From a bacterium BMS3Bbin13 (lineage in GTDB: Bacteria; Pseudomonadota; Gammaproteobacteria; 21-64-14), in NCBI GenBank assembly GCA_002897735.1, contig BDTW01000059.1, forward strand, positions 1-51,593: a DNA stretch of 51,593 nt. Reading direction: 5' to 3'. Under the pieces are notes generated by a model. The model saw only the letters and a program-made list of their open reading frames with translations, was not told the DNA's origin and did not search any database. A program made the translations under genes and the position numbers. Positions 1 to 51,593 of this stretch are shown here, piece after piece (the stretch's first letter is position 1; the number at the start of each line of letters is the position of its first letter).

Positions 1-88
1 CCTTCTCGTGAACCGCCTAGTGCGGACCCGCATACCGGGTGGTGCCGGGAGGGCAGGCTAAACACCCGCCCTTACCCGATTATGCATT
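1..88 (+). mobile_element. Probable 3' end of a group II intron (domains V and VI)
   Basis: The first bases can fold into a short two-part hairpin like intron domain V: ACCGCC (12-17) pairs with GGTGGT (38-43), and TGCG (21-24) pairs with CGCA (29-32). A second stem, with GGGAGGGC (46-53) against GCCCTTACCC (71-80), looks like domain VI. The segment GAACCGCCTAGTGCGGACCC matches what I remember of bacterial group II introns that follow a reverse-transcriptase gene. No such gene is visible because the window starts here. The intron would read on the plus strand and end near 80-90, just downstream of uup. The family assignment is from memory, not a search. Confidence 0.5.
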
Positions 89-154
89 CTCTTTTCGCTT
101 ATCCTACGATTCCAAGACAAAAAGCACAAAGGGAACCGCCTTGCAACGCAGAAT

Positions 155-2047
155 CTATTCGCCGGGATCGTTGCGGGCGTGTTTCGCCTCCAGTGCTTCC
201 CAGCGTACATAGCCTTCCGCCACGCCGCGTTGGAGTTCCTCGATCCGTGTCTGTGCGGATTTGACGCCCTCGGCGCCGCCGCGGTGAAAATCGGGCCGGG
301 CCATTTCGGCATACAGCGTCTCGATCTCCGCCTCCATCGCCTCGATCTCCCGGGGCAGCCGCTCGAGTTCCGTCCGCTCGCGGTAGCTCAGCTTCCCGGG
401 CCGTGCGCCGCGGCCCGCCGGCGCGGGGCCGCGGACCCGGGCGGTCCTGGATGGGGGGGCGGCATCGACCCCGCCGCGCCGGTTCCGCAGCCAGTCTCCA
501 TAGTTGCCGACGTGGTAGCGGAAGCCGTCCTCGCCTTCGTGCACGAGCAGTCCGTCGATCACGGAATCGACGAAGGCGCGGTCGTGGGAGGCCAGGATGA
601 CCGTGCCGGCATACTCGCGAATGAGGCCCTCCAGCAGTTCCAGGGTCTCGAGATCGAGATCGTTGGTGGGTTCGTCGAGCACGAGGACATTCGAGGGACG
701 GGCGAACAGCCGTGCCAGCAGCAGGCTGTTGCATTCCCCGCCGGAGAGCAGCCGCACCGGCGTGCGGGCACGCTCCGGGGTGAAGAGGAAGGCGCGCAGG
801 TAGCCGAGTACGTGGCGGCCGGAACCCTCGAAATCGATGCGATCGGCGCCCTCGGCGATATTCCAGGCGGCGTCGTGGTCGAGATCGAGTTGACGCCGGT
901 TCTGGTCGAAGTACGCGATCTGCAGGTTCTCCCCGTAGCTGAGACGACCGCTGTCCGGTTCCCGTTCGCCGAGCAGCAGACGCAGCAGCGTGGTCTTGCC
1001 GCATCCGTTCGGTCCCATCACCCCCAGCACCCGGCCGCGCTGGATCTTCAGACTGAAATCACGCAGGACGGTCTTCCCGGCGATCTGCGCGCACACTTGG
1101 TTCGCCTCGATGACGCGCCGACTGCCGGGCTCCGCGGCGTGGGCCTGCAGGCGCGCCCGGCCTTCGATGCGCCGGCGTCCGGCCGCCTCCTCCCGCATCG
1201 TCTCCAGCGCCCGTACGCGGCCCATGTTGCGCGTCGTGCGCGCCTTGACGCCGCGCCGTATCCACGTCTCCTCTCCCGCCAGGCGCTTGTCGAACTCACG
1301 ATCGGTGTGCCGCTCGACATCGAGGGCGGCGCACTTGCGCCGGCGGTAGTCCGCGTAACCGCCCGGCCAGCCGAAGAGGCGGCCGCGATCCACCTCGACG
1401 ATACGCGTGGCGACCCGGTCGAGGAACGCGCGGTCGTGGCTGATGAAGACCAAACCCCATGTCGCCTTCGACAGGACTTCCTCCAGCCACGTGATGCCGT
1501 CGATATCGAGGTGATTGGTCGGCTCGTCGAGAAGCAGCAGGTCCGGTTCGCCGACGAGCGCGCGTGCGAGCAGCACCTGGCGCTGGAGACCGCCCGAGAG
1601 CGTGGAGAACTCCGCCGCGGGATCGAGGTTCATGCGCGAGAGTGTCGCCGCAACGCGCGATCGTGCTCCCCAGGCCCCCTCCGCCTCGAGTTCGTGCTGC
1701 AACTCGGCCAGCCGCCATACGTCGGTATCCGTCGCGACGCCGCGCTCGTAGGCGGCCAGGCGTCCCGCCGTCGGGCCGAGCCCGCTCATCACCAGATCAG
1801 CGACCCGGCCGGAGAGGTCGCCCGGCACGTCCTGATCCAGGCTCGCGACGCGCAGGGCCGCGCGGCGCACGACATCGCCCTGATCGGGGATCCGGGTGCC
1901 GGCCAGGACCCGCATCAGGGTGGACTTGCCGGCGCCGTTGCGGCCCACCAAGCACACACGCTCGCCCTCGTCGAGAGTGAGCCCGACCGCGTCGAGCACC
2001 GGATCGGCGCCGAACTGCACAGTGACATCACGCAGGGTGATCAACAT
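155..2047 (-). CDS. uup: ABC-F family ATPase, Uup type
   Basis: Soluble 630-residue protein with two fused ABC ATPase domains and no membrane segment. Domain 1 has Walker A GRNGAGKS (35-42), signature LSGGL (about 150) and Walker B ending LLDEPTNHLD (172-181). Domain 2 has GPNGCGKT (345-352), LSGGE (434-438) and LDEPTNDLD (457-465). The linker (about 240-310) is charged, and the C-terminal 80 residues are a predicted coiled coil, as in Uup/EttA-type proteins. ABC-F proteins act on ribosomes; Uup also binds branched DNA and lowers transposon excision. The start is ATG directly before the first ABC strand (LITLRDVTVQF). The next gene upstream, DUF423, reads in the same direction 18 bp away, so the two are probably cotranscribed. 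Confidence 0.9.
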   Translation of the reverse strand: MLITLRDVTVQFGADPVLDAVGLTLDEGERVCLVGRNGAGKSTLMRVLAGTRIPDQGDVVRRAALRVASLDQDVPGDLSGRVADLVMSGLGPTAGRLAAYERGVATDTDVWRLAELQHELEAEGAWGARSRVAATLSRMNLDPAAEFSTLSGGLQRQVLLARALVGEPDLLLLDEPTNHLDIDGITWLEEVLSKATWGLVFISHDRAFLDRVATRIVEVDRGRLFGWPGGYADYRRRKCAALDVERHTDREFDKRLAGEETWIRRGVKARTTRNMGRVRALETMREEAAGRRRIEGRARLQAHAAEPGSRRVIEANQVCAQIAGKTVLRDFSLKIQRGRVLGVMGPNGCGKTTLLRLLLGEREPDSGRLSYGENLQIAYFDQNRRQLDLDHDAAWNIAEGADRIDFEGSGRHVLGYLRAFLFTPERARTPVRLLSGGECNSLLLARLFARPSNVLVLDEPTNDLDLETLELLEGLIREYAGTVILASHDRAFVDSVIDGLLVHEGEDGFRYHVGNYGDWLRNRRGGVDAAPPSRTARVRGPAPAGRGARPGKLSYRERTELERLPREIEAMEAEIETLYAEMARPDFHRGGAEGVKSAQTRIEELQRGVAEGYVRWEALEAKHARNDPGE

Positions 2048-2065
2048 GACTATAAAGCGCCGCGG

Positions 2066-2439
2066 CTACACGCCGCGCGCAGCGGCGAGCGCAAGCGGGA
2101 TCCGGCCGAGGATGAACGCGGCGCCGCCGAACGGGGTGATGATGCCGAGGGCACGCACACCGGTGACGGCGAGTGCGTACAGGCTGCCCGAGAACAGCAC
2201 CACCCCGGCGACCATCACCAGCCGGCCCATCGCAGCGCACCCGAGGCCGGCAGGTGCAGCGCCGGCAACCCGATGCCCGGCAGCGCGAGCGAGTGGAAGA
2301 ACTGATACTGTTCGGCGGTGTGATAGACCGCGTTCATCTCCGGCGACAGATGCCCGCGCAGGGCGTGAGCGCCGAAGGCGCCCAGCAGCACGGACAGCAG
2401 CCCGGAAATGGAACCCAATGTGATGAACCCTCTCGCCAT
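2066..2439 (-). pseudogene. DUF423 membrane protein, one-base frameshift
   Basis: Residues 1-74 (2439 down to 2218) read as a DUF423 (YgdD-like) small membrane protein: a first helix with [12 protein letters not shown], then the conserved [11 protein letters not shown] stretch. The frame hits TGA right after ...RWAGW. The family continues in another frame from about 2222 with [15 protein letters not shown] and [14 protein letters not shown], ending at TAG 2066. Adding one base in TGGTGATGG (for example TGG-CTG-ATG) restores one protein of about 124 residues, the family's usual length. So this is either a true frameshift or a sequencing error. The role of DUF423 proteins is unknown. It lies just upstream of uup on the same strand. 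Confidence 0.75.
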
Positions 2440-2648
2440 GGTAGGTGTACGCCTGACCGGCTCCCGATCATCCGCGGTGATCGGCGGGGCCGGAGCCTTC
2501 GGACTCCCTTCTCCACGTCCCCCTGAGGGGGCGGGGACGCCTGAATGCGGTTTGCGCCGTCCCTACCTACCGGAGCGGCGCGCCCTTTGCGGCGGCGCAA
2601 GGTATCCGGCGCTTGCCGCCGGGTGCGATGCGCACGCCCCGTCCTTCG

Positions 2649-2932
2649 GAAGTTCACCCGGAATCCCGCCCGCACGGTACAGTCCCCGCGCGGCGCCGTG
2701 CCGTTGAGGTTGGCCGCCGGCACCTGCACCGTCGCCTCCAGGGTCCACTTGCGCGTGACGTACTGCATCCCCGGCACGAGGACCAGCGAGGTCCCGCCGG
2801 AATCGGGGTCCGGCACCCCGCCGATCTCGTTGCGGTCCCGGTGCAGCGGGTTGAACTCTAACACGCCGCAGGCGAATGCCGGCAGCCAGGCGCCCGGGTG
2901 CCATGACCACGGACGGTACTGCGCAACATCCG
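2649..2932 (-). pseudogene. Remnant of an outer-membrane beta-barrel protein
   Basis: One frame encodes DVAQYRPWSWHPGAWLPAF, then alternating strands such as GGTSLVLVPGMQY, KWTLEATVQVP and TVRAGFRVNF. The last strand ends in Phe, typical of the final strand of an outer-membrane barrel. The layout matches the C-terminal third of the intact barrel gene at 7181-7999. No start or signal peptide is found upstream in this frame, and the codon after the terminal Phe is CGA where TGA would be expected. The frame runs on as low-quality Arg-rich sequence to 2334. I read this as a decayed paralogue downstream of merR. It could also be a frameshifted gene whose N-terminus lies in the other frames up to 3082. 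Confidence 0.4.
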
Positions 2933-3115
2933 GCCCGCACCGGTATCGGGTTCCAGGCGCTTGTCGAGATACGGCAGGATACCGAACCCCTTCAAGGGGA
3001 AGCCCGCATCGTGCACCGCCTTGCGCACCCCTCCGGCCCCCAAGGCGCCGCCCTCCTCCATGGCGGCCGTCACGGTCTCCAAACGGAGTTCGTGTGTACC
3101 GCAGACCCGGCGCGC
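2933..3115. other. Stretch without a supported gene, downstream of merR
   Basis: On the minus strand the frame of merR, read past its TAG, stays open to 2858 and contains GVRKAVHDAGFPLKGFGILP. This is weakly like the end of a heavy-metal-associated domain (compare VYDAGFAL in the gene at 6785-7132). No ribosome-binding site or clear start is seen. It may be decayed coding sequence that belonged with the barrel remnant at 2649-2932. Confidence 0.3.
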
Positions 3116-3556
3116 CTACGGCTTCGGACGCCGGCGCGAGCCGTCCCCGCCTTCCTCGATCCCCTCGATCACCGGACAGCCGTCGCGGCTCGCGGCGCAG
3201 AGATTCAGCAAGAGCCGCAACTCATCGCGCAGATGCTCCAATTCGCCGAGTCGTCTCTCCACCTCGGAGAACTTGCGCGCCGTCAGTTCCCGTACTCGGG
3301 GGCGGGCACCGCTCGGGTCCTCGCGGAAGCGCAGCAGCGCACCGATCTCCGCCAGAGTGAAGTTCATGGTCTGCGCGCGGCGGATGAAACGCAGCCGGGA
3401 CAGGTCGCGCGCCCCGTAGCGGCGCAGACCCGAGGCCGTGCGCCCCACCCGCGGGAGCAGGCCGATCTTCTCGTAGTAGCGCAGCGTATCCGCGCTCAGC
3501 CCGAGGAGCCGGGTCACCGCCCCGATCGGCAGCGGACGTGCGGCACGTTCGCTCAC
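3116..3556 (-). CDS. MerR-family metal-responsive regulator, CueR-like
   Basis: 146 residues. The N-terminal winged helix starts IGAVTRLLGLSADTLRYYEK (11-30) with GLLPRVGRTASGLRRYG, the typical MerR DNA-binding part. A long dimer helix (about 75-118) follows, then a metal-binding loop with Cys120 and Cys127 (LCAASRDGCPVI). Two Cys in this loop, and no Cys at the start of the dimer helix, is the pattern of monovalent-copper/silver sensors such as CueR. Zn, Cd and Pb sensors carry an extra Cys there. The GTG start overlaps the TGA of the thioredoxin-like gene (GTGA), so it is translationally coupled as the last gene of the permease operon. A fitting operator lies at 8064-8094. Metal specificity is inferred. 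Confidence 0.85.
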   Translation of the reverse strand: MSERAARPLPIGAVTRLLGLSADTLRYYEKIGLLPRVGRTASGLRRYGARDLSRLRFIRRAQTMNFTLAEIGALLRFREDPSGARPRVRELTARKFSEVERRLGELEHLRDELRLLLNLCAASRDGCPVIEGIEEGGDGSRRRPKP

Positions 3557-3834
3557 TCCCGTTTCCCCCGCGAGCGTCCCAGCCGCTCGTCGAGCAGCGA
3601 ACGCAACCGCGCCGGCGTCGGGGTGCCGGTCAGGACCAGTCGACCGTCCACCACCAGCGCGGGTGTCGCCCGCACCCCCAATTCAACGGCGCGATCGAGT
3701 TCCGCGACCACGTCCACCACGCACACGTGCACTCCGGACCGCGCTCGCGCGGCGTACGCATCCACCAGGGTCCGCAGGCGTGCGCAGCGCGGGCAACCGG
3801 GCGAGGTGAACAGTTCGATCTCCAGGGTCCGCAT
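3553..3834 (-). CDS. Small thioredoxin/glutaredoxin-fold protein
   Basis: 93 residues. It opens with a beta strand (TLEIELFTSPG), then CPRC (14-17) as the redox or metal-binding pair. ATPAL (56-60) is a cis-proline loop, and VVDGRLVLTG the last strand pair, so the whole minimal thioredoxin fold is present. There is no signal peptide, so it should be cytoplasmic. It starts at ATG 3834, 17 bp after the permease gene, and overlaps merR by 4 bp. Small CxxC proteins of this kind are often encoded with PF03773 permeases, where they may deliver or reduce a metal. That function is inferred from context. Confidence 0.8.
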   Translation of the reverse strand: MRTLEIELFTSPGCPRCARLRTLVDAYAARARSGVHVCVVDVVAELDRAVELGVRATPALVVDGRLVLTGTPTPARLRSLLDERLGRSRGKRE

Positions 3835-3851
3835 CGACCGGCCGGCCGTCC

Positions 3852-4799
3852 TCAGAGCAGGCGGTTCAGGACCAGCGAGAGCAGCACCGCGATGGTCACG
3901 ACACCCGCGCCATACACCACGGCGGTGCGCCGCCCCATCCGCCGCCCCACCGGTCCGAGGGTCGCGATGTTCGTCCCGACCCCCGCCACCAGCAACAGCA
4001 TCGCGTTGCCCGCGCCGAGGCCCTTGCCCCGCAAGGCATGGATCCATGGCAGCGATCCCAGGCTGTCGGTATAGAGTAATCCGGCGATCGCCACCACCGC
4101 GGCCACACCCGTCAGGCTTGCTCCCGTACCGTAGCGCAGCACCCAGTCCTGCGGAACGAAGTCCTTGACCACCGCGCCGAGCACGGCCCCGGCCACGATC
4201 CACGGCGCCAGCTCGCGCAGCAAGCCGAGCGCGGTGCGCAGCGCCTGACGCAGCTTGTCGCGCGGATTCGAGAAGTCCCACCAGCGCTCCGCACCGCCCG
4301 GCGCCGGGACCTCGCACTCGGCGGCACAACCGCAGGACTGTGTGGAGGCGGGCTCCGGTGCCGATATACGCGCCGCACCGCCGGTGGTCAGATCCACCAA
4401 CAGGCCGGTCGTCGCTCCGATCAATACACCGCTTCCGGCGATCGCACCGGCAAGCGGCCAGCCCAGAAACACGACCAGGGCGATCAGCCCGTACCAGTTG
4501 AACCATGGCGTGGCGATCAGGAACGCGCAGGCCGGTCCCCGGCGGCCCGTGGTGCGGTACAGCTCGATCGCCGTCGGGATCGCCGTGCAGCAGCACAGCG
4601 GCGTAAGAAAGCCCGCGGTCGCGCCCGTGAAATTGGAGCGCAGTACGCCGCCACCCACCAGGCGCCGCAGCGCGTCCGGCCGGATCACCGCCTGCAGCAG
4701 CCCGGCCACGAAAAAGCCCAACACCGCCACCTCCGCGAACTCCCACAGATAGCGGCCGGTCGTAAGGGCCAGCTTGCCGAGCGCAAAGTCCATGTCCAC
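3852..4799 (-). CDS. Permease of the PF03773 (DUF318/ArsP-like) family
   Basis: 315 residues with about eight hydrophobic segments in two repeats. The first repeat carries TPLCCCTAIP (66-75), the family's conserved Cys/Pro loop. The second ends with GVGTNIATLGPVGRRMGRR. The cytoplasmic linker holds a Cys cluster, C156-x-C158-x3-C162 (SCGCAAEC), as in family members tied to metal or metalloid export. Members include ArsP (organoarsenical export) and Cu/Zn-linked permeases. First gene of the operon permease, thioredoxin-like protein, MerR. The start at ATG 4799 (MDMDFALGKL) sits before the first helix. Substrate is unknown; a metal or metalloid is likely because of the MerR partner. Confidence 0.8.
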   Translation of the reverse strand: MDMDFALGKLALTTGRYLWEFAEVAVLGFFVAGLLQAVIRPDALRRLVGGGVLRSNFTGATAGFLTPLCCCTAIPTAIELYRTTGRRGPACAFLIATPWFNWYGLIALVVFLGWPLAGAIAGSGVLIGATTGLLVDLTTGGAARISAPEPASTQSCGCAAECEVPAPGGAERWWDFSNPRDKLRQALRTALGLLRELAPWIVAGAVLGAVVKDFVPQDWVLRYGTGASLTGVAAVVAIAGLLYTDSLGSLPWIHALRGKGLGAGNAMLLLVAGVGTNIATLGPVGRRMGRRTAVVYGAGVVTIAVLLSLVLNRLL

Positions 4800-5241
4800 T
4801 GATCATTTCCCACCGGGGCCGATCCCGGCGCAAGTATCGCACCTGCCGGATTACAGGCGCCAGACATTATGGCTTGACGGCACAATAACCCTTTGATTTC
4901 TGTCGTTTCAATAGCAAGAGGGCAAAAAAAGACCGATTGCCGTCATCGTAGGCTGCGCCCTCTTGTCGACAAGGATCACCGACCATGCCGGAGTGCCGAT
5001 CGGTTATGCCCTCGAGTGGGGCGGGCGGGACACGGGTCCGGTCCGGCGGTACACTGGAATCGTCGCCCACGCGGCGTTCGGGCGGCGAGTCCGACGATGT
5101 TTCCCGCCCGATCGAATCCACTTCGGTCTGGAATATTCCCGGATCCGCCCGCGTCATTATGCGAACGGCGGAGGCCCCGCGGGTCGACGCAGACCGGATC
5201 CCGGCGCCACGCCCGGATCGGCACTGCACGGGGAGGAGGCC
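4800..5241. other. Divergent intergenic region
   Basis: 442 bases between the permease operon (leftward) and the DsrE-like gene (rightward). The part at 4860-4960 is clearly richer in A+T than the surroundings and should hold the promoters. No MerR-type dyad like the one at 8064-8094 was found here. The open frame that runs into the DsrE-like gene from 4963 has no ribosome-binding site and is probably not translated. Confidence 0.5.
4883..4911 (-). promoter_or_regulatory. Possible promoter of the permease operon
   Basis: Minus-strand TTGAAA (4906-4911) and TTATTG (4883-4888) are separated by 17 bp in the A+T-rich island upstream of the permease gene. The -10 box is a weak match, and the leader to ATG 4799 would be about 75 bases. 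Confidence 0.25.
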
Positions 5242-5757
5242 ATGAAAATCCTATTGCTGATGCTGGCCCTGGCCGTCGGCGGCCCGACGCCGGCCGTGGG
5301 CGGACCCACGACGACGCCGCTTCCGCAGTTTCCCGGCGTACCGGTGATCCCGGTCCTCAAGGACCTCGGATACGGCGGTTTCTTCAAGGACCACCAGCCT
5401 GTAAAGGTGGTCTTCGGGGTCAACGATCCGACCGGCCAGATGCGCGAGTCACTGACCAACGCCTCGCTCATCATCCGCTACCTCAAGGACCGCGGCTACC
5501 GCTACCGGATCGAGTTCGTGCTCTATGGAAAGGCGGTGCTCGCCGCCGACAAGTGGAATCAGAAATACGGCGGCTACAACGACCTGATGGAAGCGCTCCA
5601 TCGGCAGGGCGTCGCCTTCAGCGTATGCTACAACTCGATCTACTCGTTCAAGATCAAACGCGGCGACATCCGCGGATACATGAAGGTCATCCCGGCCGGG
5701 ATCCTGGAACTGGCCAAGAAGCAGATGCAGGGCTACGCCTATATCAGCAACCACTGA
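5242..5757 (+). CDS. Secreted DsrE-like protein
   Basis: 171 residues. MKILLLMLALAVGG is a short signal peptide or anchor. The rest is a DsrE/DsrF fold: VKVVFGVNDP (strand 1), a helix with MRESLTNASLIIRYLKDRG, then RIEFVLYGKAVLA, a helix with ALHRQGVAFSVCYNSI, and a final helix rich in Lys. DsrE-fold proteins act in sulfur transfer or bind small ligands. One Cys (in FSVCYNSI) is at the usual position. The ATG is chosen because GGGGAGGAGG lies 3-10 bases before it and the signal peptide begins there; the longer open frame to 4963 lacks both. It converges with the NHL gene. Confidence 0.75.
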   Translation: MKILLLMLALAVGGPTPAVGGPTTTPLPQFPGVPVIPVLKDLGYGGFFKDHQPVKVVFGVNDPTGQMRESLTNASLIIRYLKDRGYRYRIEFVLYGKAVLAADKWNQKYGGYNDLMEALHRQGVAFSVCYNSIYSFKIKRGDIRGYMKVIPAGILELAKKQMQGYAYISNH

Positions 5758-5793
5758 CCTGAGCGGCACACGGGGGCCGCCGTCCGCACCGGC

Positions 5794-5831
5794 GGTCCCG
5801 CTCCCGCCGCTTATCGTGCGGGAGCGGGACC
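5794..5831. terminator. Bidirectional hairpin between convergent genes
   Basis: A perfect 13-bp stem, GGTCCCGCTCCCG (5794-5806) against its complement (5819-5831), with a 12-base loop. It lies between the DsrE-like stop and the stop of the NHL gene and overlaps the last codons of the latter. No T-run follows, so it may act as a Rho-aided terminator or an mRNA 3'-end protector for both genes. Confidence 0.5.
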
Positions 5832-6788
5832 CGGCCGCCATACCTCCACACGGTTCCCGATCAGGTTCACGGTGTACACCGTCCCGTCGGGGGCGACCGT
5901 CACGGCGATCTCGGTATAGCCCGGACCGCGGTGCGGGGTGCCGAATGCCGTCAGGAATCGGCCCTGCGGGGTGAACTTCTGGATCCGGTCGTTTTCCTCG
6001 TCGGCGACGAAGACGTTGCCGCGCGGGCCGATCGCCACGCAGGTCGGGGTGCGAAACCAGCCGTTGAACGGACCGCTCACGTTCGCCGCGAAGGGGCCGC
6101 CCCACTTGCGCAGGAAGCGACCGTCGGGGCCGAACACCTGGATGCGGTCGTTGTAACCGCCGGCCACGTAGAGCGTGCCGTCCGGCGCCACCGCCACGTC
6201 GATCGGATAATTGAACCAACCGGCCTCGACGTAGCCCTTCTCACCCGTATGGCCCCACTGACGGATGAACCGCCCGTCGGGACCGAGCTTCTGCACGCGC
6301 TGGTTGTGGAAACCCGCCACGTACAGATCGCCCTTCGGTCCCACCGCGACCCCGGTGGGAGAGTTGAACCGCCCGGGCGCCGATCCGGCCTTGCCCGGGG
6401 TGCCGAGGGTGCGCTCCAGGGCGCCGTCGGCGCCGAATATGAGCACATCGTCGTTCCAGTAGTCGGCCACGTAGACCTTGCCGTCGCGCACCGCGATGTT
6501 CATGGGCCGCCCCTGATCGGGAACCGCGATCCGCCTGATGAAACGCCCGTCCGGATCGAAGACCTGGATCCGATGATTCAGGGAGTCGGCGACGTAGACC
6601 CGCCCGTTGCCGTAGGCGATACCGATCGGATTGCGGAACCGCCCGGGCGCCGTGCCCTCCCCGCCCCAAGTCTTCACCAGATGGTAGGGCGGCTCGACCG
6701 GGGCGGGAAACCACACCGGCTTGATCGCCGCCCCGAGGACGATGAGCACCCCGGCGCCGATCCACCCGACACGCCCCGCACGACTCAC
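5811..6788 (-). CDS. Membrane-anchored NHL-repeat beta-propeller protein
   Basis: 325 residues. The N-terminus has one hydrophobic segment (VGWIGAGVLIVLGAAI, 7-22). About six NHL repeats of 45-50 residues follow, each with a pattern like FNSPTGVAVGPKGDLYVAG and NQRVQKLGPDGRFIRQWG. The propeller should sit in the periplasm. NHL propellers bind proteins or other ligands, and no catalytic motif is apparent. The GTG start (6788) overlaps the stop of the HMA gene (GTGA), showing translational coupling. It is the last gene of the operon barrel, HMA protein, NHL, whose promoter at 8064-8094 is MerR-type, so a role in metal binding or sensing outside the cytoplasm is likely but unproven. Confidence 0.8.
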   Translation of the reverse strand: MSRAGRVGWIGAGVLIVLGAAIKPVWFPAPVEPPYHLVKTWGGEGTAPGRFRNPIGIAYGNGRVYVADSLNHRIQVFDPDGRFIRRIAVPDQGRPMNIAVRDGKVYVADYWNDDVLIFGADGALERTLGTPGKAGSAPGRFNSPTGVAVGPKGDLYVAGFHNQRVQKLGPDGRFIRQWGHTGEKGYVEAGWFNYPIDVAVAPDGTLYVAGGYNDRIQVFGPDGRFLRKWGGPFAANVSGPFNGWFRTPTCVAIGPRGNVFVADEENDRIQKFTPQGRFLTAFGTPHRGPGYTEIAVTVAPDGTVYTVNLIGNRVEVWRPGPAPAR

Positions 6789-7132
6789 GGGCGCCCCCCG
6801 CCGGGCCGATGCACGACTCTGCGCAGCGCGAAGCCCGCGTCGTAGACGAAGCCCTTGAGCTGCGCATCGGTGAAGCGTGTCCCCGGCCGCACATGCACCA
6901 CCGCGACCCCCTTCACGATATCGATATCGGTCTTGATCACACCGTGCTGACGGGCGAACTGCTTCTCGAGCCCGTAGGCGCAGTAGGGGCAGGCAAGACC
7001 GTTGACCTGCAGGACGTAGGAATTCATCGGATAGGCGTTCGATCCGTCTGCGCGCACCGGCATGGGTAACGCCAACGCGGTGATCAACAGGAGCGCCGGA
7101 AACAACGGCATCCACGACTTGAAACGGAACAT
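6785..7132 (-). CDS. Secreted heavy-metal-associated (MerP-like) domain protein
   Basis: 115 residues. Signal peptide 1-28 (hydrophobic FPALLLITALALPMP, then VRA-DG). The mature part follows the HMA fold: YVLQVNGLACPYCAYGLEKQ with CxxC at 48-51, then GVIKTDIDIVKGVAVVHV, and LKGFVYDAGFALRR as the last helix and strand. HMA domains carry soft metals such as Cu(I) or Hg(II) through the two Cys. The periplasmic location is like MerP. An ATG at 7132 is preferred; a GTG at 7141 in the same frame is also possible. The first gene of the operon, the barrel, is 48 bp upstream, and the stop overlaps the NHL start. Confidence 0.8.
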   Translation of the reverse strand: MFRFKSWMPLFPALLLITALALPMPVRADGSNAYPMNSYVLQVNGLACPYCAYGLEKQFARQHGVIKTDIDIVKGVAVVHVRPGTRFTDAQLKGFVYDAGFALRRVVHRPGGGRP

Positions 7133-7180
7133 GGGGGTCACCTCTTCATCAACTCACAGTGGTCCGCATACCGGAACCGG

Positions 7181-7999
7181 TCAGTAGTGCATCTCAAACT
7201 CGACCCGGAATCGGAAGTCGGTGGCGGGCTGACGCCCGTTCAGGGCGCTGTAGACGGGGATCTGGACGCCGGGGCGCAGATTGAAGTGCCCGTAGGTCCA
7301 GATCATCCCCGGCGAGACGAACAGTTCCGTTCCACCGGTATTCGGGAGATCGACGCCGTTCTGCCGGCTGCGGTCCGTAATCTCCGCGTTCAATCCGACG
7401 ACGAAGACGGTATCGGGCATCGTGTAGATCGGCGTGCCCGGCCGCCAGCCGCCCACCAGATTCAGGAACCATCGATTGCCCCGGCGCAGCCCCGCATCGC
7501 CGGTCGTATTGATCCGGTAGCCGACGCTCGCCCAGCGGTACCATTTGATGCTCTCGTAGCCGTAGGCAAGCGCGGCCAGGTAGTCGCTCGAGCCGGCACC
7601 CACCCCGGCGGCGCCGGTATCGAAGTGCACCGCCCCCAATGCGGTGAGCGAGCGCATCGCGCCGGGCTCGGCCCGGCGCCAGAACCGGTACTTGGTCTTG
7701 AGCCCGAAGTCCCCGACGCCGCTGTGCTCGCCGGTCTCGTAGGGCAGATCCATCCCGACGGTCCAGTTGCTGTTCACCCCGTATTTGAACTCGCCGGTAT
7801 ACTCGTTGCTCGCCACACCCCCCACTTCGGTCCGCTGATAGCCCAGGTGATATTCCAGGGCCCCCTTGAATTCCGTGTGCGGAGAGAAGGAGAAAATGGG
7901 CCCGTGGGCCAGGGCCGACAGCGGGGCGGCGGCCAGGCTCGCGGCGAGCGCGGCCCGGCACCACCGGCGCACACGGATATCACGAATACGAGCTTCCAT
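7181..7999 (-). CDS. Outer-membrane beta-barrel protein (MetA-pathway/transporter-like)
   Basis: 272 residues. Signal peptide 1-31 (ALAASLAAAPLSALA, cut before HGPIF). The rest is a chain of amphipathic strands, for example EYTGEFKYGVNSNWTVGMDL, GDFGLKTKYRFW, YRWASVGYRINTTG and a closing FRFRVEFEMHY that ends in an aromatic residue, as outer-membrane barrels do. It resembles the family annotated as transporter or MetA-pathway of phenol degradation; the name says little about function. The ATG at 7999 has GGGAGA 6 bases upstream and starts the signal peptide; the longer open frame to 8107 crosses the promoter. First gene of the operon with the HMA and NHL genes. A decayed relative lies at 2649-2932. 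Confidence 0.75.
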   Translation of the reverse strand: MEARIRDIRVRRWCRAALAASLAAAPLSALAHGPIFSFSPHTEFKGALEYHLGYQRTEVGGVASNEYTGEFKYGVNSNWTVGMDLPYETGEHSGVGDFGLKTKYRFWRRAEPGAMRSLTALGAVHFDTGAAGVGAGSSDYLAALAYGYESIKWYRWASVGYRINTTGDAGLRRGNRWFLNLVGGWRPGTPIYTMPDTVFVVGLNAEITDRSRQNGVDLPNTGGTELFVSPGMIWTYGHFNLRPGVQIPVYSALNGRQPATDFRFRVEFEMHY

Positions 8000-8063
8000 C
8001 GTACGTCTCCCGGTACCTCGTGGAACCCTCCCGCATGAAGTGCGGCGGGGGGTCGTCATGGCC

Positions 8064-8094
8064 AGCGTAGACCTGGAGCACGCTCCAAGATCAA
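8064..8094 (-). promoter_or_regulatory. MerR-type promoter with operator in a 19-bp spacer
   Basis: On the minus strand, TTGATC (-35, 8089-8094) and TACGCT (-10, 8064-8069) are 19 bp apart. The spacer holds the near-perfect dyad TTGGAGC..GCTCCAG (about 8073-8088). Overlong spacers with a central dyad are the hallmark of promoters activated by MerR-family proteins, which twist the DNA to realign the two boxes. The site is 65 bp upstream of the barrel gene's ATG and points at it. The likely activator is the CueR-like protein at 3116-3556. Confidence 0.75.
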
Positions 8095-8402
8095 GCCCCG
8101 GAGACACCGGGCTCTCGGCGTTGCCGCCGCAACGACCTCCGGCGAACGGTCTTGCCTATGGAGTCCGGTCCGGGACCGGCACACTACCGGGAGGGAACGG
8201 GTGGAAGGTCGAGGCATCGGGGGCATCGGGGGCGCCGCGGACCGGCGGCGCCTCGACCGAACCGCCGTGTATTCCCCAACGACCATCGGGTGTTCAGCGG
8301 GTGCCGAGCGTTTATACTGGGGGTTCCGGCCGGGCAGACCCAGCGCCGGGGCGCCCCGAGCCGATCGTCCCCTTTCCGTAACGCACAATTTCAGGAGGCG
8401 CG
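8095..8402. other. Leader region upstream of the rhodanese gene
   Basis: About 300 bases, together with the MerR-type promoter to the left, between divergent genes. TATACT at 8313-8318 could be a -10 box for the rhodanese gene, without a convincing -35. AGGAGG lies 4-9 bases before the ATG at 8403. A short GGGGGCATC direct repeat occurs at about 8217-8235. No gene is seen. Confidence 0.4.
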
Positions 8403-9218
8403 ATGTCCTCGCTCAGCCACCCGCTCGTGATGGAACCCGAGGAATTGGAGGCGCGGCTCGACTCGCAAGGGCTGCTGGTGGTCGATCTCAGCAAGCCCGA
8501 GGTCCACGCCCGGATCCACATACCGAGCGCGGTGCACTTCGACTACGGCCGGATCGTCGCCGCGCGCCGCCCGATCGGCGGGTTGCTACCGGACGAGGCC
8601 GCGCTCGGCGAGGTGCTGGGCTCCACCGGCATCACACCCGAGACCCACGTGATCGCCTACGACGACGAAGGCGGCGGAAAGGCGTGCCGCCTGTTGTGGA
8701 CCCTGGACGTGCTGGGCCACCGGAAGTTCTCACTGCTCAACGGCGGGCTGCATGCCTGGGCCAACGAGACCCACCCGGTGGAATCGGGTGTGACGCCACC
8801 CGCACCGGCGCACTATCCGGCGAAGATCGCTGCGACCGGGCACGCCGACCGGAACTATATCCTCGCGCGCCTCGGGGATGACTCGGTACGCCTGCTGGAT
8901 GCGCGATCCCCGGAGGAGTATCGCGGTTTCAAACGCCTGGCCGCGCGCGGCGGCCACATCCCGGGCGCCGTCAACCTGGAATGGACCCGTGCGATGGATC
9001 CGAACCGCAACCTGCGCCTGCGCCCGGAGGAGGAACTGCGCGCGATGCTGGAATCGCTCGACGTGACGCCCGCGCACGAGGTCATCACCTACTGCCAGAC
9101 GCATCACCGCTCGGCGTACACCTACATCGTCCTGAAGGCGCTGGGATTCGAGCGCATTCGCGGTTATCCGGGCTCCTGGTCGGAGTGGGGAAACCTGGAC
9201 GATACGCCGGTGGAATGA
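8403..9218 (+). CDS. Sulfurtransferase with two rhodanese domains
   Basis: 271 residues. The N-terminal rhodanese domain (about 8-125) is inactive-like and has LLVVDLSKPEVHARIHIPSA. The C-terminal one (about 150-268) has DARSPEEYRG and the active loop with Cys231 (YCQTHHRSA). The enzyme moves sulfane sulfur from thiosulfate or 3-mercaptopyruvate to an acceptor such as cyanide or thiols. The loop sequence CQTHHRS is not the CGSGVTA typical of 3-mercaptopyruvate transferases, so thiosulfate or another donor is more likely. A strong AGGAGG precedes the ATG. It stands alone, divergent from the metal operon and convergent with orn. Confidence 0.85.
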   Translation: MSSLSHPLVMEPEELEARLDSQGLLVVDLSKPEVHARIHIPSAVHFDYGRIVAARRPIGGLLPDEAALGEVLGSTGITPETHVIAYDDEGGGKACRLLWTLDVLGHRKFSLLNGGLHAWANETHPVESGVTPPAPAHYPAKIAATGHADRNYILARLGDDSVRLLDARSPEEYRGFKRLAARGGHIPGAVNLEWTRAMDPNRNLRLRPEEELRAMLESLDVTPAHEVITYCQTHHRSAYTYIVLKALGFERIRGYPGSWSEWGNLDDTPVE

Positions 9219-9255
9219 GCGGCGACAGCGCCCGCGCCGCGCCCACCCCAGCGCC

Positions 9256-9330
9256 GCCGGCGGGCCAAGGCCCGCCCTGCCGGGAAACATCCGCTGCACC
9301 ACTCGTAGGGCCGGGCTCGCCCGGCCGGCC
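9256..9330. repeat. Inverted pair of REP-like palindromes, copy 1
   Basis: Between the convergent rhodanese and orn genes. The right unit begins GTAGGGCCGGGCTCGCCCGG (9305-9324). The left unit is on the other strand (9256-9284) with GCAG as head and a GGCGGGCC palindrome. GTAG-headed GC-rich hairpins in inverted pairs are typical of REP/BIME elements. Related pairs are at 19147-19222 and 31113-31186. Confidence 0.6.
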
Positions 9331-9352
9331 CCGTCGACGCCCGAGAAGACGC

Positions 9353-9907
9353 CTACACCGCCGAGACCCGGAAGAACTGCTCCCGGTAGTATCGCAGCTC
9401 ACGGATCGAGTCGCGCACGTCGTCGAGGGCCAGATGACTCGGGTTCTTCTCGAAGCCCTCGGCCACGCGCGGCGACCAGCGCTTCACCAGCTCCTTCACG
9501 GTACTGACGTCGAGATGGCGATAGTGGAAGTACTGCTCCAGACGCGACATCCAACGGTGCAGAAAGCGCCGGTCCTGGCAGATGCTGTTGCCGCACATCG
9601 GCGAGGCATTGGACGGCACCCAGAGTCGCAGAAACTCCAGGGTCCGGCGCTCGGCCTCTGCGACGTCCACCTCGCTCGCGCGCACCCGGTCGATCAGGCC
9701 CGATTTTCCGTGCTGGGTACGGTTCCAGTTGTCCATCTGCTCGAGGACCGCGTCGGGCTGATGGATGGCCAATGCCGGTCCCTCGGCCCGCACCTCGAGC
9801 CGTCCGTCGGTGATGATGGTGGCGATCTCGATGATATGGTCGCGGTCGGTATCCAGACCGGTCATCTCGAGATCGATCCAGATCAGATTTCCTGGGTCCT
9901 GTGCCAT
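9353..9907 (-). CDS. orn: Oligoribonuclease
   Basis: 184 residues, the normal length. It degrades 2-5-nucleotide RNAs, including pGpG left from c-di-GMP breakdown, as a dimeric DEDDh 3'-5' exonuclease. Visible motifs: Exo [11 protein letters not shown] with Asp12 and Glu14, Exo II around [11 protein letters not shown] (Asp), and Exo [14 protein letters not shown] with His and Asp. The start ATG leads straight into [12 protein letters not shown] c-di-GMP cyclase and a PilZ protein in the same window fit its signalling role. It converges with the rhodanese gene; the M48 protease gene diverges from it. Confidence 0.95.
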
Positions 9908-9978
9908 GAATCATTCCTTTCTATGGAGGAGCCGCCGCATCGGTTGTCAGGCATTCTAGCAGCCCGCCGGACTCAGGG

Positions 9979-11244
9979 ATGACATCGATGGACGATTTCC
10001 GCCTGCTCTTTTTCCTGTTCCTGGCCGCGGCCACGTCGACTCGGTTGTGGTTGAACCGCCGTCACATCCGCCACGTCCTGCGCCACCGCGACCGAGTGCC
10101 CGACGCATTCCGCGAGCGCATCACGCCGGAGTCGCACCGCAGGGCCGCGGACTACACGGTGGCGCGCACGCGACTGGGCGGTCTGGAGACACTGTACGAC
10201 GGTGCGCTGCTGCTCGGATGGACCGTGGGCGGCGGCCTGGAATGGCTGGACCGGGCCTGGCGGGGGATGGGACTCGGCCCGTCCGCCACCGGCGTCGCGG
10301 TCCTGCTCACCGTGTTCGTGTTGATCGGCCTGCTGGAGCTTCCGTTTTCCGTGTATCACACCTTCGTGCTGGAGGAGCGCTTCGGCTTCAACCGCTCCAC
10401 GCCGGCGGTGTTCGCGGGCGACCTCGCCCGCCAGTTCGCGCTGACCGTGATACTGGGCGCGCCGCTCGCGTGGGTCGCACTGTGGCTCATGGCCCACACC
10501 GGCGGGCTGTGGTGGCTCTACGTCTGGGCGGTCTGGATCGGCTTCGGCCTGTTGATGGCCTGGGCCTACCCGACCCTGATCGCTCCGCTGTTCAACCGCT
10601 TCAGCCCACTCGACGATACCGCGCTGCGCGTGCGCATCGAGCGCCTGCTCACGCGCTGCGGCTTCTCCAGCAGCGGCGTGTTCGTGATGGACGGCTCGCG
10701 CCGCTCCGCGCACGGAAACGCCTACTTCACCGGCCTCGGCCGGCACAAGCGCATCGTATTCTTCGACACGCTGCTCGGGAGCCTCGAACACCGGGAGGTG
10801 GAAGCGGTGTTGGCGCACGAACTCGGTCACTTTCGTCTCCATCACGTGCGCAAACGCCTCATCCATACCGCGCTGTTGAGTCTTGCCGGCCTCGCCGTGC
10901 TCGCCTGGCTGATGCACCGGCCGTGGTTCTACTCCGGACTGGGGGTCACCACCCCTTCCGACTACATGGCGCTGCTGTTGTTCCTGCTGGTCCTGCCGAC
11001 CTTCACCTTCCTGCTGCAACCGATCGCGGCGCACCTCTCGCGCCGCCACGAATACGAGGCGGATGCATTCGCCGCCGAGCGGGCCGAACCCGACGCGCTG
11101 ATCCGCGCGCTGGTCACGCTCTACGAGGAAAACGCCAGCACCCTGACCCCCGATCCGCTCTACTCGGCGTTCCACGATTCCCACCCGCCGGCGTCGCTGC
11201 GTATCGCGCATCTATCGGATAGAATGGCGGCCGAGCGGAGCTGA
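9979..11244 (+). CDS. M48 family membrane metalloprotease (Ste24/CAAX-like)
   Basis: 421 residues. The N-terminal half has several membrane segments (for example LLFFLFLAAATS, VAVLLTVFVLIGLLELPF, WWLYVWAVWIGFGLLMAW). The zinc site is HELGH at 280-284, with a third ligand in HEYEADAFA (Glu360). The DGSRRSAHGNAYFTGLG stretch is the conserved region before the active site, also seen in yeast Ste24. In bacteria these enzymes take part in membrane protein quality control. The ATG at 9979 was taken; ATG 9988 is also in frame. The cytochrome c gene follows after 21 bp on the same strand. Confidence 0.9.
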   Translation: MTSMDDFRLLFFLFLAAATSTRLWLNRRHIRHVLRHRDRVPDAFRERITPESHRRAADYTVARTRLGGLETLYDGALLLGWTVGGGLEWLDRAWRGMGLGPSATGVAVLLTVFVLIGLLELPFSVYHTFVLEERFGFNRSTPAVFAGDLARQFALTVILGAPLAWVALWLMAHTGGLWWLYVWAVWIGFGLLMAWAYPTLIAPLFNRFSPLDDTALRVRIERLLTRCGFSSSGVFVMDGSRRSAHGNAYFTGLGRHKRIVFFDTLLGSLEHREVEAVLAHELGHFRLHHVRKRLIHTALLSLAGLAVLAWLMHRPWFYSGLGVTTPSDYMALLLFLLVLPTFTFLLQPIAAHLSRRHEYEADAFAAERAEPDALIRALVTLYEENASTLTPDPLYSAFHDSHPPASLRIAHLSDRMAAERS

Positions 11245-11265
11245 GACACATAACAGGAGACGGGC

Positions 11266-11586
11266 ATGAAGACGAGCGCAAGAGTGGGAATCGCGGCGGG
11301 TGCGGCGGCGCTGTTGTGTGCCTCGCTGGCGGTGTATGCCGCGAACGGACCGGACATCGCCCTGGGCAAACGATTACACAATCAATCCTGCCTGGCCTGC
11401 CACAATCCGAGCGTGTACACGCGGCCCAACCACAAGATCCGCAGCCTGGCCGCGTTGCGCACCCAAGTCACCGGCTGCCGGCAGGCCGTGGGCGTGCACT
11501 GGAGCCCGGCCGAGCGCGCGGATGTGATCGACTACCTCAACCGGACCTTCTATCACTTCGACGAGGGAAGCAGGCATCACGGCTGA
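11266..11586 (+). CDS. Small periplasmic c-type cytochrome without a Met ligand
   Basis: 106 residues. Signal peptide 1-26 (AAALLCASLAVYA-AN). A single heme site, CLACH (42-46), follows the usual class I helix. The C-terminal helix is WSPAERADVIDYLNRTFYHF. The mature protein has no methionine at all, so the usual His/Met heme ligation is impossible; His57 or another residue may be the sixth ligand, or the site is open. An extra Cys (TGCRQAVGV) is near the middle. AGGAGA lies 8 bases before the ATG. It follows the M48 gene and converges with the HIT gene. Function is not known. Confidence 0.8.
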   Translation: MKTSARVGIAAGAAALLCASLAVYAANGPDIALGKRLHNQSCLACHNPSVYTRPNHKIRSLAALRTQVTGCRQAVGVHWSPAERADVIDYLNRTFYHFDEGSRHHG

Positions 11587-11601
11587 AGATCCCACCGCCG
11601 G

Positions 11602-11946
11602 CTATCCGGGCGGCCAACCCATGGGGCGCCCGCCGAGCAGGTGCAGGTGCACGTGGAAGACCGACTGTCCGGCCTCGGCGTTGCAGTTGATCACCGTGCG
11701 ATAACCCCGCTCGGCGATGCCCTCCTCCCGGGCGATGTGCCGCGCCGCGAGGTGCATGCGCCCGATGAGTTCCGCGTCCGCGATCTCCATGTCGTTCAGG
11801 GTGGCGACATGGCGCTTGGGGATCACCAGGACGTGGGTGGGTGCCTGCGGGTTGACGTCGCGGAACGCGAGCAGGTCCTCGTCCTCGTAGACCACGTCCG
11901 GCGCGATCTCGCCGCTCACCATCCTGCAGAACAGACACTCCGCCAT
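11602..11946 (-). CDS. hinT: HIT-family nucleotide-binding hydrolase (HinT-like)
   Basis: 114 residues, standard for HinT/YcfF. The active-site triad is HVHLHLLGG (98-106; His98, His100 and His102). CLFCRMVSGEIAPDVVYEDE at the start is the family's N-terminal signature with two Cys, and AFRDVNPQAPTHVLVIPKRH the substrate-binding strand pair. HinT proteins hydrolyse purine nucleoside phosphoramidates and aminoacyl-adenylates. Single gene, convergent with the cytochrome gene. Confidence 0.93.
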   Translation of the reverse strand: MAECLFCRMVSGEIAPDVVYEDEDLLAFRDVNPQAPTHVLVIPKRHVATLNDMEIADAELIGRMHLAARHIAREEGIAERGYRTVINCNAEAGQSVFHVHLHLLGGRPMGWPPG

Positions 11947-12170
11947 ACCGCCTCCGGTTCAGTTCGGTCCAAGGATCAGCGTACTTGAAATCTTAGAGAA
12001 TGTTGACTCTTTGAGCCACCCCTTGGGGATTCCAGGCGTTCCGACCCCGTTCCCTCAAACGTACTCATCCACGCTCGCCGGCGTAGAGTCGCTCTCGAAC
12101 GGCCGCCGATGGGCCCGGTGGGCGGCGATCGCGACAACCGGGCGGGGATTCATATGGGCGGCGGGGTGCT

Positions 12171-12767
12171 CTACAGATCGCGCCGACCCCGAAAGGCGTG
12201 CGAGAGGGTGTCGTGGTCGACGTACTCGAGTTCACCGCCGACCGGCACGCCCTGGGCGATGCGCGTGACCCGGATCCCGCGCTCGTGGGCCACCGCGCTG
12301 ATGTACTGGGCGGTAGCCTCACCCTCGGCGGTGAAGTTCGTGGCCAGGATCAGCTCGCACACCTCGCCCTCCGCGAGCCGGCCCGCCAGACGGTCCAGGC
12401 CCAGTTCTTCCGGACCGATCCCGTCCAGCGGCGAGAGGCGGCCCATCAGCACGAAGTACAGGCCTCGATAGCCGGTGGCCTGCTCGATGGCCTGGGTATC
12501 GGCCGGGGTCTCCACCACGCACAGCAACGAGCGATCACGGCGCGCGCTCTCGCACACTGCGCACACCTCCCCCTCGCTCAGGGAGCGGCACAAGCGGCAC
12601 TGGCGCACCGTCTCGCCGGCCTCGGCCAGGGCCCGGCTCAGGCGGCGCGCACCCTCCCGGTCCCGCTCCAGCAGATGGTAGGCCATGCGCTGGGCGGACT
12701 TGGGCCCGACGCCGGGCAGGCAGCGCAGCGCCTCGATCAGACGGCGGACGATCGGGAGATGGGCCAT
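12171..12767 (-). CDS. recR: Recombination mediator RecR
   Basis: 198 residues, typical. Domains in order: helix-hairpin-helix ([20 protein letters not shown], 15-34), a C4 zinc finger with Cys57, Cys60, Cys69 and Cys72 ([16 protein letters not shown]), and a Toprim domain ([15 protein letters not shown], and [17 protein letters not shown]). It works with RecO/RecF to load RecA on gapped DNA. Last gene of the dnaX-ebfC-recR operon, 7 bp after ebfC. This gene order is widely conserved. Confidence 0.95.
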
Positions 12768-12774
12768 GGGCGGA

Positions 12775-13098
12775 TCAGAAGGGCAGCTTCATCCCGGGGG
12801 GGAGACCCGCCCCCGCCGCGAGGCCGGAGAAGCGCTCCTGCACGGTCTTCTCGACCTTCTGCACCGCGTCGTTGACCGCCGCCGCGACGAGATCCTCCAG
12901 CATGTCCTTGTCGTCGCCGAGCAGGCTCGGGTCGATGGTTACGCGCCGCACGTCATGGCGTCCGGTCATCACGACACTCACCAAGCCGCCGCCGGCCTGC
13001 CCGGTGACCTCCAGCGAGGCCATCTCCTCCTGGGCCTTTTGCATGTCCGCCTGCAGGCGCTGGGCCTGTTTCATGAGATTGCCGATGCCAGCTTTCAT
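12775..13098 (-). CDS. ebfC: Nucleoid-associated protein of the YbaB/EbfC family
   Basis: 107 residues. The family pattern is clear: [20 protein letters not shown] as the N-terminal helix, then [20 protein letters not shown], and [20 protein letters not shown] in the core. It forms tweezer-like dimers that bind DNA. It lies between dnaX (106 bp upstream) and recR (7 bp downstream), the normal arrangement. Confidence 0.95.
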
Positions 13099-13204
13099 TT
13101 CGCCACCTCGACCCGCATCGGGCCGCCATTGAAATCATTACACCACGGTGTCGCGCGTCCGGCCGGTTCGCGCCGGCGGGCCGCTGCACCGCATACCATT
13201 ACGC

Positions 13205-14851
13205 TCAATCCGTCGGCCGGACCGAACCCGGCGCGATCTCGCCGTCGAAGGTCTCACACAGGGCCTGCACGGTGCGATCCTCCTTGATCGCCCGGGTCGC
13301 CGCCTTCACCCGGTCCCGGTCTTCGCGCGCCCAGCGTTGCGACGGTGTCTCGACCACGGGCTTTCCGAGCCGGATCGCCAGCCGCACCGGGGTGCCGAAA
13401 TGGCGCTGCAGGGACTGGAGCAGGCGCTCCTCGGTGCTGGGCGAGCGCAGGTGGGCCCGCGAACCGTCGAGCAAAAGTTGCACCGTCTCGCCCTCGCGCC
13501 CCAGCAGATTGCAGTTCGCCGCCAGTTCCCGGGCGGGCCCGCCGAGGCCCAGGGAATCACGCACCATCTCCAGCCATTCCTCCTGCGCCGGGGCCGCCTC
13601 GGGGGAGGCCTCCGGGCCGGCGGCCGGGGCGGTGCCCCGGGCGGCGGGGGCACTCCCCGCCGGTGTCGGGACCGGGTCCTCGCGCGCCGGGGCGGGCGGT
13701 GTTTTGGGCGCCGCGGCCCGCGGGCGCCGCTTGGCGGCCGGGGCGGGGTTGGACACCGGTACCACGGGTGCGTCCTCGGGACGAAAAGCGAGCATCCGCA
13801 GCAGTACCATCTCGAAGCCGGCACGCGGGTCCGGGGCGAGCGGCAGGTCGCGCCGCCCCAGGAGCGCGATCTGATAGAAGAGTTGCACGTCCTCCGGCGC
13901 GAGCCGTTCCGCCAGGGCCGCTACGGCATCGCGGTCGTCCTCCTCGATCGCCCCCGGCACCTGCCGGATCAGGGCCACACGGTGCAGGAGCACCAACAAC
14001 TCCGCCAGGACGCTCGGGAAATCGGCGCACTGCTCGGCGAGTTCCTCTACCTGCCCCAACAGCCCTGCACCGTCACCGGCGGCCAGCGCCTCCACCAGCC
14101 CGACCAACCGCTCGCGGGGGAGGGTCCCGAGCATGGTGCGCACGTCATCGGTGCGCAGCGTACCGCCGCCGTAGGCGATCGCCTGATCGAGCAGACTCAG
14201 CGCATCGCGCATGCTGCCCTCGGCGGCGCGGGCGATCGGTTCCACCGCACCGGGCTCGGTGTCCACGCCCTCGCGCCCCAGGATCATCGACAGATGCCCG
14301 ACGATGAGGGCCGGCGGCAGGCGTTTGAGATGGAACTGAAGGCAGCGCGAGAGAACGGTGGCGGGCAAGCGTTGCGGGTCGGTGGTGGCGAGGAGGAACT
14401 TCACGTGCGGCGGGGGCTCCTCCAGGGTCTTGAGCAGGGCGTTGAAGCTGTGGGTGGAGAGCATGTGGACCTCGTCCACCAGGTAGACCTTGTAACGGCC
14501 GCGGGTAGGCGCGTACTGCACGTTCTCCAGCAGTTCGCGGGTATCCTCCACCCGGGTGCGTGAAGCGGCGTCCACTTCGATCAGGTCGACGAAACGCCCC
14601 TCATCGATCTCCCGGCACGCGTCGCACTCCCCACAGGGGGTGGAACTCACGCCACGCTCGCAATTGAGGGCGCGCGCGAGGATGCGCGCGATCGTGGTTT
14701 TCCCCACCCCGCGCGTGCCGGTGAAGAGAAACGCATGGTGCAGGCGGTCGTGGTCCAGCGCGTTGATCAACGCGCGCGCCACGTGCTCCTGGCCCGCCAA
14801 CTCGGCGAAGGTACGGGGCCGCCACTTACGCGCGAGTACCTGATAGCTCAT
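13205..14851 (-). CDS. dnaX: DNA polymerase III subunit tau/gamma
   Basis: 548 residues. Clamp-loader ATPase: Walker A GTRGVGKT (45-52), zinc module Cys64, Cys73, Cys76 and Cys79 (NCERGVSSTPCGECDAC), Walker B VYLVDEVHML and sensor 1 LLATTDPQRLPATVLSR. Domains II-III run to about 370. A Pro/Ala-rich linker follows, then a tau C-terminal domain (EWLEMVRDSLGLGG) that contacts polymerase and helicase. No A-AAA-AAG slippage site was noticed for making gamma. The ATG at 14851 begins the conserved MSYQVLARKWRP; the longer open frame runs back into the SRP RNA gene and is not real. Confidence 0.95.
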   Translation of the reverse strand: MSYQVLARKWRPRTFAELAGQEHVARALINALDHDRLHHAFLFTGTRGVGKTTIARILARALNCERGVSSTPCGECDACREIDEGRFVDLIEVDAASRTRVEDTRELLENVQYAPTRGRYKVYLVDEVHMLSTHSFNALLKTLEEPPPHVKFLLATTDPQRLPATVLSRCLQFHLKRLPPALIVGHLSMILGREGVDTEPGAVEPIARAAEGSMRDALSLLDQAIAYGGGTLRTDDVRTMLGTLPRERLVGLVEALAAGDGAGLLGQVEELAEQCADFPSVLAELLVLLHRVALIRQVPGAIEEDDRDAVAALAERLAPEDVQLFYQIALLGRRDLPLAPDPRAGFEMVLLRMLAFRPEDAPVVPVSNPAPAAKRRPRAAAPKTPPAPAREDPVPTPAGSAPAARGTAPAAGPEASPEAAPAQEEWLEMVRDSLGLGGPARELAANCNLLGREGETVQLLLDGSRAHLRSPSTEERLLQSLQRHFGTPVRLAIRLGKPVVETPSQRWAREDRDRVKAATRAIKEDRTVQALCETFDGEIAPGSVRPTD

Positions 14852-15022
14852 GGGCGAAGATCCGGATTCCGCGGCCCCGCGGCTGAAGTCCGCGAAGCGG
14901 GTTGCAAGGCGCCGCGGCGCGCGAACCCGCGGCGCGCCCGACCCGACGGGGCTATCATACCGCAGATCCCGCAACCGTTCGGATCCGTGCGGAACCCGGC
15001 CGATCCGGTGGCGCTTCTTTAA

Positions 15023-15137
15023 GGGCGGCGGACCGTGCCAGCCACACCCCGGCACCCGACGCTGCTGTTACCGCTGCTCCCTTCCGGGCCTGACGGAGTT
15101 CACAACAGTTCGCTGCGGGGGGACCGACACGGCCGCC
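15023..15137 (-). ncRNA. ffs: Signal recognition particle RNA (4.5S)
   Basis: The minus strand contains GTCAGGCCCGGAAGGGAGCA, the universal Ffh-binding loop of small bacterial SRP RNA, in the middle of a long hairpin. The ends pair as GGCGGCCGTG (5') with CACGGTCCGCC (3'). The length, about 115 bases, equals E. coli 4.5S RNA. It binds Ffh (encoded at 27364-28728) to target membrane proteins. A place directly upstream of dnaX is common in gammaproteobacteria. The 3' end is followed by TTAAAG, with no clear terminator. Exact ends are estimated from pairing. Confidence 0.93.
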
Positions 15138-15535
15138 ATTGAAACGGATACTCCGGCCGGGGCGGTCGCCGATCCGCCTCACCGACCCTGTCGGGGGGAG
15201 CGGAAAACCCGGACTCCGGAATTACCGATTTGGATCCGATGGATTATGCGGATCCGTCGAGGGGCGGAACGGTACCGCATACTCATGCGGCGGCCCGCCC
15301 TCCGCGGTACGCATCGCATTCTACTGCATATCCGCGGAGAGTCACAATGCGGGTCGATCCGGGTTTCCCGTTTGCGTACACGGTTGAGGCAAACCCGGCT
15401 CCCTACGAAGCCGCTGAATCACCGCCTCTCAGCGGTCGGGAAATCCGGATATAGTCGAAAATATCGCTTGCGAATACCTGGGAATCGAAGCGAAGCGCCG
15501 ACCATCCTGGTTGACCGCAACCTCGAAGGCGTGGG
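15138..15535. other. Intergenic region between SRP RNA and the cyclase gene
   Basis: 398 bases without a credible gene. The right side (15440-15500) is less GC-rich than its surroundings. The promoter of ffs should lie at 15138-15180, but no good consensus boxes were recognised. Short open frames here lack ribosome-binding sites and known motifs. Confidence 0.4.
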
Positions 15536-17074
15536 TTACGCTTCGAGGTCGGGCGTGGATTCCGGAATGCCGGGATCGCCGACCGCCCGTTGCGCGCCGT
15601 TGCTTCCGCTGCTGCCGTTGCTGCCGTTGCTGCCGTTGCTTCCGCTGCTGCCGTTGCTGCCGTTGCTGCCGTTGCTTCCGCTGCTGCCGTTGCCACCGTT
15701 GCCACCGTTGGCGGCCGTGTAGGTCTCGTCCAATTCGATGCGGTTGCGCCCGATGCGCTTGGCGCGGTAGAGCGCATTGTCGGCGCGTTCGATCAGCGCG
15801 CTGGGCGTCTCGCCCGGTTGATACAGCGCCAGTCCCGCAGAGAAGGTGGGCAGCTGGCGCACCGCAGCGTTGAACTGGTAGCAGGCCTCGCCGGCGCGCT
15901 TCTTGACCTTGTTCAGGGCACGTAGCGCACCGTTGCGCTCGGTGTTGGGCAACAGCACCGCAAACTCCTCGCCGCCGTAGCGGGCCACCAGATCGTGGTG
16001 GCGAAACAGGGACAGGACGCTCTTGGCGTAGGTGCGCAGCACCTCGTCACCCGCCGGGTGGCCATGCTTGTCATTGATGTCCTTGAACTTATCAAGATCC
16101 AGCAGGGCCAGGGACAGGGGTGAGCCGTAGCGCTGCACGCGGCTGACCTCCTCCTCGAGCCGACGCAGGAAGGCACGCCGGTTCGGCAGCCCGGTCAGCT
16201 CATCGGTGAGGCTGAGCAGGCGCACGCGGGTCAGCTCGTCGTTGAGCTGCCGGCTGCCGGATTCGACGATCTGCAGGTAGTTGTGGGTGTTATCGAGCTT
16301 GTCGGCCAGCAAGCGGTGACCGTGCAGCAGCTTCTCGATCTCGCGGATCAGGGTCTGGCGCAACTGTTCGACCTGCGCGCCCTCGCGAACCTGCTGCAAC
16401 TCCCCGAGCACCACCTCGAGCAGCACACCGAACTCCGCATTCTGCGCGATCGTCTCCATGATCTGGTGCGCGAGGGTGCTCTGCATGTGTTGGATATCAC
16501 GGCTTTTCTCGTCCAGGTAGGAGCGAAATGCGGCGTTGACCCGCTGCTCGTCGCCACCGCTTTCATCGGTCTCCACCGGCGCCTCGAACGACCCCTCCGG
16601 AGGGCGCGGCGACGCCGACGGCGGCTGGTCGCCGACGGGGGACGGCGCGGCATGATCGGGCGCGCGCGCAATGCCGAGTGACTGAAACAGCGGGTCGAAG
16701 GCGGCCTGGAAGGCCTGGGGATCGGGGTGCACCGCCTGGGCGAGGTGCTCGGCCTGGCGGTCGATGAATTCACGCAACGCGCCCAACTCGGAGGGCGACA
16801 GTGGCGGCTGCAGGCACTTGCGCAGCAGCCGCGTCTCCATCATCGGGGCCGAGCCCGGTTCCAGATTACGCGCGTAGGCGTCCAACAACGAACCGACGAA
16901 GCCCGCGTAGAGAGCCTCGACCTCGAGGTGCTCGGCCTCGTAGTCGTTGAGCACACGCTCCACTTGGCGGTAGATGAGACTCCCCGCCTGGGATTGCGTG
17001 AGCTCCTCGAGCAGACGGAGCACCTTCCTGGAAGAGGTTAGATGAAATGCCTTCGGTTCCGCATCGACCGCCAT
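15536..17074 (-). CDS. Diguanylate cyclase with GGDEF domain and repetitive tail
   Basis: 512 residues. The N-terminal 300 residues are helical and unannotated, possibly a sensor. The GGDEF domain starts DELTGLPNRRAFLRRLEEEV and has the active loop GGEEF (about 370). An RHHD motif 5 residues before it is the RxxD inhibitory c-di-GMP site, so product inhibition is likely. It makes c-di-GMP from two GTP. The last 60 residues are a low-complexity tail of Gly, Ser and Asn (NGSNGSNGSSGSNG), encoded by short tandem repeats. ATG 17074 is taken; GTG 17089 is also in frame. The HDOD gene lies upstream on the same strand. Confidence 0.9.
   Translation of the reverse strand: MAVDAEPKAFHLTSSRKVLRLLEELTQSQAGSLIYRQVERVLNDYEAEHLEVEALYAGFVGSLLDAYARNLEPGSAPMMETRLLRKCLQPPLSPSELGALREFIDRQAEHLAQAVHPDPQAFQAAFDPLFQSLGIARAPDHAAPSPVGDQPPSASPRPPEGSFEAPVETDESGGDEQRVNAAFRSYLDEKSRDIQHMQSTLAHQIMETIAQNAEFGVLLEVVLGELQQVREGAQVEQLRQTLIREIEKLLHGHRLLADKLDNTHNYLQIVESGSRQLNDELTRVRLLSLTDELTGLPNRRAFLRRLEEEVSRVQRYGSPLSLALLDLDKFKDINDKHGHPAGDEVLRTYAKSVLSLFRHHDLVARYGGEEFAVLLPNTERNGALRALNKVKKRAGEACYQFNAAVRQLPTFSAGLALYQPGETPSALIERADNALYRAKRIGRNRIELDETYTAANGGNGGNGSSGSNGSNGSNGSSGSNGSNGSNGSSGSNGAQRAVGDPGIPESTPDLEA
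15598..15714 (-). repeat. Tandem trinucleotide/9-bp repeats in the cyclase tail
   Basis: On the plus strand, units like CCGTTGCTG and CCGTTGCTTCCGCTG recur about a dozen times, giving Gly-Ser-Asn triplets in the protein. A larger period of about 36 bases (two NGS units, then SGS) is visible. All units are multiples of three, so copy-number change keeps the frame. Confidence 0.85.
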
Positions 17075-17089
17075 CAGGCCCTCGCCCAC

Positions 17090-17542
17090 AACCTCCGCTG
17101 TCGTTGTTTTAAAGCTAAAAATCAGCCTATTGTTCTTTATTTATTGGATTTCTTGCGCTATCCCACTCACTGTACGGCGGCACTGCCCGCTGCCTCCGCC
17201 CACGCATCGACTGTAACCCGGCCCGACTGAAAGGACAAACCCCGCATGGCGACGAATCGGATCACCGGCCGGATACGGTCACATCGGGTGCCGAGGACGG
17301 AATCGGACCCCAATGCGCCGGTGCACCACTTTTCCATTTTGTTTTCAAGGAGATAGTCGTCGAGCAAACGGCCGCACGCAATATCAGCGGCAAAAACTTG
17401 TCACGAATAGGAATTTTACCTACGTTGGAATCAACGTTTACTTACAAGAAGACCCTCCCTCAACGGACGCGCCGCAGGGTGGGAGTAGGAAATCAGGGGT
17501 AAGCGTGCGCCGGAATTCCGGCGCAGAGGGGCAACGAGAGGA
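17090..17542. other. Intergenic region upstream of the cyclase gene
   Basis: 453 bases. The part at 17100-17165 is strongly A+T-rich and should contain the promoter of the cyclase gene; no exact boxes could be assigned. The region 17380-17450 is also A+T-rich. No gene or strong repeat is seen. Confidence 0.4.
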
Positions 17543-18991
17543 TCACGCCGCCAGATGGCGTGCGATCACGTCGATGGACGAACCCGACACCATCAATGCC
17601 TCCAGGATCTCCTCGGTACGCTCGGGTGCGAGGCCGAGCCGGGCCAGCAGCGCTTCCGGCGGTGGCTCCAGGATTTCATCGCCGATACCGTGGCGGCGCA
17701 ACAGCCGGTTGGCCACCAGCACCAGATTTGGATAGGCGGCATGTTCACCGTCGTAGTCCTCGTTATGGTGCTCGCACACGGTGACCGTAACTTCATCCGG
17801 CAGTTTCCAGGAGTGGGTCAACCAAGCACCGATGCTGGGGTGGCCCATGCACAGCACGTCGCGCGCCCGCCCCATACACAACACCCGCTTCTCGATCGCG
17901 GTCACCGGAGTCTCGGGGTTCGCCGCGACCAGCCGATTCAACAGGAAGAATTCGGGCTGGAACAGGTGGCCCATCAACAGAAATCCGAAGTTGTGCAGCA
18001 GGCCCGCCAAGTAGGCGATACCCGGCTGCGGCCGCGACCCGGCCGGCATCGCCTTGGCGAGTGCCTGCACGAGGGCCGCGCAGTAGGTCGAATGACGCCG
18101 GAAGGCATGCATCCCCAGCGGCCCGTCGAGCGGGTTGCGGAACGCACGCCCCGCCGCCAGCCCCAAGGCCATACTCGCAGCCAAGTCGAAGCCGAGGACC
18201 CGGGCGATCGCATCGCGAATCGACTCGGGTTTGCCGCAATAGCCGAAAAACGGTGAGCCGGCATAGCGCATCACCTGCGCCGAGAGACTCGGATCCAGCT
18301 CCACGATTGCGGCCAGGCGCTCGGCCGAGGCCGCCGGATCGGCACGCAACCGAAGGATGCGTTGCGCCACCGCCGGCATCGGCGGCAATTCGTAGAGTTC
18401 CTCGATGTGGCGGCGCACTTCGGGGGCGGGGGTGAACGAGGCGACCATCGAATCGAGATCGATGCCTTCGGGCACGCGCAGTTCCGATCCGGAGCCGCCC
18501 GCCGTCCCGCTCTGCAATCCGCTCGTTGCCTGCGCGCAGCCCGCTACGCGTGCGCCCGCCTGCAACCGCCGGAAGCCGCTGCGGCGGATGTGCACCACCA
18601 TGTCATGTACCCCGGGTTCGAAGCAGAGGTCTTCGGAATCGTAGACGCTCGGGTCGACAACGGTCTCGATCCCGTAAGCGGCGCCCAGCGGCGGTACGGT
18701 CCCCGGGTCACAATCCGGGAAGACGGCCGCCGTCTCGTCTGCAGATGCCGGCACCGGCCTGCGGCCCAGCAGTTTTCCCACCGCCTGGAAGTCGATTGAA
18801 CGCGACAAGGGTAGCACGACCAGGAGCGGTCCGCGCGCACCCTTCAACAGTACGCCACGAACGAAACGCCGGAAGGATACGCCGCAAGTGCGCGCCGCCG
18901 CCTCCAGGCTCTCCGTCGCTGTGTGCCCGCGGACTTCGTAGACGACGCCGGCGCGCGCCAGGGCCTGCTGAACGGTAGCTGCGATGGACAC
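17543..18991 (-). CDS. Fusion of a YbaK/ProX-like domain and an HDOD domain
   Basis: 482 residues. Residues 1-150 follow the YbaK/aminoacyl-tRNA deacylase fold: VVYEVRGHTATESLEAAA at the start, RFVRGVLLKGARGPLLVVLP and IDFQAVGKLLGRRPV. After a linker, residues about 200-400 are an HDOD domain (LYELPPMPAVAQRILRLRAD, then VELDPSLSAQVMRYAGSPFF), and a second helical part has LLHNFGFLLMGHLFQPEFF. HDOD domains are HD-like but non-catalytic and serve signalling. YbaK proteins clear mischarged tRNAs. Lysine in VLLKG may be the catalytic-type residue. Same strand as the c-di-GMP cyclase gene downstream. Confidence 0.85.
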   Translation of the reverse strand: MSIAATVQQALARAGVVYEVRGHTATESLEAAARTCGVSFRRFVRGVLLKGARGPLLVVLPLSRSIDFQAVGKLLGRRPVPASADETAAVFPDCDPGTVPPLGAAYGIETVVDPSVYDSEDLCFEPGVHDMVVHIRRSGFRRLQAGARVAGCAQATSGLQSGTAGGSGSELRVPEGIDLDSMVASFTPAPEVRRHIEELYELPPMPAVAQRILRLRADPAASAERLAAIVELDPSLSAQVMRYAGSPFFGYCGKPESIRDAIARVLGFDLAASMALGLAAGRAFRNPLDGPLGMHAFRRHSTYCAALVQALAKAMPAGSRPQPGIAYLAGLLHNFGFLLMGHLFQPEFFLLNRLVAANPETPVTAIEKRVLCMGRARDVLCMGHPSIGAWLTHSWKLPDEVTVTVCEHHNEDYDGEHAAYPNLVLVANRLLRRHGIGDEILEPPPEALLARLGLAPERTEEILEALMVSGSSIDVIARHLAA

Positions 18992-19486
18992 CGGTCTATC
19001 CTCCGACGACGGTCCTCACAAATAATAGGACGATACACTCGGCGTCGACCGTGCGTGGCTCACAGAATGTGTGAAAGACGATCCGCGACAGGGGGGGCGC
19101 CGCAACATCGGGGTAGCAACAGGGACACCGGAATCTGAGCCGTCGTCGGCGGGGCGAGCCCCGCCCTACAGGTATTTCGCGGTGTCGTGGTGTCCGGTAG
19201 GGCCGGGCTTGCCCGGCCGAAGCCATTGGAATCCGTAGCCGTTTTTCTACGATACGGACCCACGTGCGCGCTGTTTCCCGCGACCTGTATGGAGCGTCCC
19301 CGGCAGGGGCGACGGACCTTGCCCGAATCGGCCCATCGCACCATCGACCCCGTCAGCTTGTCGGCCTTGCAAGGTCTGCCGAACGACGCCGGCGGTGGAG
19401 ATCCCGCGCCCGGCGGCGCGTCACCTTGCAATAGCGCGGTATTTACCGGACCATCTTCCGAACTTTGGCCGGCGAGGAAACGGGAC
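18992..19486. other. Intergenic region with a REP pair
   Basis: 495 bases between the divergent HDOD and TrpB2-type genes. It holds the inverted palindrome pair at 19147-19222. The open frame that runs from 19187 into the TrpB2 gene crosses these palindromes and has no homology before [10 protein letters not shown], so it is not coding. Promoters were not resolved. Confidence 0.5.
19147..19222. repeat. Inverted pair of REP-like palindromes, copy 2
   Basis: The left unit, on the minus strand, reads GTAGGGCGGGGCTCGCCCCG (from 19169 down). The right unit, on the plus strand from 19197, reads GTAGGGCCGGGCTTGCCCGG. They are separated by 27 bases. Same head and palindrome as the pairs at 9256-9330 and 31113-31186. 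Confidence 0.65.
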
Positions 19487-20845
19487 ATGTCCGAGACCAA
19501 GATCCTCCTCGAGGAATCCGCGATTCCCACCCATTGGTACAACGTCGTCGCCGACATGCCGAATCCACCGGCCGCGGTGCTCGGGCCGGACGGCAATCCG
19601 GTGACGCCGGAGGCGCTCGGCGCGATCTTTCCGCCCGCGCTGATCGAGCAGGAGGTCAGCACCGAGCGATGGATCCCGATCCCCGAGCCGATCCGCGAAA
19701 TCTACCGGGCATGGCGCCCGAGCCCGCTCTACCGCGCGCGGCGCCTGGAGGCGGCGCTCGCCACCCCGGCGCACATCTACTACAAGTACGAGGGCGTGAG
19801 CCCGGCCGGCTCGCACAAACCCAACACGGCGGTCGCGCAGGCCTGGTACAACCGCGAGGCGGGCATCACACGCCTGAGCACCGAGACCGGCGCCGGCCAG
19901 TGGGGTTCGGCGCTGGCGCTCGCCGGACAGCTCCTCGGCCTGCGCGTGCGCGTCTACATGGTCAAGGTGAGCTATGAGCAGAAGCCGTATCGGCGCTCGA
20001 TGATCCGGACCTGGGGCGGGGAGGTGCTGGCGAGCCCGACGGATCGCACCGAATCCGGACGCAAGGTACTCGCGGCCGACCCGGACTCGCCCGGCTCGCT
20101 GGGCATCGCCATCTCCGAGGCGGTGGAGGAGGCGGCCTCGCGCGCGGACACCAACTATTCGCTCGGCTCGGTACTCAATCACGTCCTGCTGCACCAGACG
20201 GTCATCGGCCTCGAGGCGCGCGAGCAGATGGCACTCGCCGGTGACTACCCGGACATGGTGTTCGCCCCGTGCGGCGGCGGCTCCAATTTCGGCGGCATCG
20301 CCTTTCCGTTTTTCGCCGACAAGGCCGCCGGACGCGATGTCCGGCTGGTGGCGGTGGAGCCGACTTCCTGTCCCACGCTGACCCGCGGCGTCTATACATA
20401 CGACTTCGGCGACACCGCCGGACTCACCCCGCTGATGTGCATGTACACCCTGGGTCACGACTTCGTGCCGCCCGGCATCCACGCGGGCGGGCTGCGCTAC
20501 CACGGCGCCTCGCCCCTGGTTTGCCAACTCCACCACGAGGGCCTGATCGACGCGGTGGCGGTACCGCAGGTGGCGACCTTCGAGGCGGGCGTGCTGTTCG
20601 CCCGCACCGAGGGGATCATCGCGGCCCCGGAGGCCTCGCACGCCATTCGCGCCGTGATCGACGAGGCGCTACGCTGCAAGGAGAGCGGCGAGCCCAAGAC
20701 CCTGCTGTTCAATCTCTCCGGTCACGGTCATTTCGACATGGCCGCCTATGACAAATATTTCAACGGTGAACTCGAGGACTACGAATATCCGGAGGAGGCG
20801 ATCCACGCCGCCCTGGCACACCTGCCGAAGGTGGGGACGGCGTAA
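19487..20845 (+). CDS. trpB2: TrpB2-type tryptophan synthase beta chain
   Basis: 452 residues, the length of the TrpB2 subfamily (classical TrpB is about 400). The PLP lysine is Lys111 in [23 protein letters not shown] and the phosphate-binding CGGGSNFGG loop are present. TrpB2 enzymes make tryptophan from indole and serine, often without TrpA, and may recycle indole. The N-terminus ([16 protein letters not shown], then [19 protein letters not shown]) is TrpB2-specific. The ATG is chosen because GAGGAA lies about 8 bases before it and homology starts there. No other trp gene is nearby; a thioredoxin gene follows 114 bp downstream. Confidence 0.9.
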
Positions 20846-20901
20846 AAAGTGCGGGAGCGTAGTTTGCAGCCCGAGGCGGGGGCGTAGTACGCTTAAAAGA
20901 G

Positions 20902-20927
20902 GGCGCGCAGCAACTGCACCGCGCGCC
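20902..20927 (+). other. Hairpin upstream of the thioredoxin gene
   Basis: GGCGCGC (20902-20908) pairs with GCGCGCC (20921-20927) around a 12-base loop. No T-run follows. It may end the trpB2 transcript or be part of the trx leader. Confidence 0.35.
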
Positions 20928-20959
20928 ATGACCCCACCCCGCGAAGCGAGGATCCGTCC

Positions 20960-21358
20960 GTGGCTACCGTCGCCGTCACCAAAGACAACTTTGAGGAACT
21001 CATCGACCACAACGACGTGGTCGTACTCGACTTCTGGGCGCCCTGGTGCGGCCCGTGCCGATCCTTCGCACCGATCTTCGAGGCCGCCTCCGAGCAGCAC
21101 CCGGACGTGGTATTCGGAAAGGTCAACACGGACGAGGAACGGGAATTGGCGGGTACGTTCCAGATCCGCTCGATTCCGACCCTGACCCTGTTCCGCCAGA
21201 AGATCATCCTGTTCTCGCAGCCCGGGACGTTGCCCGCCGCGGACCTTCAGGACGTGCTGGAAAAGGCCAAGGCCCTGGACATGGAAGAGGTGCGCCGCGA
21301 GGTCGCCGCGCAGAAGGCGCAGAAGGCACAGGAGCCGGACGCCCCGCCGGCGGAGTGA
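20960..21358 (+). CDS. Thioredoxin
   Basis: 132 residues. The fold and active site are canonical: VVLDFWAPWCGPCRSFAPIF with Cys30 and Cys33, and SIPTLTLFRQ with the cis-proline. The last 25 residues are a charged, Ala/Gln-rich extension (EVRREVAAQKAQKAQ), longer than in E. coli TrxA. This longer form is sometimes called thioredoxin-like or TrxC-type, but the N-terminal zinc module of TrxC is absent. It reduces protein disulfides in the cytoplasm. GTG start with GCGAGGA upstream. A Rho-independent terminator follows. Confidence 0.9.
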   Translation: MATVAVTKDNFEELIDHNDVVVLDFWAPWCGPCRSFAPIFEAASEQHPDVVFGKVNTDEERELAGTFQIRSIPTLTLFRQKIILFSQPGTLPAADLQDVLEKAKALDMEEVRREVAAQKAQKAQEPDAPPAE

Positions 21359-21378
21359 GACACACCGGCGGCGGGACG

Positions 21379-21399
21379 GATCGGCCGCCGATCGTTTTT
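21379..21399 (+). terminator. Rho-independent terminator of the thioredoxin gene
   Basis: Stem GATCGG/CCGATC (21379-21384 and 21388-21393) with a CCG loop, then GTTTTT (21394-21399), 20 bases after the stop codon. Confidence 0.65.
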
Positions 21400-21457
21400 C
21401 CCGTGCGCCGCGTGCATTGCACCCCGAGGCGCCGGTCGGGTCGTCGTCATCGACCCA

Positions 21458-21892
21458 TCAGGGGCGCGGCGGGGGCGGCTTTCCGTCGCGACGAAACCGC
21501 AGGTAGTCCTCCAGGATCCGCGCGTGATCGAAGGCAAGCGGCGGGAGTTTCGTCGCGTCGAACACCCCCAGCCCCTTGGCGTCGTCGCCGGCGTGCGGCC
21601 CGCCCTCGGCCTCGGCCACGTAGACGGCGCTGACGGTATGGCCGCGCGGATCGCGCGCGGGGTCCGAATAACAGCCCAGCAACGCCGTGAGCCGGATCCG
21701 CAGGCCGGTCTCTTCCCACGCCTCGCGCACCGCGGCCTGTTCCAACCGCTCCCCGACATCCACGAATCCGCCCGGCAACGCCCAGCCGGGCGGCGGATTG
21801 CGACGTTCGATGAGGACGATGGGCCGCCCGGGACGGTCGGCCAGCTCGATGATCGTATCGGCGGCGATCAGCGGTGTGACGGGTGCAGGCAT
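21458..21892 (-). CDS. NUDIX hydrolase
   Basis: 144 residues. The Nudix box is complete: GGFVDVGERLEQAAVREAWE followed by ETGL (41-64), with the Glu residues that bind Mg. The substrate, a nucleoside diphosphate linked to another group, cannot be told from the sequence. VTPLIAADTIIEL and IVLIERRNPPPGWALPGG resemble the small ADP-ribose pyrophosphatase-like group. The ATG at 21892 begins the domain; an open frame continues to 22288 only because the Hsp15 gene is GC-rich in another frame. It is 38 bp downstream of the Hsp15-like gene on the same strand. Confidence 0.88.
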   Translation of the reverse strand: MPAPVTPLIAADTIIELADRPGRPIVLIERRNPPPGWALPGGFVDVGERLEQAAVREAWEETGLRIRLTALLGCYSDPARDPRGHTVSAVYVAEAEGGPHAGDDAKGLGVFDATKLPPLAFDHARILEDYLRFRRDGKPPPPRP

Positions 21893-21930
21893 CCGGCTGG
21901 TCGCGAGGACGGGTGCGCGATCGGGCGCGG

Positions 21931-22365
21931 CTACCGGTTGCGCCCGATGACCCGGAACAGGCGGCGACGTTGGCGCTTGTCGGGACGGGGGGCGGGCGTC
22001 GCCACGCCGCCCTGGGCGCGGCGCTCGGCGGCGACCCGCTCGCGGGCCGCGCGACTCTCGGCGGTCTCCTCGTAGAGCTGCGCGGCCTCGACGGCCGGCA
22101 CCCGGCGTTTGGTCAGTCCACGCACCACGATCACGTGCTCGTAAGGACCGCGGCGGATGCTCAGGGAATCGCCCGGGTGCAGATCGCGCGAGGATTTGAT
22201 GCGCGCACCGTTGACCTGTACCTTGCCGCCGGAGACGGCCTGCGCGGCCAACGCCCGCGTCTTGAAGAACCGCGCGGCCCACAGCCACTTGTCGATGCGC
22301 ACGCGATCCGCCGCCGGGGCACCGCCTGTCGGCTCGGTTTCCGGTGATGCCGGTTCCGAATCCAC
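21931..22365 (-). CDS. hslR: S4-domain RNA-binding protein, Hsp15 (HslR) type
   Basis: About 144 residues. The S4 domain is VRIDKWLWAARFFKTRALAA, then VSGGKVQVNGARIKSSRDLH; RRGPYEHVIVVRGLTKRR completes it. The C-terminus is basic (RPDKRQRRRLFRVIGRNR). Hsp15 binds free 50S subunits that carry nascent peptide chains and is heat-induced in E. coli. The second GTG (22365) is chosen because GGGGAGG ends 6 bases before it; another GTG lies two codons upstream. It lies next to htpG, a heat-shock gene, on the same strand. Confidence 0.88.
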   Translation of the reverse strand: MDSEPASPETEPTGGAPAADRVRIDKWLWAARFFKTRALAAQAVSGGKVQVNGARIKSSRDLHPGDSLSIRRGPYEHVIVVRGLTKRRVPAVEAAQLYEETAESRAARERVAAERRAQGGVATPAPRPDKRQRRRLFRVIGRNR

Positions 22366-22542
22366 ATCCACCCTCCCCGTCGCCGACCTGAACGGCCGAT
22401 ACCCGTGCAACGTCAGTGTAACATGCACGACCGCCGTCCGCCGTGGGGTTTCCACACTACAAGCACCCGCGCGTCGACGGACCCCGCGCGCGAACCAAAA
22501 CCCCGGCAGCCGCCGTGCTCCGTCGCCTCACCGGCGCGAGGC

Positions 22543-24426
22543 TCATTCCAATGAGAGGCGCAGGAGCAGATCGTTCAGGCGGCCGACAAACGCCGCCGGA
22601 TCCTCCAACTGCCCGCCGTCGGCCAGCAGCGCCTGGTCGAAGAGAATCAGCGCCCAATCCGTGAAACGCGCCCCGTCCGACTCCCCCTTGAGTCGGCGCA
22701 CCAGCGGGTGATCCGGGTTGATCTCCAGGATCGGCTTGCCCGCCGGGACCTCCTGGCCGGCCGCCTTCAGCACCCGCTGCAGGTGTACCGACACATCGTG
22801 CTCGTCGAGCACCAGGCACGAGGGAGAGGAGACCAGCCGATGGCTGACGCGCACCTCGCGCACGCGCTCGCCGAGGGCTTCGCGCATGCGCGCGAGCAGG
22901 TCCCGGTAGTCGGTCTCGGCCTGCTCGACGCTGTGCCGTTCCTCCCGGTCCTCCAGGGCGTTCAGGTCGAGTCCGCCCTTGGCCACCGACTGCAGGGGCT
23001 TGCCGTCGAACTCCGTAAGGTGCGAGACCAGCCACTCGTCGACGCGCTCGGACAACAGCAGCACCTCGATACCCTTCTTGCGCAGCAGTTCCAGGTGCGG
23101 GCTGTGGCGCGCCGCAACGAAGGTCTCCGCGGTGATGTAGTAGATCTTGTCCTGCCCGTCCTTCATACGCCCGACGTAGTCGCGCAGCGAGACGTCCTGC
23201 TCCGGGCTGTCCGTGTGGGTCGAGGAGAAACGCAGCAGCTCGGCAATGCGATCACGGTTGGCATAGTCCTCGGCCGGGCCCTCCTTCATGACCGCGCCGA
23301 AGGCCTTCCAGAATCGCGCGTATTTCTCCGGGTCCTTCTCCGCCATCTCCTCCAGGGCGTCCAGGACCCGCTTGACCAGGGCCGAGCGGATCTGCCCGAT
23401 CTCACGGTTGTGCTGGAGGATCTCGCGGGAGATGTTCAACGGCAGGTCGTCGGAGTCCACCACGCCGCGCACGAACCGCAGGTATTGCGGCAGCAGGTGC
23501 TCGGTATCGTCCATGATGAACACCCGCTTCACGTACAATTTGATTCCGTGGCGACGCTCCCGGTCCCACAGATCGAAGGGCACGCGCGCCGGAATATAGA
23601 GCAGCGAATCGTAGGTGACCCGCCCTTCCACGTGGTTGTGCAGCCACAGCAGCGGGTCCTCGAAGTCGTGGGCCACCTGCTTGTAGAACTCGCGGTATTC
23701 CTCCTCGCTCACGTCGCTGCGCCGGCGCGCCCACAGCGCCGAGGCGCGATTGACGGTCTCCTCGCCTTCGCCCCCCTCTTCCGCCATGCGGATCGGCAGT
23801 GGCACGTGGTCGGAGTATTTGTTCACGATCGTGCGCAGCCGCAGGCCGTCCAGGAACTCGTCCTCGCCCTCGCGCAGGTGCAGCGTCACCTCGGTGCCCC
23901 GGGCCGCCTTCTCCACGGTCTCCAGTGTGTAGTCGCCCTGCCCGTCCGATTCCCAGCGCACGCCGTGCTCCGGCCCCAGGCCGGCCCGCCGGGTGCGCAG
24001 CGTGACACGGTCGGCGACGATGAACGTGGAATAGAACCCGACACCGAACTGACCGATCAACCGCGCGTCCTTGGCCTGGTCGCCGGTCAGGCTCTCCAGG
24101 AACCGCCGGGTGCCGGAACGGGCGATGGTGCCGATGTTCTCGGCGACCTCGGCGCGGGTCATACCGATGCCGTTGTCGGCGACGGTGATCGTACGCCGCT
24201 CGCGGTCGACGGACACATGCACCGCCAGATCGGTGTCGCCCTCGTAGAGCGCATCGTCCGTGAGCGCCTCGAAACGCAGCTTGTCGCAGGCATCGGCGGC
24301 GTTGGAGATCAATTCGCGCAGAAAGATCTCCTTGTTCGAGTACAACGAATGGATCATGAGGTTCAGCAGTTGCCGAACCTCGGCCTGGAAGCTGAGGGTT
24401 TCCTTGTGGGCCTCGACTTCGGTCAT
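22543..24426 (-). CDS. htpG: Chaperone HtpG (Hsp90)
   Basis: 627 residues, the normal size. The ATPase domain has [20 protein letters not shown] (about 38-57) with the Glu and Asn that bind Mg-ATP, DNGIGMT, and [15 protein letters not shown]. The middle domain has [11 protein letters not shown] and [11 protein letters not shown]. The C-terminal dimer domain ends in [11 protein letters not shown]. It refolds and holds client proteins together with DnaK. Upstream lies a sigma32-like promoter, and its leader contains the hairpin repeat at 24461-24502. Confidence 0.97.
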
Positions 24427-24460
24427 GGACGACTCCCCGGTATGGACGATTGCAGGACGG

Positions 24461-24502
24461 TGGATACTCCCCCGGCCAAAGCCGGCGGTCTCGGGTTACG
24501 GA
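24461..24502. repeat. Hairpin repeat, copy A, in the htpG leader
   Basis: Plus-strand core TACTCCCCCGGCCAAAGCCG, then GCGGTCTCGGGTTACGG. The centre forms a CCGGC/GCCGG stem. It matches copy B (27224-27262) over nearly 40 bases with few differences. On the minus strand it lies in the htpG 5' leader, 35-76 bases before the ATG. Confidence 0.7.
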
Positions 24503-24523
24503 TCTTTCATCAGGAAACGTAGA

Positions 24524-24552
24524 AGGTAGGGATCCGGGGCGCAGATTTCAAG
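24524..24552 (-). promoter_or_regulatory. Sigma32-like heat-shock promoter of htpG
   Basis: The minus strand has CTTGAAA (24546-24552), exact to the sigma32 -35 consensus, then a 14-bp spacer and CCCTACCT (24524-24531), close to the -10 consensus CCCCATNT. It is about 100 bp upstream of the htpG ATG. HtpG is a sigma32 regulon member in E. coli. Confidence 0.5.
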
Positions 24553-24623
24553 GTGAAAGATACGCAGCGACGGGGAGAATCGAGCAGCGGGGCGGCGCGG
24601 GCGGCGATCGGACCGCCCACCCC

Positions 24624-25121
24624 TCAACCCTCGGGCAGGGCGCCCTCGTGACGCAACAGCCAGCGCTTGATCTCAACGCCGGGGCCCGCACTGCGCCCCT
24701 GGTAGCCGCCGAGCCCGGCACTCGCCACCACGCGGTGGCAGGGTATGACGAGCGCGACCGGGTTGGCCCGGCAGGCGGCGCCCACCGCGCGCGGAGCGCT
24801 GCCGAGCCGGGCCGCCAGGGCGCCGTAGGTCACGGTCCGGCCGACAGGGATACGCCGCAACGCGGCCCACACGCGGCGCTGGAACGGCGTACCGCGCGCG
24901 ATCACCGGGAGGGACCAGGGGGTCGCCGGGTCACGGAGGTAGCGGTGCAACGCGGCGGCGATCGGTGCGGGGGGATCGCGGCGAAGGCGGGTCACCCGGC
25001 GGGGCGAGAGCTCGAGCGTCCAGAGCGCGCCCTCACGCAGCTCGACGGTGAGCGCGCCGAACGGCGCCGGCACGACGAAGCGCCCGCACCGGGGAACCGC
25101 CCCGGCGCGCGCCGGCTCCAC
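24624..25121 (-). CDS. ogt: Methylated-DNA--protein-cysteine methyltransferase (Ogt-like)
   Basis: 165 residues. The active site is IPCHRVV with Cys128 as alkyl acceptor. TPFQRRVWAALRRIPVGRTV and YGALAARLGSAPRAVGAACRAN form the helix-turn-helix that flips the damaged base, and GGYQGRSAGPGVEIKRWLL the substrate loop. It repairs O6-methylguanine and O4-methylthymine by suicide transfer. It starts 3 bp after the L19 stop, so it is likely cotranscribed as the last gene of the rpsP operon, an unusual partner. Confidence 0.92.
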   Translation of the reverse strand: MEPARAGAVPRCGRFVVPAPFGALTVELREGALWTLELSPRRVTRLRRDPPAPIAAALHRYLRDPATPWSLPVIARGTPFQRRVWAALRRIPVGRTVTYGALAARLGSAPRAVGAACRANPVALVIPCHRVVASAGLGGYQGRSAGPGVEIKRWLLRHEGALPEG

Positions 25122-25124
25122 GGA

Positions 25125-25487
25125 TCAGTCCGCCCGCTTGCGACCGAGCTTCTCTTTGATGCGCGCCGCCTTGCCCTCGCGATCGCGCAGGTAGTAGAGC
25201 TTGGCCCGGCGCACGTCGCCGCGGCGCTTGACCCACAGCGACTCGACCGCCGGGCTATAGGTCTGGAAGACCCGTTCGACGCCCTCTCCGTGGGAGACCT
25301 TGCGCACGGTGAACGAGGAGTTCAACCCGCGATTGCGCTTGGCGATCACCACTCCTTCGAAGGCCTGCAGGCGCTCGCGCGTGCCCTCCTTGACCTTGAC
25401 CTGGACCACCACCGTGTCACCGGGCGCAAACGCCGGGAGATCACGTCCCATCTGCTCGTGTTCGATCTCTTCGATGACGTTACCCAT
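25125..25487 (-). CDS. rplS: Ribosomal protein L19
   Basis: 120 residues. Conserved blocks are [57 protein letters not shown] and [20 protein letters not shown]. It lies at the 30S-50S interface. ATG 25487 ([12 protein letters not shown]) is chosen because it begins the homology; the open frame extends 11 codons more without a ribosome site. It follows trmD by 29 bp, as in the standard rpsP-rimM-trmD-rplS operon. Confidence 0.97.
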
Positions 25488-25516
25488 GGTCCGAACCCCT
25501 CTGTCTATTCGTCGAT

Positions 25517-26272
25517 TCATCCATCACCGCCGTCGGCACCGGCCTCGCGGATATATTCCTCGAGCAGCACACGCGCCTCGGTGTCCAATTCCAGATCGTC
25601 CAGCAACTCGGGGCGCCGGCGCCAAGTCCGGCCCAGCGCCTGCTTGCGCCGCCAGCGTCGTACCGCCTCGTGATCCCCGCTCAGCAGCACCGGCGGCACG
25701 CGCCGCCCCGCGATCACCTCGGGACGCGTGTACTGCGGATGCTCCAGCAGGCCCTCGCTGAACGAGTCCTGCAGGGCCGACTCCGCATCGCCCAGCGCAC
25801 CCGGCAGAAGCCGGACCACCGCATCGATCATCACCAGGACCGCCGGCTCGCCGCCGCTCAGCACATAGTCGCCGATCGACCACTCCTCATCGATCTCGAG
25901 CTCGATCGCCCGCTCGTCGACGCCCTCATAGCGACCCGCGACCAGGATCAGCCCCGGGCGCGCGGCGAACTCGCGCACCGCCGCCTGATCCAGCCGCCGC
26001 CCCTGGGGCGTGAGGTACAGCGTTCGCGTTCCCCGTACCGCAGCGGCGCGCGCGGCGCCGATCGCGGCACGCAGCGGCCCGACGCACATGACCATTCCCG
26101 GACCGCCGCCGTACGGACGGTCGTCCACCGTGCGATGACGGTCGACGGTGTAGTCCCGCGGGTTCCAGGTCCGCAGTTCCAGAAGCCCGCGCTCCCGCGC
26201 GCGACCGGTGATCCCGTGCGCGGTGATCGCCTCCATCAGCGCCGGGAACAGGGTCACGACGTCGATACGCAT
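25517..26272 (-). CDS. trmD: tRNA (guanine-N1)-methyltransferase TrmD
   Basis: 251 residues. SPOUT fold with a trefoil knot: [46 protein letters not shown] and [19 protein letters not shown] (AdoMet pocket and dimer). It methylates G37 of tRNAs read by Pro, Leu and Arg codons, which keeps the reading frame. It is between rimM (67 bp upstream) and rplS. Confidence 0.97.
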
Positions 26273-26339
26273 GGCGGCGACTCCGCGTGCGGTGACCGGA
26301 CCCGGACCACTTCCGGATCGGCTCCCGACCCAGTCGGGA

Positions 26340-26852
26340 TCAGAACTCCGGGTCCCAGTCGACCTCGATCACGCCGCGCTCCAGGTCCACCTCCGCCACC
26401 ACCCGGCCCATCACGAACGGGATCAGGCGCTCACGCTCGCCGCCGACCACGAGTACATCGTCGGCGCCGGTCTCGATCAGGCGGCTCACCGTACCCAACG
26501 GGCGCCCATCGAGGGTCTGCACCCGCAGCCCCACGAGGTCGACCCAGTAGTAGCTCCCCGGACCGGAGTCGGGCAACTGGGTCCGGTACACCGCGATCTC
26601 GCGTCCGACCAGTTCGCGGGCGTCGTCGCGGCCCACGCAGCCCTCGAAGCGCGCCACCACGCCCTTGCCATGGCGACGCCCCTCGGCAAGGCTATGCGAG
26701 CGCCACGTCTGCGCGTCACGGATCCACCAGGGGACGTACTCCAGGATCGCCTCGCGCGGCTCGGTGTAGGAGTAGATACGCACCCAGCCCTTGACCCCGT
26801 AGACTCCCGAAACCCGGCCCACGGGCACCCGATGCCGTGTGCCCGGCTCCAT
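26340..26852 (-). CDS. rimM: Ribosome maturation factor RimM
   Basis: 170 residues. The N-terminal barrel has [20 protein letters not shown], the C-terminal PRC barrel has [20 protein letters not shown], and the end is [10 protein letters not shown], the usual RimM terminus. It binds S19 and helps 30S head maturation. Start ATG 26852, 38 bp after rpsP. Confidence 0.96.
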
Positions 26853-26890
26853 CTGCGACCCGATCCGCGGCGCGTGCGTGCGCCGGCGGC

Positions 26891-27139
26891 TCAGGCGGCC
26901 GGCGGGCTGTGCTTGATCAGGCTGGCGACCCGCTCCGAGGCCTGTGCCCCCTGGGACAGCCAGTGCTCGAGCCGTTTCGTATCCAGGCGCAGACGCGTCT
27001 CGCCCCCGGTGGCGATGGGGTTGAAGTAGCCCAGCCGCTCGATGAAGCGGCCGTCGCGCGCGTTGCGGCTGTCGGTGACGACGATGTTGAAGAACGGGCG
27101 TTTCGTCGCGCCGCGGCGGGCCAAGCGGATCGTTACCAT
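26891..27139 (-). CDS. rpsP: Ribosomal protein S16
   Basis: 82 residues. [20 protein letters not shown] is the invariant N-terminus, with [16 protein letters not shown] in the middle and the Lys/Arg-rich [17 protein letters not shown] at the end. First gene of the rpsP-rimM-trmD-rplS(-ogt) operon. ATG 27139 is fixed by homology. The leader upstream contains hairpin repeat B, about 85 bases before the ATG. Confidence 0.97.
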
Positions 27140-27223
27140 AAATTCCAGTCCTCGAATTCGTGCGTGCCGCGCCTCAGGCGCGGCATCCCAGGTTAAACGG
27201 CGCATATTACGCGAAACGGGATG

Positions 27224-27262
27224 AATACTCCACCGGCGAAAGCCGGCGGCTTCGGGTCACGG
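27224..27262. repeat. Hairpin repeat, copy B, in the rpsP leader
   Basis: Plus-strand core TACTCCACCGGCGAAAGCCG, then GCGGCTTCGGGTCACGG. Same hairpin and flanks as copy A at 24461-24502. On the minus strand it is upstream of rpsP. Confidence 0.7.
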
Positions 27263-27363
27263 TCGACCGGTCACGGGGTCGATCCCCGCCCCTCCCTTCC
27301 GATACGGATCCCCTGTCGGAGACGCTGATAAGGGAAGCCCCGCCGCCGCCCCGCGGGTGATCT

Positions 27364-28728
<1,365 letters not shown>

Positions 28729-28884
28729 CACACAGGACCCGCCGCAGATGGTTACCGTATCGGACAGCCGCCCCGCAGGCGCCGGGGCGCTTGTACCGGG
28801 CAACAACGCATGGGATTATACCGGCTGACGGGCCTCTCGGCACAGTACCCGTCGCCCCTGTTTTTCCAGTGGAACCCTTATAGC

Positions 28885-29724
28885 GTGAGTACAGGCGGAT
28901 CCTCCGGACCGATCTTCGGCGTCATCAGCCTCCTGGCGATGCTCACCTACCTCGCCGCCACGACGCTGCTGGGGCGGCGCCTGATGCGTGCCGCGCAAGG
29001 CGTGGTGGTGGCCAAGCCGCGCACCCTGCTGCCCGGCGCCGCGGCGGCGCTGCTGCACGGCATCGTGAGCTACCACAGCCTGTTCGGCCACGGCGTCCTC
29101 AACCTGGGTTTCTTCAACTCGCTCTCGCTGGTGGCCTGGATCATGGTCGTGCTGATGCTGATCGTCGCCCTGGGCCGACCGGTGGAGAGTCTCGGCATCC
29201 TGCTCTATCCGCTGGCCGCGGTCACCGTGACCCTGGACGGTCTGTTCCGCGCGCCGCAGGTCCTCAGCCACATCTGGTGGGGCCTGGATGCGCACATCGT
29301 GATCTCGCTGCTCGCCTACAGCGTGCTCAGCGTCGCCTCGCTGCAGGCCATTTTATTCGCGGTACAGCATCACCATCTGCGCAACAAGCATCCCGGCGGC
29401 CTGGTGCGCGCCCTGCCGCCGCTGCAGGTCATGGAGACGCTCCTGTTCCAGATGATCGCGGTGGGCTTCGTGCTGCTCAGCCTGGCACTGATCACCGGCC
29501 TGTTCTTCCTGCACGACATCTTCACCCAGCACTTGGTGCACAAGACTGTCCTGTCGATCATCGCCTGGGTGGTGTTCGGCGTGCTGCTGTGGGGCCGTTG
29601 GCGCTTCGGCTGGCGCGGTCCGGTCGCCATACGTTGGACGCTCGGCGGGATCTTCTCGCTGATGCTGGCCTATTTCGGTACCAAGTTGGTGTTGGATCTG
29701 ATCCTGCACCGGGTCGCCGGCTGA
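28885..29724 (+). CDS. CcsA/YpjD-like inner-membrane protein
   Basis: About 279 residues with eight hydrophobic helices. The family motif lies in the middle: HIVISLLAYSVLSVASLQAI, then LPPLQVMETLLFQMIAVGFV and LITGLFFLHDIFT, and the end VRWTLGGIFSLMLAYFG is close to the E. coli YpjD pattern AYFGSR. CcsA proteins handle heme in cytochrome c assembly; the YpjD branch next to ffh has no proven function. GTG 28885 begins before the first helix; ATG 28810 is an alternative start. Divergent from ffh, as in many gammaproteobacteria, and followed by the CorC/HlyC-type gene. Confidence 0.85.
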   Translation: MSTGGSSGPIFGVISLLAMLTYLAATTLLGRRLMRAAQGVVVAKPRTLLPGAAAALLHGIVSYHSLFGHGVLNLGFFNSLSLVAWIMVVLMLIVALGRPVESLGILLYPLAAVTVTLDGLFRAPQVLSHIWWGLDAHIVISLLAYSVLSVASLQAILFAVQHHHLRNKHPGGLVRALPPLQVMETLLFQMIAVGFVLLSLALITGLFFLHDIFTQHLVHKTVLSIIAWVVFGVLLWGRWRFGWRGPVAIRWTLGGIFSLMLAYFGTKLVLDLILHRVAG

Positions 29725-29811
29725 TTCCCGGGACGCCCGCCGCCCCTTGACAGGCCCCGGCGCCTGCCTCGAACATTACCGATGGATCCCACTCGGTGAG
29801 GCGGTGCCCGC

Positions 29812-31104
29812 TTGGACGATGTCCCCTTAGGTGTGCTGTTCGGCACGCTGGTCGTTCTGATCGTCCTGTCCGCATTCTTCTCCGGTTCCGAGACGGGCCT
29901 GATGGCCCTCAATCGCTATCGGCTGCGGCATCTGGTCAAGGCCGGCCACCCCGGGGCGATCCGTGCCAGCCGCCTGCTCGAGCGCCCCGACCGCCTGATC
30001 GGGCTGATCCTGCTCGGCAACAACTTCGTCAACATCCTGGCCTCCTCGCTCGCCACCATCATCGCCCTGCGACTGATGGGCGAGACCGGCATTGCGGTCG
30101 CGGCCGGCCTGTTGACCCTGGTGGTCCTGATCTTCTCCGAGGTGGCGCCGAAGACCTTTGCCGCATTGCACCCGGAGCGGGTCTCCTTTCCGGCCTCCTT
30201 CATCCTCTATCCCATGCTGCGAGTGCTCAGCCCCATCGTGCGGGTGGTCAACGCCGTCGCCAACGCCCTGCTGCGCATGCTCGGCGTCCCCTTGGACGAG
30301 GCCTCGGTCACCCACCTCAACGAGGAGGAACTGCGCACGGTGGTCATGGAGGCGGGTGCGATGATCCCGCGCAGTCACCAGAGGATGCTGCTCAGCATCC
30401 TCGACCTCGAGCGGGTCACGGTGGAGGACATCATGGTGCCGCGCAATGAAATCGTCGGCGTCGATCTCGACGATGACTGGGAGGTGATCCTGGAGCAGCT
30501 CACCGCCAGCCAGTACACCCGGATGCCGGTCTATCAGGAGAGCATCGACAACGTCCTCGGGTTTCTGCACGTGCGGCGTATCCTCCCGCTCGTCGCACGC
30601 AGCGAACTGACACCGGACACGCTGCGCGCGGCGATACGCGAACCCACCTTCATCCCCGAAGGCACGCCGCTCAACCGCCAACTGCTCAACTTCCAGCGCC
30701 AGAAACGCCGCATCGGACTGGTCGTGGACGAGTACGGCGACATCCGGGGACTGGCCACGCTGGAGGACATCCTCGAGGAGATCGTCGGTGAGTTCACCAC
30801 CGACCCGTCGGCATCGATCCGGGACGTCGTGCCGCAGGAGGATGGGTCCTACCTGGTGGACGGCAGCGCCAATATCCGGGAATTGAACCGGACCATGCAG
30901 TGGCACCTGCCGACCGACGGACCCAAGACCCTCAACGGGCTGATCCTCGAATACCTGGAGCACATCCCCGAGGCGGGTACCAGCCTGATGCTCGCGGGCT
31001 ACCCCATGGAGATCGTGCAGGCCAAGGACAACGCGGTGCGCAAGGTGCGCGTCTGGCCCGCACGGGCGCGACGCCACGGCACGACGGACGAAGCGGAGCA
31101 GTGA
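29812..31104 (+). CDS. CorC/HlyC family membrane protein (CNNM-like)
   Basis: 430 residues. The N-terminal DUF21 (CNNM) domain has four hydrophobic segments and FFSGSETGLMALNRYRLRHL. Two CBS domains follow (VEDIMVPRNEIVGVDLDDDW, and LNFQRQKRRIGLVVDEYGDI), then the CorC_HlyC domain (GSYLVDGSANIRELNRTMQW). It resembles E. coli YfjD. Family members export Mg or Co or take part in resistance to them. TTG 29812, with GAGG about 8 bases before it, gives the full first helix; GTG 29830 is a possible shorter start. It lies 87 bp after the CcsA-like gene. Confidence 0.9.
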   Translation: MDDVPLGVLFGTLVVLIVLSAFFSGSETGLMALNRYRLRHLVKAGHPGAIRASRLLERPDRLIGLILLGNNFVNILASSLATIIALRLMGETGIAVAAGLLTLVVLIFSEVAPKTFAALHPERVSFPASFILYPMLRVLSPIVRVVNAVANALLRMLGVPLDEASVTHLNEEELRTVVMEAGAMIPRSHQRMLLSILDLERVTVEDIMVPRNEIVGVDLDDDWEVILEQLTASQYTRMPVYQESIDNVLGFLHVRRILPLVARSELTPDTLRAAIREPTFIPEGTPLNRQLLNFQRQKRRIGLVVDEYGDIRGLATLEDILEEIVGEFTTDPSASIRDVVPQEDGSYLVDGSANIRELNRTMQWHLPTDGPKTLNGLILEYLEHIPEAGTSLMLAGYPMEIVQAKDNAVRKVRVWPARARRHGTTDEAEQ

Positions 31105-31112
31105 CACAGGGG

Positions 31113-31186
31113 CGCCGGCGGCAAGCCCGGCCCTACCGTCCATCACCGGCCGCGCGGATCACCCGTGGCGGGGCTCGCCCCGCCGA
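31113..31186. repeat. Inverted pair of REP-like palindromes, copy 3
   Basis: The minus-strand unit reads GTAGGGCCGGGCTTGCCGCC (from 31136 down). The plus-strand unit from 31165 reads GTGGCGGGGCTCGCCCCGCC. They are 28 bases apart, in the gap between the CorC/HlyC and PilZ genes. Confidence 0.6.
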
Positions 31187-31317
31187 CATCGCTGGAACGA
31201 CACGACGCCGCGGGGCATAGATCGAGGCCGTCGGCGGATCCACCCGATTCCTTCGACCCGCGGCATTCCCCGGTGCTATCCTACCCGCGGACGGGAACCG
31301 CCGGAGGGAGGGCCGTC

Positions 31318-31689
31318 ATGATGCCAACAGACCGCAAGGATGAACGGCGCCACTTCAGCCGCATTCCGTTCGACGCGCGCACGACGTTGCGCGGGGCCGA
31401 CGGGCGCGAGTGGGGCGGCGCGCTCCTGGACATCTCCCTGAACGGGGCGCTGCTCGAGCGCCCGCAGGATTGGGACGACGGGACCCACACGGATCTGGTT
31501 CTTGAAATCCTGCTCACCGAAACCGCACGCATCCGCATGGAGGTCGCGGTGGCGCACGTCGAGGCGCACTACCTCGGGCTGCGCTGCACGCACATCGACC
31601 TCGACAGCATCGCGCACCTGCGCCGCCTGGTCGAACTCAACCTCGGGGACCCCGAGCTGCTGAACCGCGAACTCTCGGCGCTCGGCTGA
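31318..31689 (+). CDS. PilZ-domain c-di-GMP-binding protein
   Basis: 123 residues, a single PilZ domain. Both ligand motifs are present: RHFSR (11-15, RxxxR) and DISLNG (38-43, DxSxxG). It should bind c-di-GMP and pass the signal to a partner; none is evident in the gene order. GGAGGGAGGG lies 6-15 bases before the ATG. ATG 31321 is directly next to it. It converges with radA. Confidence 0.9.
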   Translation: MMPTDRKDERRHFSRIPFDARTTLRGADGREWGGALLDISLNGALLERPQDWDDGTHTDLVLEILLTETARIRMEVAVAHVEAHYLGLRCTHIDLDSIAHLRRLVELNLGDPELLNRELSALG

Positions 31690-31722
31690 CACTGCGCGGG
31701 GGGGATCCTCCCGGCGCGGCGC

Positions 31723-33087
31723 TCAGAGCCGCTCCAGGACCTCCGATAAACGCTGCACGGCGTGCACCTCCATGCCGCGCACCCCACCCTTCGGGACGTT
31801 GGCGCGCGGCACGATGGCGCGCCGGAAACCGTGCTTGGCGGCCTCGTGCAGTCGCTCGGGACCGCCGGGGACCGGGCGGATCTCGCCCGCCAGCCCCACC
31901 TCTCCGAACACCACCAGATCCACCGGCAGCGGACGGCCGCGAAAACTCGACAACACGGCCAGCAGCACCGCGAGATCCGCGGCGGTCTCGCCGACGCGCA
32001 CGCCGCCGACCACGTTCACGTACACATCCTGGTCGTACATGGCCACACCGCCGTGACGGTGGAGCACCGCCAGCAGCATGGCGAGGCGGCCCTGATCCAT
32101 TCCCAGCGGCACCCGGCGCGGGCTGGCGGAACGGCCCGAATCGACCAGCGCCTGGACCTCGACCAGCAGCGGCCGCGTCCCCTCGCGGGTGGCCATGATC
32201 ACGCTGCCCGGGACCGGCTCGTCGTGGCGCGAGAGGAAGATCGCCGATGGATTGCCGATTTCGCGTAACCCGCCATCGCCCATCGCGAACACGCCCAACT
32301 CGTTGACCGCGCCGAAACGGTTCTTCACGGCCCGCACCACGCGGAAACGCCCGCCCGGATCGCCCTCGAAATAGAGCACCGTATCGACCATGTGCTCCAA
32401 CACGCGCGGCCCGGCGATGGTCCCCTCGCGGGTGACGTGCCCGACCAGGAACACGACGGTCCCGCTCTGCTTGGCGTAGCGCACCAGTTGCGCGGCACTC
32501 TCCCGCACCTGCGCCACCGACCCGGGAGCGGATTGGAGCAGATCGGTATAGACGGTCTGGATGGAGTCGACGACCAGCACCCGCGGGCGTTCACGGTCCA
32601 CCGCGGCGAGCAGGTCCTCGACGCGGGTCTCGGCGAGCAGCCGCAGGTGCGCGGGATTCAGCCCCAGGCGACGGGCCCGCAGGCTGACCTGCTGCGGCGA
32701 CTCCTCGCCGCTGACATACAGGCTGGAGGTCTCGGGCGGGAGGGCGGCGAGCGCCTGCAGGAGCAGGGTGGACTTGCCGATCCCCGGATCGCCGCCGATC
32801 AGCACCACCGAGCCCGGCACCAGACCGCCGCCCAATACCCGGTCCAGTTCCCCGATGCCGGTCGCCAGACGCGCCTGCTGCTCGGGAGCGACATCGGCGA
32901 GCGCCTGCACCTGCGCCCGCCCGGGGCGACCGGCATAACCCGCGAAACGCGGATTGCGGGACGGAGGTGACGGCACGACCGCCTCCACGAGCGTATTCCA
33001 TGCACCGCAGTCGGGACACCGGCCGGTCCATTTCGGCGCCTGGGTGCCGCACTCGGTACAGGCGAAGACGGGTCTGGTCCGGCTCAC
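31723..33087 (-). CDS. radA: DNA repair protein RadA
   Basis: 454 residues. The zinc finger is Cys10, Cys13, Cys24 and Cys27 (CTECGTQAPKWTGRCPDC). The RecA-like ATPase has GGDPGIGKSTLLLQAL and VVDSIQTVYTD, the RadA-specific KNRFGAVNELGVF, and a Lon-like C-terminal domain ending LVVFGEVGLAGEIRPV and beyond. It drives branch migration at recombination intermediates. GTG 33087 is the start because the zinc finger begins right after it. It follows the DUF5658 gene by 96 bp. Confidence 0.96.
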   Translation of the reverse strand: MSRTRPVFACTECGTQAPKWTGRCPDCGAWNTLVEAVVPSPPSRNPRFAGYAGRPGRAQVQALADVAPEQQARLATGIGELDRVLGGGLVPGSVVLIGGDPGIGKSTLLLQALAALPPETSSLYVSGEESPQQVSLRARRLGLNPAHLRLLAETRVEDLLAAVDRERPRVLVVDSIQTVYTDLLQSAPGSVAQVRESAAQLVRYAKQSGTVVFLVGHVTREGTIAGPRVLEHMVDTVLYFEGDPGGRFRVVRAVKNRFGAVNELGVFAMGDGGLREIGNPSAIFLSRHDEPVPGSVIMATREGTRPLLVEVQALVDSGRSASPRRVPLGMDQGRLAMLLAVLHRHGGVAMYDQDVYVNVVGGVRVGETAADLAVLLAVLSSFRGRPLPVDLVVFGEVGLAGEIRPVPGGPERLHEAAKHGFRRAIVPRANVPKGGVRGMEVHAVQRLSEVLERL

Positions 33088-33183
33088 CGCGCGATCCCGT
33101 GGACAGGGCTGAAGGCCTGCGAAGCCGCATCCTACCACGAGCGACTGCGGCAGGCGGTCAACGCCGCGGGCCGGGCGCACTCG

Positions 33184-33681
33184 CTACGCCAACAGCATCA
33201 GTTCGTAGGCGACCAGCAGGGCGTAGAGCCCGAACAGCGCGAACTTGAAGTGCAGCACGCGCACCCGGCCCACGACGCGGAAGTTCTTGTGCAGGATCAG
33301 GATCAGAAGACCGACCGCGGTGAACGCGATCTTCAGGTTGATGAACAGCCCCGGGTCGTCGCTCAGCAGCCCGTCCATGAGGGGATTGAGTTCGTGCGCA
33401 CCGACGGAGAGCAACAACAACGTGAAGAAGGCGTCCAGACACGAGAGCAGCAGCGTCGCCAGGCACACGCACACCACCAGCGGATCGTAGACGTCGACGT
33501 AGCCCTGGTCCTCGCGCCGCCGGGCGCGACGCCGCTGTCCACAAAACCAGTAACGCAGCAACGGCAACCCGCGCCGGCGCCGGTCCGCGCCGTTGCGCCG
33601 GGCCGGTTGCGCCGCGGGGCCGGGCGCATCCCACGACGCCGTGCGTCCGCGGATCGCGGATCGATTCGAGAAGGGAGCCAT
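33184..33681 (-). CDS. DUF5658-type membrane protein
   Basis: 165 residues. Residues 1-60 are basic and Arg-rich (RRNGADRRRRGLPLLRYW). The rest is four hydrophobic helices: PLVVCVCLATLLLSCLDAFF, with TLLLLSVGAHELNPLMDGL (Asp and Asn-Pro, the family's conserved stretch), INLKIAFTAVGLLILILHKN, and FALFGLYALLVAYELMLL. No function is known. It lies between radA and alr on the same strand. The start ATG 33681 is fair; an internal start near residue 20 is possible. Confidence 0.65.
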   Translation of the reverse strand: MAPFSNRSAIRGRTASWDAPGPAAQPARRNGADRRRRGLPLLRYWFCGQRRRARRREDQGYVDVYDPLVVCVCLATLLLSCLDAFFTLLLLSVGAHELNPLMDGLLSDDPGLFINLKIAFTAVGLLILILHKNFRVVGRVRVLHFKFALFGLYALLVAYELMLLA

Positions 33682-33796
33682 GACGGCACTGCCGTATTCG
33701 CGGCCGCCGTCCCTGGATCCGCCGGATTGCCGCCCGGGCGCACCATGCGCCGGGCCGTCCCGTTGGAAGTGTAAGCCATACTCGCACGGTAGGCGC

Positions 33797-33821
33797 CGCT
33801 TGCTTGATTTTCAAGCGGTTA
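33797..33821. other. Inverted repeat between alr and the DUF5658 gene
   Basis: CCGCTTG (33797-33803) and CAAGCGG (33813-33819) flank an A+T-rich centre (CTTGATTTT). It could be a terminator of alr (minus strand), an operator, or part of the promoter of the DUF5658 gene. No consensus match was found. Confidence 0.35.
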
Positions 33822-33908
33822 CAAAAATCAGCCCGTGCGCTATCGGTGGTCGGCCGCCGATCGGTGGAATTCCCCGCCGGCGTGACGCGCGAACGCTCCG
33901 GTGCGCAA

Positions 33909-35045
33909 TCAGGACTCCGGGTCGTCGCGGGTGACAACCGCCACCCGCCGGCTGACCGCACACAGCAGCTCATAGGGAATGGTGCCGGCGTGGCGCGCGA
34001 TCTCCTCCACCGGCAGGCCCGGACCCCACAGCACGACCGGGTCGCCGGCGCGCGCCTCCGGGTGGCCGCGCAGATCGACGCCGATCATGTCCATGGAGAC
34101 CCGTCCGATGAGGGCGGCGCGCCGTCCGTTCACCAGGATCGGGGTGCCGTTGCCCGCGTGGCGCGGATAGCCGTCGCCGTAGCCGATGGCCGCAACGCCG
34201 ACCGGCATGTCCTCCGGACAGACCCAGGCGCCGCCGTAACCGACCGCGTCCCCCTTGCACAGCGCCTTCACCGCAATCAACCGGGTCTGCAACGTCATGA
34301 CCGGGCGCAACCGCTCCTGCGCGGCGTCCCGCCCCGGGAATGGGGAAACACCGTAGAGCAGGATACCCGGGCGCACCCAGTCGAGGTGGGTCTCGGGCCA
34401 GCCCAGCAGCCCGCCCGAATTGGCCACGCTGCGCTCGCCCGGCAGGTCGCCGAGCGACGCGCGGAAGCGCTCGAGCTGGCGCGGAGTCGCGTCGCTGCAC
34501 CGGTCGTCCGCACAGGCGAGATGGGTCATCCATGCCACCTCGCGCACCGCGCCGCAGCGCGTGAGCCGCGCGTGCAGCTCACGCGCGCGCTGCGGCGGGA
34601 AACCGAGGCGGTGCATGCCTGTGTCGAGTTTGACCCACACGCGCACCGGCACCGCGCCGCCGGCGCGCTCCAACAGGGTCACCTGCTCGTCGTGATGTAC
34701 GACGATCTCGAACGAGCGACGCGCCGCCAGTTCGAGTTCGGCGCCGTCCGGCACGCCCTCCAGCAGCACGACCCGCGCACCCACGCCGCCCGCGCGCAGC
34801 GCCAGGGCCTCGGACATGCACGCGACCCCGAAGGCGTCCGCGCCGTCGCCCCCGCGCCCGCCCCCGCCGAGGGCATGGGCGACGCGCAGCAGCCCGTGAC
34901 CGTAGGCGTTGGCCTTCACGATCGCCATCACCCGGCTGCCCGGCGCCCGGTGGCGCGCGTACTGCAGATTGGCGCGCAACGCGCGCAGGTCGATGACGGC
35001 ACGGGCCCGGGGGGAGGAACCGGTCGCATCGAGCGGCTCGCTCAA
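33909..35045 (-). CDS. alr: Alanine racemase
   Basis: 378 residues. PLP lysine Lys44 is in VMAIVKANAYGHG. The second catalytic region holds the Tyr in AVGYGGAWVCPEDMPVGVAA. RPGILLYGVSPFPG and RVSMDMIGVDLRGHPEARAG are the family blocks. It converts L- to D-alanine for peptidoglycan. It follows dnaB by about 52 bp; the rplI-dnaB-alr order is common in gammaproteobacteria. Confidence 0.95.
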   Translation of the reverse strand: MSEPLDATGSSPRARAVIDLRALRANLQYARHRAPGSRVMAIVKANAYGHGLLRVAHALGGGGRGGDGADAFGVACMSEALALRAGGVGARVVLLEGVPDGAELELAARRSFEIVVHHDEQVTLLERAGGAVPVRVWVKLDTGMHRLGFPPQRARELHARLTRCGAVREVAWMTHLACADDRCSDATPRQLERFRASLGDLPGERSVANSGGLLGWPETHLDWVRPGILLYGVSPFPGRDAAQERLRPVMTLQTRLIAVKALCKGDAVGYGGAWVCPEDMPVGVAAIGYGDGYPRHAGNGTPILVNGRRAALIGRVSMDMIGVDLRGHPEARAGDPVVLWGPGLPVEEIARHAGTIPYELLCAVSRRVAVVTRDDPES

Positions 35046-35097
35046 CGCCGCCTCCGGCGCGGGGCCTTCCGCGCCCGCCGCGCAGCGGCCGTGCCCG

Positions 35098-36501
35098 TCA
35101 CGCCGACCCTTGGCCCCCGTAGTACTCGGGGGCCAGGTTCTCGAAACGCGTGTATTGCCCGAGGAAGGTGAGGTTGACGTGGCCGATGGGGCCGTTGCGC
35201 TGCTTGCCCACGATGATCTCGGCGATACCCTTCTGCGGGCTGTCCTCGTTGTAGACCTCGTCGCGGTAGATGAACACGATCAGGTCCGCGTCCTGCTCGA
35301 TGGCACCCGATTCACGCAGATCCGACATCACCGGGCGCTTGTTGGGGCGTTGCTCCAGACTGCGGTTGAGCTGCGAGAGCGCCACCACCGGTACGTGCAG
35401 CTCCTTGGCGAGGGCCTTGAGCGAACGCGAGATCTCGGAGATCTCGGTAGCGCGGTTCTCACGCGTGCCCGGGACCTGCATGAGCTGCATGTAATCGATC
35501 ACCACCAGCCCGAGCGCACCGTGCTCGCGCTTGAGCCGCCGCGCGCGGGCGCGCAGCTCGGTGGGAGTGAGCGCCGAACTATCGTCGATAAACAGCGGCG
35601 ACTCCGCGAGCAGGTCCATGGCCGAGGTCAGTCGCGGCCAGTCCTCGTCGTGCAGCTTGCCGGTACGCACGCGGTGCTGGTCGATGCGCCCGAGCGAGGA
35701 CATCATGCGCATGGCGAGCTGCTCGCCGGGCATCTCCATGCTGAACACCGCCACCGGCACCTTGCACTTGATGGCCGCGTGCTCGGCGAGGTTCATGGCG
35801 AAGGTGGTCTTGCCCATCGACGGGCGCCCGGCGACGATGATCAGGTCGGCGGACTGCAGACCCGAGGTCAGTTCGTCGAAGTCCGAGAAGCCGGTGGGCA
35901 GACCGGTGATCGGCTCGTCGAGCTGGTACAGGGTGTCGATCCGATCCACCACCCGCGTGAGCAGATCGCGGATGCTCGTGAACCCGCCCAGCCCGCGGGC
36001 GCCGCGCTCGGCGATCTGGAAGACGAGCTTCTCCGCATGATCCACCAGCTCCGGCGCGTCTCGCCCCTCAGGCTGGAAGGCGCTGTTCGCAACCTCGGTT
36101 CCAATCTGGATCAACTGGCGCAGGATGGAGCGCTCGCGGACGATCTCCGCGTAGGCCTTGATGTTCGCGGCGCTGGGGGTATTGCCGGCGAGGGTGCCGA
36201 GGTAGGACAGACCGCCGACGGCATCCAACCCGCCGGCCTTCTCCAGGCGCTCGGAGATGGTCACCACGTCGAAGGGTGCGCCGCGCTCGGCGAGTTCGGC
36301 GATGGCACGAAACACCAGCCGGTGGTCGCGCCGATAGAAATCGTCCTCGGTGATGCAGTCGGAGATCCGTTCCCAGGACCGGTTGTCGAGCATCAATCCG
36401 CCGAGCACCGCCTGCTCGGCGTCGGTCGAGTGCGGCGGGACCCGCAGCGCCTGAGTCGCCGCATCGGCGGTCTCTCCGGGCTGGGACAGCACGTTGGACA
36501 T
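35098..36501 (-). CDS. dnaB: Replicative DNA helicase DnaB
   Basis: 467 residues. The N-terminal primase-binding domain starts VPPHSTDAEQAVLGGLMLDN. The RecA-like motor has Walker A GRPSMGKTTFAMNLAEHAA, motif H2 LGLVVIDYMQLMQV, and LSQLNRSLEQRPNKRPVMSD, with the arginine finger near GSIEQDADLI (GAIEQDADLI here). The hexamer unwinds DNA at the fork. No intein is present. It begins 6 bp after rplI. Confidence 0.97.
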   Translation of the reverse strand: MSNVLSQPGETADAATQALRVPPHSTDAEQAVLGGLMLDNRSWERISDCITEDDFYRRDHRLVFRAIAELAERGAPFDVVTISERLEKAGGLDAVGGLSYLGTLAGNTPSAANIKAYAEIVRERSILRQLIQIGTEVANSAFQPEGRDAPELVDHAEKLVFQIAERGARGLGGFTSIRDLLTRVVDRIDTLYQLDEPITGLPTGFSDFDELTSGLQSADLIIVAGRPSMGKTTFAMNLAEHAAIKCKVPVAVFSMEMPGEQLAMRMMSSLGRIDQHRVRTGKLHDEDWPRLTSAMDLLAESPLFIDDSSALTPTELRARARRLKREHGALGLVVIDYMQLMQVPGTRENRATEISEISRSLKALAKELHVPVVALSQLNRSLEQRPNKRPVMSDLRESGAIEQDADLIVFIYRDEVYNEDSPQKGIAEIIVGKQRNGPIGHVNLTFLGQYTRFENLAPEYYGGQGSA

Positions 36502-36507
36502 GGACGG

Positions 36508-36954
36508 CTATTCCGCGACGATAGCGATCTTCACTACGGTGTTCACGTCCATGTGCAGATGCAGCGTCACCTCGAACTCGCCGGTCTGGTGCATCGGCCC
36601 GGCGGGCAGACGCACCTCGCGCCGCTCGACGGCGACCCCCTGCTCGGAGATGGCCTCGGCGATCTCCGCGGTCCCGATGGAACCGAACAGCCGCCCCTCG
36701 TCACCGGCCTTCGAGGGGATGGTGATCGTAAGACCCTCGAGCTGCTCACGGCGCGCCTCGGCCGCCCCCAGGGCCCCGGTGGCAAGCCGCTCCAGCTCCA
36801 CGCGCCGCGCCTCGAAGCGCGCCACGTTGGCCGGCGTCGCCTCCGTGGCCCGCCCCTTGGGGATCAGAAAGTTGCGTGCGAAGCCGCGGCGCACATTCAC
36901 CCGGTCGCCCAGGTCTCCCAGGTGTTCGGTCTTCTGCAGAAGAATCACTTCCAT
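36508..36954 (-). CDS. rplI: Ribosomal protein L9
   Basis: 148 residues. MEVILLQKTEHLGDLGDRVN, with RRGFARNFLIPKGRATEATP, is the invariant N domain. The connecting helix and the C domain (GRLFGSIGTAEIAEAI) follow. It binds 23S rRNA domain V and helps keep the frame. Between rpsR and dnaB as usual. Confidence 0.97.
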   Translation of the reverse strand: MEVILLQKTEHLGDLGDRVNVRRGFARNFLIPKGRATEATPANVARFEARRVELERLATGALGAAEARREQLEGLTITIPSKAGDEGRLFGSIGTAEIAEAISEQGVAVERREVRLPAGPMHQTGEFEVTLHLHMDVNTVVKIAIVAE

Positions 36955-36996
36955 CGTGGCATCCTCGGATCAAACGCCGCCGCCGGCTGCGCGATC

Positions 36997-37221
36997 TCAG
37001 TGCTGGTCGGTGTACGGGAGCAGCGCCAGGAAGCGGGCGCGCTTGACCGCGCGGGCCAACTGACGCTGATAGCGTGCGCGTGTACCGGTGATGCGGCTGG
37101 GTACGATCTTGCCGGTCTCGGTGATGTACTGGCGCAGGGTCGCGATGTCCTTGTAGTCGATCTCCTTCACACCCTCCGCGGTGAAGCGGCAGTACTTTCT
37201 GCGGCGGAAGAACCGGGCCAT
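36997..37221 (-). CDS. rpsR: Ribosomal protein S18
   Basis: 74 residues. [20 protein letters not shown] and [20 protein letters not shown], then [20 protein letters not shown], are the family blocks. The Cys of the RRKYCRF motif is kept, which is the zinc-type feature of some S18 proteins only in part. It forms a pair with S6 on the 30S platform. 105 bp after rpsF. Confidence 0.97.
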
Positions 37222-37326
37222 GGGAAACTCCTCGTTCGTTCAGGTCCCTAAAGATACGGGCGGGTATCGGATGCAGGCCCGGCGGATGAGCGGCCGGTCG
37301 GCCGACCCCGCGGGCATAAGCGCGCG

Positions 37327-37445
37327 TCAGTCGGCCGCCGCACTCTCCGTAGCGGGGCTCTCTGCGGCGGTGCTCTCTGCGGCAGGACTCTCCACGGCAG
37401 GGCTCTCTGCGGCGGTGCTCTCCGCAGCAGGGCTCTCCGCAGGGG
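37327..37445 (-). repeat. 15-bp repeats in the tail of S6
   Basis: On the plus strand, GGGCTCTCTGCGGCGGTGCTC-like units recur about eight times with small variation, coding for Ala-Glu-Ser-Pro/Thr-Ala. The unit is a multiple of three, so copy changes stay in frame. Confidence 0.8.
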
Positions 37446-37851
37446 GTTTCGGTGCCGTCTCGGCCTCGCGCCGACCACCGCGTTCCTCGTCGCGACGCCC
37501 GCGCCCGCCCCGCTCGGAGCTGTCGCGCTCCTCGCGACCCTTGGCCATCGGCGAGGGCTCGGTCACCGCCTCGTCGCGACGAGTGACCAAGTGGCGCAAC
37601 ACCGCATCGTTGAAGCGAAACGCGCTGGTGATCTCGTCCAGGGCCTCCTGGTCGCACTCCACGTTCATCAGTACGTAGTGCGCCTTGGGAACCTTCTGGA
37701 TCGGGTAGGCGAGCTGGCGGCGCCCCCAGTCTTCCAGGCGGTGGATGGTTCCGCCGCGGGACTCGATGTTCGAGCGGTAACGCTCGACCATCGCGGGCAC
37801 CTGCTCACTCTGGTCCGGATGGACCAGGAAGACGATCTCGTAGTGCTTCAT
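37327..37851 (-). CDS. rpsF: Ribosomal protein S6 with a long repetitive tail
   Basis: 174 residues, against about 95-135 usually. The core (1-95) is normal: [58 protein letters not shown] and [15 protein letters not shown]. Residues about 105-135 are charged ([18 protein letters not shown]). The last 36 residues are units of AESPAAEST type. E. coli S6 has a shorter C-terminal tail to which RimK adds glutamates. ATG 37851 fits the homology. The leader can form a GCCGG/CCGGC hairpin (37874-37896), possibly an S6:S18 autoregulation site, but this is weak. Confidence 0.95.
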
Positions 37852-38070
37852 GCAACGCTCCTCACGGATTGGCAGCCGGCCGCGCCATGCGACCGGCAAG
37901 GAGCACAGGACCGTCACGGCGGCCCTGAGGTCCGGCTTCGGAAGGGCGCCCATTCTACGGGAGCCCAGCGGCGGGCGCAATCGAGGAGATCGGCACGTCG
38001 TTCAGCGGCAGGGTGCCCGCCATTCGCCTCAACCGATCGAAAAACGGTCCTCGATCTCCTGCTCGCCTCG

Positions 38071-38838
38071 CTACGAACCCCCGGCCTGACCGGCCAGGCG
38101 CTGGCGGCACGCCTCGAAGAGCAGCGCACCGGCGGCCACCGCCACATTCAGGCTCTCCACGCGCCCGGCCATGGGCAGGCCCACCAGCAGATCGCAGCGC
38201 TCGCGGGTCAGGCGCCGCAATCCGCGCTCCTCGCCGCCGAGCACCAGCGCCAGCGGACCGCTCAGATCGGCCTCGTAGGCCGTCACCGGCGCCCCGGCGG
38301 CGGCACCCGCCACGCGCACACCGGCCTCCTCGCGCAGGGACTGCAGGGTGCGGGCCAGATTGGTCACCTGCAGGAACGGCACCCGCCCCGCCGCCCCGCT
38401 GGCGACCTTGCGCACCGTCGGCGTGATACCGACCGCGCGATCGCGCGGGACGATCACCGCATGCGCCCCCGCCGCCTCGGCGGTACGCAGGCAGGCGCCC
38501 AGGTTGTGTGGATCCTGCACGCCGTCGAGGACCAGCAACAGCGCCGGCACATCGAGCGACGCGACCAGGGCCAGCGGGTCCTCCGGGCCCTGCCGCCTCC
38601 CGTCGCCGCGGCAGCGTGCGACCACTCCCTGGTGGCGCCCGCCGCCGGCGCGCTCACCGAGCGCCGCACGCGGCACCGGGTGAATCGCAACACCCGCGGC
38701 CTCGGCGCGTTCGATCAGACCGCGGATGCGGGCATCGCGCCGCCCGAGCTGGACCCATAGCCCGATCAGCACCCTCGGATCCTCGTCCAACGCCGCGCGT
38801 ACGGCATGGTAACCAAACACCCAATACTCCGAGCCCAC
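38071..38838 (-). CDS. rlmB: 23S rRNA (guanosine-2'-O)-methyltransferase RlmB
   Basis: 255 residues. The N-terminal substrate-binding domain begins YWVFGYHAVRAALDEDP. The SPOUT domain has DGVQDPHNLGACLRTAEAAG, LALVLGGEERGL and the closing LPMAGRVESLNVAVAAGALL. It methylates G2251 of 23S rRNA. It follows rnr by 9 bp and precedes rpsF, the standard order. Confidence 0.96.
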   Translation of the reverse strand: MGSEYWVFGYHAVRAALDEDPRVLIGLWVQLGRRDARIRGLIERAEAAGVAIHPVPRAALGERAGGGRHQGVVARCRGDGRRQGPEDPLALVASLDVPALLLVLDGVQDPHNLGACLRTAEAAGAHAVIVPRDRAVGITPTVRKVASGAAGRVPFLQVTNLARTLQSLREEAGVRVAGAAAGAPVTAYEADLSGPLALVLGGEERGLRRLTRERCDLLVGLPMAGRVESLNVAVAAGALLFEACRQRLAGQAGGS

Positions 38839-38847
38839 GACGACGCG

Positions 38848-41097
38848 CTACCCCCGCCGGCGCTTGCGCCCGAAGCGCCCGCCCCCGCGGCTGCGTTTCC
38901 CCGGCGCCGCCGGCGGCGCCGGGGGCGGATCGGCGAGTTCGAAGTCGATCTTGCGCTCGTCGAGGTCGACGCGCACCACCTGGACCCGAACGCGGTCGGC
39001 GAGCCGGTAGATGCGCCCGGTACGCTCGCCCGTGAGGCGGTGATGCGCGGGGTCGAAGTGGAAGTAGTCCGCGCCCAGCGCCGTGATGTGCACCAGCCCC
39101 TCCACATAGATGCCGTCGAGTTCCACGAACACGCCGAAACCCGTCACCCCGGTAATGGTGCCCTCGAAGGACTGCCCGACTTTGTCCATCATGTACTCGC
39201 ACTTCAGCCAAGCCACCGCGTCGCGCGTGGCCTCGTCGGCGCGACGCTCGGCGGCGGAACAGGCGGCCCCGAGGACCACCATACCGGCGTGCGTGTATTC
39301 GAAGGTCTGCGCCTCGCCGCCCGTCAGCAGGTGGCGGATCGCGCGGTGCACCATCAGGTCCGGATAGCGCCGGATCGGCGAGGTGAAGTGGGTATAGGCA
39401 TCCAGGGCCAGGCCGAAGTGACCGGCGTTATCCGGGCTGTAGAGCGCCTGCGAGAGCGAGCGCAGCAACACGGTCTGTATCAGGTGCGCATCCGCACGCC
39501 CCTGCGCCTTATCGAGGAGTTGCGCGAAATGATGCGCCTCGGGCCGATCACCGCCGCCGAGGCGCAGCCCGAGTTCGGAGAGAAAGGTACGCAGGTCCTC
39601 GAGTTTATCCGCGTTGGGACCTTCGTGGATGCGGTACAGTGCGGCGATGCGCCGGCGGGCGAGAAAACGCGCGGCGGCCACGTTGGCCGCGATCATGCAT
39701 TCCTCGATGAGCCGATGCGCGTCGTTGCGCACCAGCGGCACGATGCGCTCGATACGCCGGTCGGGCCCGTATTCGATGCGCGTCTCCGTGGTATCGAAGT
39801 CGATGGCCCCGCGCGCCGCGCGCGCCTTGCGCAACGCCCCGTAGAGTTCGTAGAGCGCCTCCAGGTGCGGCACCAGTGCGGTGTGGCGGCGACGTAGCGC
39901 GGCGTCGCCTCCGACCAGCATCGCCGCCACCGCGTCATAGGTGAAACGCGCGTGCGAGCGCATCAGACCCTCGAAGAACCGCGAGCGGCTCACCTTGCCG
40001 TCGGCGCCGATGCTCAGCTCCGCGACCATGCACAACCGGTCCTCCTCCGGGTTGAGCGAACACAATCCGTTGGAGAGCGCCTCGGGCAGCATCGGGATGA
40101 CGCGGTCGGGGAAATAGACCGAGGTACCGCGCAGGCGCGCCTCGGCGTCCAGCGCGCCGTCGGGACGCACGTACCAGGAGACGTCGGCGATCGCCACCAG
40201 CAGCCGCCAGCCGCGACCGCGGCGCTCGCAGTAGACCGCATCGTCGAAATCGCGCGCATCGGCCCCGTCGATGGTCACCAGCGGCAGCGCGCGCAGATCG
40301 ACACGTCCCTCCTTCGCCTCCTCGGGCACCCGCTCACCGAAGCCCCCGGCCTCCGCCGACGCCTGCTCCGGCCATTCGGCGGGGATGTCGTGGGAACGGA
40401 TGGCCATGTCGACCTCCATCCCCGGCGCCATGTGGTCTCCGAGCACCTCCACCACCCGACCGATGGCCTGGGTCCGGCGACTCGGTTGTTCGATGAGTTC
40501 CACTACCACGATCTGCCCGTGCATCGCGCTGCCCTGATGCTCGGGGGGCACCACGACGTGTTGCGGTATCCGCTTCTCGTCGGGGGCCACAAAGCCGATG
40601 CCGGACTCGCGGAAGAACCGGCCCACGACCTTGTGCGTGTTGCGTTCCAGGACCTCCGTCAGCGCACCGATGCGCCGCCCGCGCCGGTCCACCCCCGCCA
40701 CGCGCATCACCGCGCGGTCGCCGTGCAGGAGCGCCGCCATCTCGCGCGCCGGAATGAACAGGTCGTCGCCGCCCTCGTCGGGCACCAGAAAACCGTACCC
40801 GTCCGAGTGGGCGATCACCCGCCCGCTCACCAAGTCGGCCTGGTTCACCAGCAGGTAGCCGCCGCGGCGGTTGCGGATCAACTGCCCGTCGCGCTCCATT
40901 GCGCCCAGACGCCGGCGTAGCGCCTCGCGATCGTCCTCCTCGCGCAACCCGAGGCCCTCGGCGATCTCATCCCGCCTCAGCGGTTCGGCCCGCTCGGCCA
41001 GATAGGCGAGGATGAACTCGCGGCTCGGGATCGGGTGCTCGTACTTACGGGCCTCGCGCTCCGCAAACGGGTCAGAATTTCGACGGCGACCGCTCAT
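38848..41097 (-). CDS. rnr: Ribonuclease R
   Basis: 749 residues. Domains in order: winged helix (REFILAYLAERAEPLRRDEI), cold-shock domains (about 80-240, with GRVIAHSDGYGFLVPDEGGD), the RNB catalytic domain (LVTIDGADARDFDDAVYCER, the Asp cluster for Mg; DGALDAEARLRGTSVYFPDR), an S1 domain (FEGTITGVTGFGVFVELDGI), and a short basic C-terminus (KRSRGGGRFGRKRRR). It degrades structured RNA 3'-5' and helps in trans-translation. First gene of the rnr-rlmB cluster; tRNA-Leu lies upstream in the opposite direction. Confidence 0.96.
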   Translation of the reverse strand: MSGRRRNSDPFAEREARKYEHPIPSREFILAYLAERAEPLRRDEIAEGLGLREEDDREALRRRLGAMERDGQLIRNRRGGYLLVNQADLVSGRVIAHSDGYGFLVPDEGGDDLFIPAREMAALLHGDRAVMRVAGVDRRGRRIGALTEVLERNTHKVVGRFFRESGIGFVAPDEKRIPQHVVVPPEHQGSAMHGQIVVVELIEQPSRRTQAIGRVVEVLGDHMAPGMEVDMAIRSHDIPAEWPEQASAEAGGFGERVPEEAKEGRVDLRALPLVTIDGADARDFDDAVYCERRGRGWRLLVAIADVSWYVRPDGALDAEARLRGTSVYFPDRVIPMLPEALSNGLCSLNPEEDRLCMVAELSIGADGKVSRSRFFEGLMRSHARFTYDAVAAMLVGGDAALRRRHTALVPHLEALYELYGALRKARAARGAIDFDTTETRIEYGPDRRIERIVPLVRNDAHRLIEECMIAANVAAARFLARRRIAALYRIHEGPNADKLEDLRTFLSELGLRLGGGDRPEAHHFAQLLDKAQGRADAHLIQTVLLRSLSQALYSPDNAGHFGLALDAYTHFTSPIRRYPDLMVHRAIRHLLTGGEAQTFEYTHAGMVVLGAACSAAERRADEATRDAVAWLKCEYMMDKVGQSFEGTITGVTGFGVFVELDGIYVEGLVHITALGADYFHFDPAHHRLTGERTGRIYRLADRVRVQVVRVDLDERKIDFELADPPPAPPAAPGKRSRGGGRFGRKRRRG

Positions 41098-41184
41098 CCG
41101 TGCTCCTTATTGGCCGGGAATCAATGAGATGGATCGACCCGTGGGCGCCCCCGGCGACCCCGTACCGTTTCCAAGTGTGGTTCA

Positions 41185-41213
41185 TTGACAAGGGGTTATG
41201 GTATCGGTAAAGT
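41185..41213 (+). promoter_or_regulatory. Sigma70 promoter of tRNA-Leu
   Basis: TTGACA (41185-41190, exact) and TAAAGT (41208-41213, 4 of 6) with 17 bp between. The tRNA starts 55 bases further. The leader contains a hairpin, CGGGCTTCGCAGCCCG (41236-41251). Confidence 0.65.
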
Positions 41214-41268
41214 CCGTTTCTCGCAGCGGTGTCGGCGGGCTTCGCAGCCCGGACGCGGCGCTCCTGCT

Positions 41269-41355
41269 GCCGAGGTGGCGGAATTGGTAGACGCGCTAGC
41301 TTCAGGTGCTAGTGAGGGTATCCTCGTGGAGGTTCAAGTCCTCTCCTCGGCACCA
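41269..41355 (+). tRNA. tRNA-Leu (anticodon CAG)
   Basis: 87 bases including an encoded CCA. The acceptor stem GCCGAGG pairs with CCTCGGC, and the D-loop has GGCGGAATTGGTAGACGCG. The anticodon stem is CTAGC/GCTAG around the loop TTCAGGT (anticodon CAG, reads CUG). A long variable arm (GAGGGTATCCTC) marks a class II tRNA, and the T-arm has GGTTCAAGTCC. A terminator follows at 41395. Confidence 0.97.
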
Positions 41356-41394
41356 TTTCAGAATACTATCACAGACCATCAGAAACTCCCAAAG

Positions 41395-41416
41395 ACACTG
41401 TATTTACAGTGTTTTT
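41395..41416 (+). terminator. Rho-independent terminator of tRNA-Leu
   Basis: Perfect 8-bp stem ACACTGTA/TACAGTGT with a TT loop, then TTTT, 40 bases after the tRNA end. Confidence 0.8.
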
Positions 41417-41462
41417 CTCCAAAGTTCGCATATCCACCCTTCATGATTCACACGTACAGGTC

Positions 41463-42701
41463 TCATTGATCCAAAGGATGTGCGCTCATCCTTCCATGCA
41501 AAGACTGTCGAACGAACAACACTGAAACACCCTCGTTCGACTCGACGAGCCGCCGAATCCGACCGGTCACCTCGTCGACCTTGTTCAACTTGGTGGCGGC
41601 ATCCATCGCACGGTCATAAGCCTCCAGGACATCGGCACCGGTCACCTCGTAGCCCCACCCCTGACTCAACCAGCGAAGTGCGGCCATTGCGGAGCCGAGC
41701 GCGAATGTCGGTTCCGAGTCAAGGTAATCCCTTGCCGCCCTTGTCAGCGTTTTTGGATCACAGTGGTTCAGGTCGGCAAGTTCCAGCGCCAGGTCAAAAA
41801 GCCCGATCTCCTTGGCCGCGGCAAACCACTTGCCCTCTTCTCCCGGCGTCGCGGCGATCAGGTCGGCCAGTATCCGTGACTTATCCTTCATCGGATAGCG
41901 CTTCGCGACGGCGCGAAAACGAGCGATATAGGAATTGGCCGCCGCCGCTCTCAATCCATAGCGCCGGTAAGCCTCCTCATGCAGGCCGGATGAAATCAGG
42001 ATCTCCTCACAGGCTTGGGCGATCATGGAATCCGGCTGATTCAATCCCCGCGAGGCCTCGGCATACTGGACGGCCTCCGCCTTCCTGCCCATTGCCAGGA
42101 GAGCCTCGACACCATAGCGTCGATAATGCCACATCGGATACCGCTTCAGTTCCAACAGATCAAACAACTCCTGATGCCGCTCCGCCACCAGCAGGCAAGA
42201 CAAACACGCCGTCGCGCCGTGGAAATAGACGCCCGGATTCGGGTCCGTCCAGCAGGCGCGGAGCGTGGAAACCAGTTCATCGGCCCATCGCCCGGCCATT
42301 TCCACCGAACCACAGATCTCACCCCACCGATCACCGACCGAGCTGAGGTAATCGACACCATCGTCCGCCATCGCCTGCCAGAGCCGGTCGAGCCATTTAC
42401 TGCGAGTCTTGTCGTCAGCGGGCGCCTTGATGATGGTCGGTATCAACGCATCCAGCGCCTTGTTGACGGCCGACCCCAGGGCACCGCTGGAACTGTCCAC
42501 ATGCTCCAGCGCAGGCCAAAGCTTTTCCACCAGACGGACGGCGCCCTCCGCCCCAAGGACGGGATCTTTCCTCGCGATCTTCTTGATCTCGGAGGTGGCT
42601 TCTCGAAGGCGCCGACAGGCAAGCCTCGACGCATTCCAACTATAGGCACCGGTCCGGAAGCGAGCGGGGAAGATCCATTTGTGTTTTCCGTGATCAGTCA
42701 T
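41463..42701 (-). CDS. Hypothetical protein with TPR-like helical repeats
   Basis: 412 residues, all helical, with no signal or membrane part. Blocks include CGSVEMAGRWADELVSTLRA, YRRYGVEALLAMGRKAEAVQ, YAEASRGLNQPDSMIAQACE, EEAYRRYGLRAAAANSYIAR and PGEEGKWFAAAKEIGLFDLA. The repeats of about 34 residues with small and large alternation suggest a TPR-like solenoid. I recall similar hypothetical proteins in other proteobacteria but know no function. The ATG at 42701 (MTDHGKHKWIFPARF) is chosen over the longer frame to 42854. The gene lies alone after tRNA-Leu and has a lower GC content than its neighbours to the left, so it may be acquired. Confidence 0.75.
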   Translation of the reverse strand: MTDHGKHKWIFPARFRTGAYSWNASRLACRRLREATSEIKKIARKDPVLGAEGAVRLVEKLWPALEHVDSSSGALGSAVNKALDALIPTIIKAPADDKTRSKWLDRLWQAMADDGVDYLSSVGDRWGEICGSVEMAGRWADELVSTLRACWTDPNPGVYFHGATACLSCLLVAERHQELFDLLELKRYPMWHYRRYGVEALLAMGRKAEAVQYAEASRGLNQPDSMIAQACEEILISSGLHEEAYRRYGLRAAAANSYIARFRAVAKRYPMKDKSRILADLIAATPGEEGKWFAAAKEIGLFDLALELADLNHCDPKTLTRAARDYLDSEPTFALGSAMAALRWLSQGWGYEVTGADVLEAYDRAMDAATKLNKVDEVTGRIRRLVESNEGVSVLFVRQSLHGRMSAHPLDQ

Positions 42702-43133
42702 CCGACTCGAGCTTCGGGGTTCAAAACCAACAGATAAACATCGATCCTGCAACTGACGGGTTGCCGGCGGGCTTTGGATGATTCCAACCGGTTGTGCACC
42801 GACTTCCGTCCGGTTGAATAACCAATTCTTTAATGGCGAGTGCTGCATAAGCATCGCACCACCATCGCCGCAAGGGTGCTGAATCTTTGGCGCTTACCGC
42901 CGAGCCGCACCGATTCCTCGGCAACCGCACCCCGGACCGGGTTTGTGCGAGCAGCCGGGGTGGTGGTGCAGCGATCGTGGACAAGTTCGGCAAGGATGGA
43001 AAATCGGAAGCTTACGACAACACCGGAGCAGCGCCGACCCGCTGCGTAGGACAGGGGAATACACGGCTTAAATTCGGCGTGTTTCTATCTTGACTCAGGG
43101 GTCCACTTTGGTTCTTGTCTCGACGGCACCTTC
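42702..43133. other. Intergenic region in the accessory part
   Basis: 432 bases without a supported gene. A 68-codon plus-strand frame (42887-43093) has no ribosome-binding site and no family resemblance. Promoters for the TPR-like gene (minus) should lie at 42702-42850, which is A+T-rich near 42820-42850. Confidence 0.4.
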
Positions 43134-43574
43134 CTATGCCGTGAAAACGGCCTTGCAAATATCGCCCCGCGAAATCGTACCGATTAATTTCCCGTTTTTC
43201 ACGACCGGCAAACGGCGCATTTTCTTCATGGCCATGGTAGTAGCGGCCAAGAGGACCGGCGCATCCGGATCAAGGGTGATCGGATCCTTTACAAGATGAT
43301 TATCGATGGGGTCATTTCCCAGGCTCGCACCTTTCTCACTGAAAATGCCGTAAGAACTCCGCAAGTCCCCGCCCTCCTTCATGACCGCACTCATTTCGGG
43401 AAGGGCCAACTGCATCATGTCACCTTCGGACAACACTCCAATAAAATTGTTTTCGTCATCCACCACGAACAAGCCGCTTGCATTGGACACGGCGGCCAAT
43501 TCAGCGGCTTCCGCCATGCTGGAACCGCTCAAGATGCGGATTGGGTTGATGCTCATTATGTCACTCACCTTCAT
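43134..43574 (-). CDS. Protein with two CBS domains
   Basis: About 146 residues: MKVSDIMSINPIRILSGSSM (CBS 1), SGLFVVDDENNFIGVLSEGD, then VKDPITLDPDAPVLLAATTM (CBS 2), and RRLPVVKNGKLIGTISRGDI. A CBS pair binds adenine nucleotides; a stand-alone protein of this type is a sensor of energy state or a partner of another protein. The loop between has MKEGGDLRSSYGIFSEKGAS, as in a common bacterial subgroup. ATG 43574 is taken, although TTG 43580 has better spacing to AAGGAG. No obvious partner gene is next to it. Confidence 0.85.
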   Translation of the reverse strand: MKVSDIMSINPIRILSGSSMAEAAELAAVSNASGLFVVDDENNFIGVLSEGDMMQLALPEMSAVMKEGGDLRSSYGIFSEKGASLGNDPIDNHLVKDPITLDPDAPVLLAATTMAMKKMRRLPVVKNGKLIGTISRGDICKAVFTA

Positions 43575-43580
43575 TTGCAA

Positions 43581-43888
43581 TCATCTCCTTCATGGAAAAC
43601 TTTATTGCGGCTTTTGTCGCCGTTCCCATGGCGTCATAAACTTCCCCCGCCATAGCGCCTTACGAGTATCCCGCGCCTCTTTTTTCCCGTCGATGGAGCA
43701 ACTTAGAAAGGATAAAAGCACTTCCCCCAAAAGTCCATGCTTGGGGTCCCGGTAAATTACCCGTTACCGCCGTTCCGGAGGGGAGCGGCTGCCAAGCGGC
43801 ATGGGGTTTCAGCGAAAGCCGAACTCTGAAACGCGGTTGACGGCGCACGGAACCGCCGCCCCGGTAGCCGATAATATGGAAGATAAAA
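43581..43888. other. Intergenic region left of the tRNA-Arg fragment
   Basis: 308 bases. The CBS gene's promoter should be at 43581-43650. A minus-strand frame at 43660-43848 has no ribosome-binding site or recognisable homology. Nothing else is seen. Confidence 0.4.
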
Positions 43889-43936
43889 TGGTGCGCCCGG
43901 AGAGATTCGAACTCCCGACCACTTGGTTCGTAGCCA
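43889..43936 (-). tRNA. 3' half of tRNA-Arg (ACG), an integration scar
   Basis: Minus strand: the anticodon loop CTACGAA (ACG), then CCAAG, the variable loop, a T-arm with GGGAGTTCGAATCTCTCC and GGGCGCACCA at the end (CCA at 43889-43891). Similarity to tRNA-Arg stops inside the anticodon stem; the next bases (GTTCAGGGGG on the plus strand) do not form the D-arm. A 3' half starting at the anticodon loop is typical of the att core left at one end by a tyrosine-recombinase element. The broken side faces higher coordinates, so the inserted DNA lies to the right. No integrase gene and no intact copy are in the window. Confidence 0.85.
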
Positions 43937-44089
43937 GTTCAGGGGGTGTTTTAGAACAACGACTTAGAACGCTATCCCGCTGTTATTCGACACTTTTTCG
44001 TTCGGTCGTTTACGATCGCTTGCGGTTAGTTGGGCAACTTAGTGTCACAACAGAGTCACAGAGCGACCTTCCTTTCGCTAAAAAAATTT
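43937..44089. other. Element end next to the tRNA-Arg fragment
   Basis: 153 bases of A+T-rich, non-coding sequence between the att core and the tnpB remnant. Repeats of GTCACA and GATCG-like words (44042-44063) may be integrase or excisionase binding sites, as found next to att sites. This is inference. Confidence 0.35.
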
Positions 44090-44341
44090 TGCCATCCTCC
44101 CCGGCCTGAAGTCCGGAGATTCCTACGGCGCTCAGGGGCGGCATTGAGCCGCCCCCGAGTCGCTTCGGCGGGTTCCTGCTGCTGGCGGCATTACCGCACC
44201 GCTCACTTCACAGGCGAACCGGGCGTGTCCCGCCCTTAGAACACTCACCATAGCAGAAAATTCCAGGAAACGGCACAGGACGGCTACGCCGTCCGCGCTA
44301 TCCTTCCCCGCCCTGAACGGCGGGACTTGCCGCGCACCGGG
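44090..44341 (-). mobile_element. Remnant of an IS200/IS605-family tnpB end (PATE-like)
   Basis: On the minus strand, 44251-44132 encodes VLRAGHARFACEVSGAVMPP and AAGTRRSDSGAAQC before a stop, which is the C-terminal tail of TnpB proteins with the RNA-guided nuclease part missing. After it comes a hairpin (CTCCGGACTTCAGGCCGGGGAG, given as stem CTCCGGA/GCCGGGGAG) followed by GATGGCA, as at the right ends of these elements. A second end-like hairpin, CCCGCCGTTCAGGGCGGG, lies at 44307-44324. The region would produce the omega RNA in a full element, whose guide is the DNA just past the right end (below 44090). Likely a small deletion derivative. Confidence 0.65.
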
Positions 44342-44464
44342 TCAGAGTTTTGCAAAACGCGGGGCTCCAATCCACTGGTGGAGACGACGACCTGCGCGAA
44401 TATCCTCTTCTAATAGCTGATATTCCCGGAGTTGCTTATTCCCAGCAACCGCTATTGTATCCGT

Positions 44465-44707
44465 ATGAAACCGGCAACCCTCACAAGCAACCGAAAACTG
44501 CTGCTGTCGCTCAATTCAGTCGCAGAGATACTGGACGTGCCTAAATCGACTCTCTATGACTGGGTACGCCGAGGATTGATCGATTCACCTGTAAAAATCG
44601 GCCGCCACACCTACTGGAAGAGCACCTACATCGAAGCGTGGGTGAATCAGCAGTTTTCCCCCAAACCCACCCGCGGCCGCCCGAGAAGTGCGGTGGAGCA
44701 CATTTGA
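44465..44707 (+). CDS. AlpA-like (excisionase/MerR-HTH) DNA-binding protein
   Basis: 80 residues. The helix-turn-helix is LSLNSVAEILDVPKSTLYDW, VRRGLIDSPVKIGRHTYW, which fits the AlpA/HTH_17 group (recognition helix, then the RxxGxxP-type wing). Proteins of this kind act as transcription or excision regulators in genomic islands. ATG 44465 has no clear Shine-Dalgarno. The stop TGA overlaps a possible TTG start of the TraB-like gene (TTGA). A perfect palindrome sits immediately downstream and may be its operator. Confidence 0.8.
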   Translation: MKPATLTSNRKLLLSLNSVAEILDVPKSTLYDWVRRGLIDSPVKIGRHTYWKSTYIEAWVNQQFSPKPTRGRPRSAVEHI

Positions 44708-46137
44708 CCGCTTTCGCCAAATTTGGCGAAAGCGGTCTGAGGACCCGTTATTCCCACCGAAGCCAAAACAACAACCCGCTGCCCGACGCAGCCGCTTTGC
44801 TCAGCACGGTCGCCCTGTTGGGTGCCGGTTTCTTGGTTGGCTGGCTCGCTTGGCATCCGCCCGATCGCTTCCTCGCGCTGTGGGCGATCCCCTTACTCTG
44901 GCGTTTCCGGTGGCGTCCTCTGCCCAACCGGTTCCTGTTTCTCGGCTACTACGCGAGCGCCTTGTTTCCGGTCGCAACGACGGTTCATGAATTCTGGCCC
45001 CGCGCCAGCCTGGGCGGACCCGCCCTCGCATGGGCCGCCGGCACTCTATTACTTTGGATTCCGTGGGCCTGGGCGGCTCACCGGCCCCAATCACCATGGC
45101 GCTTTACCGCCGCGTTGACCGCCACGGCCCTGCCGCCACTCGGCGCCATCGGACTCGCCTCCCCGCTCTTCGCCGCCTGCCCAACCTTCCCCGGCCTCGG
45201 CCTGGCTGGACTCGTACTTTCCGTCGTGGGCCTCACGATGCTCGCCACCGCGCCGCGCCGCACCGCCTGGGTCACCCTTCTTCTGCTATTACTGGCCGGC
45301 ACCACCGCCAACGTACTCCAAACCCCTGCCGCTCACCGGCCCGCGCCACAGCGGACCGCCTCCCATCAGAGGCCCGTTGCGCCGGAACGGCCCCCCCGCC
45401 CGCAAGGGATTGCCGCCCCGCAAGGGATTGCCGCCCCGCAGGGGATTGCCGCCCCGCAGGGGATTGCCGCCCCGCAGGGGATTGCGCCCCGCCAGGAGGC
45501 GTGGGTCGCGGTGACCACGCATCTCGGGCGTGCCCCCCATACCCTCCTCGCCTGGGCAGGGCGAAATCTGGCGTTGCGCCGAATGGCCCTCGACACCATT
45601 CGCCTCCACCCCGCCGGGTCAGCCATCCTCTTCCCCGAAATGATTGCCGGCCCCTGGACCCGGTGGTCCGCCGGCGTCTGGCGCCCGGTTGCCCGAGCCG
45701 CCCGCGAACGCCATGACACCGTTCTGCTCGGTGCCGTCCTTTCCGATGGGAAAGACCGAAAACTCGATGTCCTGCTCGGCTTAGGCGCTCATCCAAGCGT
45801 CACCGCGGCGCGCCAACCCATCCCTCTCAGCGAATGGCGTCCCTGGGCGCCCGGCTCATTTCCCGCATCCTGGTGGACCTTCGGCCCCTCCCGGGTCGCC
45901 GGCCACCGGACAGCGGTATTGGTGTGTTACGAACAGTTGTTGATCTGGCCGACCGCTTGGTCCTTCCTCTCCACCACACCCCCCACCCTGATGGTGGCGG
46001 TGTCCAATCACGGGTGGGCCGGGCCTGGAGATATCGAGCCACGCATGCAGGCCGATGCCGCCGCCGCGCTCGCACGCCTGTTCGGGGTGCCCCTCGTGAG
46101 CGCATCAAACGCCCCGGCCCATGTCCCACGGGCGTGA
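44704..46137 (+). CDS. traB: TraB-like conjugation protein with nitrilase/Lnt-like domain
   Basis: Up to 477 residues. The N-terminal part has six or so hydrophobic segments (for example ALLSTVALLGAGFLVGWLAW, LGLAGLVLSVVGLTMLATAP). A Pro/Ala-rich linker with five PQGIAA repeats follows. The C-terminal carbon-nitrogen hydrolase-type domain has SAILFPEMIAGPW, TVLLGAVLSDGKDRKLDVLL, and HRTAVLVCYEQLLIWPTAW with the nucleophile-like Cys. LMVAVSNHGWAG completes the pattern of TraB, an apolipoprotein-acyltransferase relative of conjugative plasmids and integrative elements. Start uncertain: TTG 44704 would overlap the palindrome; TTG 44797 is a later option. Confidence 0.7.
   Translation: MTAFAKFGESGLRTRYSHRSQNNNPLPDAAALLSTVALLGAGFLVGWLAWHPPDRFLALWAIPLLWRFRWRPLPNRFLFLGYYASALFPVATTVHEFWPRASLGGPALAWAAGTLLLWIPWAWAAHRPQSPWRFTAALTATALPPLGAIGLASPLFAACPTFPGLGLAGLVLSVVGLTMLATAPRRTAWVTLLLLLLAGTTANVLQTPAAHRPAPQRTASHQRPVAPERPPRPQGIAAPQGIAAPQGIAAPQGIAAPQGIAPRQEAWVAVTTHLGRAPHTLLAWAGRNLALRRMALDTIRLHPAGSAILFPEMIAGPWTRWSAGVWRPVARAARERHDTVLLGAVLSDGKDRKLDVLLGLGAHPSVTAARQPIPLSEWRPWAPGSFPASWWTFGPSRVAGHRTAVLVCYEQLLIWPTAWSFLSTTPPTLMVAVSNHGWAGPGDIEPRMQADAAAALARLFGVPLVSASNAPAHVPRA
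44706..44737. promoter_or_regulatory. 32-bp perfect palindrome
   Basis: Half site GACCGCTTTCGCCAAA (44706-44721) followed by its exact complement TTTGGCGAAAGCGGTC (44722-44737). No T-run follows, so it is not a classic terminator. It lies right at the alpA stop and the start of the TraB-like frame. It could be an operator or a recombinase/relaxase recognition site, or a hairpin that controls translation. Confidence 0.75.
45401..45490 (+). repeat. Five 18-bp tandem repeats in traB
   Basis: Unit CGCAAGGGATTGCCGCCC (two copies) and CGCAGGGGATTGCCGCCC (two copies), with the fifth ending differently. Each unit encodes PQGIAA. Units are in frame, so copy number may vary without breaking the gene. 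Confidence 0.9.
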
Positions 46138-46234
46138 CCACGATAACCGCCATGGATCACGCGTTTATTGTGTTTGCATTTTGGCGTGGATCGGGAAGAT
46201 CAGTCAGGAGATATCACTGACAGGACGAACCGCC

Positions 46235-46978
46235 ATGCCTAGCAAATCGCCAATGCCGCGTGGAACCATCATCCAAGAACAAATCCTCGCCGCGCTAGCC
46301 TTGTCCAAGGGCCACCTCCCGCTGTCGGTTGAAGAACTCGCCCGCGGAGTGCCCGCCTCTCGTGAACCACACGAAATCTCCCAGCAGATTTATCACCTAC
46401 GCCGGGCACAGCGTACCGAGCGGGTGTTTAACCTCAACGGACGCTGGTACTACCGCCTGTGTGCCGGGGTGCGTCCTCACCCTCATGCCGTTCAAGCCGT
46501 ACTGGAAGCCACCAGAAAGAACGGTCCGGTCTCCCGCGGCGAGAGCCAGCTACTACGCTACCGCATCCTGACGTTGCTCTCCGACGCGGCCCAACCCATG
46601 CCCAAAGCCGAGATCGCCGTCGCCTGCCACGAGTGGACCCGCCACGAGGTCTCCCAACAGATCTACGTGCTGGTCGAGTCCGGTGAACTCGGTTGCTCCG
46701 ACGGACCGGGGAAGAAGCTCTTCTGGTATGTCGGCCCGGCGAAACAGAGCCAGCTTCCACTGGTGGAACAAGAGGCCGCCGAGCCGGAACGGGCGGAAAG
46801 CGCGCCCGCAATCGATTTCAGTGCGCTGACACGAGTCGTGCTCCGGATGCCGCTGTATATCGCCCTGCGCGACGCCGGCCAGCCGGTCCGATATGTCGAG
46901 GCCGCTCACGGCGTACGACTGGCTTTTGACGCAAGCACCCACTTGGTGGGCGTCGTGGTTGATCCGCAGGAGGCGTAA
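46235..46978 (+). CDS. Tandem winged-helix protein of unknown function
   Basis: 247 residues. Two similar parts: LSVEELARGVPASREPHEIS, QQIYHLRRAQRTERVFNLNG (about 30-70), and PMPKAEIAVACHEWTRHEVS, QQIYVLVESGELGCSDGPGK (about 118-160). Both have the SQQIY motif, so an internal duplication is likely. The last 60 residues (IDFSALTRVVLRMPLYIALR) are separate. No family name is recognised. The winged helices suggest DNA binding. The next gene starts 4 bases after the stop. ATG with GGA... weak ribosome site. Confidence 0.7.
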   Translation: MPSKSPMPRGTIIQEQILAALALSKGHLPLSVEELARGVPASREPHEISQQIYHLRRAQRTERVFNLNGRWYYRLCAGVRPHPHAVQAVLEATRKNGPVSRGESQLLRYRILTLLSDAAQPMPKAEIAVACHEWTRHEVSQQIYVLVESGELGCSDGPGKKLFWYVGPAKQSQLPLVEQEAAEPERAESAPAIDFSALTRVVLRMPLYIALRDAGQPVRYVEAAHGVRLAFDASTHLVGVVVDPQEA

Positions 46979-46982
46979 ACCG

Positions 46983-47204
46983 GTGAACTCCCCTAGACCC
47001 ATTGTTGATTACGCGTTCCGTGACCCGCGCAGCATCGCCGCCCAATTGCGCGGGCACGGCGACGGCGCGGAATTCGACTGGCTGCAGTTCCGAGATAACG
47101 TGCTGCGCAAGCATCCCGGGCTCGACGATTCCGAGATTACCGCCCTTTACCGAGCGGCGCGACAGGACCGGGACCAAACATCCGGGAATGGCGGACTGCG
47201 CTGA
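46983..47204 (+). CDS. Small hypothetical protein
   Basis: 73 residues: NSPRPIVDYAFRDPRSIAAQ, LRGHGDGAEFDWLQFRDNVL, SEITALYRAARQDRDQ. A GTG start at 46983 has GGAGG 8 bases upstream (within the end of the previous gene). The stop TGA is followed immediately by GTG of the methyltransferase gene. The tight spacing says the three genes are one operon. No function known. Confidence 0.6.
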   Translation: MNSPRPIVDYAFRDPRSIAAQLRGHGDGAEFDWLQFRDNVLRKHPGLDDSEITALYRAARQDRDQTSGNGGLR

Positions 47205-48692
47205 GTGAACCGTGCCCAAGAATTCGAGACGCAGGATCTTTTCCAGCCGAATCCTCCGGATATCCGCTTGATTGGGACTGATGCGCTGCCCGCCCTCGAT
47301 TCCCTGCCGGAGCGGTCGGTGCAGGCCGTTATTACCAGTCCCCCGTATTGGGGGTTGCGTGATTACGGGCTGCCGCCCTCCGTCTGGACGCCGGTCGAAT
47401 ACGTTCCGATGACCGGACTCCCCCCGATCCAGGTACCCGCCGGGATGCGCGGGGACGACTGGGCGGATTGCGACCACGATTGGGGGGAGTGGACCGAGCG
47501 TCACGAGACTCGCGAGGGGGTCACGGCCGGTAAGACCCGCACGAGCGATCGTTGCTACGGAGAGGCCAGCCGCCGATTCAACGGCGCCCACCACACCCAC
47601 ATCCACGGGCAATTCTGCCAGCGCTGCGGAGCGTGGCGCGGGTGCTTGGGTCTCGAGCCGGATCCCCATCTCTATATCGGTCATCTGGTGCAGGTGTTGC
47701 GGGCCATTCGGCGCGTACTGCGCGACGACGGGACCGTGTGGCTGAATCTGGGGGATTCTTTCACCAGCGGAAATCGGAAGCACCGGGATTGGGACCTCAC
47801 GAGTAAAAACGAAACACGAACCCCGCATACCTATCCCCCCACCCCCAGTGGACTGAAGCCAAAGGATCTCGTCGGCATTCCCTGGCGGGCCGCCTTTGCC
47901 CTCCAGGCCGACGGCTGGTACTTGCGCTCGGATATCGTGTGGGCCAAGGGCGTATCGTTCGCACGCAACGAGTGCGGGAACGCGATGCCCGAATCGGTGA
48001 CGGATCGCCCGGTACGCGGACACGAGTTTCTGTTCCTGCTCGCCAAGTCCGAGCACTACTACTACGACCACTACGCCGTGCAGGAGGCCGCAGTCGCTAA
48101 ACTCCAACGTCGCCTCACGCCGCGCCACAGTGCGCGAGACCAGGTGATGCGCACGGATAAGGTCTATCCCTACCGCTTGATGGACGAACCCGCCAGAGCG
48201 CAATCACGACGCAACCTGCGCGATGTGTGGCGGCTCAACACCCGTCCATTCAAGGGGGCGCACTTTGCGGTTTTCCCACCGGATCTCGTGCGCCCGGCAC
48301 TACGTGCGGCCACCCCAGAGATCGGGGTGTGCGCCGTCTGCGGGGCACCGTGGCACAGACGCACCCGTCGCGACGCGATGGTCGCGCAAGATCCCTGTCG
48401 CCCGGATCCACGTACCGGCGGCGTGTTCTCGACACAGGGGTGGGATCGTACCGGAATGACCCACCAACAATTGTCGATATGGCTCGCCGAGCATCCTGAG
48501 GAGCACGAGGGGTGGGTGTCGGGGTGCTCGTGCGGTGCGAGAACGACGCCCGCACTCGTACTCGACCCTTTCGCCGGTGCCGGAACGACCGGGGTGGTTG
48601 CGCGGGAGGAGGGCCGCGCAGCCATTCTCATTGAGCCGAAGGGAGACTATCGCGAGATCATCGCCTCGCGGCTCGGGCTGGCGCGTCCATAA
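47205..48692 (+). CDS. DNA (N4-cytosine/N6-adenine) methyltransferase, beta class
   Basis: 495 residues. Catalytic motif IV is TSPPYWG (44-50) near the start. The AdoMet motif LVLDPFAGAGTTGVVAREEG is close to the end, the order of the beta class. Two Cys-rich stretches, FCQRCGAWRGCLG and CAVCGAPWHRR, plus HVxxCSCG near the end, could form zinc knuckles in the target-recognition region. No endonuclease gene is adjacent, so it is an orphan modification enzyme, as phages and mobile elements often carry. GTG start right after the previous stop. Confidence 0.85.
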   Translation: MNRAQEFETQDLFQPNPPDIRLIGTDALPALDSLPERSVQAVITSPPYWGLRDYGLPPSVWTPVEYVPMTGLPPIQVPAGMRGDDWADCDHDWGEWTERHETREGVTAGKTRTSDRCYGEASRRFNGAHHTHIHGQFCQRCGAWRGCLGLEPDPHLYIGHLVQVLRAIRRVLRDDGTVWLNLGDSFTSGNRKHRDWDLTSKNETRTPHTYPPTPSGLKPKDLVGIPWRAAFALQADGWYLRSDIVWAKGVSFARNECGNAMPESVTDRPVRGHEFLFLLAKSEHYYYDHYAVQEAAVAKLQRRLTPRHSARDQVMRTDKVYPYRLMDEPARAQSRRNLRDVWRLNTRPFKGAHFAVFPPDLVRPALRAATPEIGVCAVCGAPWHRRTRRDAMVAQDPCRPDPRTGGVFSTQGWDRTGMTHQQLSIWLAEHPEEHEGWVSGCSCGARTTPALVLDPFAGAGTTGVVAREEGRAAILIEPKGDYREIIASRLGLARP

Positions 48693-48708
48693 TCCGCCGC
48701 GCTACCCA

Positions 48709-49176
48709 ATGCCTCTCGAGAGGGCACAAATCCGCGACCTGGGTATGCCGCGGATGGTGAGCGCCCCTGAAGAAGCAATGATGGACGCCGACGGTTACCC
48801 GGACAAGCGCGACCTGAATACCGTTCAGTTCTGGTCGCTCGATTCCAGCGATCCTTACTACGGATACGACGGATTGATGGCCCAGGTTCACTCGCTGTGG
48901 ACACACGCCGGCGACTGGTGCTAAGCGCGACAGGGTTCGCTCTATCGGATTACCACGGCCGGCTGGTCCGGTAACGAGGGTCTTATTCAAGCACTTCGCG
49001 AGAACCGGATGTTCTGGGGGCCGTGCTGGGTGATGTCCGCGAGTAACGGCGTGCATGTGCTCTGTATCGACCTTGCATCGAAAGACAAAAGTGCAATGCT
49101 TTCGAAGATCGATGAGGTCGTCCATCGCGCGCTGTCCGACCCGGAAGACATGCGTAACAGGGGTATTGGTAGATGA
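48709..49176 (+). pseudogene. Hypothetical protein split by an in-frame TAA
   Basis: Reading from ATG 48709 (MPLERAQIRDLGMPRM) gives 71 codons, ending ...LWTHAGDWC, then TAA at 48922-48924. The same frame then continues without stop for 83 codons: QGSLYRITTAGWSGNEGLIQ, ALRENRMFWGPCWVMSASNG, VHVLCIDLAS. A whole protein of about 155 residues with ...GDWC...YRITTAGWSGNE.. matches what I recall of a phage/hypothetical family. So TAA is a nonsense mutation, an error, or a recoded stop. The next ORF starts with ATG overlapping the final TGA. Confidence 0.65.
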
Positions 49177-49520
49177 TCAAAACCACGGTGTTCGAGTTTA
49201 GGCGTTTTTGGGACGATAACGCGTTCTGGGGTGAGGGCCATTATTGTGAGGATGAGATCGTCGTGGATGCGGACGGGAAAGAATATGGAGCATGGGGCGA
49301 GATGTCTCTCCCCAATGCTCTTTCCAATCGGGAGGTGATTCGTATCCACAGTGGCAACATCTATGACTCAAGTGGAAGATCGATTTGCTCGCTTGATCGT
49401 TATTTCCGGAAGTGGACCAAACAGCAGAGCGTTAAGCGTCTTTGCATCGAGATCCCCATTAACCGCGCGGATGAAATGATAGCCGCCCTCCGCTCAATGG
49501 GCGGAAAAGTTGTCTCATGA
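49173..49520 (+). CDS. Hypothetical protein
   Basis: 115 residues, soluble: MIKTTVFEFRRFWDDNAFWG, GEGHYCEDEIVVDADGKEYG, RIHSGNIYDSSGRSICSLDR, YFRKWTKQQSVKRLCIEIPI. ATG overlaps the stop of the previous gene (ATGA). The sequence is less GC-rich than the rest of the window. No family recognised. Confidence 0.6.
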   Translation: MIKTTVFEFRRFWDDNAFWGEGHYCEDEIVVDADGKEYGAWGEMSLPNALSNREVIRIHSGNIYDSSGRSICSLDRYFRKWTKQQSVKRLCIEIPINRADEMIAALRSMGGKVVS

Positions 49521-49551
49521 ACAATCGGACACGTTGAGTGTTGAGGATATT

Positions 49552-49824
49552 ATGAATCGGAAGCAACCTTATCGCCACGATTTCAGTGGACACTGTGCTC
49601 CGAAAGCGAGGTTTTTGGCGTCGCACGGGACGTTCAACTCCTTCTCAGTTGGCGTATTCCAGTGGATACCCAAGACCAAAGGCGGACTCAAGAAATCCCC
49701 GGTGAAGTACCGTATTCGCGGGTTTGTGGGTAACCCGGAGCCTGTCTACGCGCGAGCCCGCGAGGTTTGCCGAATGTTCGATGCCGGAGAATGCCCGTCG
49801 ACAAAATCAGAATTGATCACCTGA
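49552..49824 (+). CDS. Hypothetical protein
   Basis: 90 residues: NRKQPYRHDFSGHCAPKARF, LASHGTFNSFSVGVFQWIPK, KSPVKYRIRGFVGNPEPVYA, REVCRMFDAGECP. ATG 49552 has GAGG 6 bases upstream. A longer frame from TTG 49510 overlaps the previous gene and is less likely. Function unknown. Confidence 0.55.
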   Translation: MNRKQPYRHDFSGHCAPKARFLASHGTFNSFSVGVFQWIPKTKGGLKKSPVKYRIRGFVGNPEPVYARAREVCRMFDAGECPSTKSELIT

Positions 49825-49862
49825 ATGCGGTGATTAATTTTACCGACGATGAGGAGAGAATC

Positions 49863-50249
49863 ATGAAGATCGTACCCCTGTATTGCGATCTAATCGAAGA
49901 CGTTCTCATGCGCCGGGAGGAAGACTCGGACTGGTGGAAAACGGACCCGCGATACCCGGCTATCCGCTTGGCCGTTCGCCTGGCCCGTACGCTCTCCGCG
50001 AAGATCAGGGAACGCGAGGGAGTGGAGGTGGGTGTGGACGAAATCCTGCGCCTCGATTGCACGGCGTGTGGACACACGGATTACGTGCGCCGGATGGCGA
50101 TCGGCATCCAAGATTTGATTGGCAGACCCTCATCATCCCCACGGGGATCGCCATTCACATCAGGATCCCCGATCTGGCGGCGATGCTCCTGCCCCGCTCA
50201 GTGCTCGGCCACAAGCATGGGATCGTCCTCGGCAATTTGGTCGGGCTGA
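49863..50249 (+). CDS. Hypothetical protein, probably chimeric at its 3' end
   Basis: 128 residues. The start [20 protein letters not shown], and [34 protein letters not shown] look like a real protein, with AGGAGA upstream. After about residue 83 the sequence turns into Ser/Arg-rich shadow translation ([20 protein letters not shown]) of the dUTPase fragment in another frame. The junction is near 50110-50125. Confidence 0.5.
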
Positions 50250-50371
50250 TCAATTCCGACTATCAGGGGCAAGTGTTCGTCTCCTGCTGGAATCGGAGCG
50301 ATACCCCTTGCACGATCGATGGATATCGGAAGGCGGCGAGGTATCAAGAGCCAAATGAACAGAGACTTTAG
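50120..50371 (+). pseudogene. dut: dUTPase (dut) fragment, catalytically altered
   Basis: Frame 50120-50371 encodes [34 protein letters not shown] and [30 protein letters not shown], which is the core of dUTP pyrophosphatase. The first third (before LIIPTG) and the end with the phosphate-binding GxGG(F)GST motif are missing. GLIDSDYQG is changed to GLINSDYQG, replacing the catalytic Asp, and PRSGLG to PRSVLG. So this is a non-functional remnant, created by recombination. Confidence 0.85.
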
Positions 50372-51260
50372 ACTGAATAAGGTTAAGATCGCCGAACAGA
50401 TAGAAAAGGCCGCCGCCAAGCACGATGAGATCCGCGCACGGCTTTGCGCCCCGCTTACCGAGGACCCACGCCGGTTCAACGCGGTCTCGCTTCGCGAGTG
50501 GGTCGGCTTCGCCCAAGCGGCGGGGCTGAATCCGGTGCCGGCCGAACCGGTGGCGAGCCTGCCGGTTGATGTCGTTCTGCGATTTGACTGCCCAAGGCCG
50601 GAGGACGCCCCGTACTGGAAGGCATTCGAGCGGGCGCTCGAGGAGACCGGCCCGGGGGAGATGGTGCGCTGGTCGGCTTGCGCTTCGATGGAACTGAAGT
50701 GGGCCATGGGCGCGGCGGTCGATCCACAGTCCCCGGACCGCTGGGGGCATCGCCCGGCGGCCTACCTCACGCCGGACGACCCGCGGGCCTTCGATGTTAT
50801 TTACGAGTACCCGGAGGAGACGATTGAGGTGCTCCGTCGCCCCTGGGTCGAGGCCCGCCGGGTGGGCGCCCATCCGGTGGAGTACCGCGTGTTCGTGCAG
50901 GACTCAGCGGTGCTCGGAATCTCGAGCTACTACCCACAGCGCCCGTTGGTGCGCGACGCCCAGGTCGAGCGCGAACTCGCCGAGGTGCGCGCCCAGACCG
51001 AGCGGCTGATCCGACACCTCGATGCCTGCGCCCGCCTGCCCTGGCACCCGGGTTACGGGAAGCGGTACGACCCGGAGCGGGTGCACTGCACGCTCGACTT
51101 CCTGGTCGAGACGGACGGCGCGGTGCGCCTTCTCGAGGCCGGCCCCCCGTGGGGCGCCGGCGCGCACCCGTGCTGCTTCGAGGGCCGGGAGGTCGCCGGG
51201 ATCGCGCTCGACCCACTCGGCCCCGTGGAACCGCTGGAGCCGGATGCGCCCGCGCCCTGA
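50355..51260 (+). CDS. ATP-grasp-like protein (R2K-type), tentative
   Basis: 301 residues from ATG 50355. Blocks [60 protein letters not shown] and [20 protein letters not shown], which resemble the ATP-grasp proteins of phages (R2K/DUF4343) that handle peptides or amino acids. This is a match by pattern only. GC is high, unlike the small genes to the left. It overlaps the dut fragment by 17 bases. Confidence 0.45.
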
Positions 51261-51421
51261 GCAATTGGCAGGACCGGCGACAAACAAAACGCATTCTCAG
51301 TGAGTGGTTTGGGTGCAAGGAAGCACTTCGAATCAACTACCCATCAACTAACCAACCGACTGTTTCAGTAGAAAAAGTATTGGCATACCGGCTGGCGCCG
51401 ACCTTAAGGAGCAACTACGAC

Positions 51422-51593
51422 ATGCAAAACTACCTCGATTTGATGCAACACGTACTGCGGCACGGTACCCGCAAGGGGGACCGCACCGGTACGGGTACCT
51501 TGAGCGTGTTCGGTCACCAGATGCGCTTCGACCTCTCCCGCGGCTTCCCGGCGGTCACCACCAAGAAGCTGCACCTCAAGTCGATCATCCACG
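51422..51593 (+). CDS. thyA: Thymidylate synthase, 5' part
   Basis: 57 codons are in the window: [40 protein letters not shown], and [17 protein letters not shown], the typical ThyA N-terminus with the phosphate-binding Arg in RTGTGT. It makes dTMP from dUMP. AAGGAG lies 11-16 bases before the ATG. It may be chromosomal, or carried by the element. The window ends inside the gene. Confidence 0.95.

Follow-up and report, generated by a model that had tools for sequence, protein, structure and literature searches.

The minus-strand segment at positions 43886-43936 of the window, by which the whole analysed stretch of 51,593 nucleotides is meant, is very probably the attL scar of a tyrosine-integrase element that inserted at the 3' half of tRNA-Arg(ACG). 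The evidence on hand for integration consists of the tRNA fragment, an exact repeat of it, an intact tRNA, an integrase gene adjoining this tRNA and a flanking motif found on the expected side. As a genomic island boundary, the locus is well supported but ordinary, and of a kind already known. The genome is a draft of 2.69 Mb in 62 contigs with 97% completeness, and as the window is the whole of contig C59, the integrase and the partner repeat were sought on other contigs.

The tRNA fragment and its exact repeat

The features of the window that bear on this reading are the following.

41356-43885 (no strand): proposed host side of attL, lineage-specific, with a 463-aa gene and a CBS-domain protein; synteny with the congener G001 stops at 41356
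43886-43936 (minus strand): probable attL core, the displaced tRNA-Arg(ACG) 3' half, a 51-bp exact repeat of C53:1597-1647
43937-51593 (no strand): putative visible distal part of the element, as judged from the att geometry, the AlpA-like gene and the accessory genes; it runs off the contig end
44088-44344 (plus strand): multi-copy non-coding repeat of ~257 bp, located 150 bp inside the border; the genome has 45 matches to it, whole or partial
44465-44707 (plus strand): AlpA/excisionase-like helix-turn-helix protein, 80 aa (HTH_17, E=2.5e-11; phrog_66 'excisionase and transcriptional regulator', E=3.2e-12)
44638-46137 (plus strand): TraB-like (nitrilase-fold) protein; TraB models match at aa 284-494 only, below the curated cut-off
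46235-46978 (plus strand): 247-aa protein, no match in Pfam, PHROG, NCBIfam or PADLOC
47205-48692 (plus strand): DNA methyltransferase (N6/N4), 495 aa (N6_N4_Mtase, E=1.2e-29; phrog_67, E=1.3e-47)
49173-49520 (plus strand): phage-type protein (phrog_4254, E=3.9e-15)
50319-51260 (plus strand): R2K ATP-grasp-like protein (R2K_2, E=4.9e-6)
51422-51593 (plus strand): 5' end of a thyA frame; its last 127 bp are identical to chromosomal thyA (contig C34)

Read on the minus strand, positions 43889-43936 (TGGCTACGAACCAAGTGGTCGGGAGTTCGAATCTCTCCGGGCGCACCA) are the 3' half of a tRNA-Arg(ACG) down to its CCA, as the preliminary description had proposed, and cover the end of the 5' anticodon stem, the anticodon ACG, the variable arm, the T arm, the 3' strand of the acceptor and the terminal CCA. 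ARAGORN called no tRNA at these positions, and the segment is therefore a fragment and no whole gene. When the 48-mer was searched with up to three mismatches in the whole genome, two sites were returned, the one in the window and an intact tRNA-Arg(ACG) at C53:1600-1676, and the reversed pattern used as a control gave 0 matches. The exact repeat is 51 bp long with 0 mismatches (window 43886-43936 and C53:1597-1647) and is present in two copies in the genome, the second of which lies inside the intact tRNA-Arg(ACG). A chance origin of this match is excluded. Identity to the C53 copy ends sharply at 43937, in line with the break that had been described on the right side of the fragment. The genome thus holds the matching tRNA-Arg whose absence the preliminary description had regarded as damaging to its proposal; nor did the fragment prove common in relatives free of the island, as most of the matches examined in 35 other genomes proved to be intact tRNA-Arg genes.

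In the anticodon stem, both copies read CCAAG, while CCAGG is found in most of the tRNA-Arg(ACG) relatives examined. This would mean that the attP of the element matched the host's own allele, and the shared allele suggests that the latest move of the element took place within the host lineage.

The integrase beside the intact tRNA

On contig C53, a tyrosine integrase gene of 375 aa (C53:427-1554, minus strand; Pfam Phage_integrase, E=4e-25; phrog_1, E=9.5e-54) starts 46 bp from the 3' end of tRNA-Arg(ACG). This contig thus supplies what had been expected beyond the window, namely the direct repeat within an intact tRNA-Arg(ACG) and, adjoining this tRNA in a fitting orientation, an integrase. 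To the left of the tRNA, C53 has ~1.6 kb, including the integrase gene; to the right lies tRNA-Ser(GCT), followed by genes that we take to be csrA, lysC, alaS, recX and recA, names given from ORF translations without a family search.

The two tRNA-Arg(ACG) copies, the fragment on C59 and the intact gene on C53, lie on the minus strand, and a single insertion therefore predicts that C59 is the first half of the locus and C53 the second. Indeed, the observed parts are compatible with the order host DNA, 3' fragment (attL, C59), element, integrase, regenerated tRNA (attR, C53) and tRNA-Ser-csrA-lysC-alaS-recA. C59 and C53 are unjoined in the assembly, and we infer their contiguity across the element, the assignment of C59 43937-51593 and C53:1-1596 to one element, the length of this element and the exact crossover point. 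At the outer end of C53, positions 1-127 equal C28:1-127 and belong on both contigs to a pyridine nucleotide-disulphide oxidoreductase gene (C53:1-330, C28:1-1442), which on C53 is broken by an IS200-like transposase end.

In the proposed mechanism, the element would carry a copy of the tRNA-Arg(ACG) 3' half in its attP, and strand exchange would occur near the start of the repeat, the anticodon-loop region, at which identity begins, being its most likely place. The element's own 3' half would then rebuild a working tRNA-Arg beside the integrase gene on C53, while the host's 3' half would be moved away to the opposite end of the element and appear as the fragment in the window. The AlpA-like protein at 44465-44707 is a candidate excision factor.

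The integrase family and the motif behind the tRNA

Among 80 relatives of the integrase in GTDB genomes (L043-L122), 58 have a tRNA gene on the same strand at most 250 bp upstream. A motif close to AATCAAGCACTTA, with three mismatches at most, follows the CCA in 36 of these 58 tRNA-adjacent loci, compared with a mean of 0.6 and a maximum of 4 in shuffles, a figure that is descriptive and no formal test since part of the loci had been viewed before the motif was chosen and since the rows are related to one another. The sequence after the tRNA on C53, CCATTTAATCAAGTAGTTACG, contains the motif, whereas CCATTTTATCTTCCATATTATCGG, on the left of the window fragment, does not; the C53 flank therefore looks like the integrase side of the element, and the left flank in the window would be the host side. 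In some members the motif may be owed to tRNA terminators, and in two loci (L103 and L120) it runs on into a hairpin and a T-run. The comparison between C53 and the window holds in any case, because it is independent of the origin of the motif. Complete repeat pairs were found in two relatives, one with a 5.3-kb interval at a tRNA-Met (L057) and one in a tandem arrangement at a tRNA-Leu (L058).

Most of the family members found in this analysis come from Acidithiobacillus and from unnamed proteobacterial and Nitrospirae metagenome bins, and several genomes (e.g., JAJYEE and JAJYQN) have members at several tRNA genes. In a tree of 57 tRNA-adjacent members with 24 different anticodon targets, at least 38 target changes are required versus 46.6 with shuffled labels, and targets are therefore partly inherited. 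For the tRNA-Arg(ACG) label, at least four changes are forced by well-supported branches. The closest relative of the C53 integrase is that of L043 (66% identity, support 100/99), located at a tRNA-Asn in a locus that carries RadC and a TrwC-type relaxase. None of the visible island genes was found beside the integrase relatives.

Cargo of the visible part

The non-coding repeat just inside the border is probably a MITE of the IS200/IS605 type: where its right end recurs on C53, the C-terminal part of an IS200-like transposase lies next to it (Pfam Y1_Tnp, E=4.1e-10). A candidate HgcC RNA at 44077-44156 was rejected, as it scores far below the Rfam gathering threshold, and in the border region Rfam returned tRNA-Leu only. 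The AlpA-like gene lies 530 bp inside the border, with a perfect 32-bp palindrome, GACCGCTTTCGCCAAATTTGGCGAAAGCGGTC (44706-44737), at its end. It is overlapped by the TraB-like ORF, whose true start is therefore uncertain. The TraB-like protein compares with plasmid TraB proteins at 35-38% and represents the only hint of conjugation in the visible 7.7 kb; its ORF includes a tandem repeat of GIAAPQ units (45396-45496), and a similar repeat is found in G001 (C63, near 3135-3197). A search of this genome bin for a relaxase of the L043 type gave a weak match outside the relaxase domain, and no comparable relaxase was found.

Other genes have phage-type relatives. The DNA methyltransferase has phage relatives at up to 45%, and none in viral contigs. 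A search of 368 other genomes of the class did not return the ATP-grasp protein. Its one relative in the viral collection (40%) comes from viral contig L143, where its gene lies shortly after that of a methyltransferase; the contig has genes for a CI-like repressor and a DnaB-like helicase as well. Among the visible genes, that is, in the distal 7.7 kb only, no structural phage gene (capsid, terminase or portal) was found. With 7.7 kb visible and a mixed cargo, the element may be either an ICE/IME or a phage-derived island.

The thyA junction and the extent of the element

The preliminary description had let the unusual genes extend to 51260, a position that is not the right end of the element, which runs off the contig. 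In the thyA frame that starts at 51422, the upstream region and the first ~14 codons differ from chromosomal thyA (C34:49261-50049 of this genome, G000), and C34 is intact through lgt and thyA into a gene reading as dfrA. No contig in the assembly offers a second exit from thyA. The 127-bp identity at the end of C59 has the size of the overlap between C53 and C28, and the junction is therefore probably an assembly-graph fork. The frame could be either the element's own thyA, identical to that of the host after the start, or the host thyA with something attached at its 5' end in a part of the sample.

The entry of the window into a sequence identical to the chromosomal gene, the combination of a plasmid-type gene with phage-type genes and the lack of a cargo gene common to the loci of the integrase relatives would all agree with a relic, that is, an element that once inserted and whose end was later joined to unrelated DNA by deletion, second insertion or rearrangement, so that the visible 7.7 kb need not belong with the C53 integrase. 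Such a history is unlikely, given that all 51 bp of the repeat still agree, that the integrase frame is intact at the other repeat copy and that the AlpA-like gene lies directly inside the border. Decidedly improbable is also a multi-site element, of which the segment from 43937 to ~51462 would be a part bounded by tRNA-Arg(ACG) and thyA 5'-end cores. If this were true, integration at the 5' end of thyA would coexist in the sample with an uninterrupted lgt-thyA site; thyA was not recognised as a natural integration site in the literature with the terms used.

The left flank and the congener

Alignment to the only congener, G001, ends at 41356, which is the 3' end of tRNA-Leu and lies 2.5 kb left of the fragment, and a low-GC stretch begins already at ~41 kb, near the end of this tRNA. 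The 463-aa gene (41463-42854) is absent from G001, and no useful synteny was obtained between the genes of the left flank and the tRNA-Arg loci of class-level relatives. The lineage-specific nature of 41356-43885 means that the host side of the putative attL is not conserved sequence, which counts against the integration reading, as do the unjoined state of C59 and C53, the lack of an empty site in the only congener and the absence of the visible island genes from the loci of the integrase relatives. It also qualifies two statements of the preliminary description. The fragment can be kept as the left border of this element, with element genes to the right of 43937, but not as the place where atypical DNA starts, and unusual sequence is not confined to the right of the fragment, since the lineage-specific, low-GC DNA lies to its left.

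At tRNA-Leu(CAG) (41269-41356; in G001, C47, locus L147, 2808-2895), the 3' end is the precise point at which synteny breaks off, and the genes that follow differ between the two genomes. The 3' end of this tRNA could possibly be a second integration hot spot. A second element end at tRNA-Leu was considered and rejected, as no second 3' copy was found in the genome.

In G001, the fragment has two matches, which correspond to the contig ends on either side of the only tRNA-Arg of this genome. Its tRNA-Arg(ACG) is occupied by a different tyrosine integrase of 367 aa in the opposite orientation (C63, locus L022, 5153-6256); because of this G001 offers no empty site, and this tRNA is therefore a repeated target. 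A 12-mer, GTAACTACTTGA, near the tRNA end is common to the last codons of the G001 integrase and the C53 flank.

As the region 41356-51593 is variable on both sides of the fragment, the latter might also be conceived as an independent tRNA pseudogene, or as part of a tRNA that other mobile DNA brought along as cargo, with no site-specific integration at this position. This is very improbable, because the fragment ends exactly at CCA, agrees in all of 51 bp with the one tRNA behind which an integrase lies and is oriented as an attL would be. An assembly chimera, in which the tRNA-half repeat misjoined two unrelated contigs, would suit a draft in 62 contigs, some of whose ends overlap exactly over 127 bp, but is scarcely credible. 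The fragment lies 43.9 kb inside C59, with another 7.7 kb to the right end of the contig, and a repeat of 51 bp, much shorter than the apparent overlap length of 127 bp, would not be expected to produce a misjoin.

Comparison with known systems

A regenerated tRNA together with a displaced fragment is the defining signature of Islander islands (PMC4383910), of which 3760 out of 3919 have a 3' fragment and 2083 an anticodon-centred site (PMC4383910). The locus described here shares with them the regenerated tRNA, the displaced 3' fragment, the tyrosine integrase beside the intact tRNA and the repeat starting from the anticodon region, and differs in that its interval is split over two contigs, the orientation of both being compatible. 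L043-type integrative conjugative or mobilizable elements resemble it in their 66% identical integrase, its same place behind the tRNA and the related flanking motif; in contrast, L043 uses tRNA-Asn and has RadC together with a relaxase of the TrwC type, while a TraB-like gene and no comparable relaxase were found here. The succession of methyltransferase and ATP-grasp genes, as in L143, is a likeness to phage-derived islands and prophages at tRNA genes; unlike prophages, the visible part has a plasmid-type TraB-like gene and no structural phage gene. In the tripartite ICEs of Mesorhizobium, three integrases act on sites that include guaA and tRNA genes (PMC8627217). These would be resembled if the window segment were bounded by tRNA-Arg and thyA cores; they differ from the present case of one integrase and one att pair, in which a thyA attachment site is only a proposal.

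Significance for the element and its integrase family

The analysis places one mobile-element boundary with single-base precision and links it to the element's integrase, and the DNA to the right of 43937 can therefore be treated as imported. Tyrosine integrases are known to switch target among tRNA genes, and the wide target range of this family adds breadth, not a new kind. In their moves between many tRNA genes, the family members have retained their position behind the tRNA, and the family is thus usable for studying how tyrosine integrases change target.
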